Source of the DNA: Planctomycetota bacterium
Lineage (GTDB): Bacteria; Planctomycetota; Planctomycetia; Pirellulales; Pirellulaceae
Assembly: GCA_018970165.1 (NCBI GenBank)
Contig: JAGWWZ010000019.1
Location: 1 to 41,288, forward strand
Length of the DNA: 41,288 nucleotides
Direction of reading: 5' to 3'
The notes under the pieces were generated by a model. That model did not search any database. It worked only from the letters and a program-made list of their open reading frames with translations, and had not been told where the DNA came from. Positions 1 to 41,288 of the stretch are shown one piece after another; the first letter of the stretch is position 1, and each line of letters begins with the position of its first letter. The translations under genes and the position numbers were made by a program.

Positions 1-107
1 GGCTATCAACGAGCGCTTTCCTGTGTTTGATGTTTGCCCATTGGGAATGTCCAGCCATTTTAGTACTCCTAAGCTATCTTCCGTATCCGATGCGAAGCCC
101 GAATTTC

Positions 108-1283
108 TTATTTCGGCTTCTTCTTCGCTAGATTTGAAGACACTGACCCAGATGAACCCGATCCTGAGGTTGCCTTCGAAATGGTTCCTCGCTTCTTGCC
201 CTTCGCATCATTGGTCTTTTTGTTCTTGGTGTCTGTTGGCTTTGGCTTAGATACCGATTTAGGTTTATCCTCTTTCTTCTCGAATTTTTTTGGAGAAGAT
301 TTCTTGATTTGCTCAGAGCCAGTTAACTTGTTTTTGGGTGCCGAAGGTGACTTTGTCGCTGGCTGTTTTGATGAGGCAGGTGGTGCCATTTTCTTCGTGG
401 CTACTGGCTTTGCCGGTGGCTTGCTAGCGGTTTCCTTCTTTTCGGCTGGCGTCTGCGCTAACTTTTCAATTTTCTTGGTTGGCTGCAAGGCTTGGACTGG
501 TGGTTCAGTCTTGTCGATAACCTTCCCTTTCGCGGTGGAAGTTCCTTTAGGACCGTCCCCAGTGGGTTTCATGGTCGGTTGCTTTGGTTTGGGTTCCGTT
601 TTCGGTTCTATCTTAGGTTTCGCTTTGTATGTTACACCTAGATCCTTGAGGACGCTCTGCACTGGACCGCTCTTGGGATGAGCCTTCATTTCCGTTGCGA
701 ATTGTAGAAGGAGGGAACCGAATTCGCTTCCTTTATTTTTGGGGATAGCGCGCTCCATGCCTGGAACGCTTTTTTTCTCGGCTTCTGCAGTTGTAAGGAT
801 TTCACATTGTACGAGGGACTCAATAATGACTTGGCTGATTGGAATGGAATGCCCTCCGAGCGCTTGTTGAGAAACATAGCTGGCAACGAATGGCGACATT
901 CCTTTCCATGCTTCAAGTTCCGCGACTGCTTTCCCTAGATTCGCCTTTTTTAGGTCGTCGAGTTCGTATTGATACCTTGCCTCAAAGAGGGATTGCAGAC
1001 ACTGTTTAATGCGCGATGCTGCTTGATCTGCTTGGGGGAGACTGTGGAGGCATTGCGCCAACTCGGAGATTGTGGTGACGCGAACTTCATTCCAATCGAA
1101 ATAGGTTTGTTGCAGTTTCGCGAAGGCTTCGTCTGCTTGATCGCAACGTGCGTCTTCCAGGCAGCATGCGTAGAGCAAGTGCTCCAAAACGGAACGCTCG
1201 GGTGCCTCTGGCGAAGGCTTAAAGTGTTTCTTTAGGGACTTGAATAGCGCATCGATTTTTGAGGCACGATTGCTGGCTGTCAT
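108..1283 (-). CDS. Decayed endonuclease III-like helical protein with lysine/proline-rich tail
   Basis: Product of 391 residues. Residues about 25-215 form a helical domain that resembles the endonuclease III (HhH-GPD) fold: the segment AWKGMSPFVASYV (about 125-137) sits where the helix-hairpin-helix lies, and HSIPIS (145-150) where the catalytic-Asp loop normally follows. The glycosylase Lys and Asp are not visible, nor is a C-terminal iron-sulfur Cys cluster, so catalysis is unlikely. Residues about 220-391 are a low-complexity tail rich in Lys, Pro, Thr and Ser, typical of nucleic-acid-binding extensions. It is the last gene of the nusA-infB-rbfA group, 40 bases after the rbfA stop, which suggests a role near ribosomes, RNA or DNA. 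The ATG at 1283 is preferred because an earlier start at 1358 would overlap rbfA. The fold call is inference; the open frame is secure. Confidence 0.7.
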   Translation of the reverse strand: MTASNRASKIDALFKSLKKHFKPSPEAPERSVLEHLLYACCLEDARCDQADEAFAKLQQTYFDWNEVRVTTISELAQCLHSLPQADQAASRIKQCLQSLFEARYQYELDDLKKANLGKAVAELEAWKGMSPFVASYVSQQALGGHSIPISQVIIESLVQCEILTTAEAEKKSVPGMERAIPKNKGSEFGSLLLQFATEMKAHPKSGPVQSVLKDLGVTYKAKPKIEPKTEPKPKQPTMKPTGDGPKGTSTAKGKVIDKTEPPVQALQPTKKIEKLAQTPAEKKETASKPPAKPVATKKMAPPASSKQPATKSPSAPKNKLTGSEQIKKSSPKKFEKKEDKPKSVSKPKPTDTKNKKTNDAKGKKRGTISKATSGSGSSGSVSSNLAKKKPK

Positions 1284-1323
1284 AGATACACGCTTGAAAT
1301 GGAAACTCAATCGAAGTTGTGAA

Positions 1324-1743
1324 TTACGGTGATTCTTGTTCCGCCTCGGAATGCTCAATGCCCGCTTTGTGTGTATCGGCTTCCGCCGTATCAGGATGTC
1401 GTTCGCGAGCTATTTGATCGAGAATCTGCTGAACAGCAACAGATTTTTTGACACCTTCGTCGATCACGAAAGAGAGTCTGGGAGTGTAGCGAGTGTCGAT
1501 GCGTTCCGCGATTCTGGTTTGTAGAAACCCGGATGCATTTTGCAAGCCCTTGAGTGTCGTCCGCTGTTGGCTATCGCTCCCCATGATGCTGACCGCGACT
1601 TTCGCTTCTCGCATGTCTGGCGATAGCTCAACTCCGAGAACCGTGACGTTTTTTACGCGCGGGTCTCGGAGTTCCGTAAGGATGGCCATCGAGACAACTT
1701 CTCGAATTGCCTCGGCTGCCTTTAGCAGTCGACGAGCACTCAT
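1324..1743 (-). CDS. rbfA: Ribosome-binding factor A (30S maturation)
   Basis: RbfA binds free 30S subunits and helps the 5' end of 16S rRNA mature. The 139-residue product has the family hallmarks: start [18 protein letters not shown], the segment [20 protein letters not shown], and the later LSFVIDEG. Length is normal for the family (about 120-140), with a short acidic tail from about residue 115. The ATG at 1743 overlaps the infB stop as ATGA (1740-1743), so the two are probably translationally coupled. This infB-rbfA order is the classical bacterial one. Confidence 0.96.
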
Positions 1744-4640
1744 GATTTAGACGAGCCCAGGGTTCGAGCAACTTCTTCGATGCGGTACGCTTCCAAAACG
1801 TCATCTACCTTCACATCGTTGAAGCCGCCCAGTTTGATGCCGCACTCCATGCCACGATTTACTTCTTTCACGTCTTCCTTGACTCGTTTGAGCGTGTCGA
1901 GAACGTAATCCCCGATCTTTCTTCCTTCTCGATTGACGCGGACACGGCATCCTCGCTCCACGGTTCCTTGTGCGACGTAACATCCTGCAATCGTACCGAC
2001 TCGAGACACCGAGAAGACCTGTTTGACCAGGGCGCGTCCCAATTCTATGACCTTCTCTTCCGGTTTGAGCTTGCCTTCGATGAGGGCTCGGATGTCCTGC
2101 GCCAAGTTGTAGATAATGTCGTAGCGGCGGATTTCAACGTTTCTGGTATCTGCCAGTGCCCGCGCGGCTTCATCAGGGATTACGTTGAACCCGACGATGA
2201 CTGCTTGCGAAGCACTCGCGAGGGTTACGTCGGCTACCGTGATGCCACCGACCGATTTCTGAAGGATGCGTATTTCCACTTCCGGGTGATCGAGTTTCCC
2301 GAGTTCTTTCTCAATAGCTTCGAGAGACCCGCGCGCGTCCGCACGAACGATCAGGTTCAAGGTTACTTTCTCTTCCTTCACTCCGAGTTTGCCAGACTGA
2401 AGAAGTTCCTGGAATGTCTCGAAAGAAACCTTGGGAGACGTACCTGAGAGGGACTGTTTTCGGAGGAGTTGTTCACGGCCAGCGGCTAATTGTCTGGCTT
2501 GCGCTATGTCGTCGATAACATAGAACTTTTCCCCTGCCTCGGGCGCCTTTTCCAGGCCGGTAATGTTCACGGGCATGGATGGGCCAGACTCGGTCATTTG
2601 TTTGTTCCGCTTGAGCGTATCATACAGAGCCTTCACGCGACCGAACGTTGACCCGCACACAACGATATCTCCGACCCGAAGGGTACCAGTACGAACCATC
2701 ACTTTTGCGATGACCCCGCGATCTGCGGACTGCTCGCTCTCCAAGCAAACTCCCATAGCGGCTCGCTTGGGATTCGCCTTGTAGTCGTGCAGTTCGGCCA
2801 CGGTCAGGATCGTATCGAGAAGTTCGTCCATACCTTGGCCGGTGATAGCGCTGGTTTGGACAACTTCCACATCGCCACCCCATGCGCTGGGGGTCAGGCC
2901 GTGTTCGGTCATTTGCGTCATGATGCGTTGCACGTCGGCCCCGGGTAGGTCGCATTTGTTCGCTGCGACGACGATCGGGACTCCAGCTGCTTTCGCGTGC
3001 GAGATCGCCTCTTCCGTTTGCGGCATGATGCCATCGTCGGCAGCAACCACCAAGATAGCAATATCAGTGACGTTAGCGCCTCGAGCCCGCATCTCCGTGA
3101 ACGCTTCGTGACCGGGGGTATCTACGAAGGAGACAGCCCGCCCGTCTTTTTTCACTTGGTAGGCTCGGATATGTTGAGTGATTCCACCAGCCTCGCCAGC
3201 GACGATCTTGGTCCCGATGAGATAATCGAGCAGCGATGTCTTTCCATGGTCGACGTGGCCGAGGAATGTGACGATTGGAGGGCGAACAACCAGGTCATCT
3301 GGGTTGTCTTCGAACGAATCGAGCTTGGCTATGACACTGTCCTCAAGCGTTTCGGCTTGCTTGAATTCGATTTCCACTCCGAGATCGATCGCAACCAGTT
3401 CCGCTTGTTCTTGGGTCAGCGAGGCATTGATGTTCGCCATGGTTCCCATTCCCATCAATGATCGGAGCACGCGTCCGCCGGTGACCCCTGCAGCTTCGCA
3501 AAAGCTACGAATGGTGCATGGCATCGTCAGGGAGATCTTTTCTTTCTTACCCGTGGCAGTTCCAAACTTCTTCTTGGGACGAAGTGCTGCCGCTCGGCGT
3601 TCTTCCTCTTCCTCTACCGATGCAAGGTCTCGTGTGGTTTGGATACGCGTCGCGTTTCGCAACGAGCTTCGTTCGCTGCGAGAAGCTTCGAGACTTGCCA
3701 GACCCTTCTTTCGTACAGGTTCCTCGACGTCGTCCGATGGCTTGCGGTGTTTCTGATTGAGCTTATTTTCGGCCGCCTGTTTGAATTCCGTTAGGCCAGC
3801 GTGCTGCGTTTGGCTAGGAGCTGTGGCTCGCCCAGTTCCTGTCCCTGACTTCGAGGGGCTGCTACCCGATTTCTCTCCGGACTTGGTGGGTGGTTGCTGA
3901 ACCCCCTTCAACACATCGGGAGTGAGTTTGACGATTGGCTTTTGCGCTACTGGTTCCGCTGGCTTAGGAGCAGGAGATGGGCCAGCGGACTTCGGAATCT
4001 TTGCCAGGTTGATGTTGATGACGGGATCCCGCGTCTTCCGCACGCGACTTGAACTCTCGCCGGAAGGTTTAGGCTCGGTTGATTTGCCACGACCGATAAC
4101 CCGCATCTTTCCGGAAACATCTGCTGGCGAATAAAAATCGTCTCTCGACAAACCTTCTGCGGCCCTTGGCGATGACTTGTCTCGTGTCTCCTCGGAAATC
4201 TCATTGGCTGAGACCTGGGTCGCGATATCGGATGCGGAGGCTTGATCAGGAACCTCAGCCGACGGAGGTTCTTCCGACAATGTGGGAGCCCGTTCCGCAA
4301 CGGCTGTCGTTGCTGAGTCGACAGTGCCAGTTCGATCCGCGCCTCCCATTTTCGCCCGTATAGAGGACAAGTCACGTCGAGGTGCCTGAGGTTTCGTTCC
4401 TAGGTCTCGTATCGGAGCTTCCTTGGGCGTTTCTCGCTGAGGCTTGAGCGCTTCTTTAGCCACAGGTGCAGATGGGGCACTTTTCTCCTCGAGATGTTTC
4501 TTTATCCGGAGAATTTCATCTTCTTCCAAACTCGCCAGCGCGCTACCCTTGCCTTGAATTCCGATGCGCGCACAGAGATCCACCAGCTCCTTGCTGTCCA
4601 ATCCCAAGTCTTTTGCAAGCGAGTAAATGCGAATTGCCAC
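1740..4640 (-). CDS. infB: Translation initiation factor IF-2
   Basis: IF-2 is the GTPase that brings initiator tRNA to the 30S subunit and promotes 50S joining. The product, about 966 residues, shows in order: an IF2_N helical domain ([20 protein letters not shown]), a long low-complexity linker to about residue 370 rich in Ser, Pro, Lys and Glu, a second IF2_N-like domain ([20 protein letters not shown]), and the G domain from about 455 with GHVDHGKT (G1), VDTPGHEAF (G3) and NKCD (G4). Beta-barrel domains and the C-terminal tRNA-binding domain follow. I place the start at the GTG at 4640 because the protein then begins at the conserved IRIYSLAK segment and GGGGA lies upstream; an in-frame TTG at 4670 would add ten unconserved residues. 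It lies downstream of nusA and overlaps rbfA by four bases. Confidence 0.96.
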
Positions 4641-4962
4641 TGAGCAATGGTCCCCGGGCTCTGCCCTCAATTGTTCGGGCGAATACCCCTGTTCGTGCAG
4701 GAGGATCCCTTCGCCCTTGGTGTTGGTCTAGTTAATTCATAAAACGCCCCTTCGCGAAACCAGCGAATAACTCCATCGTGAGACGTACGTTGAAACCGTC
4801 AATTGTCCTTGCTGGTCATTTGGTCGACCTGCATAACGCGGACTATTTCGAACGATAGCTCCGGAGATTCGAGAATCTGCGACGCCTAATATGTTAACGC
4901 ATTACATGCCCGCCGTCAGGCGGTTTTCGAGGATTCGTGGCGAAAGATCTATCAAATCGAAC
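4641..4962. other. nusA-infB intergenic region with a small stem-loop
   Basis: About 320 bases without a recognisable gene between nusA and infB. At 4910-4923 there is a perfect 5-bp stem (CCGCC/GGCGG) with a 4-base loop. It is followed by TTTT only on the plus strand, opposite to transcription here, so on the nusA-infB messenger it is a stem-loop about 40 bases after the nusA stop rather than a normal terminator. The spacing leaves room for an internal infB promoter or a processing site, but I see no convincing promoter. Confidence 0.35.
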
Positions 4963-6213
4963 TCATCCTCCTTCCGGCTCGCCCCCAGATTCTCCGCGAT
5001 CGAGATCTTCGGTGGCGCGTCGTTCCTTCTCAAGCCGCTCCTGCTCCTTCCTAGCCTCCTCTTCAGCTTCCTGCTCCGCAGCCCTTTCCTCAGCTTGCTC
5101 CACGATCGATTCAACCTGTTCTTCGGTATATCCACCCATTTCGATGAGGGCTTCCGGTTCAATGACCGACAAGTCGTCGAAAGACAGGTAACCTTGTTCC
5201 ACCAGTTGTTGAGCGACTTCTTCTGTCATGCCCTCGATCTGCATGAAGGCTTCCATGGCACGTTCGATCTGTCGCTCGAGTTCGGGAGCAGTCATGATCT
5301 CAATATCCCAACTGCACAGTTTGCTCGCCAGGCGCACGTTTTGGCCGTATCGGCCGATTGCCTGGGACAAGTGTTCCTCGTTCACCAGGGCGATGGCCCG
5401 GCCGATCATGTCGCAAAGTAGAACTTGGTCTACCTGGGCAGGTTGGAGGGCGTTTGGGATCAAGACCATCGGATCGTCGCTCCATCGCACGATGTCGATT
5501 CGTTCGCCCGCCAACTCGCTTGTAACATTTTTGATACGATTTCCACGGACTCCAACGCAAGCTCCGACACAATCCACACGCTGATCGGAACTGCTGACTG
5601 CAACCTTGCTGCGATAACCCGGTTCCCGACTGATCGCATTGATCCGAATAACACCCTCAGCGATTTCAGGGATTTCCTGTTCAAACAAACGCTGGACGAG
5701 AGTCGTTTTGGTGCGAGAGAGGATAATCTTTACTCGATTTCCAACCGCCTTCACCTCGTAAATGACCGCTCGTACACGAGATCCGTTATGGTAGTTCTCG
5801 CCCGGAATCTGCTCGCTCTTGGGCAATATGGCTTCGACGTTCCCGAGCTGTACGATGGTCAGCCCTTTCTCGGTTCGTTGCACGACTCCGTTTACGAGTT
5901 GCCCGACTTGGCCGTGAAATTCGTCGAGCCGCGCGTCTCGCTCCGCTTCCTTGAGCTTTTGGATAATCACCTGCTTGGCTGTCTGTGCGCCAATGCGGCC
6001 GATCTCATCTTGGCTTAGATTCTTGCCATCGACCGTTGCATTGATGGCTCCCGAACCGCGAACGATTTGGATCTGAACTTCTGATTCCTCGCCGAACTGC
6101 CGCTTAGCTGCAGTCACAAGCGCCGATTCAATCGCCTGAAAAACCAACTCAGGGTCGATCTGTTTTTCGCGGTGCATAGAATCGACGATTCTAAGCAATT
6201 CTTGAGGATTCAT
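4963..6213 (-). CDS. nusA: Transcription elongation/termination factor NusA
   Basis: NusA binds RNA polymerase and nascent RNA and modulates pausing, termination and antitermination. The 416-residue product has the N-terminal polymerase-binding domain (MNPQELLRIVDSMHREK), an S1 domain at about 125-190 (LVNGVVQRTEKGLTIVQLG), then KH domains including GVRGNRIKNVTSELAGERID and AIGRYGQNVRLASKL. A helix-hairpin-helix segment follows at about 330-372 (EGMTEEVAQQLVEQGY; EMGGYTEEQVESIVEQ), and a Glu/Lys/Arg-rich tail ends the protein. It is the first gene of the group. rimP, which precedes nusA in many bacteria, is absent: the neighbour at 6340 is divergent and unrelated. Confidence 0.96.
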   Translation of the reverse strand: MNPQELLRIVDSMHREKQIDPELVFQAIESALVTAAKRQFGEESEVQIQIVRGSGAINATVDGKNLSQDEIGRIGAQTAKQVIIQKLKEAERDARLDEFHGQVGQLVNGVVQRTEKGLTIVQLGNVEAILPKSEQIPGENYHNGSRVRAVIYEVKAVGNRVKIILSRTKTTLVQRLFEQEIPEIAEGVIRINAISREPGYRSKVAVSSSDQRVDCVGACVGVRGNRIKNVTSELAGERIDIVRWSDDPMVLIPNALQPAQVDQVLLCDMIGRAIALVNEEHLSQAIGRYGQNVRLASKLCSWDIEIMTAPELERQIERAMEAFMQIEGMTEEVAQQLVEQGYLSFDDLSVIEPEALIEMGGYTEEQVESIVEQAEERAAEQEAEEEARKEQERLEKERRATEDLDRGESGGEPEGG

Positions 6214-6327
6214 GCGGTTTAATGCGTTTTAGGGTATGTCGGGGCCCCGAAGGATCCTAAGCTACGAATCCGGTCCTTCGAGAATCGCGCAAAGCTATCG
6301 TCCGACAACGCAAATGTCAACCGGCGT

Positions 6328-6333
6328 TATAAT
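6328..6333 (+). promoter_or_regulatory. Consensus -10 hexamer just upstream of the M43 protease
   Basis: A perfect TATAAT lies six bases before the ATG at 6340. No convincing -35 TTGACA sits at the usual spacing. If this is a real -10 box, transcription would start at or near the ATG and the messenger would be leaderless or nearly so. A chance match is possible. Confidence 0.35.
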
Positions 6334-6339
6334 GAGGCG

Positions 6340-7272
6340 ATGAGTCTTGCAAACCCCGAACCCCGACGGCAATGCGGCACGATGGCCGTACACCATCGCC
6401 TGTGCGAGACCGTCCCCGACTATCTGCATTCCAGGTACGCGATGGAACGCCGCACTCGGGATTTAGTCGCCACGGGATGCATGATGCGAGAAAAGCGACT
6501 GTTGTTTCGGATCCAAGTCGTCGTTCACGTCTTGTATCACCACTCGAACGAACAGATCAACGCCGCACAAGTCCGATCTCAAATCCAAGTGCTGAACCGA
6601 GATTTCCGCCTGAAGAACGGAAACCGCCGATCGATACCTCGTCCATGGCGCGGTTTAGCAGCCGATGCTGGTCTGGAATTTGAATTGGCGTCGGTCGACC
6701 CAGCAGGCCAACCTACCAAAGGCATCACCTACCACAAAACCGATCGACAATCCTTCGGGACCGGCGACTCGATCAAGAATCCCGAAAGCGGCGGCGTCGC
6801 CCCATGGGACACGCGGCATTACCTGAATATCTGGGTCGCACCCCTTACCGGGGGACTGCTTGGCTACGCGCAATTTCCGGGAGGACCTGAAGCAACCGAT
6901 GGAGTCGTGATCTCGCACACCGCCTTCGGATTGCGAGGAACTACCGTCGCTCCCTTCCATCGCGGACGGACTGCAACTCACGAGATCGGGCACTACCTCA
7001 ATCTCTACCATCTCTGGGGCGATATGTTGGACTGCGGTGGTACCGATCATTGCTGCGATACCCCGACGCAACGAACTCCGAACTACGGTAAGCCGTCATT
7101 TCCGAACATATCCTGCGATAACGGTCCGCACGGTGACATGTTCATGAACTATATGGACTACAGCGACGATGAGGTCATGGCGTTATTCACCGAAGCGCAA
7201 GCTGCTCGCATCGTCGCAACGATGACCGGCCCACGCGCGTCGCTCGACCCAGCCCCCGCGCCGCTTCCCTAA
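6340..7272 (+). CDS. M43-family (pappalysin/cytophagalysin-type) zinc metalloprotease
   Basis: The 310-residue product carries the extended metzincin zinc motif HEIGHYLNLYH (214-224; three His ligands, Glu general base) and a Met-turn, MNYMDY (269-274). Between them a Cys-rich loop (CGGTDHCCDTP) fits the M43B subfamily. The N-terminal segment around QCGTM (11-15) matches the start of the propeptide-like region that I recall from M43B proteins, which supports the ATG at 6340. M43B enzymes are normally exported, but no signal peptide is visible, and the open frame upstream to about 6250 also encodes none. Its stop overlaps the stop of the convergent glycosyltransferase gene by four bases. Substrate unknown. 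Confidence 0.88.
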   Translation: MSLANPEPRRQCGTMAVHHRLCETVPDYLHSRYAMERRTRDLVATGCMMREKRLLFRIQVVVHVLYHHSNEQINAAQVRSQIQVLNRDFRLKNGNRRSIPRPWRGLAADAGLEFELASVDPAGQPTKGITYHKTDRQSFGTGDSIKNPESGGVAPWDTRHYLNIWVAPLTGGLLGYAQFPGGPEATDGVVISHTAFGLRGTTVAPFHRGRTATHEIGHYLNLYHLWGDMLDCGGTDHCCDTPTQRTPNYGKPSFPNISCDNGPHGDMFMNYMDYSDDEVMALFTEAQAARIVATMTGPRASLDPAPAPLP

Positions 7273-8432
7273 CCCGCTCCTCGTAACACCTTGGCGTAGA
7301 TCTCGCGTACCCGCTCAGTCATGGTCTGATGTTTGAACAAGTCGGTGAACCGAAGTTGACCCGTCCGGCCCATATTCTCACGTAGCCGAGGATCCGCGAT
7401 CAGACTCGAAATCGAATCGGCAAGCGGTTCGATTGCTTTCGGCGGAAGCAGCCAACCGGTCTCGCCGTGGATCACTACCTCGCGAGCTCCGTCGATGTCG
7501 TAACTGACGACCGGTTTCCCAGCGATGAGCGCCTGGGGAAGGGCACGTGCCAACCCTTCCCTCAGCGATGCATGCACGAGGATATCCATCGCTCCCACCA
7601 GCGCCGGGATCCGCTCGGGCCGCTGTAAACCTGTAAGAATGAAATGCTTTTGTAGATCGAACCTGCGGATCTGCTGCTCAAACGACTCGCGAAGAATCCC
7701 ATCTCCAACCCACAGAAAACGGGCTTCGGGGTGTTTATGAATCAATTGTTTCGCTGCTGCCAGCACGTACTCATGCCCCTTGAGCGGGAACAGCCTTGCA
7801 ATCTTGCCGACCACAACATGTTCGGGGCCGAGTCCCAATTCCCGCCGTGTTTGATCCCGCAACTCATGGGCGCGTACAAAAGGCTCGACATCCATACCGC
7901 TGTAAACGGTCGTAAACTTGTCTCGCGGAGCAACTTCCGCCTCAACCATCAAGTCGGTCATTGCATCGGCAACACTGATCATGTGATGGCATCTCTTCGC
8001 TGCCCATCGCTCGCAGGCGATGTAAAATTTTCTTGTTGGGCTCGATTGGTACGGATGAAATGGGGCGCCATGCACCGTGTGAACAATACACGGTACTCGC
8101 AGTGACCATGCTGCGGCCCGCCCTAAAATTCCTCCCTTGGCGCTATGCGTATGGACGACATCCGGTCGGATCGATTGGAGCAACCTGCGAAGTTGGCGGT
8201 AAGCTCGCATATCCTGCCATGGGATGATAGATCGGATCAACGGAGGAACGACGATCACTGCGAGATCTGGATCTTTGGCGGTTTCGAGAAGCTTTCCCTC
8301 GGCACCGCGCGTCGGCCCGGTAATGAGAGTGACTTCATCACCGTATTCCCGCACCAAATCAAGGCAGTTGTAGCGAGTGTTCTCTTGGGCCCCCCCCACA
8401 ATCATGCGGGTGATGATATGAACGACTCGCAT
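7269..8432 (-). CDS. GT4-family (GT-B fold) glycosyltransferase
   Basis: The 387-residue product is a retaining glycosyltransferase of the GT4 type. The N-terminal glycine-rich loop is GGAQENT (13-19), followed by VHTHSAKGGILGR (93-105). The C-terminal donor-binding half has IARLFPLKGHEYVLAAA (211-227), WVGDG (241-245), and the segment REGLARALPQALIAGKPVV (291-309). In the classical E-x7-E motif the first Glu is E292 but the second position is Gln (Q300), a variant seen in a GT4 subgroup. No membrane segment is evident, so it probably acts on lipid-linked glycans or polysaccharide at the cytoplasmic face. It starts 15 bases after the tyrS stop and is likely cotranscribed with it. Donor and acceptor cannot be told. 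Confidence 0.9.
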   Translation of the reverse strand: MRVVHIITRMIVGGAQENTRYNCLDLVREYGDEVTLITGPTRGAEGKLLETAKDPDLAVIVVPPLIRSIIPWQDMRAYRQLRRLLQSIRPDVVHTHSAKGGILGRAAAWSLRVPCIVHTVHGAPFHPYQSSPTRKFYIACERWAAKRCHHMISVADAMTDLMVEAEVAPRDKFTTVYSGMDVEPFVRAHELRDQTRRELGLGPEHVVVGKIARLFPLKGHEYVLAAAKQLIHKHPEARFLWVGDGILRESFEQQIRRFDLQKHFILTGLQRPERIPALVGAMDILVHASLREGLARALPQALIAGKPVVSYDIDGAREVVIHGETGWLLPPKAIEPLADSISSLIADPRLRENMGRTGQLRFTDLFKHQTMTERVREIYAKVLRGAG

Positions 8433-8447
8433 CCAAAGACCCGCCGC

Positions 8448-9722
8448 TTAAAGGAATCGAAGCAGAGCATATCGTTTCTTGCCGCTTCGCAAAACGACGA
8501 TCGTCTCGCTCGCCAAGTCGCTTGAATTGAGCACACGCTCAATGCCATCGACGCGTCGATTATTGATATACGCGGCACCCTCGGTCACGGTTCGACGAGC
8601 TTCACTCTTGCTCCCGGCCAAACCGGCGGAGCAAAGGGCATCGATGATTCCCATTCCGTCCTCCAATCGCGCTCGCGGCAACTCGCAACTGGGCACATCG
8701 CGAAAGATGGGGACCAACTCGGCATCGCTCAAGCCGTCGATCTCTGCCCCGAAAAATATCTTGGTTGCCCGTTCCGCGATCCCGAGCCCCGCTTCTCCAT
8801 GCACCAATCGCGTTAGGGACTCGGCCAGCCGTTTCTGTGAAGTCCGTAAATGCGGCTGGTCACGCAACGATGCTGCCAAGGTTTCGCACTCGTCGGAATC
8901 AACCTCGGTCAGGAAACGCAGGACCATCAGTACATCCTTGTCGTCAACATTGATGAAGTACTGATAGAACTCGTAGGGGGTGGTGCGTTCCGCAGATAGC
9001 CAAATCGCCCCGCGCTCGGTCTTGCCCATCTTCTTGCCATCGCTGGTTGTTAGAAGCGGACATGTCAAACCATATAGCGAACTGCCAAGCATGCGCCTCG
9101 CCAAATCAATGCCGGCGATGATGTTTCCCCATTGATCGCTTCCACCGATTTGCAATTGACAACTATGATGTTTGGCCAAATGAACAAAGTCGTATGCCTG
9201 AAGGAGCATATAACTGAACTCGGTATAGCTCAAACCCGAATCGCTGCGTTCAAGCCGCGCCTTGACCGAATCCTTGGCAAGCATCACGTTCACTGGAACG
9301 TTCTTGCCAATGTCTCGAAGGAAATCGAGGAACGAGAATCGCTCCATCCAATCGTAGTTGTTCACGACGATCGCGGCGTTGCTCCCCTCAAACGAGAGGA
9401 ACTGCTCCATTTGGTGGCGAATCCCCCTGACGTTGTGCTCCAACGTTTCGCGCGAAAGCAGTTGCCGCTCCTCGGATTTGCCGCTGGGGTCTCCGATCAT
9501 CCCCGTCGCTCCCCCTACCAAAGCAATCGGCCGATGGCCTGCCTTTTGGAATCTGCGAAGCAACATCAGAGGTAAAAGGGAACCGACATGCAGACTGTCC
9601 GCAGTTGGATCGAAGCCAGCATAGACCACCGACGGTTTCGAAAGAATACCTCTAAGTTCGGCTTCATCCGTTGCCTGGTGAATCAGTCCTCGCCAAGCAA
9701 GCTCATCGATTATTGACTTCAT
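8448..9722 (-). CDS. tyrS: Tyrosyl-tRNA synthetase
   Basis: Charges tRNA-Tyr with tyrosine. The 424-residue product has the class I signatures HVGSLL (45-50, the HIGH motif) and KKMGKTE (230-236, the KMSKS motif). It also shows YAGFDPTADSLHVG, the tyrosine-pocket segment YTEFSYMLLQAYDF (about 166-179) and GGSDQWGNI (193-201). A C-terminal S4-like RNA-binding domain begins at about 355 (SKSEARRTVTEGAAYINNRRV region). Length matches the bacterial TyrRS family. The ATG at 9722 is preceded by GGGGAG. The glycosyltransferase gene follows closely in the same direction. Confidence 0.97.
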   Translation of the reverse strand: MKSIIDELAWRGLIHQATDEAELRGILSKPSVVYAGFDPTADSLHVGSLLPLMLLRRFQKAGHRPIALVGGATGMIGDPSGKSEERQLLSRETLEHNVRGIRHQMEQFLSFEGSNAAIVVNNYDWMERFSFLDFLRDIGKNVPVNVMLAKDSVKARLERSDSGLSYTEFSYMLLQAYDFVHLAKHHSCQLQIGGSDQWGNIIAGIDLARRMLGSSLYGLTCPLLTTSDGKKMGKTERGAIWLSAERTTPYEFYQYFINVDDKDVLMVLRFLTEVDSDECETLAASLRDQPHLRTSQKRLAESLTRLVHGEAGLGIAERATKIFFGAEIDGLSDAELVPIFRDVPSCELPRARLEDGMGIIDALCSAGLAGSKSEARRTVTEGAAYINNRRVDGIERVLNSSDLASETIVVLRSGKKRYALLRFL

Positions 9723-9954
9723 ATACTCCCCTACACCGCTAGCATTGGCCTTCCTTCAACGATTCGCTGCTCGTCTACGAGTGATATACGGCATCTTGCC
9801 CCCCCTGTCTATCGGTCTTGAAGCCCTGTCGGTGGTCTTGGGTACTACGCACGATTTATGCAATTGTTATTCTATTGGTGTGTCGGGAATACATCGTAGC
9901 ATTTCCCCCCGATCACTTTCCTCATTAGTCATTCGCCTCAACTGAGCCCCAGCC

Positions 9955-10320
9955 ATGTCCAATCCAACGATCCGCGGAACTGTACACCTGATTGAAGAAA
10001 CCAAATCGTTTGGCCAAAAGGGCTTTCGAAAGAGATTGGTGGTGCTGGAGCAGAACAACGGTCGCTTCACCAACTACATACCGCTCGAGTTCACGAACGA
10101 TGCTTGCGATTCGGCAGACGCTTTGAAGCAAGGGGACGATGTGACGATCACCTATCGACTGACCGGCCGCAAGTGGCAACGGGATCCGATGAGCGAAGTG
10201 AAGTATTTTCTGACGGCTGAAGCTATGGGATTTCGCAAGACTGCCGAAGGGGAAGATATCTCTGCGGCGAATGATGCATTTGCGGAATCGTCTAGCGAAT
10301 TTGACGATACTCCCTTTTAA
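9955..10320 (+). CDS. DUF3127-like OB-fold protein with SSB-like C-terminal tip
   Basis: A 121-residue protein. Residues 5-95 resemble the DUF3127 family (GTVHLIEETKSFGQKGFRKR, NYIPLEFTNDACD, VTITYRLTGRKW, YFLTAEAMGF), thought to be a small OB-fold related to single-stranded-DNA-binding proteins. The tail from about 98 is acidic and ends SSEFDDTPF, strikingly like the acidic C-terminal tip of canonical SSB (DDDIPF in E. coli), which docks replication and repair enzymes. The body lacks a clear SSB signature, so I do not call it ssb. It stands alone, divergent from tyrS and convergent with the DUF423/tdk pair. A role at single-stranded DNA is inference. Confidence 0.8.
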   Translation: MSNPTIRGTVHLIEETKSFGQKGFRKRLVVLEQNNGRFTNYIPLEFTNDACDSADALKQGDDVTITYRLTGRKWQRDPMSEVKYFLTAEAMGFRKTAEGEDISAANDAFAESSSEFDDTPF

Positions 10321-10339
10321 GCACCATTAGCTTCTCGGG

Positions 10340-10771
10340 TCAGTCACGCTCATCACCTGAATCGTGCTTGCCGAAAATTGCACTCGAGGCAACACATAGC
10401 CATGCTACGATCAGCGTGGTTCCTCCGATCGGCACGATACTCCAATGGATGATCTGGTCCGCAAAAACAATGCTGTAGAGACCACCTGAAAAACAGAGTG
10501 TTCCAACAATGAATAACACTGACGCAGCACATAGCAACTTGGATCCTGCGGCGCGGGTGGACAAAGCGATCGCTGCTAGAGCCAGGGCATGATACATCTG
10601 GTATCGAACCCCCAACTCGCATTGATCCAGTTTCTTAGCCACGATATCCGGAGCCAGTCCGCGTTTCTCCAATTGCTTGGGAAGGGAATGGGCTCCCATA
10701 GCTCCAATCCCAACAGCGATTGCTCCGGAAATCCCAGCGAGCAACAATAGCCATTTCGACAAGTTGTTCAT
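10340..10771 (-). CDS. DUF423 family small integral membrane protein
   Basis: The 143-residue product has four hydrophobic stretches (about 5-25, 58-75, 82-101 and 108-130) and the DUF423/YgdD hallmarks: AVGIGAMGAHSL near the first helix and RYQMYHALALAAIAL, then GTLCFSGGLYSI. It is an inner-membrane protein of unknown function. The ATG at 10771 is chosen: GAGG lies about ten bases upstream and the start falls one base after the tdk stop, so it is probably coupled to tdk. A TTG at 10786 would overlap tdk. The product ends in a short charged tail. Confidence 0.85.
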   Translation of the reverse strand: MNNLSKWLLLLAGISGAIAVGIGAMGAHSLPKQLEKRGLAPDIVAKKLDQCELGVRYQMYHALALAAIALSTRAAGSKLLCAASVLFIVGTLCFSGGLYSIVFADQIIHWSIVPIGGTTLIVAWLCVASSAIFGKHDSGDERD

Positions 10772-10772
10772 T

Positions 10773-11384
10773 TCACAGATCCTCAAAGGGGAGATCCGAC
10801 GGGCGCCGTTCTGTTAATCCCTGCTTGAAATGCCTACGGCAGACGGTAACGTAACGTTCATTGCCACCGATCTGGATCTGCTCTCCTTCTCGCATCGGGA
10901 CACCGTTGGCATCGACTCGCAGAACCATCGTCGCCTTGCGTCCGCAGTGACAGATGGTCTTGATCTCTGTCAGAGTATCTGCCCAGGCCAGCAAATGCTG
11001 ACTTCCTTCGAAGAGATTTCCTTGAAAATCGGTCCTCAAGCCATAGGCCAGTACCGGAATATCGAGGTTATCGCAAACATCGCTGAGTTGTCGTACCTGA
11101 CTCTTGGTGAGAAACTGCGCTTCATCGACCAACACGCAGTGGACGCGTTCGGTTTCGTGCTCCCGCTCCACCATCCGGAACAGATTATCATTGCCTGAAA
11201 ATGGGACAGCATCCGCGCTGAGTCCTATCCGCGAACTCACTCGTTTTTCACCAAATCGCTGATCGATTTCGGGAGAGAAAACCAGCGTTCGCATTCCCCG
11301 TTCACGGTAGTTGTAACTCGACTGAAGCAGAACCGTCGATTTCCCAGCGTTCATAGTCGAATAGTAAAAATACAACTTGGCCAA
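10773..11384 (-). CDS. tdk: Thymidine kinase
   Basis: Phosphorylates thymidine with ATP in pyrimidine salvage. The 203-residue product is a type II thymidine kinase: P-loop MNAGKST (11-17), Walker-B-like [10 protein letters not shown] (about 84-93), and [14 protein letters not shown], which matches the TK lasso region. Zinc-site cysteines lie in CHCGRKAT and near the C-terminus (VCRRHF). The start is TTG at 11384, supported by GGGAG eight bases upstream and by the conserved N-terminus [15 protein letters not shown]. The DUF423 gene follows immediately. Confidence 0.95.
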
Positions 11385-11496
11385 CGGTCGAACTCCCGGT
11401 ATCCAACACTGCTCCCAATAGGCAAAACCACTATCGGTACGGTAGTATGGGATCGGAATCGTTTTTTGTCATCCCTCGGTCATGTAGAGCATCCTG

Positions 11497-12492
11497 ATGA
11501 GTGAAACTCCAACCCATGATGTCGTTCCCGAGATCGACAGCAATATCTCGCAGTCTCGGATAGTCTTTTCTGATTCCGTCCCGCGTCGCTGGATCTTAAA
11601 AGGAACTGCGGCGTTGGCGGGGCTCTCTTCATGTCGGGGGCTCACTTTTGCTACTGCTTGCGCAATTGAACCATTCGACCGACCGAAGCCTGGCAAGCTG
11701 CGACTTAGCATGGCGGCATACTCCATCCGCGATCTGCTTAAGCAAAAGAATTCCGACTGGGATCTGTTTCGGTTTGTGGATTACTGCCATGAACTGGGAC
11801 TCGACGGTGCCGAGTTAACCAGTTACTACTTCCCGGAGAACGTTGACGATGCCTACCTAACGCGATTGCGACTTCACTGCCACCGACGGGGCATCAGCAT
11901 ATCTGGAGGTGCGATTGCTAACGACTTTTGCCAGAGCGATTCAAGCAAACGCGCTGCCGATATCGAACACACGAAGCGATGGATCGACCGCTATGCGATT
12001 CTGGGTGCACCCGTGATTCGTATCTTCGCCGGTGGGCAACCGAAGGGTGAAGAGTGGTCGACAACGCTCAAGCGATGCACCGATTCCATCGATGAAGTTA
12101 CCCAGTATGCAACCAAGCGTGGAATCTATCTGGGACTGGAGAATCATGGCGGGGTCACATCCACCGCAAGTCAACTGCTGGAAATCGTCCGGAACGTGAA
12201 GGGGGACGGTTTTGGGGTGAATCTGGACTCGGGCAATTTCCGCTCAACCAACGATCCCTACTCGGAACTCGAGCAAATCGCCCCCTATGCAGTCAACGCT
12301 CAACTCAAGGTTGAAATGTTTCCGGGAGGAAAGAAGGAGTGGACCGACATCCCTCGGGTTCTTCGAATACTTGCGAATTCCGGTTATAGTGGGTTCGTCG
12401 CTTTGGAGTACGAAGCGAGCGATCCGCCACTGGAAGCAATCCCTCAGTGGATTGCGAAACTCCAAGCGAGCCTTAAGGAATTGCAGGGCTAA
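11497..12492 (+). CDS. Tat-exported sugar phosphate isomerase/epimerase-like TIM barrel
   Basis: The 331-residue product belongs to the xylose isomerase-like/AP-endonuclease-2 TIM-barrel group. A twin-arginine signal lies at about 28-45 (SVPRRWILKGTAALAG), so export to the periplasm is expected. The barrel follows from about 68 with LDGAELTSYYFP, APVIRIFAGG, the likely metal-ligand segment GLENHGGV, GVNLDSGNF and FVALEYEAS. Planctomycetes carry many exported members of this group with unknown substrates. The start at ATG 11497 leaves about 28 residues before the twin arginines, longer than usual, so the true start could be internal. The tandem BMC gene starts 15 bases after the stop and is probably cotranscribed. 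Confidence 0.86.
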   Translation: MSETPTHDVVPEIDSNISQSRIVFSDSVPRRWILKGTAALAGLSSCRGLTFATACAIEPFDRPKPGKLRLSMAAYSIRDLLKQKNSDWDLFRFVDYCHELGLDGAELTSYYFPENVDDAYLTRLRLHCHRRGISISGGAIANDFCQSDSSKRAADIEHTKRWIDRYAILGAPVIRIFAGGQPKGEEWSTTLKRCTDSIDEVTQYATKRGIYLGLENHGGVTSTASQLLEIVRNVKGDGFGVNLDSGNFRSTNDPYSELEQIAPYAVNAQLKVEMFPGGKKEWTDIPRVLRILANSGYSGFVALEYEASDPPLEAIPQWIAKLQASLKELQG

Positions 12493-12507
12493 GGAACCGT
12501 TCGGATC

Positions 12508-13179
12508 ATGCCATCTTCATTATCGGAAAGCCAGCAATGGCAGGAGTCTGCGGCCCAAGGGATCCCTTCTCTAGGAATTGTCGAGACGAATTCTTGGACA
12601 TCTGCGATGGTGGCATGCGACACGATGGCCAAGTCAGCACGGGTCGCGGTCGTACAGGCCGAATGGAATGACATGCTAGGAGCGGTGATCAAAGTTGTCG
12701 GCATGCCGAGCGATGTCAGCACCGCCGTTGAAGCGGGGGCGAGAGCCGCCGACTCCATGAAGCAATTGCGATCCTCCGTTTGGCTCCATCGTCCCGATCC
12801 CGACGCGCTGCGAGCCATCATCAGCCCACCGGAATACAACGTTCTCATCGAACAGTCAGTCGTTAAGCAACCCGTATCGGAGTCAGAACTCATGAGCAAT
12901 TCATCGGCATCGGGCTTGGCCCTAGGCTTCATCGAAACCCAAGGCTTCACCGCCGTATTCGAGGCGATCGATACGGCCTGCAAAAGCGCCGCGGTTGAAG
13001 TTGTAGGCAAAGAAAAACTAGGTGGTGGTTACGTCACGGTCGTGATTCGAGGCGACGTGGCAGCGGTCAACGCAGCGGTCGAAGCGGCCAAGCCCAAGAT
13101 CGAGGGTCTCGGTAAATTGATCGCTTGTCACGTCATCGCAAGACCCAGCCCGGCGGCGCTGAGTTTGCTCCCCAAGTAG
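12508..13179 (+). CDS. Tandem BMC-domain (microcompartment shell-type) protein
   Basis: The 223-residue product contains two bacterial-microcompartment domains in tandem. The first, about 21-85, has SLGIVETNSWTSAMVACD and later VVGMPSDVSTAVEAGA. The second, about 136-205, has ALGFIETQGFTAVFEAID, AAVEVVGKEKLGGGYVTVVI and GDVAAVNAAVEAA. This matches the layout of BMC-T shell proteins, which form pseudohexameric trimers with a central pore. No other shell protein, encapsulated enzyme or aldolase is encoded nearby, so it is an orphan or satellite shell gene. It follows an exported isomerase-like gene by 15 bases, with AAGGA upstream of its ATG. The cargo is unknown. Confidence 0.87.
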   Translation: MPSSLSESQQWQESAAQGIPSLGIVETNSWTSAMVACDTMAKSARVAVVQAEWNDMLGAVIKVVGMPSDVSTAVEAGARAADSMKQLRSSVWLHRPDPDALRAIISPPEYNVLIEQSVVKQPVSESELMSNSSASGLALGFIETQGFTAVFEAIDTACKSAAVEVVGKEKLGGGYVTVVIRGDVAAVNAAVEAAKPKIEGLGKLIACHVIARPSPAALSLLPK

Positions 13180-13280
13180 ACCGCCTGCCGTAAGTCTTGC
13201 TATAAGTCCATCGCGCTGAACAAACACTTCTGTAGACAAGATAGCCAAGATAGCGCCGCCTTTCCCAATGAGAATCACAA

Positions 13281-14141
13281 ATGGCTGAACTTCGATTTAC
13301 CAAAATGCATGGGGCAGGTAACGATTACGTTTACCTGAACGGCTTCGACCAAACACTGCCAGCCGACTTGGAGCGCCTCGCGATCGCAATGTCGCATCGA
13401 CGTTTCGGAGTTGGTGCCGATGGTGTAATCGTGATTCTGCCGACTCCCAATGCGGATGCCCAAATGCGGATGTTCAATGCCGATGGAAGCGAATCGGAAA
13501 TGTGCGGAAACGGCATACGATGCGTCGCCAAACTGGTGCATGACCACGGGATCGCAAAGAAACATGCTTTGGTGATCGAGACCGGTGCAGGGTTGCTGAA
13601 TCTTGCATTGCAAATCGAGGGTGGCAAAGTTTCGCTTGTCACGGTCGACATGGGCAAACCAAGGTTGCTTGCCAAAGATATCCCGACGCTACTCTGCGGA
13701 CCGGACGAGCAAGTGGTAGATCATCGCATCGACATTCGTGGCCACACCTTGTTTGCGACTTGCGTATCCATGGGGAATCCGCATTGCGTCATCTTCGTTC
13801 CCGAAGCAACCGATGAGTTGGTTTTAGGTTGTGGACCACTCATCGAGAAAGATGAACGCTTTCCTCGACGAACCAATGTCGAATTTGTCGAGGTGCTTTC
13901 CAAGGGTGAAGTTCGGCAACGCACGTGGGAACGAGGTTCCGGTGAGACATGGGCCTGCGGCACGGGCGCGAGCGCCGTTTGTGTCGCGGGGGTCCTGACA
14001 GGAAGAACCGATCGCACCATTCTCAACCATCTGCTCGGTGGCGATTTGCGACTTCGATGGGAAGAGTCGAGCAGCCACCTATTCATGACCGGACCGGCCA
14101 CCGAAGTCTTTCAGGGTACTTACTCGTACCCGTCGAACTGA
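13281..14141 (+). CDS. dapF: Diaminopimelate epimerase
   Basis: Interconverts LL- and meso-diaminopimelate, supplying lysine and the peptidoglycan cross-link. The 286-residue product has the family start FTKMHGAGNDYVYLNG (6-21) and both catalytic cysteines: C75 in MCGNGIRC and C226 in TWACGTGASA. RTNVEFVEV and GNPHCVIFV are also typical. Length is normal. Its presence fits peptidoglycan synthesis in planctomycetes. It starts about 100 bases after the BMC gene and is followed in the same direction by the DUF374 gene. Confidence 0.96.
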   Translation: MAELRFTKMHGAGNDYVYLNGFDQTLPADLERLAIAMSHRRFGVGADGVIVILPTPNADAQMRMFNADGSESEMCGNGIRCVAKLVHDHGIAKKHALVIETGAGLLNLALQIEGGKVSLVTVDMGKPRLLAKDIPTLLCGPDEQVVDHRIDIRGHTLFATCVSMGNPHCVIFVPEATDELVLGCGPLIEKDERFPRRTNVEFVEVLSKGEVRQRTWERGSGETWACGTGASAVCVAGVLTGRTDRTILNHLLGGDLRLRWEESSSHLFMTGPATEVFQGTYSYPSN

Positions 14142-14220
14142 GGTGTTGGCGAGAGGAAGTCGGTTGAGAAATCGGGATGGGTTGTAAAGCCACTACGGGA
14201 TCAATGCGAAGAGGGATCCA

Positions 14221-14985
14221 TTGGAAACGCACAATTCTCTGATGCATAGCACGAAGCGAATATTGTTGCGATCTGTTGCTCAGGCGCTCGGAGTTTCGAT
14301 CAAAGGGTTGGTCGCCACGTTGGATAAACGCATCGTCGACTACGAAACGAACTGCGATGCTTCGCTACAAGAGTTCCAGGGGCAAGTTATTTACGTGTTG
14401 TGGCACGAGTACTTCCTCCTTCCTACAGCGATGACCGGCGGTTGCAATTTGACCCTGCTGATCGGCACGCATCCCGATGCTGATTGGCTGGGTGAGATAG
14501 CGCGTTCCTTCGGCTTTGACACCGTGCGAGGTTCTTCGAACAAGGGAGGGATCAAAGCAATACTCAAATACACTCGCGAGCACCGGGACACGAGCCTCGT
14601 CATGACTCCCGATGGGCCGAGAGGACCACGACGTGTTCTCTCCCCGGGTTGCATCCAGTTGGCATCGTTTCTGCAGATCCCGATTGTGCCGACAGGGATA
14701 GGTTACGATCGACCTCGAAGATATCCATCCTGGGATCGTTTTGCAATTCCGAGGATAGGGTCGCGGATTCGTTTCGTCCTTGGCCCTCGAGTTCATATTC
14801 CCAGAAAACTAAGTGATGCGCAAGTTGCTCTGTGGCGAGAATATGTGGAATCGATGTTGCATCGGCTCAGCGATGAAGCAGAGAGCTGGGCGTTGGATGG
14901 CATCCCCAGAGAGAGGGAACGAGGAATGTATCCTGCTCCGTATGCGTCGGTCGTTAGAACCAGTTCCCTAGGGTTGGTCACATGA
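14221..14985 (+). CDS. DUF374 / lysophospholipid acyltransferase-like protein
   Basis: The 254-residue product resembles the DUF374 group of the lysophospholipid acyltransferase superfamily: VLWHEYFLLP (acceptor His region, about 59-68), RGSSNKGG (102-109), MTPDGPRGPRRVLSPG (about 124-139) and SWDRFAIP. These enzymes are thought to acylate lipid or lipid-A-like acceptors at the membrane; the substrate here is unknown. The TTG at 14221 has GAGGG seven bases upstream; an ATG at 14242 is the alternative. The stop overlaps the xseA start as ATGA (14982-14985), so the two are probably coupled. Confidence 0.85.
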   Translation: METHNSLMHSTKRILLRSVAQALGVSIKGLVATLDKRIVDYETNCDASLQEFQGQVIYVLWHEYFLLPTAMTGGCNLTLLIGTHPDADWLGEIARSFGFDTVRGSSNKGGIKAILKYTREHRDTSLVMTPDGPRGPRRVLSPGCIQLASFLQIPIVPTGIGYDRPRRYPSWDRFAIPRIGSRIRFVLGPRVHIPRKLSDAQVALWREYVESMLHRLSDEAESWALDGIPRERERGMYPAPYASVVRTSSLGLVT

Positions 14986-16307
14986 CAGGCTTTCTTTGGG
15001 GCAATGAATCCGATGCATTCTTTGAGGGTTCCCCCAACAATAAAGAGGGAGAACGAGAGTCTCCGCCTGGACGTGAGCAAGAAAACCCTCTCACCGTTAC
15101 GCAGGTTAACGCATGGATCAAGAGGATTCTCGATCGCGGTTTATCGACATTCTGGCTGGCTGGAGAAATCGGCAGTATCACTCGATCGGGTGCGGGTCAC
15201 GTTTACCTGACGCTCAAAGACGAAAGCAATCAAATCAGCGCAGTGATCTGGAAGTCGACTTGGGAAAAATGCCGCTTTGAAATCAAGGAAGGACTCGCCG
15301 TCCTTTGCATGGGCAAGATCGATGTCTACGGACCCCGCGGTTCCTATCAGGTCGTAGTACAGAAAATCGAACCGCAAGGAGTCGGAGCCTTGCAGATCGC
15401 ATTTCGAAAACTCCACGCCAAACTCGAAGCCGAGGGTTTGTTCCGCCCCGAAGGCAAACGTCCACTCCCAAACTTTCCAACACGCATCGGCTTTGTCACT
15501 AGTCCTCACGGTGCAGCAATCCATGATTTCCTCGAAGTGCTCCGGCGGCGATGGCCGTCGACCGATGTGCTTGTGATCCCTGCCAAGGTCCAAGGGGCGG
15601 GCGCTGCCGAACAAATCGCACGCGGAATCGAACTCGCAGGACGCATTCATCCTCCCCTCGATGTTCTCATTGTTGGGCGAGGGGGCGGGTCGATTGAAGA
15701 CCTGTGGTGCTTCAATGAGGAAATTGTGGTAAGAGCCTTGGCCGCATCACCTATCCCTACAGTTTCTGCAGTGGGACATGAAATCGATGTGACCCTGAGC
15801 GATCTGGCAGCGGATGTTCGAGCTTTGACGCCGAGCGAAGCAGCGGAACGTGTGGTACCCAATCGAGACGAACTGGCCGACGTGCTACACAATGTTCGGC
15901 ACAGACTGCGCACTCTTCTGTTGCATAAAGTGCGAGACTTAGAAACGCGGCTACGAGGTATCGCTACGCGACCGGTCATCGAATTCCCGAGCCAAATGTT
16001 CGATACCTCAGCTCAGAAGCTCGATGAGATCGAACGGCGACTCAGGGACGGTACAGCTCGGAAAATGGAATCCATGGACCGCGCGTTTGAGAACGCAACG
16101 GCTCGTCTGGAATCACTCAGTCCGATTCGTACTCTTGCACGCGGTTACTCATTCACGACCGACCCAAACAGCGGTCGGGTACTGCTGACCGCATCGGAAA
16201 TACAAACCGGACAAATCATCCAGACGACTTTCGCTGCCGGTTCTGTTCAAAGCCAAGTTCTTTCGGTCCAGCCGCAGGCGTCAGCCGCGGATTCGAAACG
16301 CCGATGA
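14982..16307 (+). CDS. xseA: Exodeoxyribonuclease VII large subunit
   Basis: Catalytic subunit of ExoVII, which degrades single-stranded DNA to oligonucleotides in repair and recombination. The 441-residue product has an N-terminal OB-fold (VTQVNAWIKRILDRG; GHVYLTLKDESNQISAVIW) and then the nuclease core: TRIGFVTSPHGAAIHDFL, IVGRGGGSIEDLWCFNEE, VSAVGHEIDVTLSDLAADVR and ALTPSEAAE. A coiled-coil segment and a C-terminal barrel (ARGYSFTTD) follow. The ATG overlaps the DUF374 stop. The small subunit gene xseB, often adjacent, is not recognisable here. Confidence 0.95.
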   Translation: MTGFLWGNESDAFFEGSPNNKEGERESPPGREQENPLTVTQVNAWIKRILDRGLSTFWLAGEIGSITRSGAGHVYLTLKDESNQISAVIWKSTWEKCRFEIKEGLAVLCMGKIDVYGPRGSYQVVVQKIEPQGVGALQIAFRKLHAKLEAEGLFRPEGKRPLPNFPTRIGFVTSPHGAAIHDFLEVLRRRWPSTDVLVIPAKVQGAGAAEQIARGIELAGRIHPPLDVLIVGRGGGSIEDLWCFNEEIVVRALAASPIPTVSAVGHEIDVTLSDLAADVRALTPSEAAERVVPNRDELADVLHNVRHRLRTLLLHKVRDLETRLRGIATRPVIEFPSQMFDTSAQKLDEIERRLRDGTARKMESMDRAFENATARLESLSPIRTLARGYSFTTDPNSGRVLLTASEIQTGQIIQTTFAAGSVQSQVLSVQPQASAADSKRR

Positions 16308-16384
16308 CGCGAGCGGCTGACCGGTACAAGAAACCAAAAGGCATGGACAGTTCGGATGGCAAGATCTGCAAAGCAATAGGTTGA
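16304..16384 (+). CDS. Possible 26-residue ORF overlapping the xseA stop
   Basis: An ATG overlapping the xseA stop (ATGA, 16304-16307) opens a 26-codon frame, MTRAADRYKKPKGMDSSDGK and six more residues, before TGA. It occupies the position where xseB often lies but is far shorter than XseB (about 60-80 residues) and shows no XseB motif. It may be chance, a coupled leader-like peptide, or a relic. Confidence 0.2.
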   Translation: MTRAADRYKKPKGMDSSDGKICKAIG

Positions 16385-16399
16385 GATGCATTCGTCGCG

Positions 16400-16693
16400 T
16401 TATCCTACTTGCCGTTGCAAAGGGAGAACGCTTGCGGCGAATTCCCGCAAGCTTCCCTTGGGCTTGACCGTCTGAGACGCGACTAGTCGCGGACGAGCCG
16501 CGCTTCCAGACGATTGATCAACCGACAACGGGTCGTCAGCTAGCTCGATCAGCAATTCGCCTCGAGTGATTTTGACATCCTTGGGGGCTTCGATCCCGAT
16601 CGTCACCCGATTTCCACTCACCTTGGAGACCACCAAAGTAATTTGATCGCCGATGACGATCCGTTCGCCTTCTTTTCGACTTAGTACTAGCAT
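16400..16693 (-). CDS. csrA: Carbon storage/translational regulator CsrA, tail-extended
   Basis: CsrA binds GGA motifs in messenger leaders and controls translation and stability. Residues 1-55 are a standard CsrA: MLVLSRKEGERIVIGD, then VTIGIEAPKDVKITRGEL, including the RNA-contacting start and the later Arg (R44). The product is 97 residues, against about 60-75 in most bacteria. The extra 35-40 residues (SSGSAARPRLVASQTVKPKG and beyond) are basic and unrelated to known CsrA parts. The ATG at 16693 has a strong SD (AAGGAGGA). It is convergent with xseA. Confidence 0.95.
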   Translation of the reverse strand: MLVLSRKEGERIVIGDQITLVVSKVSGNRVTIGIEAPKDVKITRGELLIELADDPLSVDQSSGSAARPRLVASQTVKPKGSLREFAASVLPLQRQVG

Positions 16694-16700
16694 TTTCTCG

Positions 16701-16726
16701 TCCTCCTTGAATTTGATTCCCTTGAA
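16701..16726 (-). promoter_or_regulatory. csrA leader: strong SD within two TTCAAGG repeats
   Basis: On the minus strand the csrA leader carries TTCAAGGG (ending at 16719) and TTCAAGGAGGA (16711-16701). The TTCAAGG cores, at 16726-16720 and 16711-16705, start 15 bases apart. Both resemble the CsrA-binding core ACARGGA, and the second contains the SD itself. Binding of a CsrA dimer to both would block ribosome entry, a classical form of autoregulation. The repeats are seen; the regulation is inference. Confidence 0.5.
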
Positions 16727-17212
16727 AGGGTCGATAGCAAAACACTCTATTAGCGAACGGCTTGATAACTTGGCCTATCCAAGCTGACCTTTCCGATCAC
16801 CTATCTCATAACGGCAGCAAAAACGGTTCCATTAGGCGCACTTCCGAAAATATTTCTTCATTCGACCGGTTTCGCTGAAGTTTCTTCGTCATGACCTGAG
16901 TTAGGTTTGGTAAAAACCGGCAGGGTGTGCAAAAAACTTCCGGTTTTTTCAAAACGAGACTCAATTCGCGACATGTCGACTGGATGTCATCCCGTCAACT
17001 CCATCACTATCCGTCGCGATTTGACACGTTCGGTCACTCCAAATCGTGGTGCCAAAAAAACTTCGGTTGCTAGCAATTCTTAACCCCTGGCTCATTCGAA
17101 GCACCATGACTTAAGATAAGCCTTGGTCGAGTTGCACATTCAAGGCTCGTTGGGGCCTGGGGTTCGGCTGAATCTGATCGCTTCCCTCTCCAACAGAAAA
17201 ATAGGACTTCCC
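16727..17212. other. csrA / ThuA-like intergenic region with an inverted repeat
   Basis: Nearly 500 bases between divergent genes, with no credible protein or RNA gene. It holds the promoters of both genes, which I cannot place with confidence. At 16912-16920 and 16940-16948 there is a perfect 9-bp inverted repeat (AAAAACCGG / CCGGTTTTT) around a 19-base loop. The right arm ends in six T residues on the plus strand, so it could terminate plus-strand transcription, but no plus-strand gene ends here. A small RNA or operator is possible. Confidence 0.35.
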
Positions 17213-18163
17213 ATGCCAAGAAGTTGTCTCTCTTTTGCGATGTACTTGGCAGTGAGCATGGTTGGATTGCTCACCTACCAAACAGTAGCGTTGGCAGCCG
17301 AGCCCAAGCGCATCGTATTGATTGCTGGCAAACCTTCCCACCCACCTCGGATGCACGAGTTCAATGCCGGGGTTCAGTTGCTGGCAAAATGCATGAAGAC
17401 CTTTGACGAACAAAACGGTGATGTAGCGTTGGATGTTCAATTTGTTTTGAACGGATGGCCGAAGGACGAGAAACTCCTAACACAAGCAGATGCCGTGATC
17501 TTTTATATGGATGGTGGTGGCGGTCACGAGGTGGTTCAAGAGTCGGGGCGTCGAATGAAATTGATTGAGGAACTCGCGTTGAAAGGAGTCGGCATCGGTT
17601 GCATGCACTATGCGGTAGAAGTGGTTCCGAACCAAGCAGGGAGGGAGTTCCAGCGTTGGATCGGTGGGCACTACGAACACATGTTCAGTTGCAATCCGAT
17701 TTGGGAGCCGACCTTTTCGAGTCTGCCCGAACACCCGATCACGCGAGGAGTGAAGCCGTTTCAGGTCAAGGACGAATGGTATTTCAACATGCGGTTCATC
17801 AATCAACTGTCTGGCAATGAAGAAGCAAACACAGACGCGGGTCGGTTTACTCCTATCATGGTGGCATCTCCATCGGATGATGTGCGCGATGGTCCCTATG
17901 TGTATCCCGCTGGCCCCTATCCGCATATTGAAGCCAATAAGGGTCGCGCCGAGACCATGATGTGGGCGATTGAGCGGACCGATGGTGGCCGTGGCTTTGG
18001 CTTTACCGGCGGTCATTTTCACGACAATTGGGGCAACGACAATTTCCGCAAGACAATTCTCAATGCTTGCCTTTGGCTGGCCAAGGTGGAGGTCCCTTCC
18101 ACAGGCGTGGAATCGCAAGTTAGCGAAGTAGAATTGAACTCTCATTTAGACCCCAAAAAATAG
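17213..18163 (+). CDS. Exported ThuA-like (trehalose-utilisation family) protein
   Basis: A 316-residue product with a signal peptide (about 1-28, hydrophobic core MYLAVSMVGLLTYQTVALA, cleavage after ALA) and then a ThuA-like domain of the glutamine-amidotransferase-like superfamily: KRIVLIAGKPSHPPRMHEF, ADAVIFYMDGGGGH, GIGCMHYAVEV, WIGGHYEHMF, HPITRGVKPF, FTGGHFHDNWGNDNFR. The family is common in planctomycetes and linked by context to periplasmic sugar metabolism, but its reaction is unproven. The ATG at 17213 is chosen because it begins the signal peptide and has AGGA upstream; an upstream frame from 17123 would bury the signal. Confidence 0.87.
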   Translation: MPRSCLSFAMYLAVSMVGLLTYQTVALAAEPKRIVLIAGKPSHPPRMHEFNAGVQLLAKCMKTFDEQNGDVALDVQFVLNGWPKDEKLLTQADAVIFYMDGGGGHEVVQESGRRMKLIEELALKGVGIGCMHYAVEVVPNQAGREFQRWIGGHYEHMFSCNPIWEPTFSSLPEHPITRGVKPFQVKDEWYFNMRFINQLSGNEEANTDAGRFTPIMVASPSDDVRDGPYVYPAGPYPHIEANKGRAETMMWAIERTDGGRGFGFTGGHFHDNWGNDNFRKTILNACLWLAKVEVPSTGVESQVSEVELNSHLDPKK

Positions 18164-18272
18164 GTGGTCAGCATGTTGTACCATTTGCCCCTCAACGCGA
18201 TGCGTTTTGGGGTTATATTCATCAGTCACGTCTGTTTCCGTTCCTCTTGGCTCTGGCAAGGTTTTCCAACAC

Positions 18273-18764
18273 ATGATTCATGAAGTTTCCGGCGACATCC
18301 TTTTGTCGAAAGCCCACGCTATAGCACACGGAATAGCTCCCAACGATCACTTTGATTCAGGATTGGCGTTAGCGCTCCGGGAACGATGGCCCTCGATGGC
18401 CAAGGATTTCCGGCACTACAGTCACAACACCCATCCAAAACCCGGCGAGATCTGGATGTGGAGTGGGGTTGGCGATGCGCACATCATTTGCTTGCTGACT
18501 CAGGAAGGAGACCACGCCCACGGTGCTCGACCAGGTCGAGCTACCCTCTCGAATCTCGCTCATTGCTTGCAACGCGCGTGTTTCCTTGTGGAAAAGGAGA
18601 AGATTCGCAGCCTGGCTCTGCCCGCAATCGCGACAGGTGTAGGTGGATTGGCTTGGAAGGATGTCAAGCCTGTGGTTTGGGAAAAACTGAGCGGTCTTGC
18701 CATCCCTGTTTTTGTTTACAGCACGTACCATTCAGGAGTCGCAGCCAGTGAGCCGGGGGCATAA
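18273..18764 (+). CDS. Macro-domain protein (ADP-ribose-binding/hydrolase type)
   Basis: The 163-residue product is a single macro domain: MIHEVSGDILLSKAHAIAHG at the start, with the ligand-binding first loop, then FDSGLALALRERWPSM, the central strand IICLLTQEG and LPAIATGVGGLAWKDVKPVV with the phosphate-binding glycine loop. Such proteins bind or remove ADP-ribose or related nucleotides. The ATG at 18273 matches the usual family start; a TTG at 18207 would add 22 unconserved residues. The ribD gene begins 11 bases after the stop, so the two are probably cotranscribed. No toxin partner such as DarT is adjacent. Confidence 0.88.
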   Translation: MIHEVSGDILLSKAHAIAHGIAPNDHFDSGLALALRERWPSMAKDFRHYSHNTHPKPGEIWMWSGVGDAHIICLLTQEGDHAHGARPGRATLSNLAHCLQRACFLVEKEKIRSLALPAIATGVGGLAWKDVKPVVWEKLSGLAIPVFVYSTYHSGVAASEPGA

Positions 18765-18775
18765 CGCCCGACATA

Positions 18776-20062
18776 ATGTCTGATGCAAAACCGTCTGATG
18801 CAGAACCGTCTGATCCAGAACCGTCTGATCCAGAACCGTCTGATCCAGAACTGTCTGATCCAGAACCGAGCGATCGGCATACAACGGGGGCGATGCACAA
18901 TCAGCTAGGCGACGAATACTGGATGCGTGGGGCGTTGGATTTGGCGATTCGGGGCTCAGGGCGGGTTGAGCCTAATCCCATGGTCGGTTGCTTGGTTGTG
19001 TGTGACGGTCGCGAAATTGGCCAGGGATGGCATCAGCGGTTTGGTGGTCCGCATGCAGAAGTGAACGCCTTATCGGCACTAACACCGGAACAGATCGGTC
19101 GATCTGATCTGTACGTAACGCTCGAGCCATGTGCGCATCACGGTAAAACTCCTCCCTGCTTGGATCTGCTCTTGAAACTGCAGCCCAAGCGTGTAATCGT
19201 CGCAATGCTGGATCCCTTTCCCGAGGTTTCTGGACGAGGGGTCTCAGGGCTTCGGGCAGCAGGCATTCGAGTCGATGTCGGTTGTCTTGAAGCCGAGGCT
19301 CGACATGTCAATGCGCCCTACTTGAAACGCCTTGAGACAGGTTTGCCTTGGGTGATCGCAAAGTGGGCAATGACACTCGACGGTGCTATCGCGACCGAAA
19401 CAGGCGATTCCAAATGGATTACCGGCGAGGTTGCAAGACAGCGTGCTCATGAGTTGAGGTCGCGTGTCGATGCGATTGTGGTCGGTAGCGAAACCGTGCT
19501 AAAGGATGATCCATTGCTCACTGCTCGATTACCTTCGGGTATTGAAATACCGAGGGTCGCCAAGAGGATTGTGATCGACCGGCGAATGCGAATTCCGGTT
19601 GCGTCGCAATTGGTTCGAACCGCCAGCGCGATCCGATTATGTCTGGTCACCACTCAAGAGGAGGTCGAAGCACAATCTGGTAAAGCCAATCAACTGATGC
19701 GGTTAGGTGTTGAAATCCTGGCTTTACCGCAGGATGAGAAGTTGGGCGGAATAGGTGGATGGTTGCGGCATCTAGGTCAGCAGGGTGCCACCAACGTGCT
19801 GGTGGAAGGCGGGGGTTCGTTGCTTGGCTCCCTTTTCGATGGCGGTTGGGTAGATCAGGTCGATTGCTTCATCGCTCCTCGCATCCTCGGTAGCGCACGG
19901 GCTGCGAGGCCGGTTGCGGGCGAGGGGAGTCTTTGGGTCAGCCGCGCTCAGCAACTTGAACGAGTTCATGTGGAAGTGTGTGGCGTGGACATACACATAC
20001 AGGGTTGTTTTCCGCGAAAGCGTCCGCCTACAGATCATTCTTTAGGTTCGGAATCACCCTAG
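18776..20062 (+). CDS. ribD: Bifunctional riboflavin biosynthesis deaminase/reductase RibD
   Basis: Catalyses the deamination and reduction steps that follow GTP cyclohydrolase II in riboflavin synthesis. The deaminase domain (about 48-185) has RVEPNPMVGCLVV, the zinc motif HAEVNAL and PCAHHGKTPPC. The reductase domain follows (WVIAKWAMTLDGAIATETGDSKW, RVDAIVVGSETVLKDDPLLTAR, VLVEGGGSLLGSLF). The first 33 residues are an odd acidic repeat (PSDPEP units) encoded by a 15-bp tandem repeat. If translation instead starts at the ATG at 18893 (MHNQLGDEYWM), the protein has 389 residues, near the normal RibD length, and the repeat is leader. Both ATGs have only weak SD sequences, so the start is unresolved. 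Confidence 0.93.
   Translation: MSDAKPSDAEPSDPEPSDPEPSDPELSDPEPSDRHTTGAMHNQLGDEYWMRGALDLAIRGSGRVEPNPMVGCLVVCDGREIGQGWHQRFGGPHAEVNALSALTPEQIGRSDLYVTLEPCAHHGKTPPCLDLLLKLQPKRVIVAMLDPFPEVSGRGVSGLRAAGIRVDVGCLEAEARHVNAPYLKRLETGLPWVIAKWAMTLDGAIATETGDSKWITGEVARQRAHELRSRVDAIVVGSETVLKDDPLLTARLPSGIEIPRVAKRIVIDRRMRIPVASQLVRTASAIRLCLVTTQEEVEAQSGKANQLMRLGVEILALPQDEKLGGIGGWLRHLGQQGATNVLVEGGGSLLGSLFDGGWVDQVDCFIAPRILGSARAARPVAGEGSLWVSRAQQLERVHVEVCGVDIHIQGCFPRKRPPTDHSLGSESP
18778..18867. repeat. Six copies of a 15-bp tandem repeat
   Basis: Unit GTCTGATCCAGAACC, six copies starting at 18778, 18793, 18808, 18823, 18838 and 18853. The first two copies have GCA in place of CCA, with one further change in copy 1 and one in copy 5. 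The unit length keeps the frame, giving Ser-Asp-Pro-Glu-Pro in the ribD frame. Changes in copy number would not shift the frame but would change the spacing before the internal ATG at 18893. Confidence 0.93.
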
Positions 20063-20266
20063 AAAAGATTCCCCACGTGGCAGGTTCCTCAGAAACCGTT
20101 TGGCCCGAGGGATGACAGGAACTCGAAACTTTGAGGGCATGCTTGACAGCGGGGGCGGCCTGGAGTTGTAATGTTAACGTCTGTTGAAGGTCGTTGAGCG
20201 TCTTTGGCAGGGCTGTTTTTGTTTCGGGTTGACAAACCCCAACTTATTGGATTCGAGGAAGTAGAC

Positions 20267-20491
20267 ATGCGTACGAGATTTTTGTTGTGCTTGTGCTTGG
20301 CAGCCATGCCTTTGGCGTTGGTGGGTTGTGACGGGGGTGGCGGCAATGTTGTTGGTACAGGATCTAAGGAACCGCCACCAGACGTGAAGGCTCGGATTGA
20401 AGAGCAGAACAAGATGTATCAAAAGATTCAAGAAGAGTCATTGAAGAACCCCCCGGGATCGGGTAACGCCCCTGCTCCTGGTGGCGGCTGA
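20267..20491 (+). CDS. Small putative lipoprotein
   Basis: A 74-residue protein with a lipoprotein signal: positively charged start MRTR, hydrophobic core FLLCLCLAAMPLAL, and lipobox LVGC (Cys at about 21). The mature part is about 54 residues: a Gly-rich stretch, a short charged helix (KARIEEQNKMYQKIQEES) and a Pro/Gly/Ala end. The ATG at 20267 has GAGGAAG eight bases upstream. A strong terminator follows about 60 bases after the stop, so it is a single-gene transcript or the end of one. I do not recognise a family; short lipoproteins of this shape are frequent in planctomycetes. Confidence 0.8.
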   Translation: MRTRFLLCLCLAAMPLALVGCDGGGGNVVGTGSKEPPPDVKARIEEQNKMYQKIQEESLKNPPGSGNAPAPGGG

Positions 20492-20549
20492 TACGACCGG
20501 TTCGTCGCCGCTGTCTTCTGGAAAAACTAGAAATTTGAAGCTAGTAAGA

Positions 20550-20580
20550 AGGCTTCCGAGTTGCCTCGGGAGCCTTTTTC
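20550..20580 (+). terminator. Rho-independent terminator after the small lipoprotein gene
   Basis: Left arm AGGCTTCCGAG (20550-20560), loop TTGC, right arm CTCGGGAGCCT (20565-20575), then a run of T. The 11-bp stem has one G-U pair. On the minus strand the stem is followed by TTCTTA, so it may also help to end xerD transcription, whose stop lies 14 bases to the right. Confidence 0.85.
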
Positions 20581-20594
20581 CACAGAAAGGATGT

Positions 20595-21548
20595 TTATGC
20601 CCGCGGATGGAACTCTTGATGGATACGTTTCAGTTTTCCTGTTTGTACCTGAGTGTAAATCTGGGTTGTTTGGATACTTGCATGGCCGAGCATCTCTTGG
20701 ATCAACCGCAGATCCGCGCCTCCTGCCAATAAATGTGTCGCAAAAGAATGCCGCAACGTATGGGGCGTGGCTTCCTCAGTAATCCCAACTCTCTTCGCGT
20801 AACGCTTTACCAACTCCCAGATCGCCTCACGCCGCAAGCGTTGTCCCGTGCGGGACAGTATTAGCCATGGGGGTTCGTTGTCTGCGTTGCGATCGACCAA
20901 AAGCGGTCGCTCATCGTTAACGTAGGAATTGATCGACTCAACAGCTCGATCTCCCAACGGCACCACACGCTGCTTGCTTCCTTTACCTTCAGCCAAGCAA
21001 AATCTTTCGTGGAGGTGAACATTGGACGTCGCTAGATCGCAAATCTCCGATACACGACATCCCGTCGCGTACATCAATTCCAAGATCGCTCGATCCCTTC
21101 TCCACATGGGATCACCCGGTTCGGGGGCTTCGAGAAACCGATCGATTTGCGATATGCTCAGAACGAACGGTACTCGCTGCCAGATCTTCGGGGATGTCAG
21201 CAAGTCCGCGGGGTTATCGACGACCGCCGATTCGAGTTGTAGAAACTTGAAAAACATTCGGAGCGACACGACATGTCTCGAGATCGACGAAGCGGCTAAT
21301 TCCTGCTCCTTGAGCCAAGACAAGTAGTCCGTCAAATCCTGGATCGTCAACTGCGACAGGTTTCGGTTTCCTAACCACGTAGTAAAGTGCTCCAAATCCC
21401 GGTCGTAAGCTGAGATCGAATTCGCGGCTAGATGGCATTCGGTCCTCAAGTACACCAGGAAACGGTCCCGCCATCCCGCCGTTGTTTCGACGGGTTGTAC
21501 CGTATCCGATTTTCCCAACCGAAACTGCCTTAACTTGCTCTTACCCAA
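20595..21548 (-). CDS. xerD: Tyrosine recombinase of the XerC/XerD type
   Basis: Site-specific recombinase that resolves chromosome dimers. The 317-residue product has an N-terminal SAM-like core-binding domain (FLVYLRTECHLAANSISAY; SSISRHVVSLRMFFKFL) and a catalytic domain with Arg in ATGCRVSEICDL, Lys in GKGSKQRVVPL, HTLRHSFATH (His and Arg), LGHASIQTTQIYT (His and the nucleophilic Tyr). Size and spacing match housekeeping Xer proteins rather than phage or integron integrases, and no attachment site or mobile cargo is nearby. The start is TTG at 21548 with little SD; a TTG at 21518 has AAGG upstream and is an alternative. XerD is favoured over XerC by overall look only. Confidence 0.88.
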   Translation of the reverse strand: MGKSKLRQFRLGKSDTVQPVETTAGWRDRFLVYLRTECHLAANSISAYDRDLEHFTTWLGNRNLSQLTIQDLTDYLSWLKEQELAASSISRHVVSLRMFFKFLQLESAVVDNPADLLTSPKIWQRVPFVLSISQIDRFLEAPEPGDPMWRRDRAILELMYATGCRVSEICDLATSNVHLHERFCLAEGKGSKQRVVPLGDRAVESINSYVNDERPLLVDRNADNEPPWLILSRTGQRLRREAIWELVKRYAKRVGITEEATPHTLRHSFATHLLAGGADLRLIQEMLGHASIQTTQIYTQVQTGKLKRIHQEFHPRA

Positions 21549-21705
21549 GATTCCAATCCGTTGCTCGTAATAACTGGGTCATCCCACACATCGACTTTCT
21601 ACCAGGGTTGCATTCTCCCATCCTTTGCTGCATGATTCAGTTCACGCACACCATAAGCTTACCAGATTTCTCGTTGTGCTCATCGTATTTCAGGAGAGGA
21701 TGCTC

Positions 21706-22689
21706 ATGAAGATACTTGTCGTGGGTGGGGCAGGATACGTCGGATCGCACACGGTAAAGTTGCTGTCTGCACAGGGGCACGATGTCTGGGTGTACGACAA
21801 TCTTTCCCGCGGCCATGCAAAAAGCACCCGTCCCGATCGATTGATACAGGGGAATCTTACCGATCGACCTCTGTTGATGAAGGTCTTAATGGAAAAAGAG
21901 ATTGAAGCGGTCATGCACTTTGCCGCGTTTGCATTGGTTGGTGAATCCGTGCAGCATCCTGCCATGTATTACCAGAACAACGTCGTCGCCAGTTTGGAGC
22001 TGCTCGAAGCAATGCGGGCCGTGGGAGTGTGGCGATTCGTTTTTTCAAGCACCACCGCAACGTATGGGCAACCCGATATCATTCCCATCCCAGAAACGGT
22101 GCCTCAGAATCCGATCAATCCGTATGGATTCACTAAACTAGTCGTGGAGCGGGCACTTCGGGATTATGCGCACGCCTACGGTTTTGGTTCCGCAGCCCTT
22201 CGCTATTTCAACGCATCGGGCGCTTCACCCGATGGCTCGATCGGTGAAGACCACGACCCCGAGAGCCACTTGATCCCAATCGTTCTCCAAGTTGCTTTGG
22301 GGCAGCGAGAGGCGATACATGTATTCGGAAATGATTATCCGACACCCGATGGCACTTGTATTCGCGATTACATCCACGTCGATGATTTGGCAACTGCCCA
22401 CGTTGCAGCACTCGAACGATTAGAACCCAGTAAAGTGATGGAGATGAACTTGGGTACCGGAGTAGGACAAAGTGTCCTTCAAGTCATCGAAGCGTGCCGA
22501 AAAGTTACCGGGCACTCGATCCCGATCGTGAACGCCCCCCGGCGACCGGGTGATCCTGCATGTTTAGTCGCCGACAGTAGTCTTGCACAGCGTACACTCG
22601 ATTGGAAACCGCAATACACATCCATCGACAGTATCGTACAAACCGCCTGGCGTTGGCACGTCACCCATCCGAGAGGATACAAGACCTAG
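21706..22689 (+). CDS. galE: UDP-glucose 4-epimerase
   Basis: Interconverts UDP-glucose and UDP-galactose, feeding surface polysaccharide synthesis. The 327-residue product is a short-chain dehydrogenase-type epimerase: NAD-binding GGAGYVGSHT (8-17), VYDNLSRGH, FAAFALVGESV, catalytic SSTTATYG and NPYGFTK (Tyr/Lys), RYFNASGA, and the GalE segment GNDYPTPDGTCIRDYIHVDD. The ATG at 21706 is chosen for its AGGAG nine bases upstream and because it begins directly with MKILVVGGAGYVGS; an ATG at 21700 is nearly equivalent. The following acyltransferase gene starts 15 bases after the stop. Confidence 0.95.
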   Translation: MKILVVGGAGYVGSHTVKLLSAQGHDVWVYDNLSRGHAKSTRPDRLIQGNLTDRPLLMKVLMEKEIEAVMHFAAFALVGESVQHPAMYYQNNVVASLELLEAMRAVGVWRFVFSSTTATYGQPDIIPIPETVPQNPINPYGFTKLVVERALRDYAHAYGFGSAALRYFNASGASPDGSIGEDHDPESHLIPIVLQVALGQREAIHVFGNDYPTPDGTCIRDYIHVDDLATAHVAALERLEPSKVMEMNLGTGVGQSVLQVIEACRKVTGHSIPIVNAPRRPGDPACLVADSSLAQRTLDWKPQYTSIDSIVQTAWRWHVTHPRGYKT

Positions 22690-22704
22690 GCGCACGGAAT
22701 ACCC

Positions 22705-23922
22705 ATGCAAGACATCATCATCGAGAAGCCCTATCAGTTTATCCCACCTCATCGAGGGCGCTGGTTCCCATCGTTGATGATGAAGACGGGGCTCGTCCCT
22801 TGGTACCTCCGTCGATTCGAAGGGGTCGTCTCATGTCGACTCGAAGGAGTTGACCATTTCCGTGAATCGCAGCGGCGCGGGTACGGTGTGTTATTGACAC
22901 CCAATCATTGTCGATACGCCGACCCGGTCGTCCTCTACTACCTCGCGAGAGAAGCGGAGGTATTGATGTATGCGATGGCCAGTTGGCACCTGTTTCACCA
23001 AAGCCGACTGCAGAGTTGGGCGATTCGAACCATGGGAGCCTTCAGCGTCTATCGAGAAGGCATGGATCGACAAGCTCTGGATCTTGCGGTGGACGTGCTA
23101 AGCAGCAGCGAAAGACCGTTGGTCGTTTTCCCAGAAGGGGCTGTTTTCCGCACCAATGATCTGCTGCAACCATTGCTGGATGGCGTTTCGTTCATGGCTC
23201 GATCGGCCGCGAAGCGACGCGTAAAAGAAGGGAACGACAAGCCGGTGGTGATTCATCCCGTAGCAATCAAATACGTTTTTAAAGGAGATCTCCAAAAGGC
23301 TGTGGCACGCACCCTGGATAGCCTGGAAAAGCGGTTGACTTGGACGAATCTCAAGGGAGCACCGATCCTGACGCGTATTCATCGAGTCACGATGGCGATG
23401 CTAAGCCTCAAAGAAATCGAATATCTCGGCTCGCCACAAAGCGGAACGATCATCGAACGCCAGCAACGTTTGGTCGACCACTTGCTCGAACCCATCGAGA
23501 CCGAATGGTTGGGCAAGAGCACCAGCGGAGCTTTGATTCCCCGTATCAAGGCGCTTCGAACAAAAATCGTACCTGAGCTAACAACCGGAGAATTACCCAC
23601 TTCGGAGCGGGACAGACGATGGAAACATCTCGAGCGTATCTACTTGGCACAGCAGGTGGCATCCTATCCACCCGATTATCTTTCAGCTCCTACGACAGAT
23701 ACCCGTATCCTCGAGACGGTTGAAAGATTGGAAGAGGATCTCACCGACCGCGCTGAGGTTCACGGGCCGCTGGAAGTTGTCTTGAGAATCGGCGAAGCAA
23801 TTCCGGTACCCGCAGACCGTCCTCCTCGCGGTGAAGAGGATCCGATTATGAAGAGTCTTCGCGAAGTGCTGCAGAGCATGCTCGATGAACTCTCTGATGA
23901 GTCTCGAAGAGTCGACCTTTAG
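22705..23922 (+). CDS. PlsC-type acyltransferase, long form
   Basis: The 405-residue product carries the acyltransferase motifs in residues about 60-150: NHCRYADP (H-x4-D catalytic motif), an acceptor segment around YREGMDRQA, and FPEGAVFRTND (the FPEG motif). It lacks obvious membrane helices and has an extra 200-residue C-terminal region rich in charged residues, longer than standard PlsC enzymes (about 240). It probably acylates glycerolipid or a glycan lipid at the membrane; the galE neighbour 15 bases upstream hints at a glycolipid, but that is inference. Its stop overlaps the stop of the convergent gene at 23919 by four bases. Confidence 0.85.
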   Translation: MQDIIIEKPYQFIPPHRGRWFPSLMMKTGLVPWYLRRFEGVVSCRLEGVDHFRESQRRGYGVLLTPNHCRYADPVVLYYLAREAEVLMYAMASWHLFHQSRLQSWAIRTMGAFSVYREGMDRQALDLAVDVLSSSERPLVVFPEGAVFRTNDLLQPLLDGVSFMARSAAKRRVKEGNDKPVVIHPVAIKYVFKGDLQKAVARTLDSLEKRLTWTNLKGAPILTRIHRVTMAMLSLKEIEYLGSPQSGTIIERQQRLVDHLLEPIETEWLGKSTSGALIPRIKALRTKIVPELTTGELPTSERDRRWKHLERIYLAQQVASYPPDYLSAPTTDTRILETVERLEEDLTDRAEVHGPLEVVLRIGEAIPVPADRPPRGEEDPIMKSLREVLQSMLDELSDESRRVDL

Positions 23923-24893
23923 GCCAACTCGTCGACAAAGTCTGCCACGATCCCCAACCCGCGTTCATAGAGAAACTCGCAAGCCAAGCGAGCGAAGATG
24001 AACATCCATTCGGTCAGCAAAGGTACCGAACTGAAGCACTCAGCCACCTCTTTCCTAAGCGCAGTCAAATCGCATTCGCCTCGAAGTTTATTTCGCTCCC
24101 GATAAACGACCGGCCAAACGGCCGCCCAGGTGCGGCGCATCCATGGATTCAGCCCGACTTCGTTCGTGACTAAGATCGATCGATGCCAAGCGTAAAGCGA
24201 TTCGACAGATCTCATCCAGCTGGGATCCATCGGCGGAAATAGTAGCTTAGGGGGTGTTTTGAAATTTCCGTTGGCGAATGCCAACGAGTCTAGCATCGCA
24301 GATTCCATGACATCCCAAGTCGGCCTGAGTGTTTGGAGGATCTCAGTGGGCTGCAAGGTCAACCAGTCGGGCTGTTCAAACTGAATGCACCAAGAGTCGT
24401 TATTCCATCGTGCTGTGCAGGGAACTCGCACTGCGGTGGAGTTCGGAATCGCGTGAACATTGAGTCCCTTTCCTAGACGCACTGCTTCGCGACGAAGCAG
24501 ATTCGTCCAATCGGAAAGCGTGACCTCGGCAATCCAGGATTGCTCCGATGGGATGAAGCCGAGCAAAGCTAAAAATTCATCGACTCGAGTCAAACGAGGA
24601 ACGGGAACGCTCGGCGAGAAGCGAAAAGATTCGTCTTCTTGGAATCGAAAAAGGGATTGTCTTAGAGGTATTTGCTCGAATAGAGGTACCAAGCCCTGGC
24701 TTGCTCCGTAATCCCACAATCTTTGGGCTGCCTCGAGTTGACCAGTGCCGGGCGTCGCGGCCGCGACAAGGGCAATATCACTCATCCAGGGTCGAATACG
24801 CCGAGCAGCAGCGTTTTCGGAGGCCAACATGAGAGCCTGAAGCCAATTGACTGTGAATCCAACTTGAGTCATCCGAGTAGACCAGCTTTCCAT
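23919..24893 (-). CDS. Unrecognised protein, Trp-rich, soluble
   Basis: A 324-residue product that I do not recognise. It is unusually rich in Trp (for example NWLQAL, WIAEVTLSDWTNLLRR, WDVMES, MRRTWAAVWPVV) and has no signal peptide, membrane segment, zinc motif or nucleotide-binding loop that I can see. The C-terminal third is helical. Genuine coding is suggested by the long frame filling the gap between two plus-strand genes, with its stop overlapping the neighbour's. ATGs at 24893 and 24872 are both possible starts; neither has a good SD. It is divergent from the acyltransferase at 24993. Confidence 0.65.
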   Translation of the reverse strand: MESWSTRMTQVGFTVNWLQALMLASENAAARRIRPWMSDIALVAAATPGTGQLEAAQRLWDYGASQGLVPLFEQIPLRQSLFRFQEDESFRFSPSVPVPRLTRVDEFLALLGFIPSEQSWIAEVTLSDWTNLLRREAVRLGKGLNVHAIPNSTAVRVPCTARWNNDSWCIQFEQPDWLTLQPTEILQTLRPTWDVMESAMLDSLAFANGNFKTPPKLLFPPMDPSWMRSVESLYAWHRSILVTNEVGLNPWMRRTWAAVWPVVYRERNKLRGECDLTALRKEVAECFSSVPLLTEWMFIFARLACEFLYERGLGIVADFVDELA

Positions 24894-24992
24894 GCGAGTG
24901 TCAAAGTTTTCCGATTCTAACGGATGAGAGCGATTCGACGTAGGATCTCCTTCCCTCGGTTCAATTGATTTTCCGAACGTTTCGCACCATAA

Positions 24993-25733
24993 TTGCGACG
25001 CTGTCGCGATTTTTGCAGACCGCGAGCCCCACTACCCATTCCAGAACCGAGTCTACGTTTGGCCGTCTTGTCGAGTGCTGAAATAAGAAAACGCTCCCTG
25101 AACGAGCCCTCGCCGACTTCTCCCTGGTGCCGATTGACTGGCCAAACCATCGCGCTGGTCGCTAAGCTCGTCAGTGGATTCACGGTTCGCTGGATCGGTT
25201 CACAGCCAGATACCTGCCAACGCATTTACTTTGCCAACCATACCAGTCACCTCGATGCGGTAGTGTTGTGGGCGTCGCTTCCAGGCCCCCTGCGCCAGTT
25301 CACTCGGCCTGTCGCTGCCCAGGATTACTGGGGGCAGAGCCCTTACCGAAGGTTCTTGGCCAGATCCTTCAATGCGATTCTGATCGATCGCAAGGAAATC
25401 AAAGTGCACCAGAGTCCCGTCGACCTAATGTTGCGCGAGATTGGTGATTTATATTCACTGATTGTCTTTCCCGAAGGAAGCCGGGCGGCCGATGGCGAAA
25501 TGGGTGAGTTCAAAAGCGGTCTCTACTATTTGGCCAAGAAGCGACCCGATCTCGAACTGTTGCCAGTCTACATGGACAACATGAATCGAATACTTCCCCG
25601 GGGGGAGTTCGTCCCTGTTCCTCTACTGAGCTCCATTTCTATCGGAGCCCCGATCTATTTGGAGAAAGGAGAGAGCAAAATCGACTTCCTTTCACGGGCT
25701 CAACGATGCATCAAAATACTCAAAGAACGCTAG
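24993..25733 (+). CDS. PlsC-type 1-acylglycerol-3-phosphate acyltransferase-like protein
   Basis: Residues about 75-245 form a standard acyltransferase domain: FANHTSHLDAVVLW (NH-x4-D), an acceptor segment around ILIDRKE, VFPEGSRAADGEMGEFKSG (FPEGSR motif) and LLPVYMDNMNRILPRGE. It is expected to transfer an acyl chain to a lysolipid. The first 40-70 residues look unlike the family and the TTG at 24993 has no SD, so the true start may be internal (for example the Leu codons near residue 22). The FGE-like lipoprotein gene begins 10 bases after the stop and is probably cotranscribed. Confidence 0.84.
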   Translation: MRRCRDFCRPRAPLPIPEPSLRLAVLSSAEIRKRSLNEPSPTSPWCRLTGQTIALVAKLVSGFTVRWIGSQPDTCQRIYFANHTSHLDAVVLWASLPGPLRQFTRPVAAQDYWGQSPYRRFLARSFNAILIDRKEIKVHQSPVDLMLREIGDLYSLIVFPEGSRAADGEMGEFKSGLYYLAKKRPDLELLPVYMDNMNRILPRGEFVPVPLLSSISIGAPIYLEKGESKIDFLSRAQRCIKILKER

Positions 25734-25743
25734 GCAACCCTCG

Positions 25744-26967
25744 ATGACTTATTTCTCCACGGTGCAGAAATCCCGCGCAAGCATGCGTTCAATATACAGG
25801 GGCTGTAGGATTCTCGTTGTCTTCGCAGGGCTGCTCGGGCTGAACGCATGCACTCCGAATCCTCCTAAAAGTAATATCGCTAAACCGGTAAAAGTTGATG
25901 CAGAGGCAAGTGAGCCGGAACAGGAAAACTTCGCTCGGAGTACCACATTCCATCCTACTCGCGAGAACACCGACCGTCCGAACGCCCCTAATCCCGATGG
26001 CATGGTATGGATCCCAGGTGGCGAGTTCTCGATGGGTAGCGACCACGCGAGTGAATCGCTTTGTGGACTGCCGGGCGTGACGCGCGATGCCGGTCCGATC
26101 CATCGGGTTTACGTCGATGGTTTTTGGATGGACGAGACGGAGGTCACCAACTCCCAGTTTCGAAAGTTCGTGGATGAAACAGGTTATATCACGGTTGCGG
26201 AGATGAAGCCGACGGCGGAGGAGTTCCCCGGCGCTCCCGAAGAAAACCTCGTCGCTGGTTCCACCGTCTTTGCTCCCACTCCTACCGCTGTTCCCTTTGA
26301 TAACTACTTTCAATGGTGGAGCTACATCCATGGGGCGGACTGGCGACATCCAACAGGACCAGCTAGCTCGATCGATGGAAAAGACGATTACCCCGTCGTA
26401 CAAGTATGCTACGAAGATGCAAAAGCCTACGCGAAATGGGCAGGCAAACGGCTACCCACAGAAGCCGAATGGGAGTTCGCTGCACGTGGAGGCAAGTCGG
26501 GACAACTCTATGTTTGGGGCAATGAATTGCTCTCAGATGGAAAGTATCAAGCGAACATCTACCAAGGAAGATTTCCTATACAAGGCGGAGATAGCGGCGC
26601 GGACGGATTCGTAGGAATAGCACCGATTCGGCAGTACCAATCCAACCCCTATGGATTGTACGACATGGGAGGAAACGTTTGGGAATGGGTCAGCGATTGG
26701 TATCGCCCCGATTATTATGCCCGCCTGCATTCCACCGGCAAAGTCACACGCAATCCGCAGGGGCCTGACGAATCCCTCGATCCTAGGGAACCTGATCAGA
26801 AAAAACGTGTTCATCGAGGCGGTTCGTTCCTGTGCAGCGATCTTTACTGCACTCGCTACCTAGTCGGGACTCGTGGCAATGGAGAAGTACGAACGGCAAG
26901 CAACCACTGCGGGTTTCGCTGCGTAAAGGACCGTAAACCAGAACCTAGCGATCAAAAGATTCGATAA
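25744..26967 (+). CDS. Formylglycine-generating enzyme-like lipoprotein (SUMF1 family)
   Basis: The 407-residue product has a lipoprotein signal ending LGLNAC (Cys36) and then a full SUMF1/FGE-sulfatase domain: MVWIPGGEFSMGSD, GFWMDETEVTNSQFRKFV, PVVQVCYEDAKAYAKWAGKR, LPTEAEWEFAARGG, GLYDMGGNVWEWVSDWY, RVHRGGSF and HCGFRC. The pair of cysteines used by authentic FGE (Cx4C) is present at C364 and C369 (FLCSDLYCTR); most SUMF1-like proteins lack it. FGE converts a sulfatase Cys to formylglycine. As a lipoprotein it would act outside the cytoplasm. The start is ATG 25744, or ATG 25783, which gives a more typical signal. It follows an acyltransferase gene by 10 bases. Confidence 0.9.
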   Translation: MTYFSTVQKSRASMRSIYRGCRILVVFAGLLGLNACTPNPPKSNIAKPVKVDAEASEPEQENFARSTTFHPTRENTDRPNAPNPDGMVWIPGGEFSMGSDHASESLCGLPGVTRDAGPIHRVYVDGFWMDETEVTNSQFRKFVDETGYITVAEMKPTAEEFPGAPEENLVAGSTVFAPTPTAVPFDNYFQWWSYIHGADWRHPTGPASSIDGKDDYPVVQVCYEDAKAYAKWAGKRLPTEAEWEFAARGGKSGQLYVWGNELLSDGKYQANIYQGRFPIQGGDSGADGFVGIAPIRQYQSNPYGLYDMGGNVWEWVSDWYRPDYYARLHSTGKVTRNPQGPDESLDPREPDQKKRVHRGGSFLCSDLYCTRYLVGTRGNGEVRTASNHCGFRCVKDRKPEPSDQKIR

Positions 26968-27060
26968 TCAACCTGCGATAATCTGCTATTACATGCGTCG
27001 AGCAAACGTTTCGTCTTTCCTGCAACCCGTTGTGGTTTTTCTTGCGAGGTTCTATCAGCT

Positions 27061-27963
27061 ATGACCCATCATCTATCGAATACTCCCCGTCGTCATTTTT
27101 TGGGTGCATCTGCGGGAATGATCGCAGGCGCATGCTTGGCTTACGCTCGTATGCCCGAACTGTGGGGAGCACCCAAGAAAACTGAACTGAAACTCGGATT
27201 GGTTACCTACCAATGGGGCAAGGAGTGGGATTTGCCAAGCGTCATCAAAAACTGTGCGGAAGCCGGATTCGGAGGCGTGGAACTGCGAAGCACTCACAAG
27301 CACGGTGTGGAGATCGCGCTCAATGCCGAACGACGGACCGAAGTGCGCAAACGATTTGCTGATTCACCGGTGACGTTCGTCGGACTCGGTTCGGCTTGCG
27401 AATACCACGCAGTCGACCAAGGCGTCGTGCAGCGCAATATCGATGAGACCAAGGGTTGGATCGATCTGTGTCGCGATCTCGGAGGCGGAGGGGTCAAGGT
27501 TCGACCGAACGGGCTGCCAAAGGATATCCCGGTCGAGAAGACTTTGGAACAGATCGGCAAGTCCCTAAACATCGTTGGTCGATACGCTGCAGATCACGGA
27601 GTGCAAATCCGAGTCGAAGTACATGGCTCAGGCACGCAAGAGATCCCGAATATGAAGACCATCATGGATATCGCGGATCATCCGAGCGTCGTCGTATGCT
27701 GGAATTGCAATCCCACGGATCTCAAAGGGGAAGGCTTCGCCGCGAACTACAAGATGCTCGAGAATCGCATGGGAACGATTCACATCCATGATTTGCGACC
27801 AGGCAAAGTCGATTACCCATGGGAGGATCTGTTCGAACGATTGCGGCAATGCACAGCAGGCGGCTTCACTGGATGGTGCTTGCTCGAGGACGGGAACGTA
27901 CCCTCCGATATCGTGACCGCGATGAAGGAAAACCGAGCGATCTTCGAGCGACTGAAAAAATAG
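27061..27963 (+). CDS. Tat-exported sugar phosphate isomerase/epimerase-like TIM barrel
   Basis: A 300-residue protein. The twin-arginine signal (TPRRHFLGASAGMIAGACLA, 8-27) predicts Tat export. The barrel of the xylose isomerase-like/AP-endonuclease-2 superfamily follows: GLVTYQWGKEWDL, GFGGVELRSTHKHGVE, GGGGVKVRPNGLP, VQIRVEVHGSG, VVVCWNCNPTDL, GTIHIHDLRPG and GWCLLEDG, with Glu, Asp and His residues suited to metal binding. It is the second exported member in this window and only distantly like the one at 11497. Substrate unknown. It is convergent with the HerA-like gene; about 50 bases separate the stops. Confidence 0.88.
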   Translation: MTHHLSNTPRRHFLGASAGMIAGACLAYARMPELWGAPKKTELKLGLVTYQWGKEWDLPSVIKNCAEAGFGGVELRSTHKHGVEIALNAERRTEVRKRFADSPVTFVGLGSACEYHAVDQGVVQRNIDETKGWIDLCRDLGGGGVKVRPNGLPKDIPVEKTLEQIGKSLNIVGRYAADHGVQIRVEVHGSGTQEIPNMKTIMDIADHPSVVVCWNCNPTDLKGEGFAANYKMLENRMGTIHIHDLRPGKVDYPWEDLFERLRQCTAGGFTGWCLLEDGNVPSDIVTAMKENRAIFERLKK

Positions 27964-28016
27964 GAAACTTATCCGGAGCCAAAAAAACGCGGCTGACGCC
28001 ATGGAGGCTGATGGAT

Positions 28017-30452
28017 TCAGGATGGGCTCTTGATGAGCAGACGCAGTTTGCCTTGAGCATCGACCGAATAAGGGACCCATGCTAACGCGATAAGCTTGAT
28101 CTTCGTGTCCGATTTGCGAATCGGGATCTCCGATTCCTCGAGCCTCAGATTCTCGATCGAGTATTGGCTTTCGATCGCATCGAGTTCCTGTTGGCACTCC
28201 CTCTCCATGGCGTTCTTTTGTAAGACGAGATTCTCAAGTGTTTCCTGAGCTCGCGATACATCGTTGCTCTGACCCGATCCGGTCAAGTCGCGAACGGCAC
28301 TGGATGGCATGGATCGCCGTCGTCCACCGAGAAGGGATCCGAGAATCGAGGTTCCGAGATTGACCAAGCCATCGAGCCGCTTGGCTTTCGCTTCTTCGAT
28401 GGAACGATCCAATCGCTGTTGAGCTGCGGCGACTTTGATTTCAAACGTGCCGATCCGCTCCTCGTACTTCGCCCGGACCTTGTCCATCGCTTCATCGCGC
28501 GCTTCGCGCGCGAATTCGCCGAGTTCCAATCTCGCTGAGAATTCATCCAGTCCGGGTGTTGCGTTTCGCTTGATTGCCTTACACGAGTAGAGATTCATTT
28601 TCTCGTGACGGAAAAGAAACTCCGACAGTTCTTTGTCCCAGCCTTTATAGTTCTTTGCTAGTAGAAGCTCGGCAGGTAGTTCTGCGAAAGCGAACCCATC
28701 CACCGGTTGCTTGGTGATTTGCACATCGTCGGGATTGATCCTCAACGCCTGATCCCAAACATGCTCGGGAACCGATTGATCGATCGGAGCGAGGAGCCAA
28801 TAGTCTTTCCAAATATCGATATTGCCGGTAGCTCGAACAAAGTGGACGCTTGCGGAACCGAGCAGGGCAGGAACGAGGAGAGCGCGGCTGCCGGACGAGA
28901 CTGCGTAGTCGGGTGCGATGAACCGCTCCTCGATCCCTGCAGAGACGATTGGTCGACCGCCGGTGGGTGCTGCGGTCGGTGTATCGACTTTCGATCCACT
29001 ATCGGAAGCTATGGGCTTTGCGGCTGAATTGTCATTGCGCAACACGGCGCGTCGCGCATCGGCCATGAGTTTCGAGATTTCTTCGCGAGATAGGGGGCCA
29101 CGCAGATAGGAAAGAGCAAATCGCGTTTGGAAGATCGTCGGTGCGGAGTCGTTCACGTTGTTCATCAAGAAGACGCGGTTTCCTACGGCCGAGAGCATGC
29201 GGTCCATGGCCCCTCGATCGAAGGCCGCACCTCGCTGAAGCGATGCTCCTTGCAAACCTTCGAGCACCCGATCCTTGTCCCGTTGGGTTTGCAGTCGCCC
29301 CAGGAACCATGTCCCCATATTCGACAACCCTTTGTAATCCAAATCGACCGGGTTCTGAGTTGCGAGAACGACTCCGAGTCCAAATGCTCGGGCTTGTTTG
29401 AGCAACGTCATCATCGGACCTTTGCTCGGTGGTTTGGAATTGGGGGGAAAGTATCCGTAGATCTCATCCATGTACAGGATGGCGCGCAGGGCACTGGTGC
29501 CGCGTTGGGTACGCATCCACGAAACGACTTCATTGAGAAGGATCGTGACGAAGAACATCCGCTCCGAATCGTTGAGATGCGCGATCGACAGGATGGAGAT
29601 CTTGGCCTTGCCTTGCTTGTCGTAGAGGAGATCCTGAATCTGCAGCGATTGACCTTGGAGCCAGCCTGCAAACGAAGGGGATGCAAGGAGATTGTTGAGA
29701 GTCATCGACAACTTGATACGATCCGATTTCGGGTAGAAAGACTCCACATCCAGGACACCGATCTTTTGGATCGGAGGAGCTTGGATGCTGCGAATCAGAT
29801 CTTCCATCGAGAGATCGCGACCATCCTGCCAACTCTTGGCGAGAATGTTGGAAAGGAGGATATGCTCGCGGCTAGTCAGCGGGTCGGCATCGATCCCGAG
29901 CAACGCGAGGAGCCCAGATACAGAACTAGAGATTTGATCGCGCAGGATTTCAGCGTCTTGCAAAACCTCTTCGCCAGGCGCATCAAGGCTCTTCAGAACC
30001 GTCAACGGGACACCTACAGAGCTACCGGGTGTGTAGATAATTTTCTCAACCGAGTTCAATTGCTCCAAGTAAGTGCGATCATAGCGCCATGCCTCGAGTC
30101 CTTTGCGCCACACGTTGGCAGTATTCTCAGCCGCAGCAGCCACGTCGGGGTTGGTATCGCGATCGATCCATGGCTCGAAGTCCTTGGCTTGCAGTTCCGG
30201 GAAGGTTAATAGCAGATTGCCGAGATCCCCTTTGGGATCGATGCACAGGACCGGGATGCCATCCAGGGCAGCTTCCTCGATCAAGCTGATGCACAGGCCG
30301 GTCTTGCCGCTGCCGGTCATCCCCACACACAGCGCGTGAGTGGTCAAGTCTTTCGACCGATACTGAACCACATCGTCTAGGAGTTGTCGATTCTCCAAAT
30401 CGAATTTTTTGCCAAGATAAAAACTTCCTGGAATGTTTTCGATCGCAGTCAT
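28017..30452 (-). CDS. HerA/FtsK-type hexameric ATPase with C-terminal coiled coil
   Basis: The 811-residue product has a DUF87/HerA-like ATPase core: Walker A GMTGSGKT (44-51), IDPKGDLGN (71-79), Walker B ILYMDE (325-330), a sensor in LATQNP (363-368) and a probable arginine-finger segment GRLQTQRDKDR (385-395). The C-terminal part (about 640-700) is a charged coiled coil followed by a Gly/Ser-Leu and Arg-rich segment (LGTSILGSLLGGRRR), then more coiled coil and a beta-rich end. HerA relatives translocate DNA or remodel protein in repair, conjugation and defence. It is the last of four genes transcribed together, 59 bases after the P-loop NTPase gene. The ATG at 30452 has no clear SD. Actual substrate unknown. 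Confidence 0.88.
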   Translation of the reverse strand: MTAIENIPGSFYLGKKFDLENRQLLDDVVQYRSKDLTTHALCVGMTGSGKTGLCISLIEEAALDGIPVLCIDPKGDLGNLLLTFPELQAKDFEPWIDRDTNPDVAAAAENTANVWRKGLEAWRYDRTYLEQLNSVEKIIYTPGSSVGVPLTVLKSLDAPGEEVLQDAEILRDQISSSVSGLLALLGIDADPLTSREHILLSNILAKSWQDGRDLSMEDLIRSIQAPPIQKIGVLDVESFYPKSDRIKLSMTLNNLLASPSFAGWLQGQSLQIQDLLYDKQGKAKISILSIAHLNDSERMFFVTILLNEVVSWMRTQRGTSALRAILYMDEIYGYFPPNSKPPSKGPMMTLLKQARAFGLGVVLATQNPVDLDYKGLSNMGTWFLGRLQTQRDKDRVLEGLQGASLQRGAAFDRGAMDRMLSAVGNRVFLMNNVNDSAPTIFQTRFALSYLRGPLSREEISKLMADARRAVLRNDNSAAKPIASDSGSKVDTPTAAPTGGRPIVSAGIEERFIAPDYAVSSGSRALLVPALLGSASVHFVRATGNIDIWKDYWLLAPIDQSVPEHVWDQALRINPDDVQITKQPVDGFAFAELPAELLLAKNYKGWDKELSEFLFRHEKMNLYSCKAIKRNATPGLDEFSARLELGEFAREARDEAMDKVRAKYEERIGTFEIKVAAAQQRLDRSIEEAKAKRLDGLVNLGTSILGSLLGGRRRSMPSSAVRDLTGSGQSNDVSRAQETLENLVLQKNAMERECQQELDAIESQYSIENLRLEESEIPIRKSDTKIKLIALAWVPYSVDAQGKLRLLIKSPS

Positions 30453-30511
30453 AGGGGCTCAGTCAGAAAAGCGGGAAAGAAGTGCCGGTGGTTGATCGTT
30501 TCCGGAACAGT

Positions 30512-31147
30512 TTACCCAGATGTGGTTTCAACGTCGACTTGGTCGCGATACCAGTCGTACATGTCGAAAAGAGATTCCCTGAGATTCTCGCCACGGCGTT
30601 GTCGGGATTGCTGCCACGACTGTGATTGAGTCACATGGGAGGTGCCGACATTGTCGAAGTCTCGCAAGATGTGGGTAAGAACATGTTGTTCGACCGCGGA
30701 ATCGATGCGCGTACGCCAGATTTCGGTGAAGCGAAGGGGAAGTGCGTGGGCGGTCGCGAGAATGCGAATACCCCGCGCCCTGGCTCGCGCACGCGTAAAC
30801 CACTGCAACACCGAGTCCATTTGCTCCCAACCATCAACAACCAGGAGATGCGTATTGGGAACCTGGCGAATCGTCCGCCACCGATAACTCCGTGTCTCCC
30901 CGGTTTGAAATCGGACTTGGCAAATCGAACCATTCGATGCGGACAGAGCAGGATGCTGCGCGATGTGCGCGAGGAGCGTCGATTTGCCGGAACCGTGGGG
31001 ACCAACGATCGCGACTCGCGGGCAAACAGATTGCAGGATCGATTGGACCAGTGAGTCCAACGTCATCGGCGGATGAAAGAAAAACGGAATGGAGCCGGGC
31101 TGAAAGTAGCGGGTACAGAAAGGGTTCGTCGCGATGCGATCGCTCAT
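30512..31147 (-). CDS. Small P-loop NTPase of the HerA/arrestin-like gene set
   Basis: A 211-residue product with Walker A GPHGSGKST (49-57), Walker B LLVVDGWEQ (101-109, Asp followed by Gly rather than Glu) and a possible sensor ATAH (131-134). No ABC signature LSGGQ is seen, so it is an AAA+/STAND-like or other single-domain NTPase and not a transporter subunit. The C-terminal half is rich in Arg, Gln and Trp. The ATG at 31147 overlaps the stop of the arrestin-like gene as ATGA (31144-31147). An earlier in-frame start at 31237 would overlap that gene much more. Its role in the set is unknown; it may load or regulate the larger ATPase. Confidence 0.8.
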   Translation of the reverse strand: MSDRIATNPFCTRYFQPGSIPFFFHPPMTLDSLVQSILQSVCPRVAIVGPHGSGKSTLLAHIAQHPALSASNGSICQVRFQTGETRSYRWRTIRQVPNTHLLVVDGWEQMDSVLQWFTRARARARGIRILATAHALPLRFTEIWRTRIDSAVEQHVLTHILRDFDNVGTSHVTQSQSWQQSRQRRGENLRESLFDMYDWYRDQVDVETTSG

Positions 31148-31515
31148 ACCGCTTTGGTGATCGTTCCCAAGTAGAACGGCTGCTGGGCCATCAGTTCGGT
31201 CCCATCGCTGAAGTAGAAGCGAACTCGGACACACCAAGAAATCTTCAGCAGCGACCCTTCATACGAGAGGGGCGAGTTAGGTAACGGGCACTTTACACCC
31301 TGAGCGATCGACCAATCGATCGAAGAGAGGGAATTGCCGGTCAGCCGCTGAAAGAAGTGGACGCCAAGATCCTCGGATCCTTTGCCTTCGGTCACCCAAA
31401 CGACCGATGCTTCGACCGCCACAATCGAAGCATGATCGACATTCACAACCCGATACTCAAACTCGAGCGTATCATCCGGCATGTAGGTCGGTTGCAAACC
31501 CAACAAACGGATCAT
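31144..31515 (-). CDS. Small arrestin-like beta-sandwich protein
   Basis: A 123-residue product, predicted to be almost entirely beta-strand: PDDTLEFEYRVVN, VAVEASVVWVTEGKGSEDLG, then PLPNSPLSYEGSLLKISWCV and VRFYFSDGTELMAQQPFYLG. The pattern of a proline before a YEG turn and an I-x-W strand recalls the arrestin/Spo0M-like fold. No signal peptide or membrane helix. The ATG at 31515 is chosen because it overlaps the stop of the upstream membrane-protein gene as ATGA (31512-31515); a longer frame from 31623 would overlap that gene extensively. The fold assignment is inference from sequence pattern. Confidence 0.72.
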   Translation of the reverse strand: MIRLLGLQPTYMPDDTLEFEYRVVNVDHASIVAVEASVVWVTEGKGSEDLGVHFFQRLTGNSLSSIDWSIAQGVKCPLPNSPLSYEGSLLKISWCVRVRFYFSDGTELMAQQPFYLGTITKAV

Positions 31516-32513
31516 GACGCAACCGATGCCGGGCTGGGCTGACTTGCTGGATAGACCACTACGGGGAAACTTCGGGAGTACGATGGCCATCGATTTGCCT
31601 CTCCGTCGACAACGATCTTCCAATGAATGGCGTTATGGAAGCTCTGAAACGAGTGCATTGCATCGCGAGGGACCGAAAACTGACATTCCATGCGTAATGG
31701 GTAACCCCAGTCAATTCGATCCCGTCCGTGGTTCGCGATGACCTGATTAAAGACGATCTGGCGTTCGGTCCTCACATCGGTTCCGAAATGATACGTGCTT
31801 TCTTCTTCGCACACCAGTCGCACCGTGATTTTCTTGATCACTAGTCGGCCGTACTGCAGCACCTCGAGCTGATAGGTTTTGCCTGGGATGAGGGGCAAGT
31901 CCTCGACCTCGACCGTGGTCGACCCGATCCCTAACGTTCGAATAAACGACCGAAAGAACAACTGAGTGGAGCGAACCGCAACATAAATCCCAGGTACGAG
32001 CAGAATCAGGAGCCTGTAGGGAACCGAGGAACGAAAGAGGCTTTCGATCGCGAAGACAACGAAGATCGCGATCATGGCGTTCCAGGCCATGGCAAAAATT
32101 CCCATCGCGACCAGGGCATCGTTCTCAGGAATCTGGCTCGGGAGGCGGAAAGCTAGCTTAGCGCCAGGGCTATCGGTGAACAATTGCAAGTCGGGAACCG
32201 TGGGGGGGAGTGCCTTCTTATTCTTGCGAACCATGGGCTCTGGAACGATGCCGCGTTTGGCGATCACTTCGCGATGTTCGTCACTGGTAACAACTTTGAG
32301 CACTCGATACCAGAACCCGACCGTTCCGATCACGATGAAGGAGATCGCAACCAGGAAGAATAACCAGAACCCGTATCCGATACGAATCATCTGAGTCTTG
32401 GGGGACATCAGTTGCCAAGCCACGAGAGTGGTCGCGGACAGAACGCCGACCAAAAAGAAAGCTGCGAAGAATGACGCTTCGCCGAGGGAGCCGATGAACC
32501 ACCAGCCGGTCAT
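31512..32513 (-). CDS. Four-helix membrane protein with arrestin-like C-terminal domain
   Basis: A 333-residue product. Hydrophobic segments at about 13-35, 48-69, 134-158 and 166-184 predict four membrane helices, with a polar loop of about 65 residues between the second and third. The C-terminal part (about 198-325) is beta-rich and arrestin-like: PLIPGKTYQLEVLQYG, ITVRLVCEEEST, then FSVPRDAMHSFQSFHNAIHW and KIVVDG. With an even number of helices both ends lie on the same side, probably cytoplasmic. The ATG at 32513 is chosen for a very strong SD (AGGAGG four bases upstream); an ATG at 32570 lacks one. First gene of the four-gene set. Confidence 0.78.
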   Translation of the reverse strand: MTGWWFIGSLGEASFFAAFFLVGVLSATTLVAWQLMSPKTQMIRIGYGFWLFFLVAISFIVIGTVGFWYRVLKVVTSDEHREVIAKRGIVPEPMVRKNKKALPPTVPDLQLFTDSPGAKLAFRLPSQIPENDALVAMGIFAMAWNAMIAIFVVFAIESLFRSSVPYRLLILLVPGIYVAVRSTQLFFRSFIRTLGIGSTTVEVEDLPLIPGKTYQLEVLQYGRLVIKKITVRLVCEEESTYHFGTDVRTERQIVFNQVIANHGRDRIDWGYPLRMECQFSVPRDAMHSFQSFHNAIHWKIVVDGEANRWPSYSRSFPVVVYPASQPSPASVAS

Positions 32514-32517
32514 GCGT

Positions 32518-32523
32518 CCTCCT
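32518..32523 (-). promoter_or_regulatory. Strong Shine-Dalgarno fixing the start of the membrane-protein gene
   Basis: AGGAGG on the minus strand, four bases before the ATG at 32513 (GAGGAGGACGC then ATG). It is one of the best SD sequences in the window and argues against the in-frame ATG at 32570. Confidence 0.8.
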
Positions 32524-32702
32524 CGTTTCTTCCCCCACAACCGAAATTTCGCACGCCACTTGGTCTTCATGGCAAGCAGTTTACCAGGGAGAAAGAACTT
32601 ATGCAGGAGGACATTGTCAGACTCAGCTTAAGCGATGGGTCCCATCCTGCGGGAAGCTAGCCCAGCAGGATTGACTTTCGGAACCGCACGTCTCGTGAGA
32701 AA

Positions 32703-34136
32703 CTACTCCTCGAGTAGCGTCTTGACCATAGCCTCGATCTCTTCGGCGTTCTTGCTTCCCGAGCCGATTTTGACCAAACGCACCATCCCTTGCTTATCGA
32801 GCAATGCGACGTGAGGGATGCCGGTGACGAGGTACTCGGATTGCATCTTGCTGTTCTCAGGGGTAAGCATGGTGCGGTGGGTCAATTCATATTTCGCGAT
32901 GAATTTTTCGAGCATTGCCATTTCATCTTCGAGTGAGACGGGGTCTTTGGAGCGTGAAGCGTTGGAGGTCGCTTCGTCCCAACTGAAGTTGTATTGGCGC
33001 GTTACACCGATAATGGTCAGCCCCTTTGGACCATATTCCGCATCAAGATGTTTCAGATGTGGGAAAGTTTGGATACAGGGTCCACACCAGACGGCCCAGA
33101 AATCGAGCAATACGACTTTCCCTTTAAGGCTCTCGAGAGTCTCCGGTTCGCCGTTCACCCATTCCAAAGGATCGATGGCTGGGGCGGGTTGGCCTATCAT
33201 CTTCACTAAGGCTCTTGCACTCTCGATGGACTTGCTCATCCGTTCCGCATTCTTCGCAAAGTTCTCGCGAACGCGATTGAAGTTCGCATCCTCCGACTCG
33301 ATAGACTCGATGAATGCCATCGCTGAGTTGAGCGTATCACCGGCGAGGTCCGGGGCGGTGCGTGCATTTCGAGACACGAAACTGGAGACCGCCATCGTAT
33401 AGGAGGCAAAAACAGGAACTGAAGGCGACTCCTTCAGTTGCGATTGCGCGAGCGTCTGTAGTTTGTCGAACAAAGGCTGGGATTCTTTTTCATCCGACAC
33501 AGCAAGCAGATCGTTCCAAAGGTCGATCATCGTTTTGGCGTTGGCTTTTGGATCGGACTGGTTGGCGTAGAGTTTCTCGCACTTGGCCACAAACTCGAGG
33601 AGTTTGTTCTTGGCTTGTTCCGCCGCTTCTTTGTTCGGGGTATTGAGTTTCGTGCGCATCAACTGCGCATAAGAAACGTGCAGATCGGAGAGCTTGTCTG
33701 TATCTAGTTTTGCTTCGAGAGTGGACAAGCTCTTTTCGATCCACTGTTCAGCTTTCTCAGGCTGAACCTGCCGCAGCATCATGGTTGCATTGGGAATGAT
33801 CAGCCCAATAGCGCGAGAATTCGAACCGTCTTCTAAATTCCCATAGGCTACTTCGAGGGCTTTTTCCCACTGAGCAGCTGCATCATCACCACGTTTCTCT
33901 CGCAACAGCAACGATCCGAGTTGCATACGGTATTGCGCAAGAAACTCGGGTTGCACATCCGTGGTTTCGTCCACCAACTTTACAGCGCCATCGACATCTT
34001 TCTCGGCGATCAACTTTTGAAAACTTTCCACAAAGGTCCTCTGCGGGGAGTCTTGTGCGATCCCAGGTACAGAAATGCTGCCTGTGATAATAAGGCTTGC
34101 GAGGAGCAGTGATTGTGAAATCCGAATCAATCGCAT
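32703..34136 (-). CDS. Exported thioredoxin-domain (TlpA-like) protein with helical N-terminal region
   Basis: A 477-residue product. It has a signal peptide (MRLIRISQSLLLASLIITGS, cleavage near residue 28), then about 280 residues of helical, TPR-like sequence (LGSLLLREKRGDDAAAQWEK), then a TlpA/ResA-like thioredoxin domain from about 315: GQPAPAIDPLEWVNGE, VVLLDFWAVWCGPCIQTFPH (active-site WCGPC near 350), and VTGIPHVALLDKQG with the cis-proline. It should act as an envelope disulfide reductase or oxidase. The same strand carries a glutathione peroxidase-like gene nearby. The gap to the next gene downstream (32570) is about 130 bases, so cotranscription with the four-gene set is uncertain. 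Confidence 0.88.
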   Translation of the reverse strand: MRLIRISQSLLLASLIITGSISVPGIAQDSPQRTFVESFQKLIAEKDVDGAVKLVDETTDVQPEFLAQYRMQLGSLLLREKRGDDAAAQWEKALEVAYGNLEDGSNSRAIGLIIPNATMMLRQVQPEKAEQWIEKSLSTLEAKLDTDKLSDLHVSYAQLMRTKLNTPNKEAAEQAKNKLLEFVAKCEKLYANQSDPKANAKTMIDLWNDLLAVSDEKESQPLFDKLQTLAQSQLKESPSVPVFASYTMAVSSFVSRNARTAPDLAGDTLNSAMAFIESIESEDANFNRVRENFAKNAERMSKSIESARALVKMIGQPAPAIDPLEWVNGEPETLESLKGKVVLLDFWAVWCGPCIQTFPHLKHLDAEYGPKGLTIIGVTRQYNFSWDEATSNASRSKDPVSLEDEMAMLEKFIAKYELTHRTMLTPENSKMQSEYLVTGIPHVALLDKQGMVRLVKIGSGSKNAEEIEAMVKTLLEE

Positions 34137-34209
34137 GTGCGTGAGTCCTTTATGATTGAGATGTCTTCTCGATCAGTTCGAATCCTCGAATTTAGCATAA
34201 GCGAGAGGC

Positions 34210-35301
34210 TTATGCATCCACCGACGATCGCCGGGGTTTTAATTTTGCGACCTGCGGATCGATTTCGTCCTCCGGAATGCTCGATTCACCTGCGCCGGCT
34301 GGAACAGTGCCCAGCCTCTCAACGCGACGGGTCTCGATCGCTTGTACATACTCGGCACCGAAAAACAGGATCGATATCGCGTAGTAGCACCAAAGCAGTA
34401 GCGCGATGAACGAGCCGATCGCGCCGTAGGCAGAGGTGTAACGCATGCCGATAAAGAATACTCCGAGCAGTTCGCGCCCGAGTTCCCAGATGATCGCTGC
34501 CAAGATCCCACCGCGCAGTGCATCGGTCCAACGCACGGGACGTTTCGGAAGAACGCGGTAGACAAGAGTGAAGAGCAGAGCATTGGCGCAGACCGCGAAA
34601 CCGAGTTCCACTCCGTTGAATGCGTGAGCCATGACTGGCATCGTCTCACCGGTGATCGACCGCAATTGCGCGATCAGCATGCTGGCTGTGAATAGCACAA
34701 CGATCATTCCCCCCAGTCCTACCAGCATGACAAATGCAAAGAAGCGATGACGCAATACTCGAAAGACGGTGCGGGTTACCGAGGATGACTTCCTGGACGG
34801 GATGCGAAAGATGCGATCAAAGCCGCGATCGATTTGAGCAAATACTCCGATCGCTGCCAAAATCGCGGCGGCAAATCCAAATGGGCCACTGACGATCGAA
34901 TGATCGCGCAGGTGGCCGAGTACCTGTTCGATATGGATCTTCACTTCCTCGGATGCATAGGTCTCGACAGTCGACAGGATCTGTTGCTCCGCATTCTTGC
35001 CGGTGTTGGTGAATCGAAGATAGAGACCGATCCCCGAGGTCAGCAGCAGCATCATCGGGAACAGAGACAGAGCAAGATAATAGGCGACACTGGCCGCCAT
35101 GGAGCCTGCGTCATCCTCTGCCCAGCGGATACCTGCATCTCGCAGGTTTGGGAAAAAATCGAGCACCCAACGCTTACCGCGCTGGGCAACAACGGTTGTG
35201 ACCGTCGAATCGCTTTTGGTAATCGCCTCAGGATCGATAGCAGGCATTCCACTAGTGTAGGTTTTGCCAGAGAGTGATGCCATAGCGAACCGGCTCGTCA
35301 T
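34210..35301 (-). CDS. YihY/BrkB-family inner-membrane protein
   Basis: A 363-residue integral membrane protein of the YihY (formerly RNase BN/BrkB) family. Hallmarks: DDAGSMAASVAYYLALSLFP (first helix region, about 62-81), FGFAAAILAAIGVFAQIDRG with FDRIFRIP after it, a long series of helices, and YGAIGSFIALLLWCYYAISI with LFFGAEYVQAIE near the end. Function is unknown; the old RNase BN assignment was withdrawn. The N-terminal 60 residues and the C-terminal 40 are hydrophilic. The start at ATG 35301 is uncertain; ATGs at 35283 and 35247 are in frame. Confidence 0.9.
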   Translation of the reverse strand: MTSRFAMASLSGKTYTSGMPAIDPEAITKSDSTVTTVVAQRGKRWVLDFFPNLRDAGIRWAEDDAGSMAASVAYYLALSLFPMMLLLTSGIGLYLRFTNTGKNAEQQILSTVETYASEEVKIHIEQVLGHLRDHSIVSGPFGFAAAILAAIGVFAQIDRGFDRIFRIPSRKSSSVTRTVFRVLRHRFFAFVMLVGLGGMIVVLFTASMLIAQLRSITGETMPVMAHAFNGVELGFAVCANALLFTLVYRVLPKRPVRWTDALRGGILAAIIWELGRELLGVFFIGMRYTSAYGAIGSFIALLLWCYYAISILFFGAEYVQAIETRRVERLGTVPAGAGESSIPEDEIDPQVAKLKPRRSSVDA

Positions 35302-35366
35302 TGCTGATCAGGCACTCGGCGTAGTTAGCCCTAGCATGTGCCCATCGATCGCCAAGCTCCACGCGA

Positions 35367-35858
35367 TCACAGCAGTTTTTCGATCGCGGACTCTAGGGAC
35401 TCAGGGGTAGAGGTTGGGGCGAATCGGTCGATAATCTTCCCGTTTCGATCGACGAGAAACTTGGTGAAATTCCATTTGATCGCTTCCGTACCGAGCAGGC
35501 CGGGTGCTTCTTTCTTGAGGAACTGGTAGAGGGGTATTGCCTCAGGGCCATTGACTTGGACTTTGGAAAAGACCGGAAAGGTGACCCCATAGTTCAGGGA
35601 GCAGAATTGACCGATCTCAGCGTCACTTCCGGGTTCTTGGCCTCCGAATTGATTGCAAGGAAAACCGAGTATTTCGAGCCCTCGATCCCTGAATCGCTCA
35701 TACAGCTTTTGCAATCCCGCATACTGCGGTGTGAAACCGCAGCGACTTGCGACGTTGACGATGAGCAAAACCTTACCGCGATAGGAATCCATTGCGATCG
35801 ATTCGCCCGTGCGATCTCGTAGCGTTGTATCGTAGATCGAAGACATGCTCTCTGGCAT
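35367..35858 (-). CDS. Glutathione peroxidase-family thiol peroxidase
   Basis: Reduces hydroperoxides, in bacteria usually with thioredoxin as donor. The 163-residue product has the family signatures VNVASRCGFTPQYAGLQKLY (peroxidatic Cys in place of selenocysteine), LGFPCNQFGGQEPGSDAEI with a probable resolving Cys in the FPCNQF segment, and IKWNFTKFLVDRNG (Trp/Asn of the catalytic tetrad). No signal peptide, so it is cytoplasmic. It starts 26 bases after the stop of the CrtI-like gene and is probably cotranscribed with it. Starts at 35858 or 35846 are both possible. Confidence 0.93.
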   Translation of the reverse strand: MPESMSSIYDTTLRDRTGESIAMDSYRGKVLLIVNVASRCGFTPQYAGLQKLYERFRDRGLEILGFPCNQFGGQEPGSDAEIGQFCSLNYGVTFPVFSKVQVNGPEAIPLYQFLKKEAPGLLGTEAIKWNFTKFLVDRNGKIIDRFAPTSTPESLESAIEKLL

Positions 35859-35884
35859 CAGAAGTCACTCTCAAAATTGCAAAA

Positions 35885-37447
35885 CTACACAGCGGCGAGT
35901 TCTTGGGAATCGACACTTTGGGAAGGGAGAGGTTGTAGGCTATCAATGAAATCGTTGGGGAGACCGATATCTGGGAGAAGTTGACGGCAGGTGATCCGAG
36001 TCGATTCGTAGATCACGGGGAGTCCGCTACCTGGATGGGTGCCACCACCGACTAGGTAAACCCCCTCCAAGTCCTCGAACTTGTTGTGCGGACGCAAGTG
36101 GAGCATTTGGCCGAGATTGTGTGCCAAGTTGAAGGTTGCACCTCGATACACGCGGTAGTCATCTCGCCAATCGCGTGGCGTGATGACATGTTCATACTCG
36201 ATATGTCGTTCGATATCTTCTAAGCCGACTTCGCGAAGGCGTTGCAATGTCAATTTCCGAAAGGTTGCTGTCTGTTCAGCGTCCCATGGTGTCGAGGGAC
36301 TCAAATGAGGGACTGGAACAAGAACGTAGAGACTGCTCTTGCCAGCGGGCGCAAGGGAGGAGTCCGTGACGACGGGATTCTGTACGTAGAAGGACGGATC
36401 CCGGGGCAGGACCTTTTCCTCCTCGATCTCCTTGAGATTTGCTTGATAATCTTTGGCGATCGTGATCGTATGATGGGGCAGATGGTCATAGACTCGGTTG
36501 AGTCCCAGGTACATCATGAAGGTAGAGCACGAGAAGCGTTTGGTCTCGATCTTTTTATCCGTCCACCGGGATCGCAACTCGTTGGGGACCAGATTCTGCA
36601 TTGCGTGAGCGAAGTCTGCGTTGATCACGATGGCGTCTACATCGTAGGTCCCGCGATCGGTGACGACGCAGACCACCCGTTTGCCCTTCCACTTCATCGA
36701 GCGGACTGGTTCGTTGAGTCGTATATCGGCTCCGAGTTCACCCGCAATTCTCCCCATTTCACGGCTCACAGCTCCGCAACCGCCAAGGGGATGGAAGACC
36801 CCGTACTCATATTCCAGGAACGAAAGGATCGAGAAAAGGCTCGGGCAACGAAACGGGGACATCCCCAGGTATTTGGCTTGGAAGGAGAATGCGATCACCA
36901 GCCTTGGGTCGCGGAAGTAGGTCTCGAGTTCACCACCGAGGGACTTCCACGGCTTGACATGAGGCGTGGCGGCCAGAAGAGCCGGACTGAGGTAATCAGA
37001 GAGGCCATTGAATGGGCTTTCGAGAATCGGCCGGAACTTCGCTAGTTTGGTTCGATTGTGATCGAGGTACTTTTTGAGTTTGCCGACATCGGCCGGGGAC
37101 AATTGTTCGATCTGGCGATCCATCGACTCGATGTTCGGGGTGCAATCGAGGTGGCCTCCGACACCGAAGGCGACGCGATACTGCGGATCGAGACGGACCA
37201 TCGGGATTTCGCGATCGATGTCCCGGCCGACACTTTGGAAGATTTCCTTGAGAATCCTGGGATAAAGATAGAACGTCGGTCCGACATCGAATTTGAAGCC
37301 GCCAGGGGCCGTGATCGTCGAACATCTTCCTCCGACAACATCTCGTGCTTCCAACACGGTGACTTCGGCCCCAGCGTGGGCTAACTGCATTGCAGCGGCC
37401 AGCCCTCCAGGGCCAGCTCCCACCACGATCACTTTTTTCCTTGGCAT
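35885..37447 (-). CDS. CrtI/CrtN-family phytoene desaturase-like FAD oxidoreductase
   Basis: The 520-residue product starts with the FAD dinucleotide-binding fold KVIVVGAGPGGLAAAMQLAH and VLEARDVVGGRCST, followed by FKFDVGPTFY. The C-terminal signature GVYLVGGGTHPGSGLPVIYE is typical of bacterial carotenoid desaturases and related enzymes (CrtI, CrtN, CrtP, HpnE). It should act on a polyene such as phytoene, diapophytoene or a squalene precursor. Planctomycetes are often pink from carotenoids, but the substrate cannot be read from sequence and no crtB-like synthase is in the window. The ATG at 37447 is used; a GTG precedes it directly. The peroxidase gene follows. Confidence 0.9.
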   Translation of the reverse strand: MPRKKVIVVGAGPGGLAAAMQLAHAGAEVTVLEARDVVGGRCSTITAPGGFKFDVGPTFYLYPRILKEIFQSVGRDIDREIPMVRLDPQYRVAFGVGGHLDCTPNIESMDRQIEQLSPADVGKLKKYLDHNRTKLAKFRPILESPFNGLSDYLSPALLAATPHVKPWKSLGGELETYFRDPRLVIAFSFQAKYLGMSPFRCPSLFSILSFLEYEYGVFHPLGGCGAVSREMGRIAGELGADIRLNEPVRSMKWKGKRVVCVVTDRGTYDVDAIVINADFAHAMQNLVPNELRSRWTDKKIETKRFSCSTFMMYLGLNRVYDHLPHHTITIAKDYQANLKEIEEEKVLPRDPSFYVQNPVVTDSSLAPAGKSSLYVLVPVPHLSPSTPWDAEQTATFRKLTLQRLREVGLEDIERHIEYEHVITPRDWRDDYRVYRGATFNLAHNLGQMLHLRPHNKFEDLEGVYLVGGGTHPGSGLPVIYESTRITCRQLLPDIGLPNDFIDSLQPLPSQSVDSQELAAV

Positions 37448-37644
37448 CACGAATTCTTTTCGCTGGCGGTGTTGGGAAGCGTCTCAGTCAGCCTGTTATA
37501 GCACGAAGTCAAGCGTTTTTGGGGCCGAAGCCGGGATTTGAGGACTTGTCGGAAAACGGATCTGCGGCTACACTTCGGCCCTCGAAACGGTTTCGTATGC
37601 TCGTTTTTTGATTCATTTGCACAGTCCTGGTACATCTGCACAGT

Positions 37645-37941
37645 ATGGAATCTTCACAGTACCCTTCACGACGAGGCCCTGCGGGCAAGAAATTCGCACG
37701 TAAACGAACGCGGGTTAAGACGAAGGTAAAGAAGCGAGATCCGCTTCTCGTGGACGGAAAGCGTCCTCGTCCCATGTATGTTGATTACAAGGACGTTGAA
37801 CTGTTGACCAAGCTAGTGAATCGTCATGGCCGCATCGTGAGCCGACGCAAGTCTGGTTGCTCCGCGGCGAGTCAGCATGCCGTTGCCGAAGCGATCAAGC
37901 GTGCGAGATTCATGGCTCTTATGCCGTATGTTGGAGAGTAG
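37645..37941 (+). CDS. rpsR: Ribosomal protein bS18
   Basis: Small-subunit protein that pairs with bS6 on 16S rRNA. The 98-residue product has the bS18 core at about 42-98: [20 protein letters not shown], then [20 protein letters not shown] and [13 protein letters not shown]. It has an Arg/Lys-rich N-terminal extension of some 25 residues and no N-terminal zinc-binding cysteines. It is not in the usual rpsF-ssb-rpsR-rplI cluster. The ATG at 37645 has no SD; instead a direct repeat TGCACAGT ends right before it. The next gene overlaps its 3' end by 14 bases. It could be one of two bS18 paralogues. Confidence 0.93.
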
Positions 37942-38395
37942 CTCGGGTCCATTCATTTGGCATCGGCGAGTTGAGTTTTGCGAGACCGATGCGGCTGGGA
38001 TTGCCCATTTCTCATCGTTTTTTTTGTACATGGAACAGGCGGAGCATGCCTTGTTTCGAGACATAGGCACGTCGATCTTCCCCGCCGATTTCCACGAAAT
38101 ACGGGATCACGACCCTCCCTTCACCTTCCCGCGTGTGCGTTGTGAATGCGAGTACTTCGCGCCTGTGAAGTTCGAACAGGTAATCGAGATGCGAGTGCAT
38201 GTCGAAAGATTGGGAACCAAAAGCGTCACCTACCATCACGAGATGCTCGTAGCCGATAATGTGGTTGCGCGTGGACGGATCATTGCTGTTTGCAGCAGTC
38301 ATGTTCAGGGTAAATTGACCGGCTGTCCGATTCCGGAGCGACTGCGAACATCCCTTTCCCGTTACCTGATGCCTTCGAGCGAATCATCCGCTTGA
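37928..38395 (+). CDS. Hotdog-fold acyl-CoA thioesterase (4HBT/YbgC type)
   Basis: The 155-residue product has the 4-hydroxybenzoyl-CoA thioesterase signature: [20 protein letters not shown] (about 16-35; the catalytic Asp lies in the [10 protein letters not shown] motif), [13 protein letters not shown] and [20 protein letters not shown]. It hydrolyses an acyl-CoA or acyl-ACP thioester. The start at ATG 37928, inside the end of rpsR, gives a normal family N-terminus ([11 protein letters not shown]); the 14-base overlap suggests coupling. The OleA-like gene follows 101 bases later, which suggests a shared acyl-CoA pool. Confidence 0.88.
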
Positions 38396-38496
38396 TCTTT
38401 ATCGTAGATTTGATGTCCGCTCGCACTCGCAAACGCGATCGTGTCCTTTTGATCATCTGTTTCGTTTAGTTCACTCCTTCCATTCATTCAGCGCAG

Positions 38497-39594
38497 ATGA
38501 AGTTTTCTCGAGTTGCCATCGCTTCGATCGGGTATGTAGTTCCCGAAGTAGAGATAACTTCTGATTGGATCGAGTCGGAGCTAAGAGAGGTTTATGAACG
38601 GTTGAAGTTGCCTGCGGGAAGGCTGGAAGGAATGAGCGGCATATCCTCGCGAAGAATATGGAAGGATGGTACTCGGCTGAGCGACTGCAGTATTGCCAGT
38701 TGCCGCGCTGCCATGGCCGCGGCGGGGTTTCCTGACCGGGAACTGTCCCAAATTGGCTGCCTCATTCACGCAAGCGTATGCCGCGAGTTTTTGGAGCCTG
38801 CGACGGCGTGTCGCGTACATCATCATGTGGGGCTCAGCGATCACTGTTGGGTGTATGACGTTAGCAATGCTTGCCTCGGGATCGTGAATGGTGCTGTTCA
38901 GATCGCCAACATGATTGAATCGGGAACGATTCGAGCGGGGTTGGTCGTCGGTACGGAAGATTCCCGCGGCCTCTTGAAAGCTACGCTTGAACAGCTTCGT
39001 GCCGACTCGGCGCTGACGCGGCAATCGATCAAACCAGCGTTCGCATCATTGACGATCGGCTCAGGGAGTTGCGCTTGGCTACTCGTGGATCGGGACTGGT
39101 GGAGCACCCGAGCAACCCAAGGGCCTGGAGCTTGCCTCTTGGGAGCGGTTGCTCGGGCGAGAACTCAATTCCATGAACTGTGTCAAAGCGATACCGATCA
39201 AGCAGGCTCTGGCATGTTACCGACGATGCAGACTGATTCGGAGCGATTGCTCGAAGCGGGAGTCGAAACGGGAGCCGCGACTTTCGAAGGGCTCCTTCGT
39301 GAGCTTGACTGGTCCGTGGATTCGGTAAGTGCGACCGTTTGTCATCAAGTTGGTGCGGCACATCGTCGTCGCATTCTGGATGCCCTTGGTGTTCCGATCG
39401 ACAAAGACTTTTCGACATTTCAACATACAGGCAACACCGGTTCGGTCGCCTTGCCGACAGCGTTCGCGATGGCAATCGAAGCCAAATTTGTGCAGCCCGG
39501 CAACCGAATTGCGCTGCTCGGGATCGGTTCTGGCGTTAATTCCGTGATGCTCGGACTCGACTACCGCGACACACCGGTTCGAGCCGCCAGGTGA
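38497..39594 (+). CDS. oleA: OleA-type thiolase (acyl-CoA head-to-head condensing enzyme)
   Basis: The 365-residue product is a thiolase-superfamily enzyme closer to OleA than to FabH. It has GMSGISSRRIWKD, CLIHASVCREFLEPATA, GLSDHCWVYDVSNACLGIVN and GNRIALLGIGSGVNSVMLG. The catalytic Cys is C126, the His H283 (CHQVG), the Asn N313 (HTGNTGS). The distinctive OleA glutamate, supplied across the dimer, is E100, exactly 26 residues before the Cys as I recall for Xanthomonas OleA (E117, C143). OleA condenses two fatty acyl-CoAs to a beta-keto acid, the first step to long-chain olefins. The partners oleB, oleC and oleD are not in the window. SD weak. Confidence 0.85.
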   Translation: MKFSRVAIASIGYVVPEVEITSDWIESELREVYERLKLPAGRLEGMSGISSRRIWKDGTRLSDCSIASCRAAMAAAGFPDRELSQIGCLIHASVCREFLEPATACRVHHHVGLSDHCWVYDVSNACLGIVNGAVQIANMIESGTIRAGLVVGTEDSRGLLKATLEQLRADSALTRQSIKPAFASLTIGSGSCAWLLVDRDWWSTRATQGPGACLLGAVARARTQFHELCQSDTDQAGSGMLPTMQTDSERLLEAGVETGAATFEGLLRELDWSVDSVSATVCHQVGAAHRRRILDALGVPIDKDFSTFQHTGNTGSVALPTAFAMAIEAKFVQPGNRIALLGIGSGVNSVMLGLDYRDTPVRAAR

Positions 39595-39610
39595 TTAAGA
39601 AAAAATTCGG

Positions 39611-39662
39611 AATTCCCCAATTTGCGTTCGGCTTTATGGCAAGCTTTGCCCTTTGGGGAATT
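39611..39662. repeat. 10-bp perfect inverted repeat after the OleA gene
   Basis: AATTCCCCAA at 39611-39620 and TTGGGGAATT at 39653-39662 form a perfect inverted repeat around 32 bases. The loop contains its own small palindrome, GGCAAGCTTTGCC (39638-39650). There is no clean T-run after it, so it is not a textbook terminator; it could end OleA transcription, or be an operator for the surface-protein gene, whose ATG is 220 bases further on. I see no other feature in 39595-39884 apart from a short direct repeat of GGCCTTCC near 39842-39857. Confidence 0.6.
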
Positions 39663-39884
39663 TAGGTAAATTTTACTCTCTGCAATCTTCCATTGTCTCA
39701 TTGAAGAGTTACACTCTGGATCAATTCTGGATTGGTGACGTGTAGAACTTCGCGGGTAGGCCCGGTCGTTTTGTATCGCTCTATCGACCCAGACGCACAT
39801 CGTGAGTGGAGAGATCGCCGGTGCGATCGTCGGTATTTTTCGGCCTTCCGGCCTTCCGTGTTTGTTTTCTTTGAGGAGTTCGAG

Positions 39885-41288
39885 ATGAAGTTTCGCCGAG
39901 GTCTTGTCCTTGGGCTGGCCGCTCTGTTGAGTGCCAGCGGAGCTTACGCTGGTGATTGCGGCTGCGGCAACTCTGCCCCGGTTGCTAATCCTTGCGGAAG
40001 CGGTTCAGTTGCTGGCGGGGGAGTCGTCGGCGGTAGTGTTGGTGGTATGGGCGGAGCAGGATGTGGCGACCAGATCACGTATGTGGAAAGAACCGTTATG
40101 GTTCCCACGCAAGTTAAAGAACTGCGTACCGTCAACAAGACGGCTTCGCGAATGGAAGAACGTGAACGCAAGTACAACGTTACCAAGCAAGTTCCGTCGA
40201 CCGAAACCAAGACCCGTACTGTCACGGTCATGGTTCCGAAGACCGAAGTTGAAAACTACGTTGTGAAGAAGCCTGTTACCAAGCAGGTTGAAGAAGACCA
40301 CGTGGTTCAAGTCCCCAAAACGGTTACCGAGCAAGTTGCTCAAAACGTTACCAAGACTGTTTACGATGACGTCACCAAGACCGTCACTGTTCAAGTTCCC
40401 AAAACCGTAACCGAAGATGTCACCTACACGGTTCAGGTTTCCTCGTACGTCGATGATGTCGTGAACTATACGGTTCAAGTCCCATCGTACGTCAACGAAG
40501 TCCAAACCTACCAAGTCTCGGTCCCCGTTACCACGACCGAAGAAGTTGCTTACAACGTGCAAGTGCCTCACTACACGGACGAGCAAGTTGCTTACGAAGT
40601 CAAGGTGCCTGTCTACACCGACGTTGTTGAGAGCTACACCGTCAAGGTTCCTTACACCGAAGCTCGTACCGGCACCCGCAATGTGTGCCGTCGCGTTCCG
40701 GTCGTTTCCATGAAGACCGTAACCCACGATCATGGTTCTTACCAGAACGTCATGGAAGAAGTTCCCGTTAACAGCGGATGCGGAACTGTATCTAGCGGCA
40801 ACGGATGCGGCACCGCTTCCAGCGGTTGTGGTGGATGCGGCGGTTGCGGTGGTTGCGGAAACGGATGTGGCTCAGCAGGCGCTGCTGGCGACGGTTGCGG
40901 CTCTGCTGCTCCAGCGACCCGAACTGTCTGCCGACGCGTTTGGGTTCCCAACGTTGTCACTCACGAAGTTCCTGTAACGACCTACACGAACGAAATGAGC
41001 GAAGAAGCTTACACCTACAACGTAACGCTCTATCGCGATGAAGTTCGTCAGCGAACCGTCAAGAAGTGCAGCTACACAACGGAAACCCGCCATCGTACCG
41101 TTCGCAAGTGCTCGATGGTTACTGAAACCCGCACCAAGCCGGTCACCAAGGTTTCTTACAAGACCGAAGATCGTCAGCGAACCGTTCGCAAGTGTGTCAT
41201 GACCACCGAAAACCGCACCAAGACGGTTAAGAAGTGCGTTATGAACACCGAAACGCGAACGAAGCCTGTCACCAAGACTGTGATGGCA
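39885..41288 (+). CDS. YTV-type repeat surface (cell-wall) protein, 3' end off the window
   Basis: An open frame of 468 codons runs to the last base. The product begins with a signal peptide (MKFRRGLVLGLAALLSASGA, cleavage near residue 22, after AYA), then a Cys/Gly-rich stretch. Residues about 55-270 repeat a beta-prone unit built on YTVQVP or KTVTEQV (for example NYTVQVPSYV, EVKVPVYTD), matching the YTV repeat that Pfam lists from Rhodopirellula-like planctomycetes. A second Cys/Gly-rich block (CGGCGGCGGCGNGCG) lies near 310-330, followed by a basic repeat (RTVRKC.M.TETRTKPVTK). Such proteins are found in planctomycete cell walls. The ATG at 39885 has GAGGAG seven bases upstream. Confidence 0.9.
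   Translation, partial: MKFRRGLVLGLAALLSASGAYAGDCGCGNSAPVANPCGSGSVAGGGVVGGSVGGMGGAGCGDQITYVERTVMVPTQVKELRTVNKTASRMEERERKYNVTKQVPSTETKTRTVTVMVPKTEVENYVVKKPVTKQVEEDHVVQVPKTVTEQVAQNVTKTVYDDVTKTVTVQVPKTVTEDVTYTVQVSSYVDDVVNYTVQVPSYVNEVQTYQVSVPVTTTEEVAYNVQVPHYTDEQVAYEVKVPVYTDVVESYTVKVPYTEARTGTRNVCRRVPVVSMKTVTHDHGSYQNVMEEVPVNSGCGTVSSGNGCGTASSGCGGCGGCGGCGNGCGSAGAAGDGCGSAAPATRTVCRRVWVPNVVTHEVPVTTYTNEMSEEAYTYNVTLYRDEVRQRTVKKCSYTTETRHRTVRKCSMVTETRTKPVTKVSYKTEDRQRTVRKCVMTTENRTKTVKKCVMNTETRTKPVTKTVMA

Follow-up and report, generated by a model that had tools for sequence, protein, structure and literature searches.

Gene organization of the locus

The window, i.e. the whole stretch of 41,288 nucleotides that was analysed, stems from a planctomycete of the family Pirellulaceae. 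Its minus strand harbours four genuine ORFs, which code for a membrane protein (TM), a soluble protein (SOL), a small ATPase (NTP) and a HerA-like ATPase. The features are as follows:

31512-32570, minus strand: TM, membrane protein of 352 residues with four predicted helices and an arrestin-like second lobe (start codon as probably corrected here)
32514-32531, minus strand: basic KKRG.R motif near the N terminus of TM (residues 14-19), upstream of the start codon first proposed
31545-31925, minus strand: arrestin-like beta-sandwich lobe of TM (about residues 216-342), matching the second lobe of single-chain relatives
31512-31515, minus strand: ATGA start/stop overlap of TM and SOL, read in the sequence
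31144-31515, minus strand: SOL, soluble arrestin-like first lobe of 123 residues, with the family motif SVLWYTEGKG.EDL
31144-31147, minus strand: ATGA start/stop overlap of SOL and NTP, read in the sequence
30512-31147, minus strand: NTP, predicted small AAA+ ATPase of 211 residues (mean pLDDT of the model 93)
30980-31003, minus strand: Walker A of NTP (residues 49-56), with G49, H51, G52, G54 and K55 invariant in 45 sequences
30821-30847, minus strand: Walker B region of NTP (residues 101-109), with D105 in 43/45 and E108 in 42/45 sequences
30578-30580, minus strand: R190 of NTP, invariant (45/45 sequences)
28017-30452, minus strand: HerA-like P-loop ATPase of 811 residues, a neighbour and not part of the module

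A preliminary description of this DNA had placed the four genes on one strand, with two ATGA overlaps, a 59-base gap before the HerA-like gene (30453-30511) and two P-loops (GPHGSGKST and GMTGSGKT), all of which are present at those positions. The 4-base overlap of TM and SOL recurs in 13 of 20 fetched relatives, and that of SOL and NTP in 5 of the 17 relatives whose NTP gene adjoins SOL. The one correction concerns the TM start, which had been set at 32513. It is probably at 32570, because the KKRG.R motif upstream of 32513 shows full invariance or no less than 90% conservation among the aligned relatives (alignments A3 and A5). The product of the convergent neighbour at 27061-27963 matches PF01261 (AP_endonuc_2, a TIM barrel of the xylose isomerase type) and, weakly, a TAT signal; we read it as a sugar-isomerase-like protein.

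TM, SOL and NTP form a conserved module

We searched 146 genomes of the window's planctomycete order for the three families, at thresholds of E ≤ 1e-20 for TM, E ≤ 1e-3 for SOL and E ≤ 1e-12 for NTP. TM and SOL are each present in 127 genomes and NTP in 126; all three occur together in 123 and none in 16. SOL and NTP are both found in 124 genomes, both missing from 17 and discordant in 5 (Fisher p = 2.8e-17, not corrected for shared ancestry). The preliminary description had proposed checking whether homologues neighbour each other, and the three genes pass that check: TM adjoins SOL in 115 of the 125 genomes having both, and SOL adjoins NTP in 112 of 124. The 10 remaining TM-SOL pairs are on separate contigs, at contig ends in at least G034, and in the 12 genomes with SOL and NTP apart, NTP is on another contig (10) or far away (2). 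TM, SOL and NTP are thus a conserved three-gene module, near-universal in the order.

Analyses of 80 named loci, with flanks read up to 8 kb or less at contig ends, showed TM upstream of SOL by no more than 2 kb in 79 loci and NTP close downstream of SOL in 60. Among the 20 loci without a nearby NTP gene, 14 are from Pirellula-like relatives (L106-L119), and L157 offers just 527 bases downstream and is unjudgeable. The three genes are side by side in strains CA13 and K23_9; in Rhodopirellula europaea 6C and Roseiconus nitratireducens, TM and SOL are present but the 8 kb flanks contain no clear NTP gene. In genus g89, NTP is elsewhere in three genomes, and a metallo-beta-lactamase-fold gene is beside it in both NTP loci read. 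Since NTP is unlinked or next to other genes in some genomes, this ATPase may have additional jobs.

Outside the order, the trio has a patchy distribution, occurring in 13 of the 242 genomes sampled from the phylum. It is found together in G154, G201, G221, G255, G285, G286, G288, G314, G317, G320, G341 and G377, and also in G334, where TM and SOL share a reading frame. The SOL profile matches 28 of 246 phylum genomes; four of these belong to the order, and some of the others are single-chain relatives described below.

The preliminary description had also suggested DNA translocation or defence as possible roles, for which we found no support. An anti-phage defence or mobile conflict system would be in keeping with the NACHT/STAND-type matches of NTP and with PADLOC matches of the HerA-like neighbour (mad8, 9.2e-16; HerA models, up to 8.4e-10) and of NTP (mad8, 2.8e-5; all its matches are at this level or weaker, around the P-loop only). 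However, PADLOC yields no match for TM or SOL, SOL has no match among 72,556 plasmid records or 50,697 phage records, the module is present in most genomes of the order, and, as judged by eye, it is flanked by apparent housekeeping genes both in the window and in the relatives examined. We consider a defence function very improbable.

The HerA-like gene is a neighbour of the module

The product of 28017-30452 matches HerA_C (1.4e-10) and DUF87 (4.7e-8) in Pfam. The preliminary description had counted it as the fourth gene of one system, i.e. a machine in which a HerA-type motor and an NTPase, guided by arrestin-like adaptors, would translocate DNA or protein. The common strand and short gap fit this proposal, as does the recurrence of this arrangement in G133 and loci L103-L105 (L104 being the G133 contig). 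Nevertheless, of the 65 genomes with both genes, only two, that of the window and that of one congener, have the HerA-like gene no more than 5 kb from SOL. Of the 80 named loci, only three have it near the module, namely L103-L105, which are the window's closest relatives. With the bit-score level applied, 62 genomes with SOL have no HerA match, and 12 genomes with HerA lack both SOL and NTP. HerA and SOL are not associated across the 146 genomes (Fisher p = 0.46; the value for SOL and NTP is 2.8e-17). Within the genomes searched, only members of the window's genus have the HerA-like gene beside the module. We therefore rejected it as a fourth module gene; the four-gene machine, which does not pass the proposed neighbourhood check, is largely refuted and has very little chance of being correct. 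The absence of a nuclease from the set, noted earlier as a difference from HerA-nuclease pairs, was confirmed in a scan of the four genes and five neighbours. The HerA-like gene resembles the ATPases of HerA-NurA, HerA-nuclease defence pairs and MADS (mad8), but it has no nuclease in the set and no consistent link to the arrestin module.

TM and SOL resemble the two lobes of one arrestin-like protein

Four helices are predicted in TM (residues 32-50, 68-86, 157-175 and 187-205), in agreement with the earlier claim of a four-helix membrane protein. We predicted its topology with the positive-inside rule; the charge signal is clear in the window protein, whereas the two other members that were checked, with 9 and 13 Lys or Arg residues in their outer loops, give a weaker one. 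Of 20 aligned TM members, 16 have a DUF3592 domain (PF12158) located between the first two helices, which the window protein lacks; the arrestin lobe that follows the helices is outside the DUF3592 family.

A structural model compared using Foldseek showed that the C-terminal domain of TM resembles the lobes of ARRDC3 (N-lobe, E 2.0e-9), Spo0M (E 1.9e-8) and Vps26. VDUP-1/TXNIP is also in the list, as are KirBac channels with an Ig-like domain (from E 1.8e-5). The overall confidence of the model is modest (pLDDT 76, pTM 0.59). Profile searches of the PDB using TM and SOL gave no match, and neither window protein matched Spo0M (PF07070) at E ≤ 1. Single SOL members reach only E 3.1e-5 for Arrestin_C, under the Pfam cut-off. 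By its profile, SOL is linked to relatives that are positive for Arrestin_N, which identifies it as arrestin-like at the sequence level. The earlier claim of two arrestin-like proteins thus stands on separate grounds, fold comparison of the model for TM and profile evidence for SOL. That the two are counterparts of the two lobes of one protein had not been recognized.

This correspondence emerged from six single-chain planctomycete relatives in six genomes (L187-L192). All six match Arrestin_N above the cut-off (1.5e-11 to 7.8e-18), four match Arrestin_C (best 7.9e-13, on lobe 2 of L188) and two, L188 and L191, match Spo0M (best 3.5e-11); the PF07070 matches of L190 and L192 are under the cut-off. 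In hhalign comparisons, SOL aligns to lobe 1 of these proteins (E 2.9e-13), and TM aligns to a helix plus lobe 2 (E 4.7e-19). With SOL corresponding to the first lobe and the C-terminal domain of TM to the second, TM and SOL therefore look like one split arrestin-like protein encoded by two genes. Their profiles do not match each other, which is expected of two different lobes and is no proof of pairing. TM and SOL share one reading frame in three relatives (L088, L116 and L199), with lobe 2 preceding lobe 1, the reverse of the single-chain order. In G362, the single-chain gene and a weak, full-length NTP match (E 9.8e-8, obtained with a small set of ORFs) share 8 bases according to the gene calls.

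The three genes might also be merely co-transcribed, with arrestin-like proteins that act separately and an unrelated NTPase. NTP genes located elsewhere, beside other genes, and the 10 genomes with TM and SOL on different contigs (at contig ends in at least G034) would be consistent with this. The natural one-frame fusions, the joint absences and the lobe-by-lobe match to a single-chain protein argue against it, and we regard it as improbable.

NTP is a predicted AAA+ ATPase

NTP models as a small AAA+ ATPase. Its fold list consists mostly of RFC subunits, together with Hda and NB-ARC proteins; the scores are modest (best E 9.3e-6, query TM-scores of 0.34-0.60 among the rows listed). It retains the Walker A and Walker B motifs of the clamp-loader clade, and R190 may be the sensor-2 arginine, judging by position only. 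In the model, a few helices follow the nucleotide-binding part before the 211-residue chain ends, with no clamp-loader C-terminal collar domain. The window protein matches NACHT above the Pfam cut-off (8.2e-7); 30 of 45 NTP members match NACHT at E ≤ 0.01, and 17 of 45 match nSTAND_NTPase5. Thus, NTP is akin to AAA+ proteins of the clamp-loader, Hda and STAND types in its motifs, invariant arginine and fold list, but it differs from clamp loaders in its small size and modest fold scores, and its presumed partner is an arrestin pair rather than a DNA clamp.

A putative membrane-tethered arrestin clamp

Alpha-arrestins and Vps26 are single two-lobed cytosolic chains. TM shares the lobe fold of ARRDC3, TXNIP/VDUP-1 and the retromer and retriever VPS26 proteins, and the Arrestin_N and Arrestin_C profiles of arrestins match the single-chain relatives, but in the module the lobes are split and one is borne by a four-helix membrane protein. 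Similarly, the solved Spo0M of Bacillus subtilis (PDB 5cl2), a bacterial arrestin-clan protein, is one chain, in contrast with two genes, a membrane anchor and an ATPase here. Both window proteins have evidence of the beta-sandwich lobe of the clan, and the two lobes are not on one polypeptide; since they lie in separate genes, the module can be described as a split variant of the arrestin clan.

The best overall explanation in our view, with a probability of roughly 0.55, is a membrane-tethered split arrestin clamp with its own ATPase. The composition, a split arrestin plus an ATPase and no HerA, is highly probable. TM would be an inner-membrane anchor bearing the second lobe, SOL the soluble first lobe and NTP the small AAA+ ATPase. 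The lobes are probably translationally coupled, via the ATGA overlaps. They would likely come together at the cytosolic side of the membrane to form a whole arrestin-type clamp. This clamp might grip a membrane protein or a sub-membrane partner. More tentatively, NTP could load or release the clamp. The DUF3592 domain of most relatives probably faces outwards and could inform the clamp about periplasmic conditions. A more elaborate version, in which the two lobes enclose a cargo membrane protein at its cytosolic part and are loaded or opened by a dedicated clamp-loader-like ATPase, yielding an energy-driven sorting or remodelling adaptor, is speculative and, as a whole, unlikely.

Alternatively, the split arrestin might be a passive sub-membrane scaffold or signalling adaptor that acts like Spo0M in division, the cytoskeleton or envelope state, with the ATPase as a switch or accessory. 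In the TM fold list, Spo0M ranks second overall and is the nearest entry from bacteria, and one report describes interactions of B. subtilis Spo0M with cytoskeletal proteins of cell division (PMC5325327). The frequent DUF3592 domain, which might be an outward sensor, the NACHT and nSTAND_NTPase5 matches of NTP, and the minority of loci with NTP unlinked also point in this direction. Conversely, the conserved AAA+ motifs of NTP, its adjacency to SOL and its presence in 124 of 127 genomes with SOL suggest energy use, although a signalling ATPase would give the same pattern. We judge the passive scaffold rather unlikely.

Arrestin-fold proteins are an adaptor class by which eukaryotes recognize and sort membrane proteins, and animals use the arrestin fold to grip membrane receptors. 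Prokaryotic arrestin-fold proteins are described as the Spo0M family (PMC2515105), and planctomycetes are known for intracellular vesicles and coat-like proteins (PMC6524685). The preliminary description was right about a membrane-bound and a soluble arrestin-like protein in association with a P-loop ATPase, a composition of which we found no description. With this module, ATP-driven adaptor activity at a bacterial membrane has a concrete candidate that lends itself to genetic tests. If the clamp reading is true, it would represent an arrestin-based, energy-driven membrane-protein adaptor, with a logic comparable to that of the eukaryotic arrestin and Vps26 adaptors.

A three-gene module in the planctomycete order

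The preliminary description had proposed a minus-strand system of two arrestin-like proteins, a P-loop NTPase and a HerA-type ATPase. All four genes are present in the window sequence, with both ATGA overlaps and the gap of 59 bases as reported there:

31512-32570, minus strand: TM, membrane protein
31144-31515, minus strand: SOL, soluble protein of 123 aa
30512-31147, minus strand: NTP, small P-loop/AAA+ ATPase of 211 aa
28017-30452, minus strand: HerA-like ATPase of 811 aa

The start of TM is probably at 32570, because a basic KKRG.R motif, which shows complete or at least 90% conservation among the aligned relatives, falls within the protein only with that start.

Whole-genome searches were performed on samples of 146 genomes of the window's order and 246 genomes of the phylum. 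Relatives of the locus were collected by scanning 84,980 species genomes with one SOL peptide pattern. The scan confirmed 206 relatives, of which the 80 best were retained for reading; more distant relatives from other phyla would escape it. The sampled genomes (G handles) and the loci on named contigs (L handles) are not independent sets, since one genome may occur in both (e.g. L083, L104).

TM, SOL and NTP belong together as a real gene module that is widespread in its order. They were found in 127, 127 and 126 of the 146 genomes, respectively, and according to the lists of absences all three are present in 123 and none in 16. SOL and NTP occur together in 124 genomes, are both missing in 17 and are discordant in 5 (Fisher value of 2.8e-17, which ignores shared ancestry). 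Taking the best match per genome and a limit of 2 kb, TM and SOL are adjacent in 115 of the 125 genomes holding both, as are SOL and NTP in 112 of 124; in the other 12, NTP lies elsewhere in the genome. Among the first 20 loci analysed in detail, TM is invariably beside SOL (once in the same frame), with a 4-base overlap in 13 cases, and NTP follows SOL in 17. Of the 80 named loci, 79 have TM no more than 2 kb upstream of SOL, and 60 have NTP close by. Profile searches also failed to find NTP in the loci where BLAST had missed it (best match in a long ORF of L177, E 0.002); at L157 the contig ends 527 bases downstream, so that NTP cannot be judged there. The flanks of the cassette harbour genes that we presume, from labels assigned by eye, to be quinoprotein-like, UvrD/PcrA-like and PolX-like; these families recur in 4-12 of 21 loci, including the window, and are not constant.

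The HerA gene behaves differently from the three kept together. Hits of ~300 bits or more were obtained in 77 of the 146 genomes (84 match at E <= 0.001). Both SOL and HerA are present in 65 genomes, but they are within 5 kb of each other in only two, the window's own genome and a second one from its genus; elsewhere, they are on the same contig at distances of 25 kb to 4 Mb (10 genomes) or on different contigs (53 genomes). HerA is found in 12 genomes that have neither SOL nor NTP, SOL in 62 genomes without HerA at the ~300-bit level, and across the order sample the two show no association (Fisher p = 0.46). Among the best 80 loci, HerA is present only in L103-L105, the window's closest relatives (within flanks of 8 kb at most, shorter where a contig ends). 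A four-gene system including HerA is rejected on neighbourhood and co-occurrence across the 146 genomes: the system first proposed stands as a module with two arrestin-like proteins, reduced to three genes, and the HerA gene is a neighbour whose inclusion is unsupported. The 811-aa HerA-like proteins (relatives in L063-L082) represent a separate family. Their own neighbour families recur in at most 6 of 20 loci compared; four of these families are found jointly in L066-L069, loci that all belong to family f7.

TM and SOL as the probable lobes of one arrestin-like protein

The structural model of TM (mean pLDDT of 76) consists of long helices followed by a beta-sandwich, with values per ten-residue block mostly between 83 and 92 in the C-terminal domain and 71 in one block. 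Arrestin lobes rank high among its Foldseek matches, including ARRDC3 (E 2.0e-9), Spo0M (1.9e-8), VDUP-1/TXNIP and Vps26. The matches also include KirBac channels, proteins with an Ig-like domain, the best of them at E 1.8e-5. Against viral models, three matches at E <= 0.001 were obtained, with no named arrestin among them. Sequence searches of the PDB with the SOL and TM profiles gave only chance-level matches (best E of 0.42 and 0.37, respectively). At E <= 0.1, 10 of 20 SOL members matched Arrestin_C (best 3.1e-5) and 6 of 20 matched Arrestin_N; these matches fall short of the Pfam cut-off.

The decisive connection is provided by single-chain planctomycete proteins found in six genomes (L187-L192). 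They comprise two lobes, termed lobe 1 and lobe 2, which a pair of helices separates in both proteins checked (L187, L188). Arrestin_N matches lobe 1 above cut-off in all six (1.5e-11 to 7.8e-18), Arrestin_C is above cut-off in four and Spo0M in two. The best Arrestin_C stretch is in lobe 2 in L188, L191 and L192, and in lobe 1 in L187. In profile comparisons with these relatives, SOL aligns to lobe 1 (probability 98, E 2.9e-13) and TM to the helix and lobe 2 (probability 99.1, E 4.7e-19); the TM and SOL profiles do not match each other. TM and SOL thus most likely code for separate lobes of a single arrestin-like protein. TM and SOL are in one reading frame in L088, L116 and L199; in all three, lobe 2 comes first, opposite to the lobe order of the single-chain proteins. 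In genome G362 (L192:4957-7450), the 586-aa single-chain two-lobe gene and a diverged NTP homologue share, as called, 8 bases. The NTP match, obtained in a small ORF set, is weak (E 9.8e-8) but full-length, with the P-loop GDCGRGKT, and the gene arrangement points to the same ATPase-arrestin partnership without the gene split.

Alignments A1 and A3 omit L088, where the genes are in one frame, and A2 omits L084, L085 and L093, which have no NTP. A5 used 39 of 73 TM relatives, A6 44 of 58 and A7 53 of 77. A mixed alignment (A4) for folding the one-frame protein of L116 with both halves covered was discarded because its TM rows were placed over the SOL half: identity of these rows to L116 dropped to 20-47%, and residues of the SOL half appeared invariant.

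A DUF3592 stretch is present between helices 1 and 2 in 16 of 20 aligned TM members, and it is missing from the TM of the window (31512-32570). The TM proteins of the window, L083, L084 and L085 lack the interhelical stretch in which the other aligned members carry DUF3592. Based on the distribution of Lys and Arg residues in the window's TM (nine in the N-terminal tail, 11 in the second inner loop and two in each outer loop) and the positive-inside rule, the arrestin lobe of TM is predicted to lie on the cytosolic side, and the DUF3592 stretch in its relatives on the outer side. For the two relatives checked the rule is less clear, as their long outer loops contain 9 and 13 such residues.

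The small ATPase

The NTP model (mean pLDDT of 93) is similar to AAA+ ATPases. Most of its matches are clamp-loader proteins (RFC subunits, best E 9.3e-6), and Hda and NB-ARC proteins also occur among them. Almost all of 45 sequences retain the N-terminal NPF motif, Walker A, the Walker B acids and R190. In Pfam, these sequences match P-loop families (AAA_16 in 38, NACHT in 30, and others); PDB sequence searches with the NTP profile likewise yielded mostly P-loop matches. NTP seems to evolve fast. It is 43% identical to its same-genus relative (L083:8655-9293), whose SOL is 90% identical.

Distribution beyond the order

The module is patchy beyond its order. Of the 246 genomes of the phylum sample, four belong to the order, and the three genes are together in 13 of the remaining 242, including G334, where TM and SOL are in one frame. 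SOL profile matches were obtained in 28 of the 246 genomes, NTP matches in 202 and TM matches in 78, many of the latter two corresponding to the P-loop or the DUF3592 part alone. Three genomes of genus g89 have TM and SOL together and NTP elsewhere. In two of them (L185:5717-7044 and L186:5722-7073), the NTP homologue lies apart from the TM-SOL pair and has a 4-base overlap with a 249-aa gene that we named by eye as coding for a metallo-beta-lactamase fold. Such a gene was found beside unlinked NTP only in these two loci, and inspection by eye revealed no partner common to the 12 loci with unlinked NTP. L206 and L207, from one genus, have a neighbour in common, and in L211 (G009) a TM gene is ~1.4 kb from NTP.

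The window's genome also harbours another TM-SOL pair, which is diverged (222 and 130 aa; L183:9193-10228, G000:C164) and lies next to genes that by eye are isoaspartyl-peptidase-like, sigma-factor-like and large protein-kinase-like.

Possible function and relation to described systems

The most economical picture is that of an arrestin-type clamp at the inner membrane. It would be put together from a tethered lobe (TM) and a soluble lobe (SOL), and the NTP ATPase would load or release it; the assembly, its topology and the ATPase substrate are all inferred. The main alternative is that the proteins form a passive signalling scaffold rather than an ATP-driven clamp, in line with the reported interaction of Bacillus subtilis Spo0M with cytoskeletal proteins of cell division (PMC5325327). 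The DNA-related or defence role initially envisaged is not supported, a defence system finding no support in PADLOC models or in plasmid and phage collections.

In PMC2515105, the Spo0M family represents the described prokaryotic members of the arrestin clan. A PSP survey (PMC11237479) covers other AAA+ partners at bacterial membranes, and neither arrestin nor Spo0M occurs in its text. Among the matches listed for open-licence PMC papers, none describes a split arrestin, a DUF3592-arrestin protein or a planctomycete arrestin-AAA+ gene set, and no paper was found in that collection that links arrestin-like proteins with Planctomycetota. For the three-gene module, we found no description. The core of the finding is correct, and better than first stated, the two arrestin-like proteins most likely being halves of one.
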